A stretch of 48,851 nucleotides of DNA from an uncultured Spartobacteria bacterium. GTDB lineage: Bacteria; Verrucomicrobiota; Verrucomicrobiia; Chthoniobacterales; UBA6821. The stretch lies in NCBI GenBank assembly GCA_903847935.1, contig CAINEX010000050.1, positions 1-48,851 of the forward strand, read 5' to 3'. The notes beneath the pieces are model-generated. The model was not told the origin of the DNA. It ran no database searches and saw only the letters and a list, made by a program, of their open reading frames with translations. Positions 1 to 48,851 of the stretch are shown here, one piece after another; the stretch's first letter is position 1; each line of letters begins with the position of its first letter. Both the position numbers and the translations under genes were made by a program.

Positions 1-128
1 CAGAGGATCAGTGAGACGCCAAGCGCGCAGGGAATCAGGGCCGTGTAATGGATCCCTCCGGTACCGAAGAAACCAACAAGGCCGACGACATTGAGCAGGA
101 GACCGATAACGAGTGTGACTGGAATCAT
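1..128 (-). CDS. Small integral membrane protein, N-terminal part only
   Basis: An open frame on the minus strand begins with ATG at 128 and runs off the left edge after 42 codons without a stop. The visible product starts MIPVTLVIGLLLNVVG and continues with a glycine turn and a second hydrophobic stretch, so it looks like two membrane helices separated by a short loop. It resembles the small two- to three-helix membrane proteins found in PVC bacteria, but I cannot name a family. It is divergent from trmL, with about 127 bases between the two starts. Function unknown. Confidence 0.6.
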   Translation of the reverse strand, partial: MIPVTLVIGLLLNVVGLVGFFGTGGIHYTALIPCALGVSLIL

Positions 129-255
129 GGATTTGACACTAACAGGAGCATCTCCGGAGGCAATCCCCCCTGATGCTGTCCATACAAAGATCCGGAATTC
201 CCTTCATGAGATTGTGCGTTTCAGTTTGAATAAGATGAATCCACTGCCGATCGCA

Positions 256-723
256 ATGCTCCACATCGTCCTGATTGAACCGGAAATCCCGCAGAATACG
301 GGTAATATAGCTCGCCTCTGCGTGGCGACGGGTTCGCGTCTTCATTTGGTCGGGCCCCTGGGGTTCTCAATCGATGAGAAGGCGGTGAAACGCGCCGGGA
401 TGGACTACTGGGAGCGTCTTGATCTGAAGACCTGGGGATCATTCGACGAAATTGAACGCGCACATTCCGCCGCGAGGTTCTTTTTTTTGAGCAGCAAGGT
501 GCAGCGTGCGTATTGGGAGGAGAACTTCCATGATGAGGATTTTCTGGTCTTTGGACGTGAGACGAAGGGTCTACCCTCAAGCTTGCTTGCGGCCCACCCG
601 AAAACCTCTTTAACCATTCCGATGACTGAAGGGACCCGAAGCATCAATCTGGCAACATCGGCAGGAATCGTCCTTTATGAGGCCCTTAGACAACTCAATC
701 TCGCGGGCAATCCCCTTATCTGA
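256..723 (+). CDS. trmL: tRNA (cytidine/uridine-2'-O-)-methyltransferase TrmL
   Basis: SPOUT-class methyltransferase that, in characterised relatives, methylates the 2'-O of the wobble nucleotide in tRNA-Leu isoacceptors. The protein opens with MLHIVLIEPEIPQNTGNIAR, matching the family start. It carries the knot-forming motifs LVFGRETKGLP and IPMTEGTRSINLATS near the C terminus, which form the SAM-binding trefoil knot. At 155 aa it matches the usual length of about 155-160. An in-frame extension reaches back to 91, but the family start is the ATG at 256 and the upstream residues look non-coding. No Shine-Dalgarno site is visible. The ABC ATPase gene follows after 20 bases, so co-transcription is likely. 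Confidence 0.9.
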   Translation: MLHIVLIEPEIPQNTGNIARLCVATGSRLHLVGPLGFSIDEKAVKRAGMDYWERLDLKTWGSFDEIERAHSAARFFFLSSKVQRAYWEENFHDEDFLVFGRETKGLPSSLLAAHPKTSLTIPMTEGTRSINLATSAGIVLYEALRQLNLAGNPLI

Positions 724-743
724 TTTAGTATCAGTAACAACCA

Positions 744-1754
744 ATGTCCGGCGCCCCAATCATTCAAGTGCATGAGCTGAGTAAGTCCTTTCGGACTTAC
801 AAGAAGGAGGAGGGACTTGCGGGTGCGTTCAAGGGCCTCTTTCACCGCAAACACACCGAGACCAAGGCGGTGGATCGCGCAAGCTTCTCGGTGGAGGAGG
901 GTGAGTTCGTTGGATTCCTCGGTCCGAACGGGGCGGGGAAGACTACCGTGCTCAAGATGCTCTCGGGACTCCTTCAACCGACCTCGGGAAACGCCACGGT
1001 TCTCGGATTCAATCCCTCGAAGCGTCCCTCCGAACTCAAGCGTCAGTTTGCTCTCCTGATGGGTCAGAAGAACGCGCTCTGGTGGGACCTTCCAGCCCGT
1101 GAATCCCTCGAACTCAACCGCGCGATTTATGGAATCGAGAAGAAAGAGTTCGAGCGCAGCGTGGATGAGTTGATCGATCTGCTCGATGTGCGGGACAAGA
1201 TGGGGGTGATGGTTCGGGAGCTAAGCCTGGGCGAACGGATGAAGATGGAACTGATCGCGGCCCTGCTTCACCGGCCCAAGGTTCTCTTTTTGGATGAGCC
1301 GACGATCGGCCTCGATGTGCTGAGTCAGAAAAAAGTCCGTGAGTTTCTCCGCGAGTACAATGCCCGGCACAAGGTTGTGACGCTTCTGACCAGCCACTAC
1401 ATGCAGGATATCGAGGAGCTCTGCAAGCGGGTGATTCTGATCGATCATGGCAAGATCTTCTTTGATGGATCGCTGGAGGATGTGGTCAACCAGTTCACCA
1501 CGACCAAGATCATCGAGGCTGATTTCAGTACGCCACTTCCCGATAGCTTCACCCCTCCCGGTGCTGTGCTCGAGCGTAATCGCCTCCAGATCAAGATCGA
1601 GGTGCCGCGCATGGAGGTGCCACAGGCCTGCACCGAGCTTCTTTCCGGTGGCATGGTGCTCGATCTCTCGGTAAGCGAGGTGCCGATCGAAGAGGTAATC
1701 CGTCGTGTCTTCGGGCGCCAGCAGGAGGAAAACAAAATCCGGACACAATCATGA
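744..1754 (+). CDS. ABC-2-type transporter ATP-binding protein
   Basis: ATPase subunit of an ABC exporter. Walker A is GPNGAGKT (residues 60-67), the signature is LSLGE (160-164), Walker B with the catalytic Glu is VLFLDE (180-185), and the switch His is H218 in TSHYM. The roughly 40-residue N-terminal extension before the Walker A strand and the 100-residue C-terminal tail match the ABC-2 ATPases that normally sit beside two membrane permease genes. No permease is present on either side here: upstream is trmL, and downstream is the DsbD-like gene overlapping by 4 bases (ATGA, 1751-1754). The permease partner must lie elsewhere or has been lost. The transported substrate cannot be inferred. 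Confidence 0.87.
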   Translation: MSGAPIIQVHELSKSFRTYKKEEGLAGAFKGLFHRKHTETKAVDRASFSVEEGEFVGFLGPNGAGKTTVLKMLSGLLQPTSGNATVLGFNPSKRPSELKRQFALLMGQKNALWWDLPARESLELNRAIYGIEKKEFERSVDELIDLLDVRDKMGVMVRELSLGERMKMELIAALLHRPKVLFLDEPTIGLDVLSQKKVREFLREYNARHKVVTLLTSHYMQDIEELCKRVILIDHGKIFFDGSLEDVVNQFTTTKIIEADFSTPLPDSFTPPGAVLERNRLQIKIEVPRMEVPQACTELLSGGMVLDLSVSEVPIEEVIRRVFGRQQEENKIRTQS

Positions 1755-3841
1755 CGCCGCTCCTCCGCTCACTCTTGCTGATTTTTTCTCTCTCCTTGCT
1801 CCCTGCATTCGCAGCGGGAGGTGCGGGGGAGGGTTTGACACCCTTCCTGCAGACGGATGCTGCCTTGCGGCCATCAAGCGATCGTTCATTCAATGCCACC
1901 ATTACTTTCAAGCTTCTGCCAGGTTGGCACACCTATTGGTCCTATCCTGGTGACTCCGGTCGCCCGCCAAGCGTCGAGTGGCATCTTCCCGCAGGCTGGA
2001 AAGCCTCGCCATTAGAGTTCTCGATCCCTTCACTTTTCAAAGAGCCAGGTGACATGATTATTTACGGGTACGAGGGCTCGGCCAGTATCCGAGCCACCAT
2101 CATCCCGCCCAGCGATCTGACGAAGGAGGAGATCTTTAAGACTGAGCTGAAGGCATCCGTATCCTGGCTGGCTTGCAGCGAACTGTGCGTTCCCGGATCA
2201 TCGGAGTTATCCACGATCATCGGTTCGGTAGCTTCTGGGGGTTTGGCCAATTTGAGTCATCTTTGGCCGGAATCGGGGGACCCCCCTTTTGTAGTTAAAC
2301 AAACATTTAAAAACGGAAGTTATTATCTTTCTTTTAATGGTATTCATAATGCCACTTATCAGTTCTACCCTGCACCTATTCACAGTGCTTCGGGATCAAC
2401 TTCCAACGATGTGCCTATCCCACCATCCATCGTCATTGCTGCTGGAAATACAATCTCTATTCTCCAGCCATGGAGGGGAAATGATGTGTTTAGGGGGCTC
2501 CTTGTCGAGACTCTTGGAGGTGCACAAGGGTCGATAAAAAAAGCATGGTGGATACGTAATAATACAACTCTGGCCATGGATCATAAAGTAAATGGGGTAT
2601 CCATGATTATTCTTATTTCGGCCCTACTCTCTGGTTTTATCGGGGGGCTGATCCTGAACCTGATGCCTTGTGTCCTGCCGGTGATCTCGTTGAAAATCTT
2701 CAGCTTTATTGCGCAGGCCGGTGAGTCCCCCAGGAGAATCTTCATGCACGGAGTTTCATTCGCTGTCGGAATCTTTACATGGTTTATGGGACTCGGATGT
2801 TTGGTGATCGCACTGAAGGCGGGAGGTTCCGATGTTACCTGGGGCGCATTCCAGTTTCAGAACCCTCTCTTTGTCGTCGGTCTCAGTGTGCTTGTTTTCC
2901 TCTTTGCCTTGAATCTCTTCGGGGTCTTCGATTTCGTACTCCCCGGTAAAGCCGTCAACTCTCTTGACCACGTCGCGCGCAAGGATGGATACGGGGGATC
3001 GTTCTTTCAGGGATTATTTGCCACTCTGCTGGCGACCCCCTGCACCGCACCATTTTTAGGAAGCGCCCTCGGTTTTGCCTTCGGACAGAGTTCCCTTGTC
3101 ATCCTGGCAATGTTCGCCTCGGTCTCGCTTGGAATGGCCTTTCCCTACCTGCTCCTCTCGGCACGTCCCGGATGGAGAAAGTGGATTCCGAAGCCGGGCA
3201 CTTGGATGGAGAGACTGAAACAATTCATGGGATTCCCCCTGCTTGCCACCAACCTCTGGCTTCTTTGGGTCCTGCAGAATCAGCGAGGGGAAGTCTCAGC
3301 ATTGGCCCTACTGACCCTATTCCTAATCCTCGGTTTCTGCGCATGGTTCTTTGGGACTCTTTCAGCAAGTGGGTCTCGGGGTGCCGAAGTCTTCCGCGTG
3401 ATTATCCTTCTTGTGGCTATTACGGCCATCATCATGACAATCCGGCAAATTCGTTTTGCAGAGCCAATTGCAGAGACGCAGACCTCATCGGATCAGGGGG
3501 TCCCGTGGGTTTCTTATTCCGCAGAAGCACTCGACTCGCTTCGCACAGAGGGGAAGCCTGTATTGGTCGACTTCACGGCCTCCTGGTGCCTGACCTGCCA
3601 GTTCAACGAACGCACGGCAATCAATGTGCCTGCCGTCAGAAAGTTGATGAAGGAAAGGGAAATCACCGCAATGAAGGGAGACTGGACCAATGCCGCCCCC
3701 GCGATCACCGCAGCGCTGAAATCCTTCGGGCGTGTGGGCGTTCCTCTTGCCGTTTTCTATCCTGCGGGCAAGGGAAGTCTTCCCATTGTCCTTCCAGAAC
3801 TGCTGACCGAGAAGATCGTCCTCGAAACTCTCAAAAAATGA
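1751..3841 (+). CDS. Thiol:disulfide interchange protein, DsbD/ScsB-like
   Basis: Membrane protein that would carry electrons from cytoplasmic thioredoxin to periplasmic thiol proteins. Order of parts: signal peptide (about 1-22); periplasmic N-terminal domain with the cysteine pair ACSELC (C142, C146); polar linker to about 280; membrane domain (about 283-565) with the paired cysteines in LMPCVLP (C307) and ATPCTAP (C431); C-terminal thioredoxin-like domain with WCLTC (C613, C616). All three redox pairs of the DsbD relay are intact. The N-terminal domain, with its GWHTYWSYPGDSG stretch, is closer to the ScsB-like subfamily than to classic E. coli DsbD. It overlaps the ABC ATPase by 4 bases. 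The linker at about 2281-2640 is clearly AT-richer than the rest. Confidence 0.9.
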   Translation: MTPLLRSLLLIFSLSLLPAFAAGGAGEGLTPFLQTDAALRPSSDRSFNATITFKLLPGWHTYWSYPGDSGRPPSVEWHLPAGWKASPLEFSIPSLFKEPGDMIIYGYEGSASIRATIIPPSDLTKEEIFKTELKASVSWLACSELCVPGSSELSTIIGSVASGGLANLSHLWPESGDPPFVVKQTFKNGSYYLSFNGIHNATYQFYPAPIHSASGSTSNDVPIPPSIVIAAGNTISILQPWRGNDVFRGLLVETLGGAQGSIKKAWWIRNNTTLAMDHKVNGVSMIILISALLSGFIGGLILNLMPCVLPVISLKIFSFIAQAGESPRRIFMHGVSFAVGIFTWFMGLGCLVIALKAGGSDVTWGAFQFQNPLFVVGLSVLVFLFALNLFGVFDFVLPGKAVNSLDHVARKDGYGGSFFQGLFATLLATPCTAPFLGSALGFAFGQSSLVILAMFASVSLGMAFPYLLLSARPGWRKWIPKPGTWMERLKQFMGFPLLATNLWLLWVLQNQRGEVSALALLTLFLILGFCAWFFGTLSASGSRGAEVFRVIILLVAITAIIMTIRQIRFAEPIAETQTSSDQGVPWVSYSAEALDSLRTEGKPVLVDFTASWCLTCQFNERTAINVPAVRKLMKEREITAMKGDWTNAAPAITAALKSFGRVGVPLAVFYPAGKGSLPIVLPELLTEKIVLETLKK

Positions 3842-3904
3842 TTATTCCAGTCCTCTTTTCCTGATTTCCGGAACACTTAATTCCTGCTTCATTCACACCC
3901 ACTC

Positions 3905-4648
3905 ATGAACTTCAAGACGCTAAAACTTGACCAACTTGATCAGAACCAGCCCATCGCAAGAGATGTCTACGTGCGTGAGTTGAAGCGCTGCCAACTCGGA
4001 CTGCTCAACCTGCAACTCAGACTCAAGGAGAGCAAGCGTTCGGTGATTATCGTGCTGGAGGGCCCAGATGCCGCAGGGAAGGGTGGGGCGATCAAGCGCG
4101 CGCTGGAGAGGCTGGATCCCCGATTGGTGCGTGTCTACTCGACGCAAAAGCCAACCGCCGAAGAATATCGCCATCACTACATGTGGCGCTTCTGGAACAA
4201 GATTCCTCCCATTGGAGAGCTCTCGGTCTTCGACCGCTCTTGGTATGGTCGTGTGCTGGTGGAGAGGGTCGAGGGATTTGCCACCAGGGCGGAGTGGTCG
4301 CGTGCCTATCGCGAGATCAACGAGTTTGAGCAGACCCTTGTCGAGGGTGGAACGATCATGATCAAACTCTTCCTTCAAGTATCCAAAGCCGAGCAACTGA
4401 AACGGTTTAAGGAGCGTCAGTCAGATCCTTACAAGCATTGGAAGATTAACGACGAGGACTGGCGAAATCGCCGCAAATGGACCCAGCACAACAAGGCCGC
4501 GGAGGAAATGTTCCGCAAGACCTCGACCAAGTTCGCCCCTTGGACAGTTATTCCAGGAGACTTCAAATGGTATGCACGCGTTGAGTTCGCCAAGACGATC
4601 TATGATCGCATCGCGAAAGAATTCCCCAAGGCGAAAATCGCTTCTTAG
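3905..4648 (+). CDS. ppk2: Polyphosphate kinase 2 family protein
   Basis: Transfers phosphate between polyphosphate and nucleotides in the cytoplasm. Walker A is GPDAAGKG (residues 53-60), and the lid and catalytic region carries DRSWYGR (from D110) and RRKW. At 247 aa it is a single-domain PPK2. Direction (AMP, ADP or GDP phosphorylation) depends on class and I cannot settle it from motifs alone. The gene starts 63 bases after the DsbD-like gene on the same strand, with a pyrimidine-rich leader ending CTC before ATG and no Shine-Dalgarno site. It is convergent with ilvD, with only 30 bases between the two stops. Confidence 0.88.
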   Translation: MNFKTLKLDQLDQNQPIARDVYVRELKRCQLGLLNLQLRLKESKRSVIIVLEGPDAAGKGGAIKRALERLDPRLVRVYSTQKPTAEEYRHHYMWRFWNKIPPIGELSVFDRSWYGRVLVERVEGFATRAEWSRAYREINEFEQTLVEGGTIMIKLFLQVSKAEQLKRFKERQSDPYKHWKINDEDWRNRRKWTQHNKAAEEMFRKTSTKFAPWTVIPGDFKWYARVEFAKTIYDRIAKEFPKAKIAS

Positions 4649-4678
4649 AACAGTATAGTCCTGACTTCCGAGTAAGAC

Positions 4679-6412
4679 CTAGAACCCAGCGTCAGTGACC
4701 GCTCCGTGGGAGGCATCGGTGACATGGGAGGCATATTTGGCAAGCACGCCGCGGCGATAACGGGGGGCAGGTTGTTTCCAGGACCTCTTTCGCTTGGCGA
4801 GTTCGACTGCAGAGACTCCGAGTGTCAGGACCCGCTTCTCCGCATCGATCACGATGACATCTCCCTCCTTGATCAGTGCGATCGGTCCACCCGAGAAGGC
4901 CTCTGGGGTGATATGACCAACGACGAATCCATGTGTTCCCCCGGAGAAACGTCCATCGGTGATGAGAGCAACATCTTTACCAAGACCCAATCCCATCACG
5001 GCACTTGTCGGAGAGAGCATCTCACGCATGCCGGGTCCCCCCTTGGGCCCCTCGTACCGGATCACGATGACATCCCCCTTCTTGATCTTCTTGGCGAGAA
5101 TAGCCTGCAGTGCGTTCTCCTCGGACTCGAAGACGCGGGCCTTCCCTTCAAAACGAAGCCCCTCCTTTCCGGAAATCTTGGCGACACCCCCTTCGGGGGC
5201 AAGATTGCCCTTGAGGATGACGAGGTGACTCTCTTTCTTGATTGGGCTGCTGATCGGGCGAATGATCTCCTGCCCCTTGGGATAGGGTTTGAAGGCGGCC
5301 AGATTCTGGCGAAGGGTCTTGCCGGTGACCGTCATGACATCGCCATGAAGGAGTCCTGCAGCGAGTAGATCCTTCATCAGGGGAACGATGCCGCCGATCT
5401 CGACGAGTTGGGACATGAGATACTTGCCGCTCGGCTTCAAGTCGGCCAGCACGGGGACACGCTTTCCAATCCGGGTGAAGTCGTCGATCGTAAGCTTTAC
5501 GCCGGCCGTATGGGCGATTGCTAGCAGGTGAAGGACGGCATTCGTCGATCCACCGAGGGCAATCACCACGGTGATGGCATTCTCAAAGGCCTCCTTGGTC
5601 ATAATGTCGAGGGGACGTATTCCCTTTTTCAGGAGATTGAGCACGGCTGCCCCGGCGTCCCGGCAATCCTTGACCTTATGGCTGGAGACTGCGGCCTGAG
5701 CCGAGCTGTTGGGAAGACTCATTCCCATCGCCTCGATGGCCGAAGCCATCGTGTTGGCCGTGTACATGCCACCGCATGATCCCGGGCCGGGTATGGCACA
5801 ACTCTCCACAGCATGGCGCTCCTTGGCAGAGATCGCACCTGCAGCCTCCTGCCCAACGGCCTCGAAGACCGAGACCACATCGACGAGCTTTCCGTTCAAG
5901 CATCCCGGAAGAATGGTCCCTCCGTAGACGAACACCGCGGGCCTGTTAAGGCGCGCGATAGCCATGATGCAGGCAGGCATGTTCTTGTCGCATCCACCGA
6001 TGGCGATGATCCCGTCGAATCCCTGGCAACCTGCCACAGTTTCAATGGAATCTGCGATGACTTCACGGGAGACAAGTGAGTATTTCATTCCCTCGGTTCC
6101 CATCGAAATGCCGTCCGAGATGGTGATCGTGTTGAAGATGATTGCTTTCCCTCCGGCCTTGTCGATACCAAGTGCCGACTCTCGGGCGAGGCCGTCAATG
6201 TGCATGTTGCAGGGAGTGACCATGCTCCAAGTTGAGGCCACTCCCACCAGTGATTTGGAGAAGTCCTTTTCACTGAACCCGACCGGATAGAGCATCGCCC
6301 GACTGGCTGCGCGACTCGGACCATCCAGGAGGATTGAGGAATGGGCGCGCTCCAACGACTTGGGGGCAAGAGGCTTTGGCGACTTGGCGGAAGACTTTTT
6401 CAGGGAACTCAT
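4679..6412 (-). CDS. ilvD: Dihydroxy-acid dehydratase
   Basis: Dehydrates 2,3-dihydroxy-isovalerate and the methylvalerate analogue to 2-keto acids, the third common step of valine and isoleucine synthesis. Three cysteines typical of the iron-sulfur cluster ligands are present: C68 in TPCNMH, C141 in GGCDKNMP and C213 in GPGSCGG. The C-terminal SGGTHGF region is intact. At 577 aa it is a full-length IlvD of the shorter (about 560-residue) type. The first 20 residues are Lys/Ser/Pro-rich and may be dispensable. It lies 44 bases downstream of the TPR lipoprotein gene on the same strand, so the two may share a transcript. No other branched-chain gene is in the window. Confidence 0.95.
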
Positions 6413-6456
6413 TTTTTACTACTATCAGTGTCGGTGTGAGAGTCGAAGCGGAAATC

Positions 6457-7581
6457 TCACGAACCCGTTGTTTGAATCTTCAGGTGGTCGATCAGTTCGC
6501 CGATCATGGAACGTTCCTTCTCATTCAGTTCAGGGCAATTGAGTGCTTCCTGAAGTGTCTTGAGAGAATTTCCCCGCTCGCCATTCTTTCCGTAGGCCTG
6601 CCCAAGATAAGTCAGACTCGCTCCCAGGGGTTCGTTCTTCTTGCGTCCCAAAGCCACAAGTTTTTCCAACGCATTGATTTCCTCCGCATTGGACCCAGCA
6701 GCACTTCCCGCCCTTGCCATTAGGAAGAGAGTTTCCTCATTGGGAGGGATCTCTTCAACGAGACGACGAGATTCCGAGAGAGCCTCACCTGCATTCCCGG
6801 TTTCGATCAATGCACGGATCAAGGTCATACGAGCCGCAAAATCGGAGTGATCCTTGCTGATCGCTTGGCGCGCATACTGCTGGGACTCCTCCCAGCGCCC
6901 CCTGAGTGCCGAGAGAGAGGCTCGGGCTTCGAGCAACTCGGAACTCCTGCACTGAGTCTTCTCGGCAAGCGAGAGGAGTTGTTCGGCCTCGGAGGTACGG
7001 TTGACGGCGATGAGGACCAAGGCGGTCCGGATCATCCACTCGGCACGATCCCCTGGATTAGGCCATGACTTTTGAAGTGCAGCCTCTGAAGGTAACTTCC
7101 ACCCCTCTGATTTCCCCGAAGTCATGAATGTGGAACCTCCCACGCTGGATGTAATCGGAGTGAAAAGAGTCCCCCATGGCGTCACGTCATTGAGTCTCCA
7201 GAGGGGAGATTCAAGTAGTGACAAGGCTAGTGGAAGACTCCTCCTGTCGGTCCCGAGAAGGACGCAGGAAAAATGCCGCTCCCTCGCCAAGCGGTAGAAG
7301 ATGGAGGGATTTCCGCATGCTTCAAGGGATTTATCGGGTGAAGGAAGCAGATCAATCCGGTCGGTTGGAATGAATGGAATAAACTCAGGACTGACAAAGA
7401 TGGGAGTACCCATTTCAAGTAAACCCTTCAGTAAGGGGAGGGGGGTAAAAAGGGGGGAGTTTTCTTTGTCTGAAGCCCTTTTCCCCGCCTTCCCATGGCT
7501 ACAGGAGGAGAACCATGTGGCTAGGAGAAGCGTGATCGCCACCACAGCAAGAATTTCTAATGAGCGGTTGAGGCTTCGCAT
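6457..7581 (-). CDS. TPR-containing putative lipoprotein
   Basis: A 374-aa protein. I chose ATG at 7581 because the product then begins with a normal export signal: MRSLNRSLE, a hydrophobic run, then FSSC as a weak lipobox with C27. An upstream ATG at 7638 would put 19 extra residues before the signal. The first half after the signal has no recognisable domain. The second half (from about residue 170) consists of helical repeats with TPR-type spacing (segments such as AEWMIRTALVLIAVNR, ARASLSALRGRW, LTYLGQAYGKNG). Likely a periplasmic scaffold anchored to a membrane; partner unknown. It is upstream of ilvD with a 44-base gap and divergent from the peroxiredoxin gene. Confidence 0.65.
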   Translation of the reverse strand: MRSLNRSLEILAVVAITLLLATWFSSCSHGKAGKRASDKENSPLFTPLPLLKGLLEMGTPIFVSPEFIPFIPTDRIDLLPSPDKSLEACGNPSIFYRLARERHFSCVLLGTDRRSLPLALSLLESPLWRLNDVTPWGTLFTPITSSVGGSTFMTSGKSEGWKLPSEAALQKSWPNPGDRAEWMIRTALVLIAVNRTSEAEQLLSLAEKTQCRSSELLEARASLSALRGRWEESQQYARQAISKDHSDFAARMTLIRALIETGNAGEALSESRRLVEEIPPNEETLFLMARAGSAAGSNAEEINALEKLVALGRKKNEPLGASLTYLGQAYGKNGERGNSLKTLQEALNCPELNEKERSMIGELIDHLKIQTTGS

Positions 7582-7662
7582 GTTTACTAATAAGCCTCTT
7601 TTTTCTTCTTGGGAAAAGAGCCAAACTCTTGATGTCATCCTCTTCGCTGTTATCTATCAGCT

Positions 7663-8190
7663 ATGAAGCTGCCCACCCTCACCCTGCTAGCCATGAATCT
7701 CCTCTCCTTTTTCGCCAAAGCCGACCCCGTTCCACCTCTTGCGATCGGTTCCCCTGCGCCACTGATCTTTGCTAAAAATCAAGACGGGGAGAATGTGGAC
7801 TTCGCAGCGGTCTACGCGAAGGGGATTACCCTAGTCTATTTCTATCCGAAAGCAGAGACTCCGGGTTGCACGGCCGAGGCATGCTCCCTGCGCGATGCCT
7901 ATGCTGGACTGCACGCCAAGGGCCTTCAGATTCTCGGCGTGAGCAAGGATACACCCGACGCTCAGAAAAAATTTCAGGAGAACAGGAAGCTGCCCTTCAC
8001 TCTGATTGCCGATACTGATGGGAAGGTTGCGGCAGCCTTTGCTGTACCTACCTATCCGGTCGTTGGGCTCACCAAGCGTCAGTCCTTCCTGATCAAGGAT
8101 GGTAAGTTGGTTTGGTCCTCCCTGAGTGCCGAGACGAGCGGTGCTGCTCAGGAGATTCAGAAAGCAATCGATTCTCTCAGCGCGAAATAG
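7663..8190 (+). CDS. Exported peroxiredoxin, PrxQ/BCP type
   Basis: Thiol peroxidase that reduces hydroperoxides. The active site is TPGCTAEAC, with peroxidatic C69 and resolving C74 five residues apart, the PrxQ/BCP arrangement. Unlike cytosolic BCP it starts with a hydrophobic stretch (MKLPTLTLLAMNLLSFFAKA) that looks like a signal peptide, so the enzyme probably works in the periplasm. There it would need a thiol donor, and the DsbD-like protein encoded 4 kb upstream is a candidate. At 175 aa it is a normal BCP plus about 20 residues. It is divergent from the TPR lipoprotein gene (81 bases between starts), and purU follows after 80 bases. Confidence 0.88.
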   Translation: MKLPTLTLLAMNLLSFFAKADPVPPLAIGSPAPLIFAKNQDGENVDFAAVYAKGITLVYFYPKAETPGCTAEACSLRDAYAGLHAKGLQILGVSKDTPDAQKKFQENRKLPFTLIADTDGKVAAAFAVPTYPVVGLTKRQSFLIKDGKLVWSSLSAETSGAAQEIQKAIDSLSAK

Positions 8191-8270
8191 AATATAAGTG
8201 AGCTAGAGGAAGGGGTTATGCAAAACTCACTCCCGAACAAGCCGTCTTACCTTACATTCCAATTACCCTC

Positions 8271-9128
8271 ATGCACTCGTTTCTGATGACTCTCGATTGT
8301 CCCGATGGTGTCGGACTTCTGGCGCGCATTACCGATTTCGTGGCCTCGCAGGGAGGCAGTTTCACCGAGGTTAATCAATTCACCGATAAAATAAGCAATT
8401 GGTTCCTTGCACGCTTTGCCTTTGAGATGGAGAGAGAGACATCCCTCGCGGAGATTCGGAATGCCTTCGTCCCGGTGGCCAGAGAATTAAATGCCAGTTG
8501 GTCGTTTCGGGAGGCCACAAAGCCGGTTAGGACTGTTCTTCTCGTCAGTAAGGAAGACCATTGTCTGGCCGACCTACTCTGGAGATGGCGTTCCGGAGAA
8601 CTCAATATCGAGATTCCGCTGGTTATTTCCAACCATACAGACCTAAGAAGCGTCCTCGAGAAAGAGGGGATCCCCTTTATGCACATTCCGATCCCTCAGG
8701 AGGAGAGTGCCAAGGAGAATGCCTTCAGGCAGGTAAGTGATGCCGTGTGTGAAGTCTCAGGTGAGTTGACCGTCCTCTGCCGCTACATGCAGATCCTGCC
8801 CGACTGGTACTGTGCGGAACATCACAACCGCATCATCAATATTCATCACTCCCTCCTACCGGCCTTCGCTGGTGCCGACCCCTACAAGCGCGCCTACGAT
8901 CGCGGCGTGAAGTTGATCGGGGCAACCTGTCACTATGCGACGGGGGAGTTGGACGCCGGGCCGATCATTCATCAGGAAGTACTCGACGTGGAGCACTTTC
9001 ACACACCGGTTGACCTCAGAAGAATCGGTAGGGATTGCGAAAGATTAGCCTTGGCGCGTGGTGTACGGCTTCATGTCGAAGATCGCGTCGTTGTCCATCA
9101 GTCAAGGGCGATCGTCTTCGGGAACTGA
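8271..9128 (+). CDS. purU: Formyltetrahydrofolate deformylase
   Basis: Hydrolyses 10-formyltetrahydrofolate to formate and tetrahydrofolate, balancing one-carbon pools and feeding formate to purine synthesis. An ACT domain occupies about residues 1-80 (LDCPDGVGLLARITDFVA). The formyltransferase-fold hydrolase domain follows, with the catalytic triad segments NIHHSLLPAF (N190, H192) and HYATGELDAGPII (D228). Its 285 aa match the family. The leader ends in CTC before ATG and shows no Shine-Dalgarno site. It is followed by tRNA-Lys on the same strand. Confidence 0.95.
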   Translation: MHSFLMTLDCPDGVGLLARITDFVASQGGSFTEVNQFTDKISNWFLARFAFEMERETSLAEIRNAFVPVARELNASWSFREATKPVRTVLLVSKEDHCLADLLWRWRSGELNIEIPLVISNHTDLRSVLEKEGIPFMHIPIPQEESAKENAFRQVSDAVCEVSGELTVLCRYMQILPDWYCAEHHNRIINIHHSLLPAFAGADPYKRAYDRGVKLIGATCHYATGELDAGPIIHQEVLDVEHFHTPVDLRRIGRDCERLALARGVRLHVEDRVVVHQSRAIVFGN

Positions 9129-9247
9129 GTGACGATCCGGCACCTACGCTTCTCTTGGAAAATGCTCTTTCCGTCGGACGGTATTCTTGCATAATTACCG
9201 CTCGATTGTTTCGTGATGCGCAAGCGTGTTCTGAGACATTCATGCTT

Positions 9248-9319
9248 GGGTTGATAGCTCAATGGTAGAGCAGTACCCTTTTAAGGTATTGGTTCTGGGT
9301 TCGAGTCCCAGTCAACCCA
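9248..9319 (+). tRNA. tRNA-Lys (anticodon TTT)
   Basis: The 72 bases fold as a complete cloverleaf. The acceptor stem is GGGTTGA paired with TCAACCC, followed by discriminator A at 9319. The D stem is GCTC/GAGC, the anticodon stem is GTACC/GGTAT (one G-T pair) with loop CTTTTAA, and the T stem is CTGGG/CCCAG around TTCGAGT. The loop gives anticodon TTT, reading the lysine codons AAA and AAG. The 3' CCA is not encoded, as the genomic sequence continues CTCCCC. It lies 119 bases after purU. Confidence 0.96.
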
Positions 9320-9369
9320 CTCCCCCAAATACTTTGTAGATACAACTCCTCTTGGTAGAAGTGAATGCG

Positions 9370-10875
9370 CTATTGAAGCTGTAGGGAGCAGTTACTGACT
9401 TTTTCGATAGTCAATGGGGCTCCGTTTTTGGGGTCCACACGGACATTCTCAAAAAGGACATTCGCCGCATTCATCACCGTGACCCCTTTGTCCGAGGCGA
9501 TGGAGACATTCTTCAGGGTGATGTCGCGGATCGGATTCTCCGGAAGTCCCTTTATGATGATGGCTTCACCGGCACCACGGCAGAGAAGATCATGAATTCT
9601 GATATCGCGGAAATTGGGCGCATCCTTTGATGATTGAGGAGCTTTTGGTGCCTCGCTAAGGCCCTCTTTTTCGGTGGGATCCTTGCCTCCGTAATACATG
9701 TTGAAATCAATAGCCGCCTCAGTGATGTCCTCCATGCGGACTCCCTCGATCTGGATATTCTCGACGATGCCGCCACGACCGCGCTTGCTTTTGAAGCGAA
9801 GTCCGATGCTTGTTCCGATAAAAGTGCAGTTTCTAACAAGGATATTGCGGACACCCCCGGACATCTCACTGCCGATCACGAATCCTCCATGTGCATGGTA
9901 AACGGTGCAGTCCTCCACGAGAACATCCTCGGTTGGCATGCCGATACGCCTTCCTTCACCATCCTTTCCCGATTTAATGCAGATCCCGTCGTCACCTGTA
10001 TCGAACGTGCACTCCTTTACGAGGGCTCGCCTGCACGATTCAAGATCGAGGGCATCACTGTTTTGGGCCGTAGAAGAATTGATCACATGGACGCCGATGA
10101 TCGAGACATCCTCACAGAGCGAAGGGTTCATGGTCCAGTTCGGGGGATTTCGGAAAGTAACCCCTTGAATCAAAACGTTCTGGCAAGCGATTAGGCGCAG
10201 CATTCGTGGACGGAGAAATCGGTGGTACGGTTCGTATTCCCGGGGGTCGAGGGATCCCTTCGAGCGAAGTTCTGAGACTGCTTTTTCCCCTTCAAGTGCT
10301 GATCGATCCGGCCACCACGTTTTCTTGTCCTCGCTGAGGACTCCGCCGTTAGCAACCAACTTTGCCCACTCTGCCTCATTGAGTTTTGTTTTTTTGACGG
10401 GACGCCAAGCATCACCACCTCCATCCAGAATACCAGAACCAGTGATGGCTACATTCTGAAGTTCCTTCCCTAAAATGGGAGAGGTGGAATCAACCCGCTT
10501 CTCGCCATGAGTCTCGGTCACAACAAGTGGATACTGGGCCGGATCGGTGGAAAATCTCACCAACGCTCCGCTCTCAAGGTGGAAATCGATATTGCTCCTG
10601 AGGTGAATCGGTCCCGTCATCCAGAATCCGGGCGGAACAACCAGCTTCCCGCCTCCCATTTTCTCTAGAAGTTTCAACCCCTTCTCAAACGCCTCCGTAT
10701 TCAGGGTTTTTCCATCACCTAATCCCCCGCAATCATTGAGATTGACGGTGTTGGTCGGAAAAGTCGGGAGAGTGACAGGGGTGATGTGTATTGAGGACTC
10801 AGAAGCTACGGAGCGAGTAGGGATGGCCGACATCAATGTTAATCCGATAACGAGCCATGGGGGGAGGAACTTCAC
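9370..10875 (-). CDS. Glycoside hydrolase family 28 (polygalacturonase-like)
   Basis: Predicted exported pectin-degrading enzyme. After a signal peptide (about 1-24) the beta-helix fold carries the GH28 active-site set: NSDALD (D274, D277), GDDG (D295, D296), the His motif HGG (H329) and RFKSK (R360, K362). These correspond to the NTD, DD, GHG and RIK motifs of the family. The insert between about residues 155 and 220 and the altered NTD motif suggest an exo-acting or oligogalacturonide-type enzyme; this is inference. The 501-aa frame starts with GTG at 10875. It lies 75 bases downstream of the beta-CASP hydrolase gene on the same strand. No other pectin genes are in the window. Confidence 0.88.
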   Translation of the reverse strand: MKFLPPWLVIGLTLMSAIPTRSVASESSIHITPVTLPTFPTNTVNLNDCGGLGDGKTLNTEAFEKGLKLLEKMGGGKLVVPPGFWMTGPIHLRSNIDFHLESGALVRFSTDPAQYPLVVTETHGEKRVDSTSPILGKELQNVAITGSGILDGGGDAWRPVKKTKLNEAEWAKLVANGGVLSEDKKTWWPDRSALEGEKAVSELRSKGSLDPREYEPYHRFLRPRMLRLIACQNVLIQGVTFRNPPNWTMNPSLCEDVSIIGVHVINSSTAQNSDALDLESCRRALVKECTFDTGDDGICIKSGKDGEGRRIGMPTEDVLVEDCTVYHAHGGFVIGSEMSGGVRNILVRNCTFIGTSIGLRFKSKRGRGGIVENIQIEGVRMEDITEAAIDFNMYYGGKDPTEKEGLSEAPKAPQSSKDAPNFRDIRIHDLLCRGAGEAIIIKGLPENPIRDITLKNVSIASDKGVTVMNAANVLFENVRVDPKNGAPLTIEKVSNCSLQLQ

Positions 10876-10950
10876 GATTTCTAATTATTGGGTCGCTTCA
10901 CGCATGGCAACCGTTTCACAAATGGTTTTATATTTATCTGAGTTCATCTT

Positions 10951-12324
10951 CTACAATTCGATCGGTTGTCCTGGGGGAGGGGCGATGACTTTCGTCTCCG
11001 GAAGGGCGGAGTAGAGTTCACTCCTGAACCAATCGATGGCCGGATCATCGCCATGAACGAGGAGCACTGTCTTCGGACGGACCTTGATGGCGTAGGTGAG
11101 CAAGTCCTCGCGCCGTGCATGGGCACTGAAGGTGAAGACCTCGCGATGGCAGTGGAAAGGAATCGCCGGAGCACTGGCGCTCAGGGAGACAAGGCTTCCC
11201 GGTTCTGCATTGCGGACATGCCCTGCCGGTGAGTTCGGATCGGCATAGCCGACAAAGAAGAGGTACTGGGTGGGATCTGGAAGGACTTTCCGGGCAAAGA
11301 TGTTGGAGAGGGTGTGTTCGGTCATCATGCCACTACTGAGAGCATAGATGGCACGCTTACGGGGATTGAGCGAGTTGACTTCCTTGCCTCCTGCGACATA
11401 GGGAGCGACATCATTCATGAGTTGGAGCTTGGGAAGATTCCGATGAACCCTATCGGCCATCGTGTCGTAAACAGCCGTGATCTTGCTGCTTAATCCCCCG
11501 ACATAGAGCGGGATGGGTGGGATGATCCGCTCACGCTCCATTTTCCAGAGCAGGGCCATGACCTCCTGGGTCTTGCCCAAGGCAAAGACGGGGATGGTGA
11601 CGCTGACTCCCTCTTCCAGGGCAGCGGCTACTGCGGCGGCGAAGCGTTTCTCCTCCTTGGCACGGGTGAATCCCTCGGGAAGGGGGGCATCGCCACGGGT
11701 CGTCTCCATCAGGAGGACGTCGACCGGATCCTCTGGAAAGCGCGCTCCGGTTTGGATGGTCTGGTCCTCAAAATTGACATCTCCCGTGTAGAAGAACTTC
11801 CTCCCATCGGCGCGGATCGTCACCCCGGTCGATCCAAGGATGTGACCTGCATCATGGAAGGTAATGGTGGGGGCATGCGTCCCCTCGGAAGCCCTCTCTC
11901 CATGGAGAGTGAGGGGACGATCCAGCGGGCAGTGACGCCAACTTCGGACGGCCATCTCGATCGCCCGATGCGTGAAGAGGGGATAATCGCTGAGCTTGAG
12001 CTCCTCCTGCTGACGGGTCATCACATTCACCGAGTTGTGTAGCATGATGTCGGCAATGCGTGCCGTTCCCTGAGTCATTAGGACAGGCATCCCGGGTTGA
12101 CGAGCCTGCAGGAGGGGAAGACATCCGACATGATCCTGATGGGCATGGGTGAGGATCGTCGTGGAGATCGAGTCATCGCCAAGCTCCTCAAGAAGCGGGG
12201 TGGCAGCATGCCCCGCATGCTCCGGATGCATCCCACAATCGAGAATCACGGAATCATTTTCAAGGTCGAGACGGTAGCAGTTGGAACCGATGCCCGCTCC
12301 CCGGGTTAGATTTGTGAAGCGCAT
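10951..12324 (-). CDS. Metallo-beta-lactamase / beta-CASP fold RNA hydrolase
   Basis: A 457-aa protein of the family that includes CPSF-73 and archaeal aCPSF-type nucleases. The MBL metal site HAHQDH (H60, H62, D64, H65) is followed by DAGHILGS and by FYTGDVNFED. The beta-CASP region carries METTRGD, FTFSAHARREDL and a C-terminal LLVHGD histidine, the three motifs expected of an active nuclease. The likely activity is RNA endo- or exonuclease cleavage in the cytoplasm. There is no KH domain, unlike the archaeal enzymes. It starts 94 bases from, and divergent to, the DUF1800 gene. Which RNAs it cuts is unknown. Confidence 0.88.
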   Translation of the reverse strand: MRFTNLTRGAGIGSNCYRLDLENDSVILDCGMHPEHAGHAATPLLEELGDDSISTTILTHAHQDHVGCLPLLQARQPGMPVLMTQGTARIADIMLHNSVNVMTRQQEELKLSDYPLFTHRAIEMAVRSWRHCPLDRPLTLHGERASEGTHAPTITFHDAGHILGSTGVTIRADGRKFFYTGDVNFEDQTIQTGARFPEDPVDVLLMETTRGDAPLPEGFTRAKEEKRFAAAVAAALEEGVSVTIPVFALGKTQEVMALLWKMERERIIPPIPLYVGGLSSKITAVYDTMADRVHRNLPKLQLMNDVAPYVAGGKEVNSLNPRKRAIYALSSGMMTEHTLSNIFARKVLPDPTQYLFFVGYADPNSPAGHVRNAEPGSLVSLSASAPAIPFHCHREVFTFSAHARREDLLTYAIKVRPKTVLLVHGDDPAIDWFRSELYSALPETKVIAPPPGQPIEL

Positions 12325-12402
12325 GGCTCGACACTCTAAAATCGTTGTTCCCGCCCTGCGAGAATGATTCTTTAAGAAAGCGCAACTTTTCCCGTAAAAA
12401 GG

Positions 12403-12411
12403 TGTTATAAT
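12403..12411 (+). promoter_or_regulatory. Extended -10 promoter, probably giving a leaderless DUF1800 mRNA
   Basis: TGTTATAAT is a perfect extended -10 element (TGn plus TATAAT at 12406-12411). Transcription would be expected to start about 7 bases after the hexamer, at about 12418, one base before the DUF1800 ATG at 12419. I see no good -35 hexamer 16-18 bases upstream, which is tolerated when the extended -10 is intact. Confidence 0.6.
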
Positions 12412-12418
12412 AGATGCA

Positions 12419-13846
12419 ATGCTACTCCCCCTTCCGGAAAAACTCTGGAACCGCTACGCCGCAGCTCACCTGCTAAACAGGGCGGGATTCGGTGGAACCC
12501 CTGCAGAGATCGAAGCCCTCTACTCTCGGGGAATGGATGGTGCTGTCGAACACCTCCTCAACGCACCAAACGACGAGGATCTCTTCCCTCGACCTCCCAT
12601 GATGGAGCCTGCAAAACGGGTCGAGTATCAGAAGCACCTCAAGAACGCACCCACCGAGGAGGAGCGTGTAAAAGTGAGGAAAGCTTTTTTCAGTGATGAA
12701 CGTGCGGAAATCCTGGCCCTCAGACTCTGGTGGCTGAATCGGATGCGCTACACGACTGATCCGTTGCTTGAGAAGGTGACGCTTTTTTGGCACGGGCACT
12801 TCGCCACCAGTAATCAGAAGGTGAATGATCCCTACCTCATGTGGTTGCAGAATGAGACCCTGAGGCAACATGCCTTGGGGAAGTTTCCCGTGATGCTGAA
12901 GGCCATGTCCCAGGACCCTGCCATGATCAGGTGGCTCGACCTCAATCAAAGCAGCAAACAGCACCCTAACGAAAACTTCGCACGCGAGGTGATGGAACTC
13001 TTCTCGCTCGGTGAGGGACACTACTCCGAAATGGACGTCACGGAGGCTGCACGAGCCTTCACGGGATACAGGGTCACCCCTGAGACAGCGGCCTTTCACA
13101 TGGTCCCGAATGCCCACGACACCGGAATGAAAACCTTTCTGGGAAAAACGGGAGCTTTCACGGGGGATCAGATCCTCGATCTCATCGTGCTTCAGCCACA
13201 ATGCGCGCGATTCATCGGTAAGAGGCTTTGGCAGTTCTTTGTCGCGGAGTCCCCGAATGACGAAACTATCTCTGAAGTGGCCGACATCCTGATGAACAAC
13301 GGCTACGACGTCGCCAAAACGCTCAGGGTTATCTTCAGGAGTTCCCTGTTCTATTCTCAGGCGGTCGTCCACCATCAGATCAAGGGGCCTGTGCAATGGA
13401 TGATCCAGACTACCAGGATGCTGGAGATCCCGCTACCTGATGCCAAAGTGCTTGAAAATTCGATGACGGCATTGGGCCAGGTGCTTTTTGCCCCACCCAA
13501 TGTCAAAGGGTGGGATGGTGGAAGAGCATGGATCAGTGCCTCAAGCCTTCTCTACCGCTACAATCTTGCTGCCTACCTGCTGAGCGGAAAGGCACACATC
13601 CTGGGTGGAGGAGGGACGAAGACTGCACAGTTACCGTTAGAGAATATTGCTCCTCCCTCCACGCGCGAATCCTGCAACCTGCTTCTGGAACCACTTGCCT
13701 TCAGGATCTTCAACGTGCCCATCAGCACGCGGGATTTCGCCACCTACATGAACTACATCAATAAGCAGACCCCGCCCTACTCGGACAACGCGGTGAGGGA
13801 TCTGATGCAGATCATGATGGGAACTCCTGAATTCCAGCTAAACTGA
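12419..13846 (+). CDS. DUF1800 family protein
   Basis: Function unknown. The 475-aa product opens with WNRYAAAHLLNRAGFGGTP, the conserved start of DUF1800, and includes LRLWWLNRM, TLFWHGHFATS, FAREVMELFSLGEGHYSE, the AFTGYR stretch and a late PPNVKGWDGG segment, all typical. The gene forms a pair with the DUF1501 gene 42 bases downstream, an arrangement common in Planctomycetota and Verrucomicrobiota. No signal peptide or membrane helix is seen, although its partner has a Tat signal. The start codon sits only 7 bases past a perfect extended -10, so the mRNA may be leaderless. No alternative start is visible between the promoter and the conserved domain. Confidence 0.9.
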   Translation: MLLPLPEKLWNRYAAAHLLNRAGFGGTPAEIEALYSRGMDGAVEHLLNAPNDEDLFPRPPMMEPAKRVEYQKHLKNAPTEEERVKVRKAFFSDERAEILALRLWWLNRMRYTTDPLLEKVTLFWHGHFATSNQKVNDPYLMWLQNETLRQHALGKFPVMLKAMSQDPAMIRWLDLNQSSKQHPNENFAREVMELFSLGEGHYSEMDVTEAARAFTGYRVTPETAAFHMVPNAHDTGMKTFLGKTGAFTGDQILDLIVLQPQCARFIGKRLWQFFVAESPNDETISEVADILMNNGYDVAKTLRVIFRSSLFYSQAVVHHQIKGPVQWMIQTTRMLEIPLPDAKVLENSMTALGQVLFAPPNVKGWDGGRAWISASSLLYRYNLAAYLLSGKAHILGGGGTKTAQLPLENIAPPSTRESCNLLLEPLAFRIFNVPISTRDFATYMNYINKQTPPYSDNAVRDLMQIMMGTPEFQLN

Positions 13847-13888
13847 TGCTATCTTGAACTAACCCCAATCCGCAGAACACCCAATACG

Positions 13889-15226
13889 ATGAAGACACCC
13901 CAAGAACAAACGCTTCACACACGCCGGGAGTTTTTACGCACCTCCTTCCTGGGAGGAGCGCTCGCCTCGACGGTCCCCCTCTTTTTGGAGAAGACCTTCC
14001 TAACCCTCGATTCAATGGCTGCTGCAACAACGGGGCAGTATGCAACTGGCAAGGACTCCACGATCCTTGTGGTACTGCAGATGGCGGGAGGCAACGACGG
14101 ACTCAATATGCTCGTTCCTTACGGGGATGATGCCTACTACAAGGCCCGTCCAAGGATTGCGATTCCCTCCAACTCGGTCCTTAAGATCAATGATTACGCC
14201 GGACTTCATCCCAAGCTAACAGGCCTCCGGGATCTCTATGGCAGCGGAAGCCTTGGACTGATCCAGGGTGTCGGTTATCCCAATCCCAACCGCTCCCACT
14301 TCCGATCCACGGAGATCTGGCAGACAGCGAGTGATTCCGGACACAACGAGAGCGTGGGATGGATCGGGCGCTATTTCGACAGTTGCTGCAAGGGTTCGGA
14401 TCCCTCTGTCGGTGTCTCCATCGGCGGACAGACTCCGCAAGCCTTTGCCTCCCCCCATCCGAAAGGGATCGCTTTTTCAGATCCGTCTCAATTCAGGTAC
14501 ATGAGCGAGGCGGCCAGCAATCCCAAGATGGCTGAACAGTTCATGAGGGAAATGAACTCCCCGACTGAGAATATGGGACATGGAGGCCTCACGGATAACA
14601 GCGGAGGATCAATCGGGATGATTTCGGGGTCGCCCGATACGGCCGGAGACACTCTCGATTTCCTCCAGAGAACTGCCCTGGGGGCGGAAATGAGTAGTGA
14701 TAAGATCCTTGAAATCATCCGTAAATCAAGGAGCAGCGTTGATTACCCCAGGTCCCAACTTGGCAATAGTCTCAACTTAGTCGGCCGTCTCATTCAGGGA
14801 GGCCTACCGACGCGTGTCTACTATGCCTCCCAAGGGGGATTTGATACGCACGCCAATCAACTTCCTTCACACGATCGTTTGATGACCGATCTGAATGCCG
14901 CGCTGACATCCTTTGTGGGGGATCTGAAAGCGCAGGGAAATTACGATCGGGTCCTTGTGCTGACATTCAGCGAGTTCGGGAGACGTGTTGCCGAGAATGC
15001 GAGCGGTGGCACCGATCATGGCGCTGCAGCACCTCTCTTTGTCCTAGGGGGTGCCGTCAAACCCGGTCTCTACGGAACCTATCCAAGCCTCACCGATCTC
15101 TATGAGGGGGACTTGAAGTTTCATACCGACTTTCGTTCCGTTTATGCCACGGCCCTTGAGAAATGGCTCGGTGCACCAAGCGAACAAGTGCTCGGAAGGA
15201 AGTATCCGATTCTCCCCTTCATTTAG
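13889..15226 (+). CDS. DUF1501 family protein with Tat signal
   Basis: A 445-aa protein of unknown function, related to the alkaline phosphatase/sulfatase superfamily. The N terminus carries a twin-arginine motif (TRREFLRTS) followed by a short hydrophobic run, so export as a folded protein is likely. Family landmarks are VLQMAGGNDGLNMLVP, GGFDTHANQ, VLTFSEFGRR and GGTDHGAA. The last two contain candidate metal-binding Glu, Asp and His residues. It is co-directional with, and 42 bases after, the DUF1800 gene. Its stop codon overlaps the 3' end of the convergent CHASE2-like gene by 8 bases. Confidence 0.9.
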   Translation: MKTPQEQTLHTRREFLRTSFLGGALASTVPLFLEKTFLTLDSMAAATTGQYATGKDSTILVVLQMAGGNDGLNMLVPYGDDAYYKARPRIAIPSNSVLKINDYAGLHPKLTGLRDLYGSGSLGLIQGVGYPNPNRSHFRSTEIWQTASDSGHNESVGWIGRYFDSCCKGSDPSVGVSIGGQTPQAFASPHPKGIAFSDPSQFRYMSEAASNPKMAEQFMREMNSPTENMGHGGLTDNSGGSIGMISGSPDTAGDTLDFLQRTALGAEMSSDKILEIIRKSRSSVDYPRSQLGNSLNLVGRLIQGGLPTRVYYASQGGFDTHANQLPSHDRLMTDLNAALTSFVGDLKAQGNYDRVLVLTFSEFGRRVAENASGGTDHGAAAPLFVLGGAVKPGLYGTYPSLTDLYEGDLKFHTDFRSVYATALEKWLGAPSEQVLGRKYPILPFI

Positions 15227-16364
15227 GGTCTCTGGAGGACCTGTTGCCGATCACGATTAAAAGACAAGCGGCGAGTCCAGGTTCCACAGGTAAGAGGACT
15301 CCCTGACGTAGCAGGATAAAAGTCGCTGCAATGAGGCTGGCCAGCAGGAATCCTCCAACGTAGATGCGGGATCGAGGTCTTAGGACAAAACTGAAACAGA
15401 TCAGCAGGACCCATGATAAGGAGAGGATACCCTGTAGAAGAGGTGAGAGTCGGGAATAGCTCAGCAGATCCAACAAGGTGGCCATCGTCGCAACCTGATC
15501 CAGATCTTGTCCTGGTGCGATGAATACCACCGCGTCATGGAAGATTCCTTCAAAACCTGGATTGATCGTTCCTCGTTCCTTCTCCTCCATGCGAAATAGA
15601 AAATCGTCCAGGGTCACGGTACGCGGTTTCAATGAGTAGGGCAGACTCAGGCCCCCGTAGCCATTGAGAGGAAGGGGGCAGAAATTATTCAAAATAAGAA
15701 TTCTGCCAAACAAAAGGACGGGTGAAGGGATCCTCCATTTCGGGTCGATTGCATTCCACCAAACAGTTCCCTCGGTGATTCCGTTGGCACTTTGAAAAAA
15801 AAGGGGAAGAGCGGTTGAATCAACCCTTTCGTTATTTACGGCACCGCCAGCGATCTTGAAAGGGAATGAGGGGATTGATTTCGGGGAGGGGACACACCTA
15901 AGGATCGTTTCCTTGGGCGACTCACCTGATGAACTTGTCCCCGACTGATTCACCGGTGTTCCGCGTCTCTCAAATTGAGTGATCCGATGGGCGATGGCCG
16001 GAGTTATAGGGGCCGCGTCGGGAGCGGATTCCATGTGCTCGCAGATGGTGATGGAGCGAGGTTGCAGAAGGAACAATCCCCGTAACGATAATGCCACATC
16101 CATGGCATCTAGGGTTCCGATTCTGTTCCCCAAGGAGAGCATGACCACATTCGGCACATTAGATTTCAGCGATTTGGGAAGCGAACTCACAAGATATCCC
16201 TCTATCGATGTGAAGAGACCGCCTCCCGTCATGAGCGTGAGAGCTGCGATGAGAAACACGGAGGGAAGGAGGCGCCATGGAACTTTCCAGCCTTCTTCCG
16301 AAACCAAATCCAAATCTGAATCAAGCACGGGAATTCCCAGAGTTGGATATGACAGCCGGCACAC
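15219..16364 (-). CDS. CHASE2-like membrane sensor protein
   Basis: I do not recognise this gene with certainty. It has one N-terminal membrane helix (about residues 32-54), a 240-residue extracytoplasmic region, then a cluster of three C-terminal helices (from about 305). The region before the last helices (LPLNGYGG followed by VTLDDFLF and then IFHDAVVFIAP) has the order seen at the end of CHASE2 sensor domains. No kinase, cyclase or phosphatase output domain follows the helices. The frame opens with GTG at 16364, overlapping recN by 44 bases; another GTG at 16328 would cut the overlap to 8. Both imply coupling to recN. Alternative: an unrelated membrane protein. Confidence 0.5.
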   Translation of the reverse strand: MCRLSYPTLGIPVLDSDLDLVSEEGWKVPWRLLPSVFLIAALTLMTGGGLFTSIEGYLVSSLPKSLKSNVPNVVMLSLGNRIGTLDAMDVALSLRGLFLLQPRSITICEHMESAPDAAPITPAIAHRITQFERRGTPVNQSGTSSSGESPKETILRCVPSPKSIPSFPFKIAGGAVNNERVDSTALPLFFQSANGITEGTVWWNAIDPKWRIPSPVLLFGRILILNNFCPLPLNGYGGLSLPYSLKPRTVTLDDFLFRMEEKERGTINPGFEGIFHDAVVFIAPGQDLDQVATMATLLDLLSYSRLSPLLQGILSLSWVLLICFSFVLRPRSRIYVGGFLLASLIAATFILLRQGVLLPVEPGLAACLLIVIGNRSSRDPK

Positions 16365-18033
16365 CCTCTTTCAAAAGAGTCGCGGCATGAGCCATTGCCG
16401 AATCGGTGACGCCTCCCAACATTCGTGCGATCTCTTTCACCCTCTCTTCTCCATTAACAGGTTTGAGCACAGTCCCGGTTCGCCCCTCTTTCACGGTCTT
16501 GATCACGACAAACTGAGCACTGCCACAGGCAGCGACCTGAGGCAAATGGGTGATGCATAAGACCTGATGAGAGTCACCGAGTTGCCTCATCTTGCAGGCA
16601 ACCTTCGTGGCGATCTCACCACCGACATTGGCATCGATCTCATCGAATACGAGCAGCGGTATCCTGTCCTGATTGGCAAGTGCTGACTTGAGGGCAAGCA
16701 TGACGCGGGAAATCTCACCACTCGAGGCGATAGCCCGTAGAGGCTGGGCTGGCTCGCCAGGATTTGGTGCGAAGAGAAACTCCGCCACTTCGGAACCATC
16801 GGGCCCCGGCTCCTGCTGCGATTCGAGTTTTATTTCAAATCCGGCCTGCTTGAACCCAAGATCCCCCAACTCTCGTGCGACAGTCTTGGAGAGGATCTCG
16901 ACTCCCTTCCGACGCTTTGCGGAGAGTTTCTCTGCAGCTACGGTGGACAAGCGCTGAGCCTCAATGACTCGTTGACGGGCTTGTTCCGTGAGGGAATCGA
17001 GTCCTGAGAGACGATCAAGCTCCTTGGCTGATTGAACCCCACGGGCAATGATCTCCGGGATGGCCGGGCCATACTTTCTCTTCAGCGTGGCGAGGACATT
17101 CAAGCGATCCTCAAGCGCTTGATATTCCAACGCATCAAGCTCGATGTTCCCCGCGTACCCCCTCAGGGCGGTCACCAGGGAATCGAGTCCCTCGGTCAGC
17201 CGATCAAGCTCCTCCAGGAAGGGGGCTGTCCTATTGTCAATCCTCATCAACTCCTTAAGCAAGCGGGCGGATTCTGCAATACCGAGGGCTGCACCCCGCT
17301 CTTCATCCTCGATTCTTGCCACCACTCCGGCGCAAAGCTCGATCAGCCTGCGACTATTAGAGGCAGCTTTGTGGCGTGAAAGAAGCATTTCTTCCTCGGA
17401 TTCCAAAAGATTGGCCGAACTGATTTCCTCAACCTCAGCCCTAAGTTGTTCCAGGCGTCCTACGCCACCGGATTCCGACTGCAGTTGGTCCAACTCCCGA
17501 CGTGCCGATGACAGGTCAGAGCGACTCGCAAGATATGCCTCTTTTTCGGTGAGGGCGTTGCAGAAACGATCGAGGAGAAGGGTTTGCTCGCGTCTTGAGA
17601 AGAGGGACTGGTGATCGTGAGGTCCATGAAGGTCAACCAGAAAGACGCCCAGATTCTTGAGAACGGAGAGGTTGCAGGGACTCCCGTTAATGAACTGACG
17701 CCCTCCTGATCCGCTCCCCTCAGATGTGATTGTGCGCTTGAGGATCAGCTCCCCGTCTTGGCAGGGATCGACCCCACGTTCCTCAAGGAGAGCGGCGACC
17801 TCATCATTCCTCCCGAGCTCAAAGACTGCCTCGATGCCAGCTGAAGTGGCCCCAGCTCGGACAAGGCTCCTGTCAGCCCGATCTCCAAGCAGGAAACTGA
17901 GGGCTCCAATAATGATCGACTTCCCGGCGCCAGTCTCACCTGTAATGGCCGTGAATCCGGACTGGAGAGTCCAGTCCAGCTCCTCCACGAGGGCCAGATT
18001 ACGAATACGAAGGGATCGGAGCATTGCCGACAT
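16321..18033 (-). CDS. recN: DNA repair protein RecN
   Basis: SMC-like ATPase acting early in double-strand-break repair in the cytoplasm. Walker A is GETGAGKS (residues 32-39). Long coiled-coil segments fill roughly 150-360. The C-terminal ATPase half has SSGEISRVMLALK (signature) and VFDEIDANVGG (Walker B), followed by ITHLPQVAA. The 570-aa length matches the family. The ATG at 18033 is used; MLRSL three codons later is also possible. It is divergent from the PhnP-like gene, with 40 bases between the starts. The CHASE2-like gene overlaps its 3' end. Confidence 0.95.
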   Translation of the reverse strand: MSAMLRSLRIRNLALVEELDWTLQSGFTAITGETGAGKSIIIGALSFLLGDRADRSLVRAGATSAGIEAVFELGRNDEVAALLEERGVDPCQDGELILKRTITSEGSGSGGRQFINGSPCNLSVLKNLGVFLVDLHGPHDHQSLFSRREQTLLLDRFCNALTEKEAYLASRSDLSSARRELDQLQSESGGVGRLEQLRAEVEEISSANLLESEEEMLLSRHKAASNSRRLIELCAGVVARIEDEERGAALGIAESARLLKELMRIDNRTAPFLEELDRLTEGLDSLVTALRGYAGNIELDALEYQALEDRLNVLATLKRKYGPAIPEIIARGVQSAKELDRLSGLDSLTEQARQRVIEAQRLSTVAAEKLSAKRRKGVEILSKTVARELGDLGFKQAGFEIKLESQQEPGPDGSEVAEFLFAPNPGEPAQPLRAIASSGEISRVMLALKSALANQDRIPLLVFDEIDANVGGEIATKVACKMRQLGDSHQVLCITHLPQVAACGSAQFVVIKTVKEGRTGTVLKPVNGEERVKEIARMLGGVTDSAMAHAATLLKEGVPAVISNSGNSRA

Positions 18034-18073
18034 AGTGGATACTATGCCAGCGTGTCAGTCTAAAGAACAAGTC

Positions 18074-18865
18074 ATGCCATCATTGGAGCTCACCTTTCTT
18101 GGAACCGGAACCTCGCAGGGAGTCCCGATCATTGGCTGTGACTGCCATGTCTGCCGCTCAAAGGATCCCCGGGACAATCGTACCCGCACCTCTCTCCTGA
18201 TTAAGGCACCCGACCTACACTTTGTCATCGATACCCCCCCAGACTTTAGGGATCAGTGCCTCCGGGAGGAAATCAATCGCCTCGATGCAGCCCTCTTTAC
18301 CCATGCCCACACTGACCATATCATGGGGTTTGATGACATGAGGCGATTCTGCGAGATGGAAGACCGGAAGATGCCTATCTTCGCAGGAGAAGAGACCATG
18401 AGTCATCTCAGGAGAATGTTTCAGTATGCCTTCGATCCCCCCCAGATTTGGAAGAACTACCTGAGACTCTCTCCGAATGTGATTCAGGGGCCTTTCCAAC
18501 TTGGGGAAACAACCGTTCTTCCGGTAGAACTTCCCCACGGGAAAATGACGACCACGGGATACGTCTTCTCCCGAGAGGGAAGAAAACTGCTAGCCTACTT
18601 CACCGACTGCGCGAGTGTGCCGGACGTTGCACGTGAAGCCGCCAGAGGAGCAGAGGTTCTTGTGCTGGGTGCTCTCAGGGATGCGCCTCATCCCACGCAC
18701 ATGAATTTTGAGCAGGCTTTCAAGACCGCTGCAGCCATTGCTCCAGGAAGGACTTTTCTCGTTCATCTCTGTCATGAGGTCGCTCATGCCAAAAAGGAAC
18801 TTGAGATGTCAGAGGGATGTCAGCTTGCCTACGACGGCCTGAAAGTACTCTCCACCAAGTCATGA
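18074..18865 (+). CDS. MBL-fold hydrolase, PhnP-like
   Basis: A 263-aa metallo-beta-lactamase-fold hydrolase. The opening FLGTGTSQGVPIIGC, the double-cysteine CDCHVC segment and the metal motif THAHTDH match the PhnP group of phosphodiesterases related to RNase Z. HLCHEVAH near the end supplies a further metal ligand. In characterised relatives the substrate is a cyclic ribose phosphate; here there are no phn genes nearby, so the substrate is open. The frame extends upstream, but the family starts at the ATG at 18074 (another at 18044 is possible). Its stop overlaps the ATG of the TIGR03790 gene by 4 bases (ATGA). Confidence 0.85.
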   Translation: MPSLELTFLGTGTSQGVPIIGCDCHVCRSKDPRDNRTRTSLLIKAPDLHFVIDTPPDFRDQCLREEINRLDAALFTHAHTDHIMGFDDMRRFCEMEDRKMPIFAGEETMSHLRRMFQYAFDPPQIWKNYLRLSPNVIQGPFQLGETTVLPVELPHGKMTTTGYVFSREGRKLLAYFTDCASVPDVAREAARGAEVLVLGALRDAPHPTHMNFEQAFKTAAAIAPGRTFLVHLCHEVAHAKKELEMSEGCQLAYDGLKVLSTKS

Positions 18866-20469
18866 ACCCCTATCTCTCGGCATTTCTTACTCTTTTTGTC
18901 TGCGTTACGTCACACCTGGAGGCCACCTCTCCCTCGGAAGATGCGGCTGCAACCGTGGTGGTTTACAATGTCAATGACCCCGATGCGAAGGGGTTGGCTG
19001 ACTTTTATTGTTCGGCCCGAATGATTGATCCTTCTAGGGAGATTCCCTTGTCCACCCCGGTGGCAGAAGAAATCTCAAGAAGTGACTACGACACCACTCT
19101 GGCTCAACCCTTGCGTGATGAGTTGGTCAAACGGGGATACTGGGTTCTCACTCATGGCCCCGATAATCATCCGGCCGTTACCAGCACCCAGATCCGCTAT
19201 GTCGTTCTGATCAGAGGAATCCCCCTAAAGATCATGCCCTGCAGCACTTATCCGGGCGATTCAAAGATCCAACCTGATCCCATCGGTGGAAGAAACGAGG
19301 CCTCCGTTGATTCCGAACTCACCCTGCTCGGACTTTTCAGCAGTCAGATTTCGGGAGTCATGAAGAACCCCCTTTGCAACACGAATATCACGGCGGAATT
19401 TCACGCACAGATCCCGCCCTGTTTTCTTTTTGTGGCGCGTCTTGATGCACCGACCCCGACGACTGTGAGGAACATGGTGAGCGATGGAATCAAGGCCGAG
19501 AAGGAGGGACTATGGGGGTGGGGCTACATCGATCTTCGATCCATCACCGATCCAGGCTACGTTATCGGTGACCAGTGGATCAAGCAGGCCGGCGAAGCGA
19601 TGCGCCAGAAGGGGATCCCCGTGATCACGGATGATCTGCCCGACACTTATCAGGCAGGATTCCCGATCACGGAAGCATCTGCTTATTTCGGGTGGTATGC
19701 AGAAAACATCAATGGTCCTTTTGCTGAGGCTGGATTCCGCTTTGTGCCCGGTGCCGTAGCTGCACATCTTCACTCCTTCAGCGCAGTGTCGCTTCACGAT
19801 CCGATGAAGGGATGGACCGCACCCTTGCTGAGCAGGGGCGCAAGCGCCTCGGTTGGGAATGTCTACGAGCCCTACCTGGCCTTCACCACGGATTTTGGAG
19901 TGATGGAGACTGCCCTTCTTGCCGGATGCAACATGGCCGAAAGCTACTACATGGCCCAACCGGTGCTCTCCTGGATGAGTGTTTTGGTCGGCGATCCCCT
20001 CTACCGTCCTTATGCGGCGCTTAACGCAGCGGAGACCCCGAACACTTCGGTCTGGACCGATTACATGCAGATCATTCGGAGCCATCGGGGAAGTGTTCTG
20101 AGATCTGCAATCGATCTTGTGCATCGGGCACGGGAAAAAAAACAGAGTATTTACCTCGAAGCCCTTGGAGCGGCTCAACTTAACAAAGGGTACCTTCCTC
20201 CGGCTGAAGCGAGCTTCCGTGAGGCAGGTCAAATCGAGACAAACCCCGTCATTCAATTCCGACTACTGTTGGAGCAAGCCAGAGTTCTGGAAAAGGAGGG
20301 GAGGGGATTTGCAGGCGCCGCATTGCTTAGCAAGAATCTCTCACGTTTTTCGGACACGGGAGAAAGGGGGCTGCTACTTGCTTGGATTGCACGGATGGAT
20401 CCCATCAAGCCCACGCCGATACCGACTCAGCCAGTCCCAATGTCACCAACTCCATCCAAAAAGAGTTAG
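18862..20469 (+). CDS. TIGR03790 family protein
   Basis: Exported protein of unknown function. A signal peptide covers about residues 1-21. The conserved region begins VVVYNVNDPDAKGLADFY and includes IPLSTPVAEEISRSDYD, the RYVVLIRGIPLKI stretch and a C-terminal VGDPLYRPYA, all typical of the TIGR03790 group seen in PVC bacteria. After about residue 430 the chain turns into helical repeats and ends with a Pro/Thr/Ser-rich tail. Length is 535 aa. ATG at 18862 overlaps the upstream hydrolase stop, so the two are translationally coupled. Only a few bases separate it from the convergent gene at 20495. Confidence 0.8.
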   Translation: MNPYLSAFLTLFVCVTSHLEATSPSEDAAATVVVYNVNDPDAKGLADFYCSARMIDPSREIPLSTPVAEEISRSDYDTTLAQPLRDELVKRGYWVLTHGPDNHPAVTSTQIRYVVLIRGIPLKIMPCSTYPGDSKIQPDPIGGRNEASVDSELTLLGLFSSQISGVMKNPLCNTNITAEFHAQIPPCFLFVARLDAPTPTTVRNMVSDGIKAEKEGLWGWGYIDLRSITDPGYVIGDQWIKQAGEAMRQKGIPVITDDLPDTYQAGFPITEASAYFGWYAENINGPFAEAGFRFVPGAVAAHLHSFSAVSLHDPMKGWTAPLLSRGASASVGNVYEPYLAFTTDFGVMETALLAGCNMAESYYMAQPVLSWMSVLVGDPLYRPYAALNAAETPNTSVWTDYMQIIRSHRGSVLRSAIDLVHRAREKKQSIYLEALGAAQLNKGYLPPAEASFREAGQIETNPVIQFRLLLEQARVLEKEGRGFAGAALLSKNLSRFSDTGERGLLLAWIARMDPIKPTPIPTQPVPMSPTPSKKS

Positions 20470-20492
20470 CAGCAAGAGGGAGAAATGCTGCT
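20468..20492. terminator. Hairpin between convergent genes
   Basis: AGCAGCA (20468-20474) pairs perfectly with TGCTGCT (20486-20492) around an 11-base loop. It fills the 25-base gap between two converging stop codons. It lacks a long T run on either strand, so it is at best a weak bidirectional terminator. Confidence 0.4.
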
Positions 20493-20494
20493 TA

Positions 20495-21712
20495 TCAGAG
20501 GGTCTTGCGCCGGAAGTAGACAACTTTAACCGGCTCGAGAGCTGAAAAGTACCCAGCCATCACTTTTTCGTGCATCAACACCCAAGGTTGGGCGTAATTA
20601 AAACCATTTTTTGTAAAGACGATATCGTCAGCCAAGTGAACCGAAGAATGCACAACTTTATTTTCCGAATTCAGTAAGAGCACAAGATCTCCAGGCAAAG
20701 TAGGTTCAGCAACCTGATAGTAGTTATCGATGATAAAACGACTCGCAAAAGCATTGTCGAGCATTCGCGGATCAGGTGAGGAAGCAAAAAAATTCAAAGC
20801 AGACCAATGACAATCGGGTTGGAGAGAGCTTTTCCCATCGGAGGGCAAGGGGGTGGTAAAAAGCTTCTCTCGGGCCAGCGGGGGGAGCAGGTAGAGCAAG
20901 CTTAAGGATCCACCTTCTGGTAGCATTTTTTCAGCTTCAAGCAGCGGCTTAACATCTTTTGACTTGAGACCCGTCATCAAGGACCAATAGTTGGAAATCT
21001 TGTCTAAATCGGAATCCTTAGAAATCGGCACACGACACATCACTGAACTGACACCACTCATGCTTTTTAAGAACTCCAAACGCTCTTTTGGAGAAGCCAA
21101 ATGTTTCAAAACGACCTCAGGATCACTAAAATAGGTATAACCATTTCGCTCGTAAGTAAGTTTCTTCAGCAGAGAGATGACAACCTCTTTATTTTCATAA
21201 TGATCGGTTGCCAGTACTTTATTGACGTCATCATCAGGGATAAAATAGGGGTTGAATTGGAATCTGTTTAACTGATTTTTTGAAAGTTCAAGATAGAGTT
21301 TTGAGCGAACAGCTTGAGTTAATGAAAGAAACGTCTCCTCATCGGGCTTCAAGACAAACGTGTTTTGAATCGATGACTGTCTGCATTTGAGCAACTGCCC
21401 GATCTGAGGCTCTGAACATCCGCATGCTTGCAGCAGTGCACGAACAGCAGGTTCCGAGAGCATCCCAAAATTCCAGAGAGGATCCCCTCCTTGAGTCTGA
21501 TCGAATCCAATGTATTCCACTGGTTGTTCAATACGGACATTCCACTCAAAGAGCTTGCCCCAAGCACCCTCGGAAACAATGGGATGAGTCCCGCTCAATT
21601 CAAGTACCCTCGCGTTGTCGTAGAAATGCATCAAGGCTGCAGCTCCTACAACCAGAAGGAAAGTGAGCAAAGGAGTGACTAATCGGGAAGTCTTTTTTTC
21701 CGGAGTCTGCAT
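20495..21712 (-). CDS. Membrane-anchored protein with possible NlpC/P60-like C-terminal domain
   Basis: Not a family I can name. The 405-aa protein has one N-terminal membrane helix (about residues 11-28), then a helical middle region. The last 110 residues have the order of a papain-like NlpC/P60 fold: DCHWSALNFF with C301, then LPGDLVLLLN, then VVHSSVHLADDIVF with H355, then a closing PW. In NlpC/P60 hydrolases the Cys and the His after PGDLV are catalytic. If real, the protein would cut peptidoglycan peptides outside the cytoplasmic membrane. The similarity is weak and is my inference. The gene is AT-richer than its neighbours and lies 143 bases downstream of lepA on the same strand. Confidence 0.5.
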   Translation of the reverse strand: MQTPEKKTSRLVTPLLTFLLVVGAAALMHFYDNARVLELSGTHPIVSEGAWGKLFEWNVRIEQPVEYIGFDQTQGGDPLWNFGMLSEPAVRALLQACGCSEPQIGQLLKCRQSSIQNTFVLKPDEETFLSLTQAVRSKLYLELSKNQLNRFQFNPYFIPDDDVNKVLATDHYENKEVVISLLKKLTYERNGYTYFSDPEVVLKHLASPKERLEFLKSMSGVSSVMCRVPISKDSDLDKISNYWSLMTGLKSKDVKPLLEAEKMLPEGGSLSLLYLLPPLAREKLFTTPLPSDGKSSLQPDCHWSALNFFASSPDPRMLDNAFASRFIIDNYYQVAEPTLPGDLVLLLNSENKVVHSSVHLADDIVFTKNGFNYAQPWVLMHEKVMAGYFSALEPVKVVYFRRKTL

Positions 21713-21855
21713 GATGTTTTCAGGAATGGTTCTGTTCTGGAATGAAATGTCTGTTGGTTCTACGGATGAACTGCTCCCGTTATTTCTGATTCAATTATCC
21801 CCAGAGAAAAGGAACACCTAGTTCTTCGAAAGGTTGCGCAAAAAACGGGAAATAA

Positions 21856-23652
21856 TCAGTTGGTCTTAAGCACTTCGATAAATGCCTCCTGGGGTATGTT
21901 GACCTGGCCGATGGCCTTCATCCGTTTCTTGCCCTCCTTCTGCTTCTCTAGGAGTTTGCGTTTACGGGTGATATCGCCACCGTAACACTTGGCAGTAACG
22001 TTCTTACGCATGGCGGAGATACTCTCACGTGCGACGATCTTGCCCCCCACGGCAGCTTGGATTGCAACCTGATACATCTGCGTCGGGATGACCTCCTTCA
22101 GTTTGGCCGCCAGGGAGCGACCGCGTCCCTCCGCCTTGTCGCGATGAACGATGCTGGAGAAGGCGTCGACCGGCTCTCCATTCACCAGCATCTCGAGCTT
22201 TACCATCCGATCAGCCCGGTAGCCTGCTGGCTCGTAATCAAGGGAACCATAACCGCGTGTCACGGATTTAATCTTGTCGTGGAAGTCGACCAGGATCTCG
22301 TTCAGGGGAAGGACTGCCGTGATCATGACGCGACGCGTGTCGATCGATTCGGTGCTCTCGACCGTGCCACGCTTGTCCATCATGATCTGCATGATGTCGC
22401 CGATATTCTCGTTGGGGATCATGACGAAGCATTTGACCACCGGTTCACGGATTTCCTCCACGACGCTCATGTCGGGGAGATTTGCCGGGTTATCGACAAG
22501 CAGAACATCACCATTTGTTCTCACCACTTCGTACACAACGCTCGGATAGGTGGCGATGATGTCCATGTTGTATTCGCGTCGAAGACGCTCCTGGATGATC
22601 TCCATGTGGAGAAGTCCGAGGAAGCCGCATCGGAATCCGAAGCCGAGGGCGACCGAACTCTCGGGCATGTAATTAAAGGCCGCATCGTTGATCTGGAGCT
22701 TGCCCATGGCAGCCTTAAGTTGCTCGAAGTCTGCCGTATTGATGGGATAAATGCCGCTGTAGACCATTGGTTGGACTTCCTTAAAGCCAGGTAAGGGCTC
22801 GGAGGCCGGCTTCTTGGAATCAGTCAGCGTATCGCCAATCTTGATCTCTGCGGTCGACTTGATGTTACCGATGAAATAACCGACATCCCCGGCAGTCATC
22901 GACTTGGTGGCCGTCATTTTCGGCGTGAAGATTCCTACCTCCTTGACCTCGTAGGACTGATTGGTCGACATGAGTCGCACCTGCGTGCCGGGCTTGAGAT
23001 CACCGGAGAATACACGGATGTAGCTGACCACTCCGCGGTAGGTATCAAAGAGGGAATCAAAGACGAGGGCGCGCAAGGTGCCGTCTCCTTCGGAGGGTGG
23101 GGGGATACGTTCCACAACGGCCTCGAGAATATCCTGTATGCCGATCCCGGCCTTCGCACTGGCAGGAATAGCCTCATCGGCGGGAATGGCAAGGAGGTCT
23201 TCCAACTGCTTCTTGACAGCAGGGAGATCGGCGTTGGGAAGGTCGATCTTGTTGATGACCGGGATAATGGTGAGTCCCTGTTTGTTCGCCAGATGGATAT
23301 TGGCCATTGTCTGGGCTTCAACACCTTGGGCCGCATCCACGATCAGAATGGCGCCCTCACAGGCTGCAAGACTGCGGGAGACCTCATAGGCAAAGTCGAC
23401 ATGACCCGGGGTGTCCATGAGATTGAGAGTGTATTCCTGACCATCCTTGGCCCGGTACTGCATGCTGACAGGGTGAGACTTGATCGTAATACCGCGCTCT
23501 CTCTCCAGATCCATGGAATCGAGGACCTGCTCCTGCTTGTCACGGTTGGCGATGGTGTTGGTCATCTCAAGCAACCGATCCGAGAGGGTCGTCTTTCCGT
23601 GGTCGATGTGTGCGATAATGCAGAAGTTGCGTGTGTGAGAGACGTTCGACAT
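21856..23652 (-). CDS. lepA: Elongation factor 4 (LepA) GTPase
   Basis: Ribosome-bound translation GTPase. G1 is AHIDHGKT (residues 14-21), followed by RERGITIKS (switch I), DTPGH (G3) and NKIDLP (G4). The LepA-specific C-terminal domain ends MKAIGQVNIPQEAF. The frame reaches back to 23712, but the family starts at the ATG at 23652 (MSNVSHTRNFCIIAH). With that start it is 598 aa, the usual length. It is divergent from the unknown membrane protein at 23803, leaving 150 bases for both promoters, in which I recognise no clear elements. Confidence 0.96.
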   Translation of the reverse strand: MSNVSHTRNFCIIAHIDHGKTTLSDRLLEMTNTIANRDKQEQVLDSMDLERERGITIKSHPVSMQYRAKDGQEYTLNLMDTPGHVDFAYEVSRSLAACEGAILIVDAAQGVEAQTMANIHLANKQGLTIIPVINKIDLPNADLPAVKKQLEDLLAIPADEAIPASAKAGIGIQDILEAVVERIPPPSEGDGTLRALVFDSLFDTYRGVVSYIRVFSGDLKPGTQVRLMSTNQSYEVKEVGIFTPKMTATKSMTAGDVGYFIGNIKSTAEIKIGDTLTDSKKPASEPLPGFKEVQPMVYSGIYPINTADFEQLKAAMGKLQINDAAFNYMPESSVALGFGFRCGFLGLLHMEIIQERLRREYNMDIIATYPSVVYEVVRTNGDVLLVDNPANLPDMSVVEEIREPVVKCFVMIPNENIGDIMQIMMDKRGTVESTESIDTRRVMITAVLPLNEILVDFHDKIKSVTRGYGSLDYEPAGYRADRMVKLEMLVNGEPVDAFSSIVHRDKAEGRGRSLAAKLKEVIPTQMYQVAIQAAVGGKIVARESISAMRKNVTAKCYGGDITRKRKLLEKQKEGKKRMKAIGQVNIPQEAFIEVLKTN

Positions 23653-23802
23653 GGGAAGCCCTTGAGTATCCGTTAGGGAGAGCAGGGGGTCAATTTTTCT
23701 CTCCTCAATCACGGAAACACTGCGAATGAGGAGCGGTAGATCGATTGGAGCATTGGAGGCATCGCTTGACGCATCACTCCCGTATCGGGAATCTCGACCC
23801 AG

Positions 23803-24384
23803 ATGAAGAACGAGTTAAAAGAGCAGTTCACAATTACTCCCGGAACCATTTTCCTCTTTTTCCTACTTGTCCCGCTTCTCCTTGTACCAGCGATCGCAAT
23901 GTTGATCGCATTTGAAAAAATCTCCACATCGCCGCTTCACCATCAAGAAGCCGTTTTAAAAGATACAGGGAAACCAACTCAAGTCCCTGAGAATGCACTA
24001 CGCATAACAACGGAAAAGGCAGCCGATCGGATCCTCCCGATTCCAAAGACATTGGGGGAAGATGCCAGCGTCGTGCTTGTATCTTCAACAACCGGGTTTC
24101 ATTCAATGCTGGAGGATGTCCACCAGATGCTAGAATCCCAGCACATCATGTTTATTGAAAACGTGGAGGAATCTTCATCGCGAATCGTCATTGCCAATCA
24201 TCTGGATCAACAGCAAGCAAGAGTACTGAAAGAAGACCTCTTTGTTATCCAAGAGAAAGCCACTGGAACAAAAAAAGGTCCGGATAACCTCGCAATCACT
24301 AGACTAAACAATCAGGAACAAGTAACAAACGATCCAATAGGAAGCGGGCTTTTTACTATTAGCATTCATGCACAGAATAATTGA
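23803..24384 (+). CDS. Membrane-anchored protein of unknown function
   Basis: A 193-aa protein with one strong membrane helix near the N terminus (about residues 15-38, IFLFFLLVPLLLVPAIAML) preceded by charged residues. The remainder is soluble and probably periplasmic. It contains a segment alternating strand and helix (ASVVLVSSTTGFHSMLEDV, then SSRIVIANHLDQQQARVLKEDLFVI), suggesting a small alpha/beta domain. No motif identifies a family. AT content is higher than in lepA or trpA on either side. It has 152 bases after it before trpA and may be transcribed alone. Confidence 0.55.
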   Translation: MKNELKEQFTITPGTIFLFFLLVPLLLVPAIAMLIAFEKISTSPLHHQEAVLKDTGKPTQVPENALRITTEKAADRILPIPKTLGEDASVVLVSSTTGFHSMLEDVHQMLESQHIMFIENVEESSSRIVIANHLDQQQARVLKEDLFVIQEKATGTKKGPDNLAITRLNNQEQVTNDPIGSGLFTISIHAQNN

Positions 24385-24536
24385 TCCTGCGGGATTTCAT
24401 TAAACCACTATCCATGACATATATTATCTGTAGTTATTGAAAAGTGGAAATGACTCTATCAAAAGATTGTCCTGTGAGCGCTTTGGGCTTTTGATCCCCA
24501 TGCCATTTTCCAACCCGATCCCCTGTTTCAAAAATC

Positions 24537-25358
24537 ATGAATCCCAGCACCAACCGCATCGACGCAACATTTGCTCGGCTCAAGTCTGAAGGTCGATCCG
24601 CAATGATCGCCTATATCACCGGCGGAGATCCTACCCTTGAGGCCACCGCCGACATCGCCATCGCCATGGAGTTAGCAGGAGTCGATATTCTGGAACTTGG
24701 GATTCCGTTTTCAGACCCGCTTGCCGATGGCGCAACCATTCAGGCGGCAGCCTCCCGTGCCATCGAAGCGGGAGCGTCGGTTGCGGGCATTCTTGAGCTG
24801 ATACGTACTATCCGCCGTCGAAGCGAGATCCCGATCGTACTCTTCGCCTATCTGAATCCTGTTTATATCTATGGATTCGATCAGTTCCAACAGGATGCCG
24901 TTCACGCCGGTGCGGATGGACTCCTCCTCCTAGATCTTCCTCCCCAGGAAGCCTCAAGGAATAGCGAACTCTCAACTGCTCACGGCCTGAAACCAATTCG
25001 TTTGATCGCGCCGACAACTCCGCCCGAGAGACTCAAGGAGATCACTGATGCTGCGGAAGGTTTTATTTATTATGTCTCCCGAGAAGGCGTCACAGGCGAA
25101 CAAACTAGCCTCTCGACCGACATCGCGTCTCGCGTGAATGCAATCAAGGCCCTTACCAACGTGCCCGTGGCCGTCGGCTTCGGCATTTCCAATCCCGAAC
25201 AAGCCGCCACAGTGGCAGGACTTGCCGATGGCGTGGTTGTTGGAAGCGCTATCGTCCGCAAGATCGGTGAAATCGGAGATGCCCCCGATCTCCCTGCCAA
25301 AATCGCCGACTTCGTCCGCCCGATTGCTACCAGCGTGCACGCCACCAAGAGCAAGTAG
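24537..25358 (+). CDS. trpA: Tryptophan synthase alpha subunit
   Basis: Cleaves indole-3-glycerol phosphate to indole for the beta subunit. The catalytic residues are in place: E53 in ELGIPFSDP and D64 in PLADGATIQ, spaced as in E. coli (Glu49, Asp60). The phosphate-binding GFGISNPEQ and GVVVGSAIV segments are present. The length of 273 aa is normal. trpB and other trp genes are not in the window, so this trpA stands apart and leads into a lysine gene cluster (dapF starts 102 bases later). The leader ends ATC before ATG without a Shine-Dalgarno site. Confidence 0.96.
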   Translation: MNPSTNRIDATFARLKSEGRSAMIAYITGGDPTLEATADIAIAMELAGVDILELGIPFSDPLADGATIQAAASRAIEAGASVAGILELIRTIRRRSEIPIVLFAYLNPVYIYGFDQFQQDAVHAGADGLLLLDLPPQEASRNSELSTAHGLKPIRLIAPTTPPERLKEITDAAEGFIYYVSREGVTGEQTSLSTDIASRVNAIKALTNVPVAVGFGISNPEQAATVAGLADGVVVGSAIVRKIGEIGDAPDLPAKIADFVRPIATSVHATKSK

Positions 25359-25460
25359 GACCGGAAAAAGCATTCTTAAAGCCCTCTGCTGTTCTGCGCT
25401 TCTGCGAAAGAGGCCCCCTTCATGCTTTCCTTGAGCGGGTTCTTAGGTGAGAATGAAGGG

Positions 25461-26267
25461 ATGACTTTTGAGTTCACCAAGATGAATGGTGCAGGCAACG
25501 ACTTTGTCATGGTGGACAACCGTGACGGCTCCCTCAGCCTTTCCCGAGATCAGATCGCCCAACTCTGTGATCGCCACAGAGGCATTGGAGCCGACGGCGT
25601 GATCGCCGTTGAAGGTACCCCCGAACTTCCCCGGATGCGTTATTTCAACGCTGACGGAGGTGAAGCGGAGATGTGTGGTAACGGGGCGCGCTGTTTTTCG
25701 CGATTCACGGCGCAACTTCTGGGGCTCACCTCCGGCACTCTCTCTTTCCGGACAGAGGTCGGCATGATTGCCGCAGAACTCCTGCCTGACGACCGGGTAC
25801 GCCTGCGGATGAGTGAACCTCACAGTCTTCAGTTATCCCACTCCCTGCGAGTGCTTGACCGGGAACTGGAGGTTCACTCGCTCAATACAGGCGTCCCCCA
25901 CACAGTCACCTTCGTTCAGAATCTTGAAGAGACACCGGTCTTCGAACTGGGGCGTTCCCTACGCCAGCATCAACGCTTTGCCCCTGCGGGAACGAATGCT
26001 AACTTTGCCCAGGTCCTGACCAGCGATACTTTGGCCATCCGCACTTATGAGCGCGGTGTTGAAGATGAAACCTTGGCCTGTGGAACAGGTGTTGTTGCTA
26101 CAGCACTGGTGCACCATCATCTAACCAAGGCCCCCTCTCCTATTTATGTGCAAGTTCGTGGCGGAGATACCCTTGAGGTTGGATTTATTCTTGAAAACGG
26201 ACATCCTACCGCAGTAACACTCGCCGGCCCAGCGGATTTTGTTTTCACTGGATCGATTTCAATCTGA
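25461..26267 (+). CDS. dapF: Diaminopimelate epimerase
   Basis: Interconverts LL- and meso-diaminopimelate without a cofactor, feeding lysine and peptidoglycan synthesis. The two catalytic cysteines are C72 in MCGNGARC and C207 in ACGTG. FTKMNGAGNDFV at the start is diagnostic. The ATG at 25461 gives 268 aa; an upstream in-frame start at 25422 adds 13 unconserved residues. AGGTGA lies 10 bases upstream, one of the few plausible ribosome-binding sites here. dapA starts 33 bases after it. Confidence 0.96.
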   Translation: MTFEFTKMNGAGNDFVMVDNRDGSLSLSRDQIAQLCDRHRGIGADGVIAVEGTPELPRMRYFNADGGEAEMCGNGARCFSRFTAQLLGLTSGTLSFRTEVGMIAAELLPDDRVRLRMSEPHSLQLSHSLRVLDRELEVHSLNTGVPHTVTFVQNLEETPVFELGRSLRQHQRFAPAGTNANFAQVLTSDTLAIRTYERGVEDETLACGTGVVATALVHHHLTKAPSPIYVQVRGGDTLEVGFILENGHPTAVTLAGPADFVFTGSISI

Positions 26268-26300
26268 TTACTTCCATCCCTCAACATTAAGCCTTTTCCC

Positions 26301-27188
26301 ATGCCATCCATCTCTTTTGCAGGGGCCCATACAGCACTCGTCACCCCCTTTAAGGATGGAGCGCTTGACGAAGAGGCCCTCACTTCCCTGATTGAAGCCC
26401 AGATTCAAGGTGGGATCTCTGGAATCGTTCCCGTCGGTACCACTGGAGAGTCCCCCACACTCAGTCATGAGGAGCATCATCGGGTGATCGAAATTGCAGT
26501 CAAAGTGGCGGCAAAAAGGGTCCTTGTGATCGCTGGAACGGGATCCAATGCCACATCCGAAGCTGTAGAGCTCACGCTCGAAGCTGAAAAGCTTGGAGCC
26601 GACGCCGCCCTGCTGGTTGCCCCCTACTACAACAAACCCTCTCCCGAAGGCCTCTATCGCCATTTCAAGATGGTGGCTAATGCCGTCTCTATCCCTATTG
26701 TCCTCTACAGCATCCCTGGGCGTTGCGGTATTGAAATCCCGGTTTCTGTTATTGTCCGCCTAGTCGCCGATTGTCCCAACGTCGTGGCTATCAAGGAGGC
26801 CGGCGGGAACGTGGAACGTGTTCATCAGTTACGGTCAGCCCTCCCAGAGAGCTTCCAGATCCTCTCAGGCGACGATGCACTGACATTGCCTTTTATGGCT
26901 GCTGGTGCGGTGGGTGTGGTCAGTGTAGCCTCAAATATTATACCCTCTGAGGTGGAGAGTCTGGTGCGATATTACCTGAAGGGGGAGTTGCACAAGTCAG
27001 AGGAGATTCACAACCGCTTTGCCCTCCTGTTCCACGATCTCTTTATTGAGCCCAATCCCGTACCAGTAAAGACAGCTCTTGCTGCCAAGGGGTTCTGCCG
27101 TAATGATGTCCGACTTCCACTTTGTGAGATGACACCTGATAACAGAAGCACTCTCCTAAAGACCCTTAATAATACTCACATCATCTGA
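26301..27188 (+). CDS. dapA: 4-hydroxy-tetrahydrodipicolinate synthase
   Basis: Condenses pyruvate with aspartate semialdehyde, the first committed step of lysine synthesis. The Schiff-base lysine is K165 (VVAIKEAGG), with the active-site threonines in GTTGES (T47, T48), Y110 in APYYNKP and Y136 in LYSIPGR. At 295 aa it is full length. dapB follows after 15 bases. Aspartate semialdehyde would come from the asd product encoded about 12 kb away on the other strand. Confidence 0.96.
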   Translation: MPSISFAGAHTALVTPFKDGALDEEALTSLIEAQIQGGISGIVPVGTTGESPTLSHEEHHRVIEIAVKVAAKRVLVIAGTGSNATSEAVELTLEAEKLGADAALLVAPYYNKPSPEGLYRHFKMVANAVSIPIVLYSIPGRCGIEIPVSVIVRLVADCPNVVAIKEAGGNVERVHQLRSALPESFQILSGDDALTLPFMAAGAVGVVSVASNIIPSEVESLVRYYLKGELHKSEEIHNRFALLFHDLFIEPNPVPVKTALAAKGFCRNDVRLPLCEMTPDNRSTLLKTLNNTHII

Positions 27189-27203
27189 GTGTAAGCCATT
27201 GTT

Positions 27204-27950
27204 ATGAATCCACTTAAAATTGTTATTTACGGATCTAAAGGAAGAATGGGTCAGGCTTTGATTGACCTAGCTAAGGAAAATCCAGAATTAGATCTCATCG
27301 GCACGATTGATACCGGAGAGTCACTTGATCCGATTGCCGGTTGTGATGCCGTTATTGACTTCACCCATGCCGATGCGACCCTCCCGGCGCTCAAGAAATG
27401 CATCGAATTAGGTAAGATTATTGTGATTGGAACAACAGGTCATTCAAATGATGTTCGTCAAGCGATCACCGAGGCTTCAACTAAGATCCCTGTCATCTTC
27501 TCGCCGAATTACAGCGTCGGTGTGAATACCCTCTTCTGGCTCACCAAGAAGGCAGCGGAAATCCTTGGTCCCGATTACGATGCCGAAGTGATCGAGGTTC
27601 ACCATCGACTCAAGAAAGACGCCCCCAGCGGCACAGCACGACGCCTTGTTGAGGTCTTGGATGATACTTATGGTCTTGATTACGACAAGGATACACGCCA
27701 TGGACGTGTCGGCATGACAGGCGAACGTACCAAATCAGAGGTCGGCGTCCACGCCGTTCGCGCTGGAGATGTTGTTGGAGATCACACAGTGATGTTAGCC
27801 GCACCCGGCGATCGTTTGGAACTCATTCACAGAGCTGCAAGCCGTGAGACCTTTGCCAGAGGCGCCCTTCGAGCCGCACTCTGGGCCCGTGATGCTAAGA
27901 ATAACCAATCGGGCCTGTACGATATGCAGGATGTGCTGGGCCTACGTTAA
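27204..27950 (+). CDS. dapB: 4-hydroxy-tetrahydrodipicolinate reductase
   Basis: NAD(P)H-dependent reductase, the next step after DapA. The nucleotide-binding loop is GSKGRMG (residues 10-16). The catalytic and substrate-binding motif is EVHHRLKKDAPSGTA with H133/H134 and K138. The 248-aa length is at the short end of the family. The first 100 bases are AT-richer than the rest of the gene. folK begins 20 bases later on the same strand. Confidence 0.95.
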   Translation: MNPLKIVIYGSKGRMGQALIDLAKENPELDLIGTIDTGESLDPIAGCDAVIDFTHADATLPALKKCIELGKIIVIGTTGHSNDVRQAITEASTKIPVIFSPNYSVGVNTLFWLTKKAAEILGPDYDAEVIEVHHRLKKDAPSGTARRLVEVLDDTYGLDYDKDTRHGRVGMTGERTKSEVGVHAVRAGDVVGDHTVMLAAPGDRLELIHRAASRETFARGALRAALWARDAKNNQSGLYDMQDVLGLR

Positions 27951-27970
27951 TCCATATTGCTGCTACAATC

Positions 27971-28438
27971 ATGCGTGCCGGCATTGCCCTTGGCTCCAAC
28001 CTTGGCGAGAGAAGTGCGATTTTAACAGAAGCAATCGGCCATCTCAGGGAATTTCATGAACATGGGGAGTTCCTCCTCTCCAACCTGCACGAGACGGAAC
28101 CGATGGATTGCCCATCTGGGAGCCCCCTCTTTCTGAATGGCGTAGTGGAGTTAGAAACTTCATTACCCCCCTTGGAGTTACTACATCAATTACAATCTTT
28201 GGAGATCGCTGCAGGAAGACCGAGGAATCATGGAATCAATCAACCCCGGCACCTAGACCTAGACCTCCTTTATTATGACAGAATGACGCTATGTCTTCCC
28301 GAGTTAATACTCCCCCACCCCCGCATCGCGGAGCGTTCTTTTGTGCTGATTCCACTGGCGGAAGTTCGTCCAGACTTACAGCTTCCCGGCTGGGATCGGA
28401 GATGTTCTGAATATTTATTATATATTCATAATAAATAG
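27971..28438 (+). CDS. folK: Hydroxymethyl-dihydropterin pyrophosphokinase
   Basis: Transfers pyrophosphate from ATP to 6-hydroxymethyl-7,8-dihydropterin in folate synthesis. ALGSNLG near the start and RPRNHGINQPRHLDLDLL in the middle, with the two magnesium-binding aspartates D96 and D98, are diagnostic. At 155 aa it is typical. The last nine codons are very AT-rich and lie inside a 10-base inverted repeat. There is no folP or folB nearby; panB follows after 27 bases. Confidence 0.93.
   Translation: MRAGIALGSNLGERSAILTEAIGHLREFHEHGEFLLSNLHETEPMDCPSGSPLFLNGVVELETSLPPLELLHQLQSLEIAAGRPRNHGINQPRHLDLDLLYYDRMTLCLPELILPHPRIAERSFVLIPLAEVRPDLQLPGWDRRCSEYLLYIHNK
28412..28437. repeat. AT-only-arm inverted repeat at the folK end
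   Basis: TATTTATTAT (28412-28421) and ATAATAAATA (28428-28437) are perfect reverse complements around a 6-base spacer. They lie across the last folK codons and stop, 28 bases before panB. TTTT follows within 2 bases, so it could act as a weak attenuator, but the AT-only stem would be unstable; an operator is the alternative. Confidence 0.5.
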
Positions 28439-28465
28439 TTTTATCTAATTGATAATGTATTAATA

Positions 28466-29224
28466 ATGAATCTTAAAGAAAAATTCATTTCTGCCAAAAA
28501 ACAAGGGTATCGTCAGTCCTGGTTAACGGCTTACGACTACCCTTCGGCACGTCTTCTGGACGAGTCCGGGATCGATCTTATTCTCGTGGGTGATTCACTA
28601 GGCATGGTTGTTTTGGGTCAAAAGGACACTATTGAGGTCACCCTCCCCGAGATCATCCACCACTTGAAGGCAGTCCGTCGCGGTGTCACGAGAGCCCCCG
28701 TTGCCGCCGATCTCTCTTTCGGTACTTATGCCACTCCCGAACAAGCACTTGTCAGTTCCATTCAATTGATTGAAGCCGGTGCTGATGCCGTGAAGCTGGA
28801 GGGAGCACTTCCCAACCAAGTCTCCCTCCTCACCTCAAAAGGAATTGAAGTAATCGGTCATCTCGGTATGCTCCCGCAGCAAGTGAGGGAAGAGGGCGGA
28901 TATCATCGCAAGGGAAAAACCGAGTCTGAAGCAGAGTCCCTGATTCAATCCGCCCTTGAACTTCAGTCCGCCGGCTGTTGCGCCCTTGTCCTGGAACTGG
29001 TCGAAGAATCTCTCTCAAAAGATATTAGGAGTAAGTTGGACATCCCAACGATCGGGATCGGTAGCGGTGAGTGCTGTGATGGCCAGATTTTGGTCACCTC
29101 CGATCTCCTTGGACTCCAACCCTGGTTCCGTCCCTCCTTTGTAAAGCCCAAGGCTGATCTTGCCACCCCCTTTCGCAACGCAGTGAAAGAGTTTATTTCG
29201 GAAGTACAGGCACTTTCCCTATGA
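28466..29224 (+). CDS. panB: 3-methyl-2-oxobutanoate hydroxymethyltransferase
   Basis: Makes ketopantoate from ketoisovalerate and methylene-tetrahydrofolate, the first step toward pantothenate and coenzyme A. LVGDSLGMVVLG carries the metal-binding Asp (D43), and ADLSFGTY, GHLGMLPQ and IGIGSG are the other family motifs. At 252 aa it is slightly shorter than E. coli PanB (264). Its ketoisovalerate substrate is the product of IlvD, also in this window. The first 50 bases and the upstream gap are AT-rich. The stop overlaps the start of the cation efflux gene by 4 bases. Confidence 0.96.
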   Translation: MNLKEKFISAKKQGYRQSWLTAYDYPSARLLDESGIDLILVGDSLGMVVLGQKDTIEVTLPEIIHHLKAVRRGVTRAPVAADLSFGTYATPEQALVSSIQLIEAGADAVKLEGALPNQVSLLTSKGIEVIGHLGMLPQQVREEGGYHRKGKTESEAESLIQSALELQSAGCCALVLELVEESLSKDIRSKLDIPTIGIGSGECCDGQILVTSDLLGLQPWFRPSFVKPKADLATPFRNAVKEFISEVQALSL

Positions 29225-30123
29225 ACGGGGACGTTCAAGCCAGAGCGGCCGCCGGTAGAAGCGTTATCGCCGCAGGGGTTATCCTCAATCTTCTCTTATC
29301 TGCGGCAAAGATAGCGGGGGGGCTCATCGGTCGCTCTAATGCCCTGATTGCCGACGGGATAGAGTCCCTTCTGGATCTCTTTAGCTCTCTTCTCATCTGG
29401 GGAGCCTTGAAATACGCCGCCAAGCCCCCGGATGAGGATCACCCCTATGGTCATGGCAAGGCCGAGTCACTGGCCTCTCTGATTGGAGCCTTCGTTTTGG
29501 CAATTGCCGGGGCCCTCATTGCCCATAACAGCGTTTTCCAACTGGTTGCGTCTGCGCATGGTGCTCCAGTCCACCTTCCCTCCCCCTGGACCCTTCTTAT
29601 TCTGATCGGAGTGATCGCTATCAAGGAGGCACTCTACCAGTTCATGGCACGTCGAGCACGGAGGATCGGGAGCAATGCCCTTCTGGCGGATGCCTGGCAC
29701 CACCGATCCGATGCCATCACCTCAATTACCGCCTTTATCGGCATCTCAATCAGTCTCTTGGGGGGACGTGGTTATGAGGTGGCCGATGACTGGGCAGCCC
29801 TCTTTGCCTGCGTGGTGATCTTTTATAGCTCCTACAACATGCTGAAGCTCTCACTCGGTGACATGATGGACGCCCGCGTTTCACCGGATGCCGAGAAAAC
29901 AGTCATGGACATCACCTGCGCTGTCCCGGGTGTCATCAGTGCTGAGAAGTGTCGTGTCCGAAAAAGCGGTCTCTCCTACATTGCAGACCTTCATATCCGT
30001 GTCGGCGGCGACATCACTGTCCGCCAAGGGCATTATATTTCCCACCAAGTAAAGGATCTCTTGATGGCCTCCGCGTTACCTCTCGAGGATGTGACGGTTC
30101 ATGTCGAACCTGAAGAAGGGTAA
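29221..30123 (+). CDS. Cation diffusion facilitator family transporter
   Basis: Inner-membrane metal/proton antiporter. The metal site has an acidic cluster in helix 2, ADGIESLLD (D45, E48, D52), and HxxxD in helix 5, DAWHHRSDA (H160, D164). The histidine found in helix 2 of many zinc members is a glutamate here, so the metal (Zn, Fe or Mn) cannot be assigned. The C-terminal cytoplasmic domain (about 215-300) ends with the HVEPEE metal-binding stretch. It has 300 aa with five to six helices. ATG overlaps the panB stop (ATGA), so translation is coupled, though a functional link to pantothenate is not obvious. Confidence 0.9.
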   Translation: MNGDVQARAAAGRSVIAAGVILNLLLSAAKIAGGLIGRSNALIADGIESLLDLFSSLLIWGALKYAAKPPDEDHPYGHGKAESLASLIGAFVLAIAGALIAHNSVFQLVASAHGAPVHLPSPWTLLILIGVIAIKEALYQFMARRARRIGSNALLADAWHHRSDAITSITAFIGISISLLGGRGYEVADDWAALFACVVIFYSSYNMLKLSLGDMMDARVSPDAEKTVMDITCAVPGVISAEKCRVRKSGLSYIADLHIRVGGDITVRQGHYISHQVKDLLMASALPLEDVTVHVEPEEG

Positions 30124-30179
30124 TCGGGAGAGCCTGATCCTTTGAGTTGCTGCAGCTTTTGTCTACTGTGGTAGTAAGA

Positions 30180-30980
30180 CTACTTCACAGGATTGGAAAG
30201 GATCCCTACGTTCTCAATCTCGATCTCCACACGGTCTCCCCGCTGGAGCCAGCGCGGTGGAGTACGACCCACACCAACTCCGGAGGGAGTGCCGGACAGG
30301 ATGATGGTACCCACCGGCAGGGTCGTGTCGCCACTCAGAAACTCGATCAGCGCAGAGACATCGAAAATCATGTCTGCCGTATTTGAATCCTGAAGAATCT
30401 CGCCATTCACACGCGTCGTGATACGGAGTCTGTTGGGATCGGGAATTTCGTCCGAGGTGACAAGCCAGGGTCCCATCGGAGCAAAGGTGTCGAAGGATTT
30501 ACCCCGGCACCACTGGGACCCACCCCAGTCTTTCTGCCAGTCGCGGGCACTGACATCATTCGCCACGGTGTATCCCAGGACATGGTCGAGGGCATTCTCG
30601 CGGGTAGCATTGCGACAGGACTTTCCGATCACGATGGCAAGCTCTCCCTCATAGTCGACCTGAGTGGAAACGTGGTGCCTGGGGATTGAAATTGATGATC
30701 CAGGATCTAGGAGTGCGGAGGGATTCTTAAAAAAAAGGATTGGGAACCTTGGGATCTTCGCATTCATCTCCTCGGCATGCTTCCGGTAGTTCAGTCCAAT
30801 GCAGAGAATCGCCGCTGGTACCATTGGAGCGAGCAGAGTGAAGCAGGTGACAAGAAGTCCCGTCCCCCTGACCCCCTCAAAGGGGTCTCCAGAGAGAATC
30901 TCCATGCAGGAGCCCTGCTCATTCATTGGTCGAGCATAATGAATCTCACCATCTCCAAGACGAACACGCGCAATTTTCAT
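30180..30980 (-). CDS. Fumarylacetoacetate hydrolase family protein
   Basis: Metal-dependent C-C bond hydrolase, decarboxylase or isomerase of the FAH superfamily. The metal ligands are in DYEGELA (E111, E113) and NDVSARD (D142), with GLNYRKHAEE and GTPSGVGVGR completing the family pattern. The length of 266 aa fits. Substrate is unknown: the family acts on fumarylpyruvate, acylpyruvates, 2-hydroxyhepta-2,4-dienedioate and others, and no aromatic degradation genes are nearby. It is last in the long minus-strand series, 85 bases downstream of the methyltransferase gene. Confidence 0.9.
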   Translation of the reverse strand: MKIARVRLGDGEIHYARPMNEQGSCMEILSGDPFEGVRGTGLLVTCFTLLAPMVPAAILCIGLNYRKHAEEMNAKIPRFPILFFKNPSALLDPGSSISIPRHHVSTQVDYEGELAIVIGKSCRNATRENALDHVLGYTVANDVSARDWQKDWGGSQWCRGKSFDTFAPMGPWLVTSDEIPDPNRLRITTRVNGEILQDSNTADMIFDVSALIEFLSGDTTLPVGTIILSGTPSGVGVGRTPPRWLQRGDRVEIEIENVGILSNPVK

Positions 30981-31065
30981 TATGTAAAAATTACATGCTA
31001 TAGGGCTGAATCAAAAGTTTTCCCGAATCTGTGCAAACGCTCCACGAATTCTAGCCAACAGACAC

Positions 31066-31686
31066 TTAAAGCCCGATCCGCTCCATCTCCATGGCTCGAT
31101 CTTGCCCTTTGGGTCCAAGGTAACAATGGGATCCCACGGAGAGGAATCCGTGGTTCCTAAGCAACTTGTGATGCCAGGAAGCGCTCCGAAGTCCCTTCTT
31201 GGGGAAGTCACCGATCACACTATCCTGATCGGTATAAAGCTCCAGAAAGGCGACCCCGGCTGTGCGGGGTGCCAGCGAAATCAACCCCTGCTCCAACTCA
31301 CCGATCGGGAGATAGAAGAGGGTGTCACTGCAGATGATAAGATCGTACTGATCGGCAAGCCCGATTACTTCCAACGTAGCGAAGGATCCTAGGTGAATGT
31401 TCCGTTTTCTCCCGAATCGTTCAACAGCGTAATTGCTGGCATCAACTCCCGTGTAGCGGATGCGAGGTCGTAGCGATCTCAGGGCCGACAGCCAATTCCC
31501 TTCACCACACCCAACATCCAGCACGGTGCGAACTGGACGCTCCAGATAGTACTCGGAGACGGAAAGTGCCAAGGCGGCTTTCCTTCGGATTCCTGCACAC
31601 GATTTCACCCGGGTCATGGGATTTCGATACCACCGGTCAAAGTAAGCACGATTGTAGCGATTACCCTCAATGGGATTATTTTTCAT
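31066..31686 (-). CDS. Class I SAM-dependent methyltransferase
   Basis: A 206-aa protein with the SAM-binding loop DVGCGEGN at residues 57-64, GVDAS about 20 residues later as motif II, and DLIICSDTLFYLP as motif III. The N-terminal 50 residues (YNRAYFDRWYRNPMTRV and on) form the substrate-side cap often seen in small-molecule methyltransferases. The substrate cannot be inferred. It lies 72 bases downstream of ppnP on the same strand. Confidence 0.85.
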   Translation of the reverse strand: MKNNPIEGNRYNRAYFDRWYRNPMTRVKSCAGIRRKAALALSVSEYYLERPVRTVLDVGCGEGNWLSALRSLRPRIRYTGVDASNYAVERFGRKRNIHLGSFATLEVIGLADQYDLIICSDTLFYLPIGELEQGLISLAPRTAGVAFLELYTDQDSVIGDFPKKGLRSASWHHKLLRNHGFLSVGSHCYLGPKGQDRAMEMERIGL

Positions 31687-31758
31687 CAGATAATCCGAGA
31701 AAGATTAACTGCGGATGAACTAATCAAAGCCTGATCGCCCACTCCATCTCAACCTCGA

Positions 31759-32091
31759 TTAGAATTTGGATTCTGAGGATTCGAGAAAAGAACAGATATA
31801 GTGGCAAGGCTCCGTAGTCACCGTAATGGTGAATCCGGAGTTCGCGGGCACCTCGAAGGCCTGATCAGCCGAGTACGCATCGGATTTATCCGATCCATCC
31901 AACACGACTCCGCACCCACCCGCGACAATCTCCATCCTCTCGGCTTTTTGTGTGCCGAAGTGGTAACTCCCCGGAAGAATGACTCCGACGGTCTTGTGCT
32001 CAGCGTCCGCCGTGATGACGGTGTGTGAGATGACGCGTCCATCAAAATAGACGTTGGCCTTGGCGTGAACGGTGACGTTGTTGAATTCCAT
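31759..32091 (-). CDS. ppnP: Pyrimidine/purine nucleoside phosphorylase PpnP
   Basis: Small cupin-fold phosphorylase (formerly DUF1255) that splits several nucleosides into base and ribose-1-phosphate. It begins MEFNNVTVHAKANVYFDGRV, and carries VGVILPGSYHFGT and EVPANSGFTI, matching the family. An in-frame TTG two codons upstream is possible, but the ATG at 32091 is the family start. At 110 aa the length is slightly above E. coli PpnP. It follows the chalcone-isomerase-like gene by 89 bases on the same strand. Confidence 0.93.
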   Translation of the reverse strand: MEFNNVTVHAKANVYFDGRVISHTVITADAEHKTVGVILPGSYHFGTQKAERMEIVAGGCGVVLDGSDKSDAYSADQAFEVPANSGFTITVTTEPCHYICSFLESSESKF

Positions 32092-32180
32092 AAACAAGAT
32101 CTTGTTTTACCAGCCTGAGACAGAAAGGAAAAGGGGTAAGGGCAAGGATCCCCGTTAGTTTTAGGAACCCAAGTATCCGC

Positions 32181-32774
32181 TCACCTTCCCGCCGTGATCG
32201 TATCCCTACCCAAAAGAGCCTTCTGTAGATCAGTGGCGACAGGCTTCGACCCGAACCAGAGACTCAGAAAAGCTTTTTGAAAATCACGGCCCTGAATACT
32301 CCCTTTCTTCACCCCTTGGTCAATCACAATGGTGTTGGTACCGACAAATTGGACCTGTTCAACACCCATATTCTGAAGAGGTCCGAAGAATCCAATAAAA
32401 GCGTTCCGGTCGCGCTCAAACCCGGAATAGGTATAACTGACGCTCTGCTCAAACTGAGAACTCCAAGCCTTGGTCACATCCCCCTGACCAACGGCACGCA
32501 GGAAAGTGAAATCAAACTCCATCGGGGCACTCCCCTCAAGGGCAGCAGAGGGTGTTCGGATCATGAAGGGGGTGTAGAGGGAAGCAACGTAGATCTTGAT
32601 AGGAACCATCAGGAGGGTGAAAGTTCTGATACCTGCACCGTTCAATTGAAGCGTCTCTCCTCCGAGCTGAGTTGTCGGCGGAATATTGACCCCCTGTATC
32701 TCAAGTGCCCTCAGATTTCTAACGATTGATAGGCAAAGAAGGATTAGCAAGGGAGGAAAAAGAAACCTCTTCAT
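32181..32774 (-). CDS. Chalcone isomerase-like exported protein
   Basis: A 197-aa protein with a signal peptide (about 1-23), then the domain of bacterial chalcone-isomerase-like proteins: GETLQLNGAGIRTFTLLMVPIK at its start, IYVASLYTP, FTFLRAVGQGD and SLWFGSKPV near the end. Bacterial members of this family are not thought to make flavonoids; a role in fatty acid binding or no catalysis at all has been suggested. It is 39 bases downstream of the DUF1844 gene in the long minus-strand series. Confidence 0.82.
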   Translation of the reverse strand: MKRFLFPPLLILLCLSIVRNLRALEIQGVNIPPTTQLGGETLQLNGAGIRTFTLLMVPIKIYVASLYTPFMIRTPSAALEGSAPMEFDFTFLRAVGQGDVTKAWSSQFEQSVSYTYSGFERDRNAFIGFFGPLQNMGVEQVQFVGTNTIVIDQGVKKGSIQGRDFQKAFLSLWFGSKPVATDLQKALLGRDTITAGR

Positions 32775-32813
32775 TGATCTTGATCACTACCGATTGGCAT
32801 CAATATTCCTAAC

Positions 32814-33278
32814 TTAGGAACCGTAGCTCTTGGTGAACCTCTTCTTTCCATCCTCCTCTCCCGATGAATTCGAGGAGTCAGATGCTCTCACAATGGAAGA
32901 TTCGTCCGGCATAGATGGGGGAGAGGAAGGTGCATCGTGACCGTGATCCCCGTGATCACAGTTCTCGTCATGCTCATGCCCGCCTGTTTCCCCGGCGCGA
33001 CCGGAAGCAACCTGGACAAAGGCCATCTGAAGTTCGGTAAGGACGCTAGTTAGGATCTTTTCCTCATCCTTGGTCAGATTGCCCCGTGTCTTCTCCTTGA
33101 TGATCTCAAGGTGATCGATGAACATCTTGGCCGCATCAAGATTCACCTCGGCCTTGCCGCTGGAAGGATGAACCATCTGGCCGAGACACAGGGCTGCTTG
33201 CTGGGCATTCATCATGACAAGTTCGATGAAGCGCTGGGTGATGTCTGCGGCGTTGGTGGATTGTTGGATTTCGGCCAT
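32814..33278 (-). CDS. DUF1844 protein with His/Asp-rich segment
   Basis: A 154-aa cytoplasmic protein. The first 90 residues are the helical DUF1844 domain (FIELVMMNAQQAALCLGQM, then LDAAKMFIDHLEIIKEKT and LTKDEEKILTSVLTELQMAF). From about residue 97 follows a segment of HEHDENCDHGDHGHD type with six His and a Cys, able to bind a metal, and then a Ser-rich disordered tail. DUF1844 is usually found without such a segment, as far as I recall. Function unknown. It is located between the M16 peptidase and chalcone-like genes. Confidence 0.85.
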   Translation of the reverse strand: MAEIQQSTNAADITQRFIELVMMNAQQAALCLGQMVHPSSGKAEVNLDAAKMFIDHLEIIKEKTRGNLTKDEEKILTSVLTELQMAFVQVASGRAGETGGHEHDENCDHGDHGHDAPSSPPSMPDESSIVRASDSSNSSGEEDGKKRFTKSYGS

Positions 33279-33327
33279 GGGATTTCGAGGTATGGGTTCT
33301 AGTCAGTTGGTGATGGGATAGTGGTAA

Positions 33328-36045
33328 TCAGGGAGCTTTTGAAGGATCGTGGAGTGGTTCTGCAGTCTTGGAAGCAGGAGGACCGACCACAACCTCAACG
33401 CTTTTTGCATCGCGGAAATATTTATTGGCCACGCGTTTGGTGTCTTCAAGGGTTACTTTCTCGATCTCGGCCGTGCGAACCTTGTCGTGATCATAACCGA
33501 GTCCAAGTAATTCGTTGGTGGCGCTGATACCGGCAAGGGCAGCATTGGACTGGTTCCTGATTGCCTCTCCACCGATCAACTTCGCCTTGGCGCGGTCCAA
33601 CTCTTCCTGGGTGAGACCATCGTTGGCTAGCTTATCGATCTCATCGTTAAACTCATGTTTGGCCAGATCGACCTTCTTCGGATCAGTACCCAAGTAGAAG
33701 ACAAAGGCACCCGGTGCCAGTCCCGCGGAGTTGGATGCACCCACGAAGTAGGCAAGTCCGAGCTTTTCCCGAATACGCACGAAGAAGCGTGAATCGAGAT
33801 CGCTCGAGGCCTGCTCGATTAGTTCGAGTGCAGGTCGGTCCTTGGCATCGATGGTCGTGCCTAAAAATCCCTTCATGATGACAGCCTGCTGTTTCTGACG
33901 CACGGCCGAGGCATTGGTTGAGGTGGCTAGGGTTTTGGCAACTGGAGGGGTCCGAAGTGCCAGGTTTCCCTCGGGGAGTGAGCCGAAGTCCTTTTTGGCA
34001 AGTTCAAGAACCTGTTTGGGATCGACATCACCAAAGATCGCAAGGACCCCATTCTTACCCACGACAAGAGTGTCACGATAGGACTTGAGATCATCCGATG
34101 TCAGCTTGGAGACGGTTTCAGGCGATCCCGTCGAGCGCAGGGCGTAGGGGTGATTCCCGTAGAGTTTCGGCTTCAGAAGGTTTCGCGCGGTCGAGGTGAT
34201 CTGATCATCCTCGGCTTTGATAGCCGCGATCTGGGAATCCTTTTCCAGAGAAACTTCTGCATCTGGGAAGGTGGCGTTTTGCAACACGTCTGCGAGAATC
34301 TCCATGCCGAGAGGCACATCATCCTTCATGACATCAACGGCAACAGAGAAGCTATTGTTGCCGGAACTTGCTCCGATCGAGCCGCCGACATGTTCGACGG
34401 ATTCCGCGATCTGCTGGGCAGAACGGGCCTTGGTCCCCTTCACAATCGTGCTCGCGGCAAGTTGAGAAATGCCGTTCTTATCAGGGGTCTCGGAGAGAAG
34501 ACCACCTCGGAAAGCTGCAATAATAGAGACGAGCGGAAGGCGGTTGTCCTCGTGGATGAGAACCCGGAGGCCATTAGGCAGGACTTCTTTTCTAACCTCT
34601 GCCACGACGGGCTTTGACTCTTCCTGCTGGCTAGCACCGGCAGGAGCGATCGGATCAAGTGATGTGACGGTAAGCCCCTCGGGCCTTAGATAGAGGGCTG
34701 CAACGCGTCGCACATCCTCCGGGGTGACCTTTTCAATGGACTCCAAATAACGCTTACCGAACTCTGCATTACCGGTCATCAGCCAACCATTGCCATAGTC
34801 AGATGCACGCCCCCTCATGGTGGTGAGTCCATGATAGTGATCCGAAAGCAATCCCTTCTTTGCCTTAGCCAGCTCTTCCGTTGTCACACCATCTCGGGCA
34901 ACCCTCTCTACCTGAATCATGATTTCTTTCTCGGCTGCATCACGCTTGTCAGGATCAGCAACTGCTCCCACGTAGATTAGTCCCTCTTTCGGAGTCAGGG
35001 TATAGAGGCCTGCACCAATCTGATGGACCAAACCCTTCTTCTCGCGGAGATCAGTATTCAGGATCGAGCTTGTTCCCGCGCCTAACACGGCGGAAAGCAA
35101 TTCCACGGCAGGGGCGTCGGGACTGGTCATGCCGGGTGCGCGCCAGGCAATATTCATACGACTGAGATCGGTGGGAAAGGTGTCCCTCCCGACTTGTTTA
35201 CCAAGCTGAGGGGGCTCCTCGGCAATCGTCACTGGCTCTAAGGCTATCCGCGGGTACTTCTCAAAATAGGCAGCCAATTGATCCCTGATCTCCGAGGCAT
35301 TGACGTCGCCGACCACAACAAAACAGAGGTTATTGGGAACGTACCGACGCTTGTAGTAGTCAAGCACGTCCTGACGGCTCAGCTTGTTGTAAATATCGAG
35401 ATGACCGATGACAGGTTCCTTGAAGGGGCTGACGTGGTAGGCCGTTCGGAAGAGCAGAAGCGAGGCTGTTCTGTCGGGATTGTCATAACCCATGGCAAAC
35501 TCACGCCGGATGACATCCTGTTCCTTGGTGTATTCAGCCTCAGGTAGGGTCGCATTCATCATGGCATCGGCCAGGATATCCACGGCTCTGGAGGCGCCTT
35601 TTGCCGGAACATCAATCCAGTAAACGGTTCGGTCATAGGAGGTGTAGGCGTTGATATAGCCCCCCTGGTCCTGCACTTGGCTGGCAATCACACCAGGCGC
35701 ACGACTCGTCGTTCCCTTGAAAAGCATGTGTTCCAGAATGTGGGAGAGCCCTGCACCGAGGAGTTTCCCTTCATGGATGGATCCGGTGTTGCACCATGCT
35801 TGAACGCTGGCTACGGGAGCACCTTTGTTCTCCTCGACAATGAGTGTCAGGCCGTTGGGGAAAGTGAAGACCTGAGGATTGATGGAAAGTGATGCATGAG
35901 TCTCAGTAGTTTGGGGAACAGAGGGCGCCAACTGCGTTTGCCTGGGGATGTTTGAATCTCCTACCGATTGTTTGGAATCTGCGGCTTGGAGAATTTGGGT
36001 AAGAAGTGTTGCTTGGAGAATCATCAATGTTCGTAATCGGTTCAT
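33328..36045 (-). CDS. M16 family zinc metallopeptidase, double-domain
   Basis: A 905-aa exported protein (signal peptide about 1-21) made of two M16 halves. The N-terminal half is active by motif: HILEH gives H102, E105 and H106, and E182 in IRREF supplies the third zinc ligand 76 residues later, the normal M16 spacing. The second half (from about residue 480, EVLPNGLRVLI) lacks HxxEH, with SQLAAS in its place, so it is the inactive partner that forms the clam-shell cavity. It is likely periplasmic and degrades peptides. It overlaps the Minf_1886 gene by 4 bases (ATGA), so production is coupled. Confidence 0.92.
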   Translation of the reverse strand: MNRLRTLMILQATLLTQILQAADSKQSVGDSNIPRQTQLAPSVPQTTETHASLSINPQVFTFPNGLTLIVEENKGAPVASVQAWCNTGSIHEGKLLGAGLSHILEHMLFKGTTSRAPGVIASQVQDQGGYINAYTSYDRTVYWIDVPAKGASRAVDILADAMMNATLPEAEYTKEQDVIRREFAMGYDNPDRTASLLLFRTAYHVSPFKEPVIGHLDIYNKLSRQDVLDYYKRRYVPNNLCFVVVGDVNASEIRDQLAAYFEKYPRIALEPVTIAEEPPQLGKQVGRDTFPTDLSRMNIAWRAPGMTSPDAPAVELLSAVLGAGTSSILNTDLREKKGLVHQIGAGLYTLTPKEGLIYVGAVADPDKRDAAEKEIMIQVERVARDGVTTEELAKAKKGLLSDHYHGLTTMRGRASDYGNGWLMTGNAEFGKRYLESIEKVTPEDVRRVAALYLRPEGLTVTSLDPIAPAGASQQEESKPVVAEVRKEVLPNGLRVLIHEDNRLPLVSIIAAFRGGLLSETPDKNGISQLAASTIVKGTKARSAQQIAESVEHVGGSIGASSGNNSFSVAVDVMKDDVPLGMEILADVLQNATFPDAEVSLEKDSQIAAIKAEDDQITSTARNLLKPKLYGNHPYALRSTGSPETVSKLTSDDLKSYRDTLVVGKNGVLAIFGDVDPKQVLELAKKDFGSLPEGNLALRTPPVAKTLATSTNASAVRQKQQAVIMKGFLGTTIDAKDRPALELIEQASSDLDSRFFVRIREKLGLAYFVGASNSAGLAPGAFVFYLGTDPKKVDLAKHEFNDEIDKLANDGLTQEELDRAKAKLIGGEAIRNQSNAALAGISATNELLGLGYDHDKVRTAEIEKVTLEDTKRVANKYFRDAKSVEVVVGPPASKTAEPLHDPSKAP

Positions 36046-36482
36046 GAAACTGGAAGTTGGGACTGCGGGGAAACAATTGTCTGCTTGCTCGTGGGGTCAG
36101 GCGGAAGAAAAGGGAGAATGAAGGATTCGTGAAAATCGATCCCCTCCTCAAAATCGTGGGGAGAATCATTTTCCGTGCGGCCGAAAGCACCGGCCTCAAC
36201 AAGATTAAAAACAATTCTTCCGATGTCACCGCTGTTACGGATGCCCCAGTAATCGAGTACAGTGACTGTCATGGGACCGAACTCTTTGAGAGCAAGGCGT
36301 CTAAATCCATCCAGAAGCTCCGAGGCAGTCACGTGTGCCGAAGGGGACTGGTGCTTAGCCTTGGAGCGTTTTTTTAAGATAACCTCGAGTGCTTCTCGGA
36401 TAAACTGATAACCCTCGGGACGGTACCGCTCATCCTTGGCAACTGCGAACGCCACGGCTTCGTTGAATCCTGATACTTTCAT
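36042..36482 (-). CDS. Minf_1886 family protein
   Basis: A 146-aa protein belonging, by my reading, to the Minf_1886 group conserved in Verrucomicrobiota and Planctomycetota. Landmarks are YRPEGYQFIREALEVIL, VTASELLDGFRRLALKEFGPM and WGIRNSGDIGRIVFNLVEAG, then a DF-rich stretch. Function is unknown. No signal peptide is seen. Its ATG overlaps the stop of a 45-aa membrane peptide gene upstream, and its stop overlaps the M16 start, so it is the centre of a tightly coupled three-gene block. Confidence 0.8.
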   Translation of the reverse strand: MKVSGFNEAVAFAVAKDERYRPEGYQFIREALEVILKKRSKAKHQSPSAHVTASELLDGFRRLALKEFGPMTVTVLDYWGIRNSGDIGRIVFNLVEAGAFGRTENDSPHDFEEGIDFHESFILPFLPPDPTSKQTIVSPQSQLPVS

Positions 36483-36616
36483 CGGTACGAGGAGTGTACA
36501 TCAGTAACCGTTGGGATCAACGCCAGCAATCTGGCATGACGGATGCCGGCTCCGGTCACAAAAGCGATCATCACCAGCGAAAGAACAAGTTGCTCGCGAC
36601 GGGTTAAAAGAAACAT
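36479..36616 (-). CDS. 45-aa single-helix membrane peptide
   Basis: A short open frame starts with ATG at 36616 and encodes MFLLTRREQLVLSLVMIAFV followed by TGAGIRHAR and a polar tail. One membrane helix with positive charge on both sides is predicted. Its TGA overlaps the ATG of the Minf_1886 gene in the ATGA pattern used repeatedly in this series, which is the main reason to call it a gene. Start-like peptides of the LTRREQLVL type occur at the head of some larger membrane proteins, so a remnant is possible. GGAG lies too far upstream to count as a ribosome-binding site. Confidence 0.5.
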   Translation of the reverse strand: MFLLTRREQLVLSLVMIAFVTGAGIRHARLLALIPTVTDVHSSYR

Positions 36617-36672
36617 CACTTTACCATATTACTCCCAACCCAGTACGCAAGAGTCTCATCCGGGAAAAATCG

Positions 36673-37926
36673 TCACCATCCCCTCGCCTCAACGGCGTCA
36701 AGATAGCGTCCCACAGGCCCTTTCTTTACGGACTGCTCTGGCGAAATAAGATACCGCTCGAAAAGCCCGCTACTACCAGGAGCCTTCGTCATCTCATACC
36801 AGTCGAGATAATCCTCAATCACGCGCGAATGTTTGAAAATAAGAGTCCGCAGCTCGGTGATTTGCTTTTCTTCCAGGGTCAGTTTTTTTAAAGACTGGTG
36901 CTCAATGACGGAGAGCAAATGAATGGAGCTGTCAAGAAGTGGCATCACAAGCGGATTTGACTGTGTACGGAGGCCCCTCAAACGTGATGCAAGCTGCTGG
37001 CAGGTGAATTTGCATCCCTTCTCTTTTTTTAACAGTGCGAGAGAGTGATGGGGCGTGGACAACTCGGAGATGATCTCATCATATCGTTCCAAGGAGGCCC
37101 TTGTTCCAAGCATGGTGAACCCTCCCTTGTCACCGCTTCCTTCACCGGCCATGATAAGTAGCCAACGGCGTTCAACCTGAGAGAACGGCCAATTTTCAGG
37201 CCAATCCGGGAGCCTTCTAGCGGGTTCCTCTGGGTTAAAGTGACCGATCCACTTGCGAAATTCTGCGACTCCACCTCCTCTCATGCCAGCTTTCACGACC
37301 GAGGCAGCCATCCAGTCATAAATTTCCATAACCTGCTCATTTCCGGCACGTGAAGACTGTTGATGAAGAAAACCCTGCAGGGAAGGAATATCCTTACCGT
37401 CACGCAGAAAAGCCGGCGTCAGCACAATACTGCCCCAAGGCCTGCAAACCCATCCAAGTCCTCGTGTGAGCCATAATGGAAACTCCATGACAATAGTCCC
37501 CGAATCAATCGGTTCCTTGGCATAGAACTCCCTGAGAAGCATTCCCCGAGCGAGAATTTCTCCGAGTTCACTTCTAGTGCGCTCGGAGATCGTAACATCA
37601 ATCTGAATCTTTGCACTCCTCCCCTCCAAGGAATCGACCCTAAGTGTATTTTTTGGGAAGGGGGATCCCTCGGAGGGATGAAGAACGACAAGCACGGGAG
37701 GGTAGTCACTGGCTGCATATCCCGTCTGGTTCTGAAACTTTTCCTCACAATCGGAAAGTACGTGAAGGAACTTCATCAGCGATGGCGTGGACTCGCCCAT
37801 GAGTTCGAAGGTTCCATCCGGCGTGGTATGCGTCGCACTCGATAAAAGATCCCTACTGGTAAAAAAGGTGAGCAACAAAACTAAGGCTCCTTTCCATCTG
37901 AACAAACACCGGAATTTCAGATGCAC
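36673..37926 (-). CDS. Exported protein, possibly a degenerate peptidase
   Basis: A 417-aa protein starting with GTG at 37926, with a signal peptide or membrane anchor at about residues 13-31. The order in the middle (a helix ILARGMLLREFY, then FPLWLTRGLGW) echoes gluzincin peptidases of the MA-like type, where HExxH precedes a P-WL-EGLA segment. Here the HExxH position has no His pair, so catalysis is unlikely. The C-terminal 150 residues are helical. The relation is my inference. It is 12 bases downstream of the zinc-ribbon gene and 56 bases upstream of the small membrane peptide gene. Confidence 0.5.
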   Translation of the reverse strand: MHLKFRCLFRWKGALVLLLTFFTSRDLLSSATHTTPDGTFELMGESTPSLMKFLHVLSDCEEKFQNQTGYAASDYPPVLVVLHPSEGSPFPKNTLRVDSLEGRSAKIQIDVTISERTRSELGEILARGMLLREFYAKEPIDSGTIVMEFPLWLTRGLGWVCRPWGSIVLTPAFLRDGKDIPSLQGFLHQQSSRAGNEQVMEIYDWMAASVVKAGMRGGGVAEFRKWIGHFNPEEPARRLPDWPENWPFSQVERRWLLIMAGEGSGDKGGFTMLGTRASLERYDEIISELSTPHHSLALLKKEKGCKFTCQQLASRLRGLRTQSNPLVMPLLDSSIHLLSVIEHQSLKKLTLEEKQITELRTLIFKHSRVIEDYLDWYEMTKAPGSSGLFERYLISPEQSVKKGPVGRYLDAVEARGW

Positions 37927-37938
37927 GGGAACAAAAGT

Positions 37939-38685
37939 TTAACGAACCGAGAAATCAATCGCACCTTGGCGGAACTTCAACTCATCGGCGCCGGTCAGTG
38001 ACTTGAAACGCTCAATAGCAGGGCTGACATGTCCGGCAATAAAAGCAGTTAGATAGGGAATGAGACACGAGGGTATCGGTAGAAGACCCAGGGATGCGGA
38101 CTCACCCTCGAGAGACCAATGTCGGGAAGTGCCACGAAGTAGAAAGTTCTCTGAGAGATGGAAGGGACAGCCAAAAAAAACAATCTCGACGGAATAGGTG
38201 AGAGCATCCGAAAACAATTTTACACGGGCATTTTTCAGCATCAGATGAATGGGATCGTAAACAGTCACCTGCGACGTTCCCGAAAACCTCAAAAAATCGT
38301 TAATCAGGGGTTGCGAAAGTTCAACCAAACCTGACCGCGCTCCCAAAAAGACACGCTCCATGGCCGCAGAGGGATCAACAATGCCGGATGTGCTTAACCT
38401 TTGCTCACTCGAACTTGGCGGCATGAAGATGAGAACAAGGATCACCCCCAAGGCAACGGAGAGCCAGTAATTCACGATCCGCATAAAAAAAGACAAGGGT
38501 GGAAAAACGTGTGGAGTACGAAGAGGTGTCGCTTCTAACTTCCGCACAACGGAAACTTCCACGGGAGCGAAAGCTCCTCCCTTGGGAGGAATGGGCAAGG
38601 CTGATAGAATCCCTCCACACCGAGTGCAATAGACCCGGACACCCGGATTCTCATAATCGCACGACGGACAGAGACGGACACTCAT
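37939..38685 (-). CDS. Zinc-ribbon membrane protein of unknown function
   Basis: A 248-aa protein. The N terminus is a four-cysteine zinc ribbon, CPSCDYENPGVRVYCTRCG (C6, C9, C20, C23). A single membrane helix follows at about residues 69-87 (YWLSVALGVILVLIFM). The rest is soluble and probably extracytoplasmic, with conserved-looking segments SDALTYSVEIVFFG and RFKSLTGADELKF. The layout, cytoplasmic ribbon joined to an outside domain, would allow signalling across the membrane, but nothing more specific can be said. ATG at 38685 overlaps the fmdB stop (ATGA). Confidence 0.7.
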   Translation of the reverse strand: MSVRLCPSCDYENPGVRVYCTRCGGILSALPIPPKGGAFAPVEVSVVRKLEATPLRTPHVFPPLSFFMRIVNYWLSVALGVILVLIFMPPSSSEQRLSTSGIVDPSAAMERVFLGARSGLVELSQPLINDFLRFSGTSQVTVYDPIHLMLKNARVKLFSDALTYSVEIVFFGCPFHLSENFLLRGTSRHWSLEGESASLGLLPIPSCLIPYLTAFIAGHVSPAIERFKSLTGADELKFRQGAIDFSVR

Positions 38686-39041
38686 CCCTTTTTAGGAGGA
38701 GTTTTTTGAGAGGAAGATGCGTCTGCCTTGGGAGACTTGCTCCCATCACCCTTGGTTCCTTGCTGTGGTGTGGAGGATGCGGAGCCTTCACTCTTGGAGG
38801 AAGAAGCATCACTCTTAGCGGCGCTCTTGTAGCCCTCGCTCCGGTAGTCGGTGATATAAAAACCCGACCCCTTGAAGATCAAACCGGCACCTGTTCCGAT
38901 CAGGCGCTTAACTTTTCCCTTACCCCAAGCCTTCATGCAGCACTTCTCCTTGGGACAGGTCTTGTAGGCTTCATCCTTCATCGACTGAAAAGCATCGAAA
39001 TGCCTCTTGCACTTGGCGCATTCGTATTCGTAGGTGGGCAT
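38682..39041 (-). CDS. FmdB-type zinc ribbon protein with disordered tail
   Basis: A 119-aa protein beginning MPTYEYECAKCKRHFDAF, the FmdB signature, and with RLIGTGAGLIFKGSGFYITD. The second cysteine group is CPKEKCC followed by MKAWGKGKV rather than the usual CPxCGG, so the ribbon differs from the classic type. From about residue 76 the chain is Ser/Lys/Gly-rich and disordered. FmdB proteins are putative regulators; the role is unproven. It is 21 bases downstream of asd and overlaps the next gene by 4 bases. Confidence 0.85.
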   Translation of the reverse strand: MPTYEYECAKCKRHFDAFQSMKDEAYKTCPKEKCCMKAWGKGKVKRLIGTGAGLIFKGSGFYITDYRSEGYKSAAKSDASSSKSEGSASSTPQQGTKGDGSKSPKADASSSQKTPPKKG

Positions 39042-39062
39042 GCTGTGGGCTATTTTAGTGGG

Positions 39063-40088
39063 CTATAAAAGTTCGGCAATCTGAACCGCGTTCAGAGCTG
39101 CTCCCTTAAGGAGTTGGTCGCCGGCGACCCAAAAAGTCAACGCATTGGGAAGGGCGCAATCCAGACGCAGTCGTCCGACCCGGCAGTCATCCTCACCGCT
39201 ACAATCGATCGGCATCGGGTAGACAGACCTCAAAGGATCATCATAAAGTTGAATTCCGGGAGCGGCGTTGATGACTTCACGGGCCTTATCGAGTGATACC
39301 GGGCGCTCAAATTCTGCAGTCACTGCCACGGAGTGGGCCCGATAGACAGGAACGCGGACACAGGTAACTGAAGCACTCAGGTCTGGAAGATTCATGATCC
39401 TCCTCCCCTCGTTCTGCATTTTCATCTCTTCACGGGTATACCCATCCTCGAGGAAGGAATCGACATGCGGCAGGACATTGAAAGCAATCTGATGGGGATA
39501 AACCTCCTTTACGACTGCCTTGCCTGAGGTAATCGCATCGACCTGCTGTCGAAGTTCCTCGATGGCCATGGCTCCCGTGCCGGAAACAGCCTGATAACTG
39601 GAGGCAATGATCCTCTTAAGACCGAAGGCCTGGTGGAGGGGGTAAATCGCCATCAGCGTGATGGCGGTCGTGCAGTTGGGATTGGCCAGAATACCTGAAT
39701 GTGAGGCTGCTTCAGGCGCATTGATTTCAGGTATAATCAAGGGAACCTTGGGATCCATTCGGAATGCGGAGGAATTATCCACAACAATCGCACCAGCCTT
39801 CACAGCATGGGGGGCGAATTCCTTGGAGATTCCACCACCTGCACTGAAGAGAACGATATCGATACCCTCAAAGCTGTTTTCCGTCAGTGACTCGACGGTT
39901 AGTTCCTGACCTCGAAAAGTGAGCTTCTTTCCGGCGGAACGTTGGGAGGCAAGGAGACGGAGGGAGGCTACTGGAAAGCCTCGTCTCTCGAGCACCCTTA
40001 ACATTTCAATACCCACGGCTCCGGTGGCGCCGACGATGGCAAGACGCTTGGGTGAAGACTTCTGAACGTTAGGTTCTCTTGTTATCAT
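39063..40088 (-). CDS. asd: Aspartate-semialdehyde dehydrogenase
   Basis: Reduces aspartyl phosphate to aspartate semialdehyde, the branch point to lysine/diaminopimelate, threonine and methionine. The nucleotide loop is GATGAVG (residues 20-26), the catalytic cysteine is C139 in ANPNCTT, and the catalytic His lies in RVPVYRAHS. Its 341 aa match the family. It is the first gene of the long minus-strand series and is divergent from the L,D-transpeptidase gene, with 15-63 bases between starts depending on which transpeptidase start is used. Confidence 0.96.
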   Translation of the reverse strand: MITREPNVQKSSPKRLAIVGATGAVGIEMLRVLERRGFPVASLRLLASQRSAGKKLTFRGQELTVESLTENSFEGIDIVLFSAGGGISKEFAPHAVKAGAIVVDNSSAFRMDPKVPLIIPEINAPEAASHSGILANPNCTTAITLMAIYPLHQAFGLKRIIASSYQAVSGTGAMAIEELRQQVDAITSGKAVVKEVYPHQIAFNVLPHVDSFLEDGYTREEMKMQNEGRRIMNLPDLSASVTCVRVPVYRAHSVAVTAEFERPVSLDKAREVINAAPGIQLYDDPLRSVYPMPIDCSGEDDCRVGRLRLDCALPNALTFWVAGDQLLKGAALNAVQIAELL

Positions 40089-40103
40089 GTTTAAGGGTTA
40101 GAA

Positions 40104-40640
40104 TTGCAATTCAGGGGGGCCGTCTGCAAGCATCGAGAGAACTCTCCTACCGTGCTTTTGAATTCCAATTCGCCTCAACTCATTATTATCAATGTCACCA
40201 GTCAGGAACTTCACCTTGTTTCAGGCATTGAACGACTCCTGGCAACATGGCCTGTTTCCACATCGAAGTTCGGCCTTGGAAGTCAAAAAGGGAGTTTCTG
40301 TACTCCTCTTGGAAAATTTCGTATCTCTGAGAAAATAGGTGATGGAGCCCCGAAGTGGATGATTTTCAAGAATCGCGTCGAAACTGGCACCCTGGCTCCC
40401 CTCGCGACAGAAGAGAATCCAAGTGATGAAGATCTGGTCCTGACGCGAATTCTCTGGTTGGAAGGAATTGACCCGGCGAATATCAATACGAAAGAACGCT
40501 ATATCTACATTCACGGGACCAATCAGGAAGCCCTAATCGGGCATCCGGCCAGCCACGGTTGCATCAGGCTTCGGAATAACGACATGCTGGATCTTTTTGA
40601 ACGAGTGGAGGTAGGTTGCGGGGTCGAGATCAAAGTATAG
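40104..40640 (+). CDS. L,D-transpeptidase, YkuD domain
   Basis: Peptidoglycan cross-linking enzyme family. The active site is HGTN (H137) and SHGCIRLRN with H151 and C153, complete and in order. No signal peptide or membrane helix is seen with either possible start: TTG at 40104 (178 aa) or GTG at 40152 (162 aa), and there is no in-frame ATG before the domain. Export is therefore unexplained. It is divergent from asd and followed by the tiny lipoprotein genes. Confidence 0.87.
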   Translation: MQFRGAVCKHRENSPTVLLNSNSPQLIIINVTSQELHLVSGIERLLATWPVSTSKFGLGSQKGSFCTPLGKFRISEKIGDGAPKWMIFKNRVETGTLAPLATEENPSDEDLVLTRILWLEGIDPANINTKERYIYIHGTNQEALIGHPASHGCIRLRNNDMLDLFERVEVGCGVEIKV

Positions 40641-40734
40641 TTACCCTGGGGAATCTTCGCGTTTCGTAAATTTTCAGTTTTTCCTTTGTCCAAGCAATGC
40701 GTACTATTAAAAGCTCAATCGGCAACCAGCACAG

Positions 40735-40742
40735 AAAGGAGG
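40735..40742 (+). promoter_or_regulatory. Full Shine-Dalgarno site of the first tiny lipoprotein
   Basis: AAAGGAGG, 11 bases before the ATG at 40754. It decides that start over an in-frame ATG at 40697. The same 8-mer at the same spacing precedes the second copy (41003-41010). Such strong sites are almost absent elsewhere in the window. Confidence 0.85.
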
Positions 40743-40753
40743 CGAAATACACC

Positions 40754-40867
40754 ATGACCATCACCAAGATCGCAGCAGTCATCGCACTTGCAGCAGCAAC
40801 TCTTACCCTCGGCGCTTGCGCACAGAAGCAGGCTCCAGCTCCCGCAACTGTCGGCAAGAGCAAGTAA
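40754..40867 (+). CDS. Tiny lipoprotein, copy 1 (37 aa)
   Basis: A 37-aa product: an export signal MTITKIAAVIALAAATLTLG with lipobox LGAC (C22), leaving a mature peptide of 16 residues, rich in Ala, Pro and Lys and ending VGKSK. It resembles the entericidin type of very small lipoproteins only in size and layout. The strong ribosome-binding site and the strong terminator 44 bases after the stop indicate high expression as a short transcript. It is a paralogue of the gene 155 bases downstream, sharing the signal peptide, the lipobox and the terminal SK. Function unknown. Confidence 0.75.
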   Translation: MTITKIAAVIALAAATLTLGACAQKQAPAPATVGKSK

Positions 40868-40910
40868 GGTAAAGAGGGATTGTCCGGTTTTCCGGGCCGT
40901 TCTAATTTTA

Positions 40911-40943
40911 AAAAGCCGGGCCGTTCTGCGGTCCGGCTTTTTT
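40911..40943 (+). terminator. Rho-independent terminator after lipoprotein copy 1
   Basis: AAAAGCCGGGCCG (40911-40923) pairs with CGGTCCGGCTTTT (40929-40941), 13 pairs with one G-T, around the loop TTCTG, ending in TTTTTT. A textbook intrinsic terminator, and the strongest in the window. Confidence 0.93.
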
Positions 40944-41002
40944 CTTTCCCTTTATATCGGGGAATTTCGCGTCTATTTTCTATTCAAACGCATCCAGCGT
41001 TA

Positions 41003-41010
41003 AAAGGAGG
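41003..41010 (+). promoter_or_regulatory. Full Shine-Dalgarno site of the second tiny lipoprotein
   Basis: AAAGGAGG, 11 bases before the ATG at 41022, continuing CGAAATA exactly as in copy 1. An in-frame TAA at 41001 excludes any longer start. Confidence 0.87.
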
Positions 41011-41021
41011 CGAAATAAATC

Positions 41022-41141
41022 ATGAACGTCACAAAGATCATCGCAGTTGTCACCCTAGCGGCGGCATCGCTCACTCTTGGAGCCTGCTGTCACAAACAGT
41101 GCTGCCAACCTGCTTCGGCCTGTCAGGTCAAGAGCAAGTAA
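41022..41141 (+). CDS. Tiny cysteine-rich lipoprotein, copy 2 (39 aa)
   Basis: A 39-aa product: signal MNVTKIIAVVTLAAASLTLG, lipobox LGAC (C22), and an 18-residue mature peptide containing five cysteines (C22, C23, C27, C28, C34), ending VKSK. C22 would be lipidated; the remaining four (in CHKQCC and later) could bind a metal or form disulfides. Copy 1 lacks them, so the two have diverged in the mature part while the signal and the leader are kept. A strong terminator follows 70 bases after the stop. Function unknown. Confidence 0.78.
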   Translation: MNVTKIIAVVTLAAASLTLGACCHKQCCQPASACQVKSK

Positions 41142-41211
41142 CTCTCTCCTGGAGAGGCTGGCCGTATTGATTTCCAAACCCACAAGTGAATATGGCCATG
41201 ATGGAACACAG

Positions 41212-41246
41212 GAGGCCGGATACCGTCAATGGATCCGGCCTCTTTT
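41212..41246 (+). terminator. Rho-independent terminator after lipoprotein copy 2
   Basis: GAGGCCGGAT (41212-41221) pairs perfectly with ATCCGGCCTC (41233-41242) around an 11-base loop and is followed by TTTT. It also sits 42 bases before the 3' end of the convergent mpg gene. Confidence 0.9.
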
Positions 41247-41287
41247 ATCGAAGATTCATGGGCCGCAGCTCAGGTGATGGCTACCCT

Positions 41288-41836
41288 TCAGCAGGAATCT
41301 CGAGGGGGATAGTCGATAGCCCTCGATATCCCGATGCGGACTGAAACCTCTACCTCAATCCCCGTTTTGCACATCGGTGCGGTGATCAGCCACTCGTTTT
41401 GATTCAGGGGATCGCACCCGTGATGATGCCCGTTGATTCCGAGGGCTTGGGTAAGTTTTGCAGGACCACTGCAAAGAAGTTCCGGCTTGGACTGCTTGCG
41501 GCGACGACGCATCAGATCCAGTCCCTCCGAGGGATCGAGCGCTCGAACGAGCACGAACCCGTTCCCCGAGTCACTTTTGACCAGAAAGTTGATCAGCCAG
41601 TGCATTCCGTAGTTCAGGTAGACATAGGCAGATCCAGCCTGATGTTGGGCAAGGAAAACTCGGGCGGCAGGACGCTTGAACGTATGGCAGGCAGGATCAC
41701 CAATCTCTGAATAGGCTTCTGTCTCCACGACAATCCCCCGGGTCCTTCCAAGCCCAAGTGTGCATCCGATGAACTCACGAGCGCAGATTACTGGATTTCT
41801 CTCAAAAAAATCCCTCCGCAGATTTTCCACCGTCAT
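41288..41836 (-). CDS. mpg: DNA-3-methyladenine glycosylase, AAG/MPG type
   Basis: Base-excision repair enzyme removing alkylated purines. The catalytic Glu is E38 in VVETEAY, with YLNYGMHW and LVRALDPSEG as family motifs. I use the ATG at 41836 (182 aa), from which the product begins MTVENLRRDFFERN, as usual. A TTG at 41866 with GGAG nearby would add 10 residues and overlap nif3 by 23 bases. The gene follows nif3 after 7 bases on the same strand. Confidence 0.9.
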   Translation of the reverse strand: MTVENLRRDFFERNPVICAREFIGCTLGLGRTRGIVVETEAYSEIGDPACHTFKRPAARVFLAQHQAGSAYVYLNYGMHWLINFLVKSDSGNGFVLVRALDPSEGLDLMRRRRKQSKPELLCSGPAKLTQALGINGHHHGCDPLNQNEWLITAPMCKTGIEVEVSVRIGISRAIDYPPRDSC

Positions 41837-41843
41837 GGTTCGA

Positions 41844-42614
41844 TTAAAGTCCGGTGGGATGATCAAGAAAGCTCCAGGGGAGTCCTGTATTTTCAGAAAG
41901 CCAATGTGCGAGGGCTTTCACCCCAAAAACTTCCGTTGCGTAGTGGCCAGCGTAAAAAAGATTCAGTCCGAGTTCTTCAGCCGAAGTGAAGCTCCAGTGG
42001 GGGCCCTCGCCAGTCACGAAGGCATCTACCTCCAAATCCGCCGCTCGTGCAACCTCCCCCCCGGCACCACCAGACACAACCAGTACGGAAGTAATCGTTT
42101 CAGGGCCTCCTGGGGATAGGTGGACGCGGCCGCCAACGGATCTGGAGAGAAGATCCGAAAATTTTTCCCTTTTTAGTGGCTGAATCTTTCCGATGACCCC
42201 CACTGACTGCCCCTTGAGTTCTAGGGCGGGCTTGATCCCAGTTAAGCCAATGGCCTTGGCGAGAAGGACGTTGTTACCAAGTAACGGATGGAGATCAAGG
42301 GGCAGGTGGGAACTGTAGAGCGATAAATCACCATCCAGTGCAGCTTTAAGCTTTCGATAAAGGCTTCCCTTTATCGGCTGAGCCCCGCTCCAGAAAAGAC
42401 CATGATGCACCAGGAGCAGGGTGCCGGGAACCTTGGCTGCTTCTAGAAGAACTGCCTCACATGCATCAACGGCAGCAACAATACGACTGACTACCCCCTT
42501 ATTCTCGATTTGAAGGCCGTTTAGAGCTCCTGCATAATCGGAGATCTCAGTTGTCCTGAGAAGCGTATCAAGTGCAGAAACAAGAGGAAAAAGTTGATTG
42601 TTGCGTCTTTTCAT
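41844..42614 (-). CDS. Nif3-like dinuclear metal center protein
   Basis: Member of the NIF3/YbgI/DUF34 family, whose exact reaction is unsettled (GTP cyclohydrolase-like activity has been proposed for some). Metal-binding residues sit in LLVHHGLFW near residue 71, in the SSHLPLD segment and in the late AGHYATE segment. It starts at the ATG at 42614 (256 aa); the frame continues upstream to 42677 into an AT-rich region that looks non-coding. It is divergent from ychF, with 69 bases between starts. mpg is co-transcribed after it. Confidence 0.9.
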   Translation of the reverse strand: MKRRNNQLFPLVSALDTLLRTTEISDYAGALNGLQIENKGVVSRIVAAVDACEAVLLEAAKVPGTLLLVHHGLFWSGAQPIKGSLYRKLKAALDGDLSLYSSHLPLDLHPLLGNNVLLAKAIGLTGIKPALELKGQSVGVIGKIQPLKREKFSDLLSRSVGGRVHLSPGGPETITSVLVVSGGAGGEVARAADLEVDAFVTGEGPHWSFTSAEELGLNLFYAGHYATEVFGVKALAHWLSENTGLPWSFLDHPTGL

Positions 42615-42683
42615 AAAAAAAGTTTTTTTCGATTTTTTACAAAAGAAGTTTTTCACCGGCCTCGGGTCAGGTAGCAAGGTTAG

Positions 42684-43802
42684 ATGTTACGCACAGGAAT
42701 CGTCGGACTCCCCAATGTGGGAAAATCAACTCTCTTCAACGCCCTCACCCGGAGCCGAAAGGCCGAGGCGGCAAATTTCCCGTTCTGCACCATCGAGCCG
42801 AACGTTGGCGTGGTGAATGTTCCAGATGCTCGTCTTGAACGTCTCAGGAGTCTTGCCACTTCCGAGAAGGTCATACCCGCCGCCATCGAGGTGGTCGATA
42901 TCGCCGGCCTTGTGAAGGGTGCCAGCGAAGGGGAAGGACTTGGCAATAAGTTCCTCGCCCACATCCGCGAGGTCGATGCAATCGTCCAGGTTGTCAGATG
43001 TTTCGAGAACGAGGATATCCATCACGTGGCAGGATCGATCGATCCCGTCAGAGATATTGAAATCATCACGACCGAACTCGTTCTTGCAGACATGTCCACT
43101 GTCCAGAAACGGATTGAGCGCCAGACCAAAGCTGCCCGCACCGGGGACAAGATCGCCAAAGCGGAGATCGAGCTGGGAGAAAAACTTCTTCCTCATCTCA
43201 ACGAAGGCAAACCTGCCACGACAGCCGCGCTTTCAGACGACGAGAAGAAACTCATGGCGGGCTTTTTTCTCCTTAGTGCAAAACCCGTCCTCTTTGCCAC
43301 CAATGTCCGGGAGGAGGATCTCGCACCACTGGAAGAGGGTGATTACTCCACCAATCCTCATGTCAAAGCGGTCGTCGACTATGCAGCGACTCATCACGGC
43401 ACAGGAACGGTCGTTGTCAGTGCACAGATCGAGAGCGAGCTCTCGGAACTCCCTCCGGATGAAGCCAAAGAATATCTGGGGGGGCTGGGTGTCTCTGACA
43501 GCGGGGTTGGCAAGCTGATCCGTGGTGCCTATGCGCTGCTTGGATTGCGGACTTATTTCACCTATGGACCGAAGGAAACACGTGCCTGGACGATCCGTGC
43601 CGGTGACAAGGCTCCTGCTGCGGCAGGGGTCATCCATAGTGACTTTGAACGTGGCTTCATTGCAGCCGAGACAATGGCTTTTGCAGATCTCGACTCCCTT
43701 GGTTCAGCCGCCAAATGCCGTGAGGCAGGCAAGCTTCGTATCGAGGGCAAGGAGTACGAGGTGAAAGATGGCGACGTGATGGAATTCCGCTTTAATGTCT
43801 GA
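42684..43802 (+). CDS. ychF: Redox-regulated ATPase YchF (Obg family)
   Basis: P-loop ATPase of the Obg group that binds ribosomes. The nucleotide loop is GLPNVGKST (from residue 8), then the [17 protein letters not shown] switch and the late TGS-like domain ([15 protein letters not shown]). At 372 aa it is a typical YchF. The switch region, with no catalytic Gln, and the altered G4 region (NVREED) fit ATP preference. It is followed by dgt after 107 bases. Confidence 0.95.
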
Positions 43803-43909
43803 AACAGACTGTGGCAGATTTGGCTGAAGTCTATTGGGTCAGAAAACGGAAGACTCCCTAGCAAACCAACTAAAGTTTCACGTTTCAGCCCCCAGGCTTC
43901 TTTCTAGCC

Positions 43910-45037
43910 ATGTTCCAAGATCCACGAGAATCCCTACTTGCCACTTTCGCGCAAAGGGCCTCGGAAAGCCTAGGCCGCCTTCTTTCTGAGCCGGAGCATC
44001 CCTTCAGATCTCCTTACCAAAGGGATCGCGACCGCATTATCCACGGCACCTCCTTTCGTCGGCTTGATGGCAAGACCCAGGTCTTTCTCAACGGCAAGGG
44101 AGATCATTACCGGACCCGTCTTACCCATACGATCGAGGTTGCCTCGGTCAGCAGAACTGTCGCAAGAGCACTCGGACTGAACGAAGATTTAGCAGAAGCC
44201 ATCGCCCTGGCCCATGACCTTGGACATCCTCCATTTGGTCATGCCGGGGAAGAAACCCTGGACCTCCTGATGAAGCATCATGGAGGATTTGATCATAACG
44301 AGCAGAGCCTTCGTGTCGTGGAGACACTCGAGGAAAGTTATCCCCAGCATCAGGGATTGAATCTCTCGTACGAGGTCCTCGAGGGACTGAAAAAGCATCA
44401 CCGTGATCTTGTAAGCCATGATGGTTCGCGCTATCCGAACCCCTCTTTAGAGGCTCAGGTAGCGAATATAGCCGACGAGATCGCCTACTACAGCCACGAC
44501 CTTGAGGATGGACTTGCCTCGGGTCTTCTCTCACAGGAAGACCTCATGAGCCTTGAACTCTGGAAAGAGGCCGCCGAGAAGGCCTTGGAGGAATCTTCTG
44601 GAAAGCTCGCCTCATCCGGTCCCCGCACCCATCGGAAGTTCATCCTTCGCTGCCTGATCAACCGCGAGGTGGAGGATCTCGTCTCCACAAGTCGCGCGAC
44701 CATTGTGAGCTCAGGCGTTCGAAGCGCCGAGGAAGTGAGAAAACACCCAAACCGCCTGATCAGTTACTCTGCTGAGCTGAAATCCCGAAATGTTGCATTA
44801 CGGCGGCATCTTTACGAGAGATTTTATCGCCATCCGGAGGTTCATACTGCAAACGAGAGAGCCTGCCGCCAGATGGAGGCAGTCTTCAAAGATCTTCTCG
44901 AACACCCCGAAAAACTAGGGAAAAGGACACTCTCCAGACTCGATCGGGATGGTCTTCCAAGGGTAACCGCCGATTATGTGGCGGGCATGACCGATTCCTA
45001 CCTTCGATCACGATACTACGAGCTTTCCTTGCCCTAA
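43910..45037 (+). CDS. Deoxyguanosinetriphosphate triphosphohydrolase-like protein
   Basis: HD-domain enzyme that removes triphosphate from dNTPs. The metal ligands follow the pattern H73 in RLTHTIEVA, H102-D103 in AHDLGHPPFGHAGE, and a late Asp in SHDLEDG. The opening (YQRDRDRIIHGTSFRRLDGKTQVF) is typical of the family's shorter, dGTPase-like branch. The length is 375 aa. The true substrate of this branch is often uncertain. It lies 33 bases upstream of gatC on the same strand. Confidence 0.92.
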   Translation: MFQDPRESLLATFAQRASESLGRLLSEPEHPFRSPYQRDRDRIIHGTSFRRLDGKTQVFLNGKGDHYRTRLTHTIEVASVSRTVARALGLNEDLAEAIALAHDLGHPPFGHAGEETLDLLMKHHGGFDHNEQSLRVVETLEESYPQHQGLNLSYEVLEGLKKHHRDLVSHDGSRYPNPSLEAQVANIADEIAYYSHDLEDGLASGLLSQEDLMSLELWKEAAEKALEESSGKLASSGPRTHRKFILRCLINREVEDLVSTSRATIVSSGVRSAEEVRKHPNRLISYSAELKSRNVALRRHLYERFYRHPEVHTANERACRQMEAVFKDLLEHPEKLGKRTLSRLDRDGLPRVTADYVAGMTDSYLRSRYYELSLP

Positions 45038-45070
45038 ACGGCTGCTACGCCTACTCATTCTTATCATCCC

Positions 45071-45382
45071 ATGCCAACCAACGAACAATTGAAAGCAACA
45101 CAGCACGTTCTTGATGTCCCTTATCTGGCAAGACTAGCTCGCCTTGAGATAACCGCGGAGGAAATAGAGATCTTCGGCCCTCAACTCGGGCGAATCCTTG
45201 ATCATGTCGAGCAGATTAACAAACTCGATATCTCAGGCATCGAACCGACCGCGCACGCGATCACCGTCTTCGATGTGATCCGTGGGGATGAAGTCACGGA
45301 GAGCCTTCCCAAGGGGATAATCCTTGCGAATGCCCCGCATAATGCAAACGGGCTTTTTGTTGTACCCAAAGTCCTTGATTGA
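45071..45382 (+). CDS. gatC: Glutamyl-tRNA(Gln)/aspartyl-tRNA(Asn) amidotransferase subunit C
   Basis: Small stabilising subunit of the transamidosome. The product (103 aa) carries YLARLARLEITAEEIEIFGP, the ILDHVEQINKLD helix and LANAPHNANGLFVVPKVLD at the end, matching the family. gatA follows after 46 bases. gatB is not in the window, so the three subunits are split. Confidence 0.94.
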   Translation: MPTNEQLKATQHVLDVPYLARLARLEITAEEIEIFGPQLGRILDHVEQINKLDISGIEPTAHAITVFDVIRGDEVTESLPKGIILANAPHNANGLFVVPKVLD

Positions 45383-45428
45383 TCCATTTTCCAAATAAGA
45401 AATTCCAATAACCGACCCCTTAGATCTC

Positions 45429-46886
45429 GTGAGCTCTTTCACACCTTTTCAGAGCATTGCCTCAACCCGTCGCCTCCTTCGTTCCAAGGAAATCTCCCCC
45501 GTCGAACTGATCGAGGGTCTCGAGCAACGAATCGCTGCCGTCGATCCGTCCATCGGCGCCTACATTGAACGCGATCTTGAAAACGCCAAAAAGGAGGCCC
45601 TGAATGCCGATCTTTCCAAACCTCTCGGCGGTATTCCCATCGGTATCAAGGATGCGATTACCGTAAAAGGTCAACCGTGCCAATCAGCATCACGTATCCT
45701 GGATGGATTCACGGCCCCCTATGATTCAACAGCGGTGGCTCGTCTCCGTGCCGCCGGGGGTATTCCCTTCGGGAGGATGAACATGGATGAGTTTGCGATG
45801 GGCTCCTCGACGGAAAATTCCGCCTTTCACCCCACACGCAACCCGTGGTCACTCGATCGCATTCCGGGTGGATCCAGTGGAGGATCAGCAGCGGCGGTGG
45901 CCGCTGGCACAGCCCTTGCCACGCTGGGTTCAGACACTGGAGGATCGATCCGTCAACCTGCGGCACTATGCGGTTGTGTCGGGCTGAAACCGACATACGG
46001 ACGAGTCTCCCGATATGGCCTGATCGCCTTCGCATCCTCGCTTGATCAGATCGGCCCCCTCACCTCAAACGTCGAGGACAGCGGGATTCTCCTCAATGCA
46101 TTGGCTGGTAAGGATCCTCATGATTCGACCTCCCTGGAACTCCCGGACGAGGACTTCACGGCAGAGATTGGTCGTGATCTGAAAGGACTTCGGATAGGCA
46201 TTCCCAGGGAATATTTCGTCGATGGCATGGAAGCGGGAGTTCGCACTTCAGTTGATGCAGCCGTCAAACAACTCGTCTCGCTCGGTGCCGAGCCTGTGGA
46301 AATTTCCCTCCCTCACACAGAGTACGCAGTTGCCGTTTATTACATCATCGCGACAGCGGAGGCCTCGGCCAATCTGGCACGATTCGATGGAGTGCGCTAC
46401 GGACGACGCTCTGCTGAGGCCAAGGACCTCCTCTCTCTCTACGAGAAGACACGAGCCGAGGGGTTTGGTCGCGAGGTCAAGCGTCGTATCATCTTGGGCA
46501 CCTATGTCCTGAGTAGCGGCTATTACGACGCCTATTACCTGAGGGCTCAAAAAGTCCGGACACTTATTCGCAGGGACTTTGATCATGCCTTTACCAAAGT
46601 GGATGCAATCGTCTCTCCAACCTCCCCCGAAACAGCTTTCCGTCTTGGTGAGAAAACAGATGATCCTCTCAAGATGTATCTTGCCGACATATTCACGATC
46701 GCCACGAATCTTGCAGGCATCTGCGGCATGAGCCTTCCTTGCGGTTTCTCGGAGCGCGATGGAGTCCAGTTGCCCGTGGGCCTGCAGTTGCTTGGTCGCC
46801 CCTTTGGCGAAAGCCGTCTGCTCCGGATCGGGCATGCTTACGAGCAGTCCACGGATTGGCATAAGTGTCGTCCTGCAATTGTTTGA
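45429..46886 (+). CDS. gatA: Glutamyl-tRNA(Gln)/aspartyl-tRNA(Asn) amidotransferase subunit A
   Basis: Amidase subunit releasing ammonia from glutamine to amidate mischarged Glu-tRNA(Gln). The Ser-cisSer-Lys triad is intact: K74 in IGIKDAI, S149 in PGGSSGGSA and S173 in DTGGSIRQP, at the spacing found in S. aureus GatA. At 485 aa it is full length. The start is GTG at 45429; no earlier in-frame ATG is plausible. Its co-location with gatC and the absence of gatB imply that gatB lies elsewhere. Confidence 0.96.
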
Positions 46887-47022
46887 TCAAAAATCCACCA
46901 CCAGGGGTCGGAGAAGAACTGTTTTTTCATCCTATTCCTTGAGATCTGACGGGTAATGGCAAAGTTTTTGCTAGGGAGGATTGATTTTTTGCCAACAAGG
47001 GCAATGATCAACCCTACTTCTG

Positions 47023-48851
47023 ATGGAACCAAATTATCTCACTGACGGTTTTACAAAGATTGATCGCGACCTGCACGAATTGATGACATGCCTCCACGAG
47101 GTTTTGGAAGAACTCGGCGAGGATGAAACTAGGAAGCGACTGCCTTGGATCAACGAGGATGAAGCAGGAACAGGAGGCTCCCGTGGATTGGAACAGGCTT
47201 ACTCGATCGCCTTTCAGCTTCTGAACATTGTTGAGGCCAATGCCTCGGCACGCACACGACGTCTGCGTGAAATCCACGAAGGTCTGGCTTCAGAGCGTGG
47301 GCTTTGGGGCAACCAGCTTGCGCGGTTGACCGCCAACGGATGGACTCCCGAAGAAATCGCCGCTTATCTGCCAAGTGTTCGTGTCGAACCGGTTTTCACG
47401 GCACATCCTACGGAAGCCAAACGAGGCGCAGTGCTTGATCAGCATCGTTCGATCCATCAACTACTGGCCGAACTCGACCGCGAGGATCTGACTCCAAGCG
47501 AGCGTCTTGAGATCCGCCGCAGGATCAAGATCTGCCTAGAGCGATTATGGCGGAGCGGGGAGATCTTCCTCGATCAACCAGACGTTGCCGACGAAAGGCG
47601 GGCCGTAATGTTCTACCTGCGTGATATTCTCCCCGAGGCGGTCACCCGACTCGACACACGCCTTCGCTGGGCATGGAATGAATTGGGATTTCCACCCGAG
47701 TTGATGGGGCCCCCAGTGAGTCGGCCACATCTCAGTTTCGGAACATGGGTGGGCGGGGATAGGGACGGCCATCCTTTCGTCACTGCAAAGGTCACGAATG
47801 AAACGCTCCAAGAACTTCGTCTCAATGCGTTGATCGTCCTGCACCGTCAACTCGACACACTTGCAGAAGCCCTCCCCCTCTCGAGTCATTTTCAAAAAGC
47901 TTCACATGAGCTTCTGGAGAGAGTCTCAGCACTTCGTGACGAACTCGGTTCTCTCGGCCTGCAAATCGCTGCACGTCATCCCGGAGAGCCTTGGCGACAA
48001 CTTGTACTGATGATCCAAGGACGACTCCCCCTGCAGATTGGAGCCGGGGACAGAGCTTGGCTCAATGAGACGGGATCGCGGTATCGGCGTCCCGAAGAAC
48101 TTGCCGCCGATCTGATGATCCTGCAATCGAGCCTTGAGGAAGTGGGCGGACAACGTTTGATCAGGGAGGCCGTCTGGCCAGTGCTGAGGATCCTTGATGT
48201 CTTCGGATTCCATCTCGCGGAATTGGACATCCGCCAAAACAGCCGCACCCACGAGCTTGCCATGGCTCAACTCCTCAAGGCGGCTGGCATTGCCGATGGA
48301 GAAAACTTTCCTAATTGGAGCGAAGAGAAGCGCCTGAGTTTCCTACGCGAGGAGTTGAAATCACCACGCCCCTTCCTGGGTGCAGACCATCATCTTGGCT
48401 TGGGTGCCGAGGCGGATACCGTCCTCAGTTGCTATGACACACTCGGTGAGCAGATAAGGGAACACGGCAAGGAGGGGATCGGAGCTCTCATTGTCAGCAT
48501 GACCCGTCAATTGTCCGATCTTTTAGTCATTCCCATCCTGGCCCGTGAAGCAGGCCTCACCTATTGGAAGGATGGCATTCTCTCCTCGCCCTTACCGATT
48601 GTTCCCCTCTTTGAAACACTCGATGATTTGGAGCGCAGTCCGACATTGATCCAAGACTTCCTAGCAGAACCTGTGGCTCAGGCATCACTCATCCATCGAG
48701 AGGGACTCCCACCCGTTCAGCAGGTCATGATTGGCTATAGCGACAGCAACAAGGATTGTGGAATTCTGGCCAGCCAGTGGGGCCTTCATGAGGCCCAACA
48801 GGCAATGACTCAAGTTGCTGAGAAGGCCGGTGTCAGCCTCCGCTTCTTCCA
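47023..48851 (+). CDS. ppc: Phosphoenolpyruvate carboxylase, N-terminal two-thirds
   Basis: Adds bicarbonate to phosphoenolpyruvate to give oxaloacetate, replenishing the TCA cycle and supplying aspartate, the precursor for Asd and the Dap enzymes. The frame starts with ATG at 47023 and is open to the right edge (609 codons seen of about 900). The motifs are VFTAHPTEAKR (catalytic His), GTWVGGDRDGHPFV and the GYSDSNKDCG segment (the usual text is GYSDSAKD or SDSNKDG). The second ATG at 47004 is in another frame. The 136-base gap after gatA shows no clear promoter. Confidence 0.95.
   Translation, partial: MEPNYLTDGFTKIDRDLHELMTCLHEVLEELGEDETRKRLPWINEDEAGTGGSRGLEQAYSIAFQLLNIVEANASARTRRLREIHEGLASERGLWGNQLARLTANGWTPEEIAAYLPSVRVEPVFTAHPTEAKRGAVLDQHRSIHQLLAELDREDLTPSERLEIRRRIKICLERLWRSGEIFLDQPDVADERRAVMFYLRDILPEAVTRLDTRLRWAWNELGFPPELMGPPVSRPHLSFGTWVGGDRDGHPFVTAKVTNETLQELRLNALIVLHRQLDTLAEALPLSSHFQKASHELLERVSALRDELGSLGLQIAARHPGEPWRQLVLMIQGRLPLQIGAGDRAWLNETGSRYRRPEELAADLMILQSSLEEVGGQRLIREAVWPVLRILDVFGFHLAELDIRQNSRTHELAMAQLLKAAGIADGENFPNWSEEKRLSFLREELKSPRPFLGADHHLGLGAEADTVLSCYDTLGEQIREHGKEGIGALIVSMTRQLSDLLVIPILAREAGLTYWKDGILSSPLPIVPLFETLDDLERSPTLIQDFLAEPVAQASLIHREGLPPVQQVMIGYSDSNKDCGILASQWGLHEAQQAMTQVAEKAGVSLRFF

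Follow-up and report, generated by a model that had tools for sequence, protein, structure and literature searches.

Covalent attachment of the outer membrane to the cell wall by lipoproteins of the Lpp type is described, in the section of PMC10260701 that cites Witwinowski et al. (2022), as confined to a subclade of the Pseudomonadota. In the Verrucomicrobiota, the peptidoglycan fraction of Methylacidiphilum has been found to contain a larger lipoprotein with a C-terminal tyrosine and lysine, for which a role as a link between outer membrane and peptidoglycan was proposed in the same study (PMC10260701). Studies in Dickeya have demonstrated that the terminal lysine of an Lpp-like box is both necessary and sufficient for attachment, the other positions of the box being tolerant (PMC12274547). 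HP0135 of Helicobacter pylori, a very small lipoprotein of 28 residues when mature, has a conserved C-terminal lysine as well, but is absent from the murein sacculus; H. pylori is devoid of the Lpp-linking enzymes (PMC11768039).

The stretch of DNA analyzed here, referred to as the window, comprises the 48,851 nucleotides of contig C50 of a Chthoniobacterales (Verrucomicrobiota) draft genome (2.18 Mb, completeness 95%) and carries two tiny lipoprotein genes on the plus strand. Copy 1 (ORF1, 40754-40867), which is of a plain Pro/Ala type, encodes 37 amino acids (MTITKIAAVIALAAATLTLGACAQKQAPAPATVGKSK), and copy 2 (ORF2, 41022-41141), which is of the cysteine-rich type of the genus, encodes 39 amino acids (MNVTKIIAVVTLAAASLTLGACCHKQCCQPASACQVKSK). 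The lipobox cysteine is residue 22 in either copy, so that cleavage before C22 would release mature peptides of 16 residues (CAQKQAPAPATVGKSK) and 18 residues (CCHKQCCQPASACQVKSK), respectively; the cysteines of copy 2 are C22, C23, C27, C28, and C34. Frames, mature lengths, and the five cysteine positions agree with the original prediction, the lengths given cleavage at that site, and the LGAC and SK pattern that it had noticed in the pair turned out to be the signature of a whole family. Its singling out of copy 2 is not supported, however; the cysteine-rich type is a variant at the level of the genus, while the invariant features of the family are, among the members compared, the lipobox cysteine and the C-terminal lysine.

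With copy 2 as a single-sequence query, matches were obtained in 53 of 58 relatives (E ≤ 1). The search for small LGAC and SK frames in related genomes, which had been proposed as a check, was carried out with a profile of 11 members and revealed the family in 189 of 213 Chthoniobacterales genomes (104 of 112 when only those of good quality are counted); in the remainder of the class, matches of this profile were few and weak. For the plain copy, pooled dN/dS within the genus is about 0.10; for the cysteine-rich copy, whose group includes one sequence of the sister genus, it is about 0.18. These values indicate that both copies are under purifying selection. Because of this recurrence and the low dN/dS, the frames are not due to chance, and by these measures both are genuine genes for tiny conserved lipoproteins. 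Among the 99 distinct order-level members, that is, those recovered from the fetched loci, the mature part has 16 to 22 residues (median 18); whole proteins have 37 to 43 amino acids within the order. A lipobox of the L-x-x-G-A-C type is present in nearly all members, as judged by eye and by a regular expression. The mature part reads as rich in Pro, Ala, Ser, and Thr and varies in length and sequence.

Lysine is the last residue in all 99 distinct order-level members; 80 of them have SK as the terminal pair, often in the form of YSK; ends resembling Lpp boxes include GYSK, TYSK, GYRK, and GYKK. When a profile limited to the signal peptide was applied to the ORFs of all fetched loci, each of the 133 short ORFs found was lysine-ended, while the base rate among 1144 ORFs of at least 200 amino acids in these loci was 6.9%. 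Since full-length profiles, C-terminus included, had served to select these loci, the signal-peptide half alone was also run genome-wide in 14 genomes. The 19 matches obtained at E < 0.001 were all known family genes with a terminal lysine, and nothing was found between E 0.001 and E 0.1. A control of the C-termini of other lipoproteins in the fetched loci comprised just six proteins, too small a sample.

The family resembles Lpp in being composed of small lipoproteins with an invariant C-terminal lysine, often preceded by tyrosine, and in the presence of exported YkuD enzymes in the genome. It differs in the length of the mature part, which is 58 residues in Lpp versus 16 to 22 here, and in that a Pro/Ala/Ser/Thr-rich linker is predicted from the sequence instead of a helical heptad repeat; homology was not detected. 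The Pfam model LPP (PF04728) matched in none of 58 genomes of the order, the E. coli control being positive, and Pfam did not give a match for the family members. Thus, as far as profile comparison can tell, the family lies outside the LPP family, although its general plan is Lpp-like. WP_009060351 of Methylacidiphilum fumariolicum, the Verrucomicrobiota lipoprotein mentioned above for its C-terminal Y and K (PMC10260701), is set apart by its description; it has 139 amino acids including a 53-residue C-terminal domain, compared with 37 to 43 amino acids here. HP0135 shares small size and a conserved terminal lysine with the family, but it occurs in Helicobacter only, and its conserved C-terminal region is larger. 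The Lpp-like box of OutB of Dickeya dadantii is comparable in that a substitution-tolerant box with a terminal lysine suffices for covalent attachment, although OutB is an inner-membrane secretion protein and not a lipoprotein (PMC12274547). The LptM model NF047847 gave a best E value of 0.072 among the members, below its cut-off; with copy 1 it aligned over the signal peptide part only, at 11 bits versus a cut-off of 27.7.

Each of the two genes is equipped with its own expression signals. The 5' UTRs (40729-40753 for copy 1 and 40999-41021 for copy 2, plus strand) contain an extended Shine-Dalgarno sequence, AAAGGAGGCGAAATA, identical ahead of both frames and with 11 bases between GGAGG and ATG, as originally predicted. 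Of the 98 members for which upstream DNA is available, 90 have an extended Shine-Dalgarno, and the 5' UTR, consisting of GCAnCCAGC followed by AAAGGAGGCGAAAT, is the part common to both cassettes and to the relatives. Intrinsic terminators are located at 40910-40942 (a 15-pair hairpin, copy 1) and at 41210-41244 (copy 2), both on the plus strand; the latter was missing from the first terminator scan and was found by a scan tolerating one mismatch. The individual terminators, also claimed before, recur across the family; of the 99 distinct members, 90 have a terminator-like hairpin downstream, against 33 among 297 shuffled controls. High expression of the lipoprotein genes, which would be another likeness to Lpp, is suggested by the strong ribosome site together with the terminator. 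The GGGGAAT(C)TTCGCGT block, in turn, does exist at 40648-40662 and 40959-40972, but its interpretation as duplicated regulatory DNA is not upheld; among the 99 members it lies upstream of these two only, and it was rejected as a conserved element. A possible -35 element of copy 1, TTGTCC (40686-40691, plus strand), is situated about 68 nt before the ATG, where TTGTC-like motifs cluster in relatives (29 members at 66 to 70 nt); the assignment of this cluster as the -35 element of the family genes is tentative. A scan for the sigma-70 consensus did not give a match, and an RNA-family search of the window returned nothing but a tRNA. In part of the order, a conserved GCAACCAGC element adjoins the Shine-Dalgarno, alongside the clustered TTGTC motifs.

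Immediately upstream of copy 1, a YkuD-domain protein is encoded (40104-40640, plus strand; Pfam PF03734, E 6.5e-22), the true start of which is uncertain. An N-terminal signal peptide was seen neither in this frame nor in those of relatives. ElsL represents a class of cytosolic L,D-carboxypeptidases that act in wall recycling and occur in all Verrucomicrobia orders (PMC8649774), and the adjacent gene is best read as such a recycling enzyme, to judge from its domain and predicted location. It is a neighbor of the lipoprotein rather than part of it and probably not the linking enzyme, which gene neighborhood thus does not identify. The YkuD neighbor adjoins the lipoprotein gene in 41 of 59 fetched regions, and the order asd / YkuD / lipoprotein / 3-methyladenine glycosylase is conserved over much of the Chthoniobacterales. 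As functional evidence this synteny was rejected; asd and the glycosylase gene are retained too, which makes gene order alone unspecific. Five further YkuD loci are present in the genome, each with a signal peptide or lipobox as judged by eye, and nine genomes of the wider class have 7 to 18 YkuD matches each. Exported YkuD candidates of the present genome (G000) are located on contigs C66, C127, and C108. On C66 (8754-9857), two YkuD enzymes, one with a lipobox and one with a signal peptide, are encoded in tandem, and their catalytic domains resemble that of the ElsL-like protein. Two reduced sister genomes are of particular relevance. G028 (0.916 Mb) has kept the lipoprotein together with a single, intact YkuD enzyme of the lipoprotein type; G038 (0.9 Mb) has kept a lysine-ended lipoprotein, while the only YkuD gene detected (G038:C1:445281-445751) contains three stops.

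From these data we infer, with a probability of about 0.6, that the two genes encode minimal Braun-lipoprotein-like tethers. After lipidation of the prolipoprotein at C22 and its cleavage, a peptide of 16 to 18 residues would be delivered to the outer membrane. The side-chain amine of the terminal lysine would then be joined to the diaminopimelate of a peptidoglycan stem by an exported YkuD L,D-transpeptidase, whereby the outer membrane would be tied to the wall by the lipoprotein peptide. Copy 2, with two to four extra cysteines and the CCHK start, would probably act likewise, its additional feature being a bound metal or disulphides that connect tethers with one another or with a partner. 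A role in fastening the outer membrane to the wall is suggested by the lysine end in every member of the order. In favor of a tether are also the constancy of both ends while the middle varies in length and sequence, the likeness of the C-terminal ends to Lpp boxes, of which the terminal lysine suffices in Dickeya, the lack of LPP matches in the 58 genomes, the order-wide retention that extends to the reduced G028, the availability of candidate exported linkers in the five YkuD enzymes that carry a signal peptide or lipobox, the Methylacidiphilum lipoprotein of the peptidoglycan fraction, and the occurrence of counterparts in Akkermansiaceae with unrelated linkers, yet a terminal lysine. Counted against it are the reach of a 16-residue linker, which is at most about 6 nm when extended, and the finding that a terminal lysine is common (over 20%) in E. 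coli periplasmic proteins and lipoproteins (PMC12274547). The two points that hold the estimate at its present value are that HP0135 is not linked and that G038 keeps its lipoprotein despite the stops in YkuD, which may represent recent decay.

The same two points would be accommodated if the proteins were HP0135-like envelope microproteins, stabilizing the envelope non-covalently through the wall, Tol-Pal, or porins, with the lysine serving for charge or sorting. HP0135 is of similar architecture and is not murein-linked in spite of its C-terminal lysine (PMC11768039), and G038 retains its lipoprotein although the only YkuD gene detected there has stops. This explanation is nonetheless considered unlikely, since H. 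pylori does not have Lpp-linking transpeptidases, whereas the genomes considered here possess several YkuD enzymes, exported ones included, and since HP0135 conserves 8 of its 12 last residues, while in the present family essentially the last lysine alone is conserved.

Of the 16 genomes of the genus, 15, including the present one, have at least two copies; families f10 and f9 contain further tandem pairs, and most genera are single-copy. In the sister genus g2, a single clear copy is present, which is intermediate in type, for example CQCHKQAPAPAITGRSK. In six genomes (G001, G002, G004, G006, G011, and G012) the copies sit on different contigs and both are kept; the plain copy remains with asd and the YkuD gene in G004 and G006, and the cysteine-rich copy accompanies the 3-methyladenine glycosylase gene in G001 and G002. 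Hence, each cassette is best regarded as a unit of its own, in line with the duplicated pair of separate expression cassettes originally proposed. Across the genus, the cysteine-rich mature part contains 3 to 5 cysteines at shifting positions and usually starts with CCHK. That this start and the cysteines are kept genus-wide, together with a second copy in nearly every genome, could be taken to mean that copy 2 is functionally distinct, namely a lipid-anchored metal or thiol-redox peptide (CCHKQCC), with copy 1 as the structural tether. Number and spacing of the cysteines differ among species, however, unlike in a fixed metal site, terminal lysine and 5' UTR are retained as in copy 1, and the form in g2 (CQCHKQAPAP...RSK) is intermediate, so that a separate function of copy 2 appears rather improbable. 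An entericidin-like pair of toxin and antidote lipoproteins, which would share size class, tandem layout, and separate terminators, is hardly credible, as none of 11 members matched the entericidin models of Pfam and NCBIfam, most genera have one copy, and linkage of the copies is dispensable.

To follow the family beyond the order, a second profile was composed of five matches from outside the order and the order members. At the loose limit of E ≤ 0.05, it matched in 245 of the 384 class genomes, many of the weak matches surely being due to chance. Strong matches outside the order were mostly in family f15, which is taken to be the Akkermansiaceae. The genes of this family, present singly or as two or three in tandem, encode tiny lipoproteins the linkers of which are Gln-rich, Pro-rich, or of a CCTGE type, and the proteins are lysine-ended, with the exception of two very short lipobox ORFs in the arrays at loci L284 and L285. 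The counterpart in Akkermansia muciniphila is MKNIAILAIAGAACLVASCSQQQQQQQTTAPAPAPVVQAKGK (locus L275, minus strand, start at 1980). In G422, asd lies beside the lipoprotein gene and in G341 the glycosylase gene is nearby, which suggests common descent of the Akkermansiaceae and Chthoniobacterales genes, even though the mature sequences defy confident alignment.

Extending the tether interpretation accordingly is a tentative step, and we would put it at somewhat short of even odds. Much of the class Verrucomicrobiae, A. muciniphila included, might possess an independently arisen covalent tether made of lysine-ended lipoproteins with a linker of about 16 to 35 residues, to which a second, cysteine-rich tether, lockable by disulphides or metal, would have been added in the present genus. 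If true, a convergent, near-minimal tether across the Verrucomicrobiae would show how little sequence tethering needs, and it would explain an order-wide gene family for which neither Pfam nor NCBIfam has a model scoring above cut-off. Among the Akkermansiaceae loci (L284 to L298 and L245 to L249), arrays of two or three different lysine-ended tiny lipoproteins are seen, one type of which has the CCTGE motif and a longer linker.
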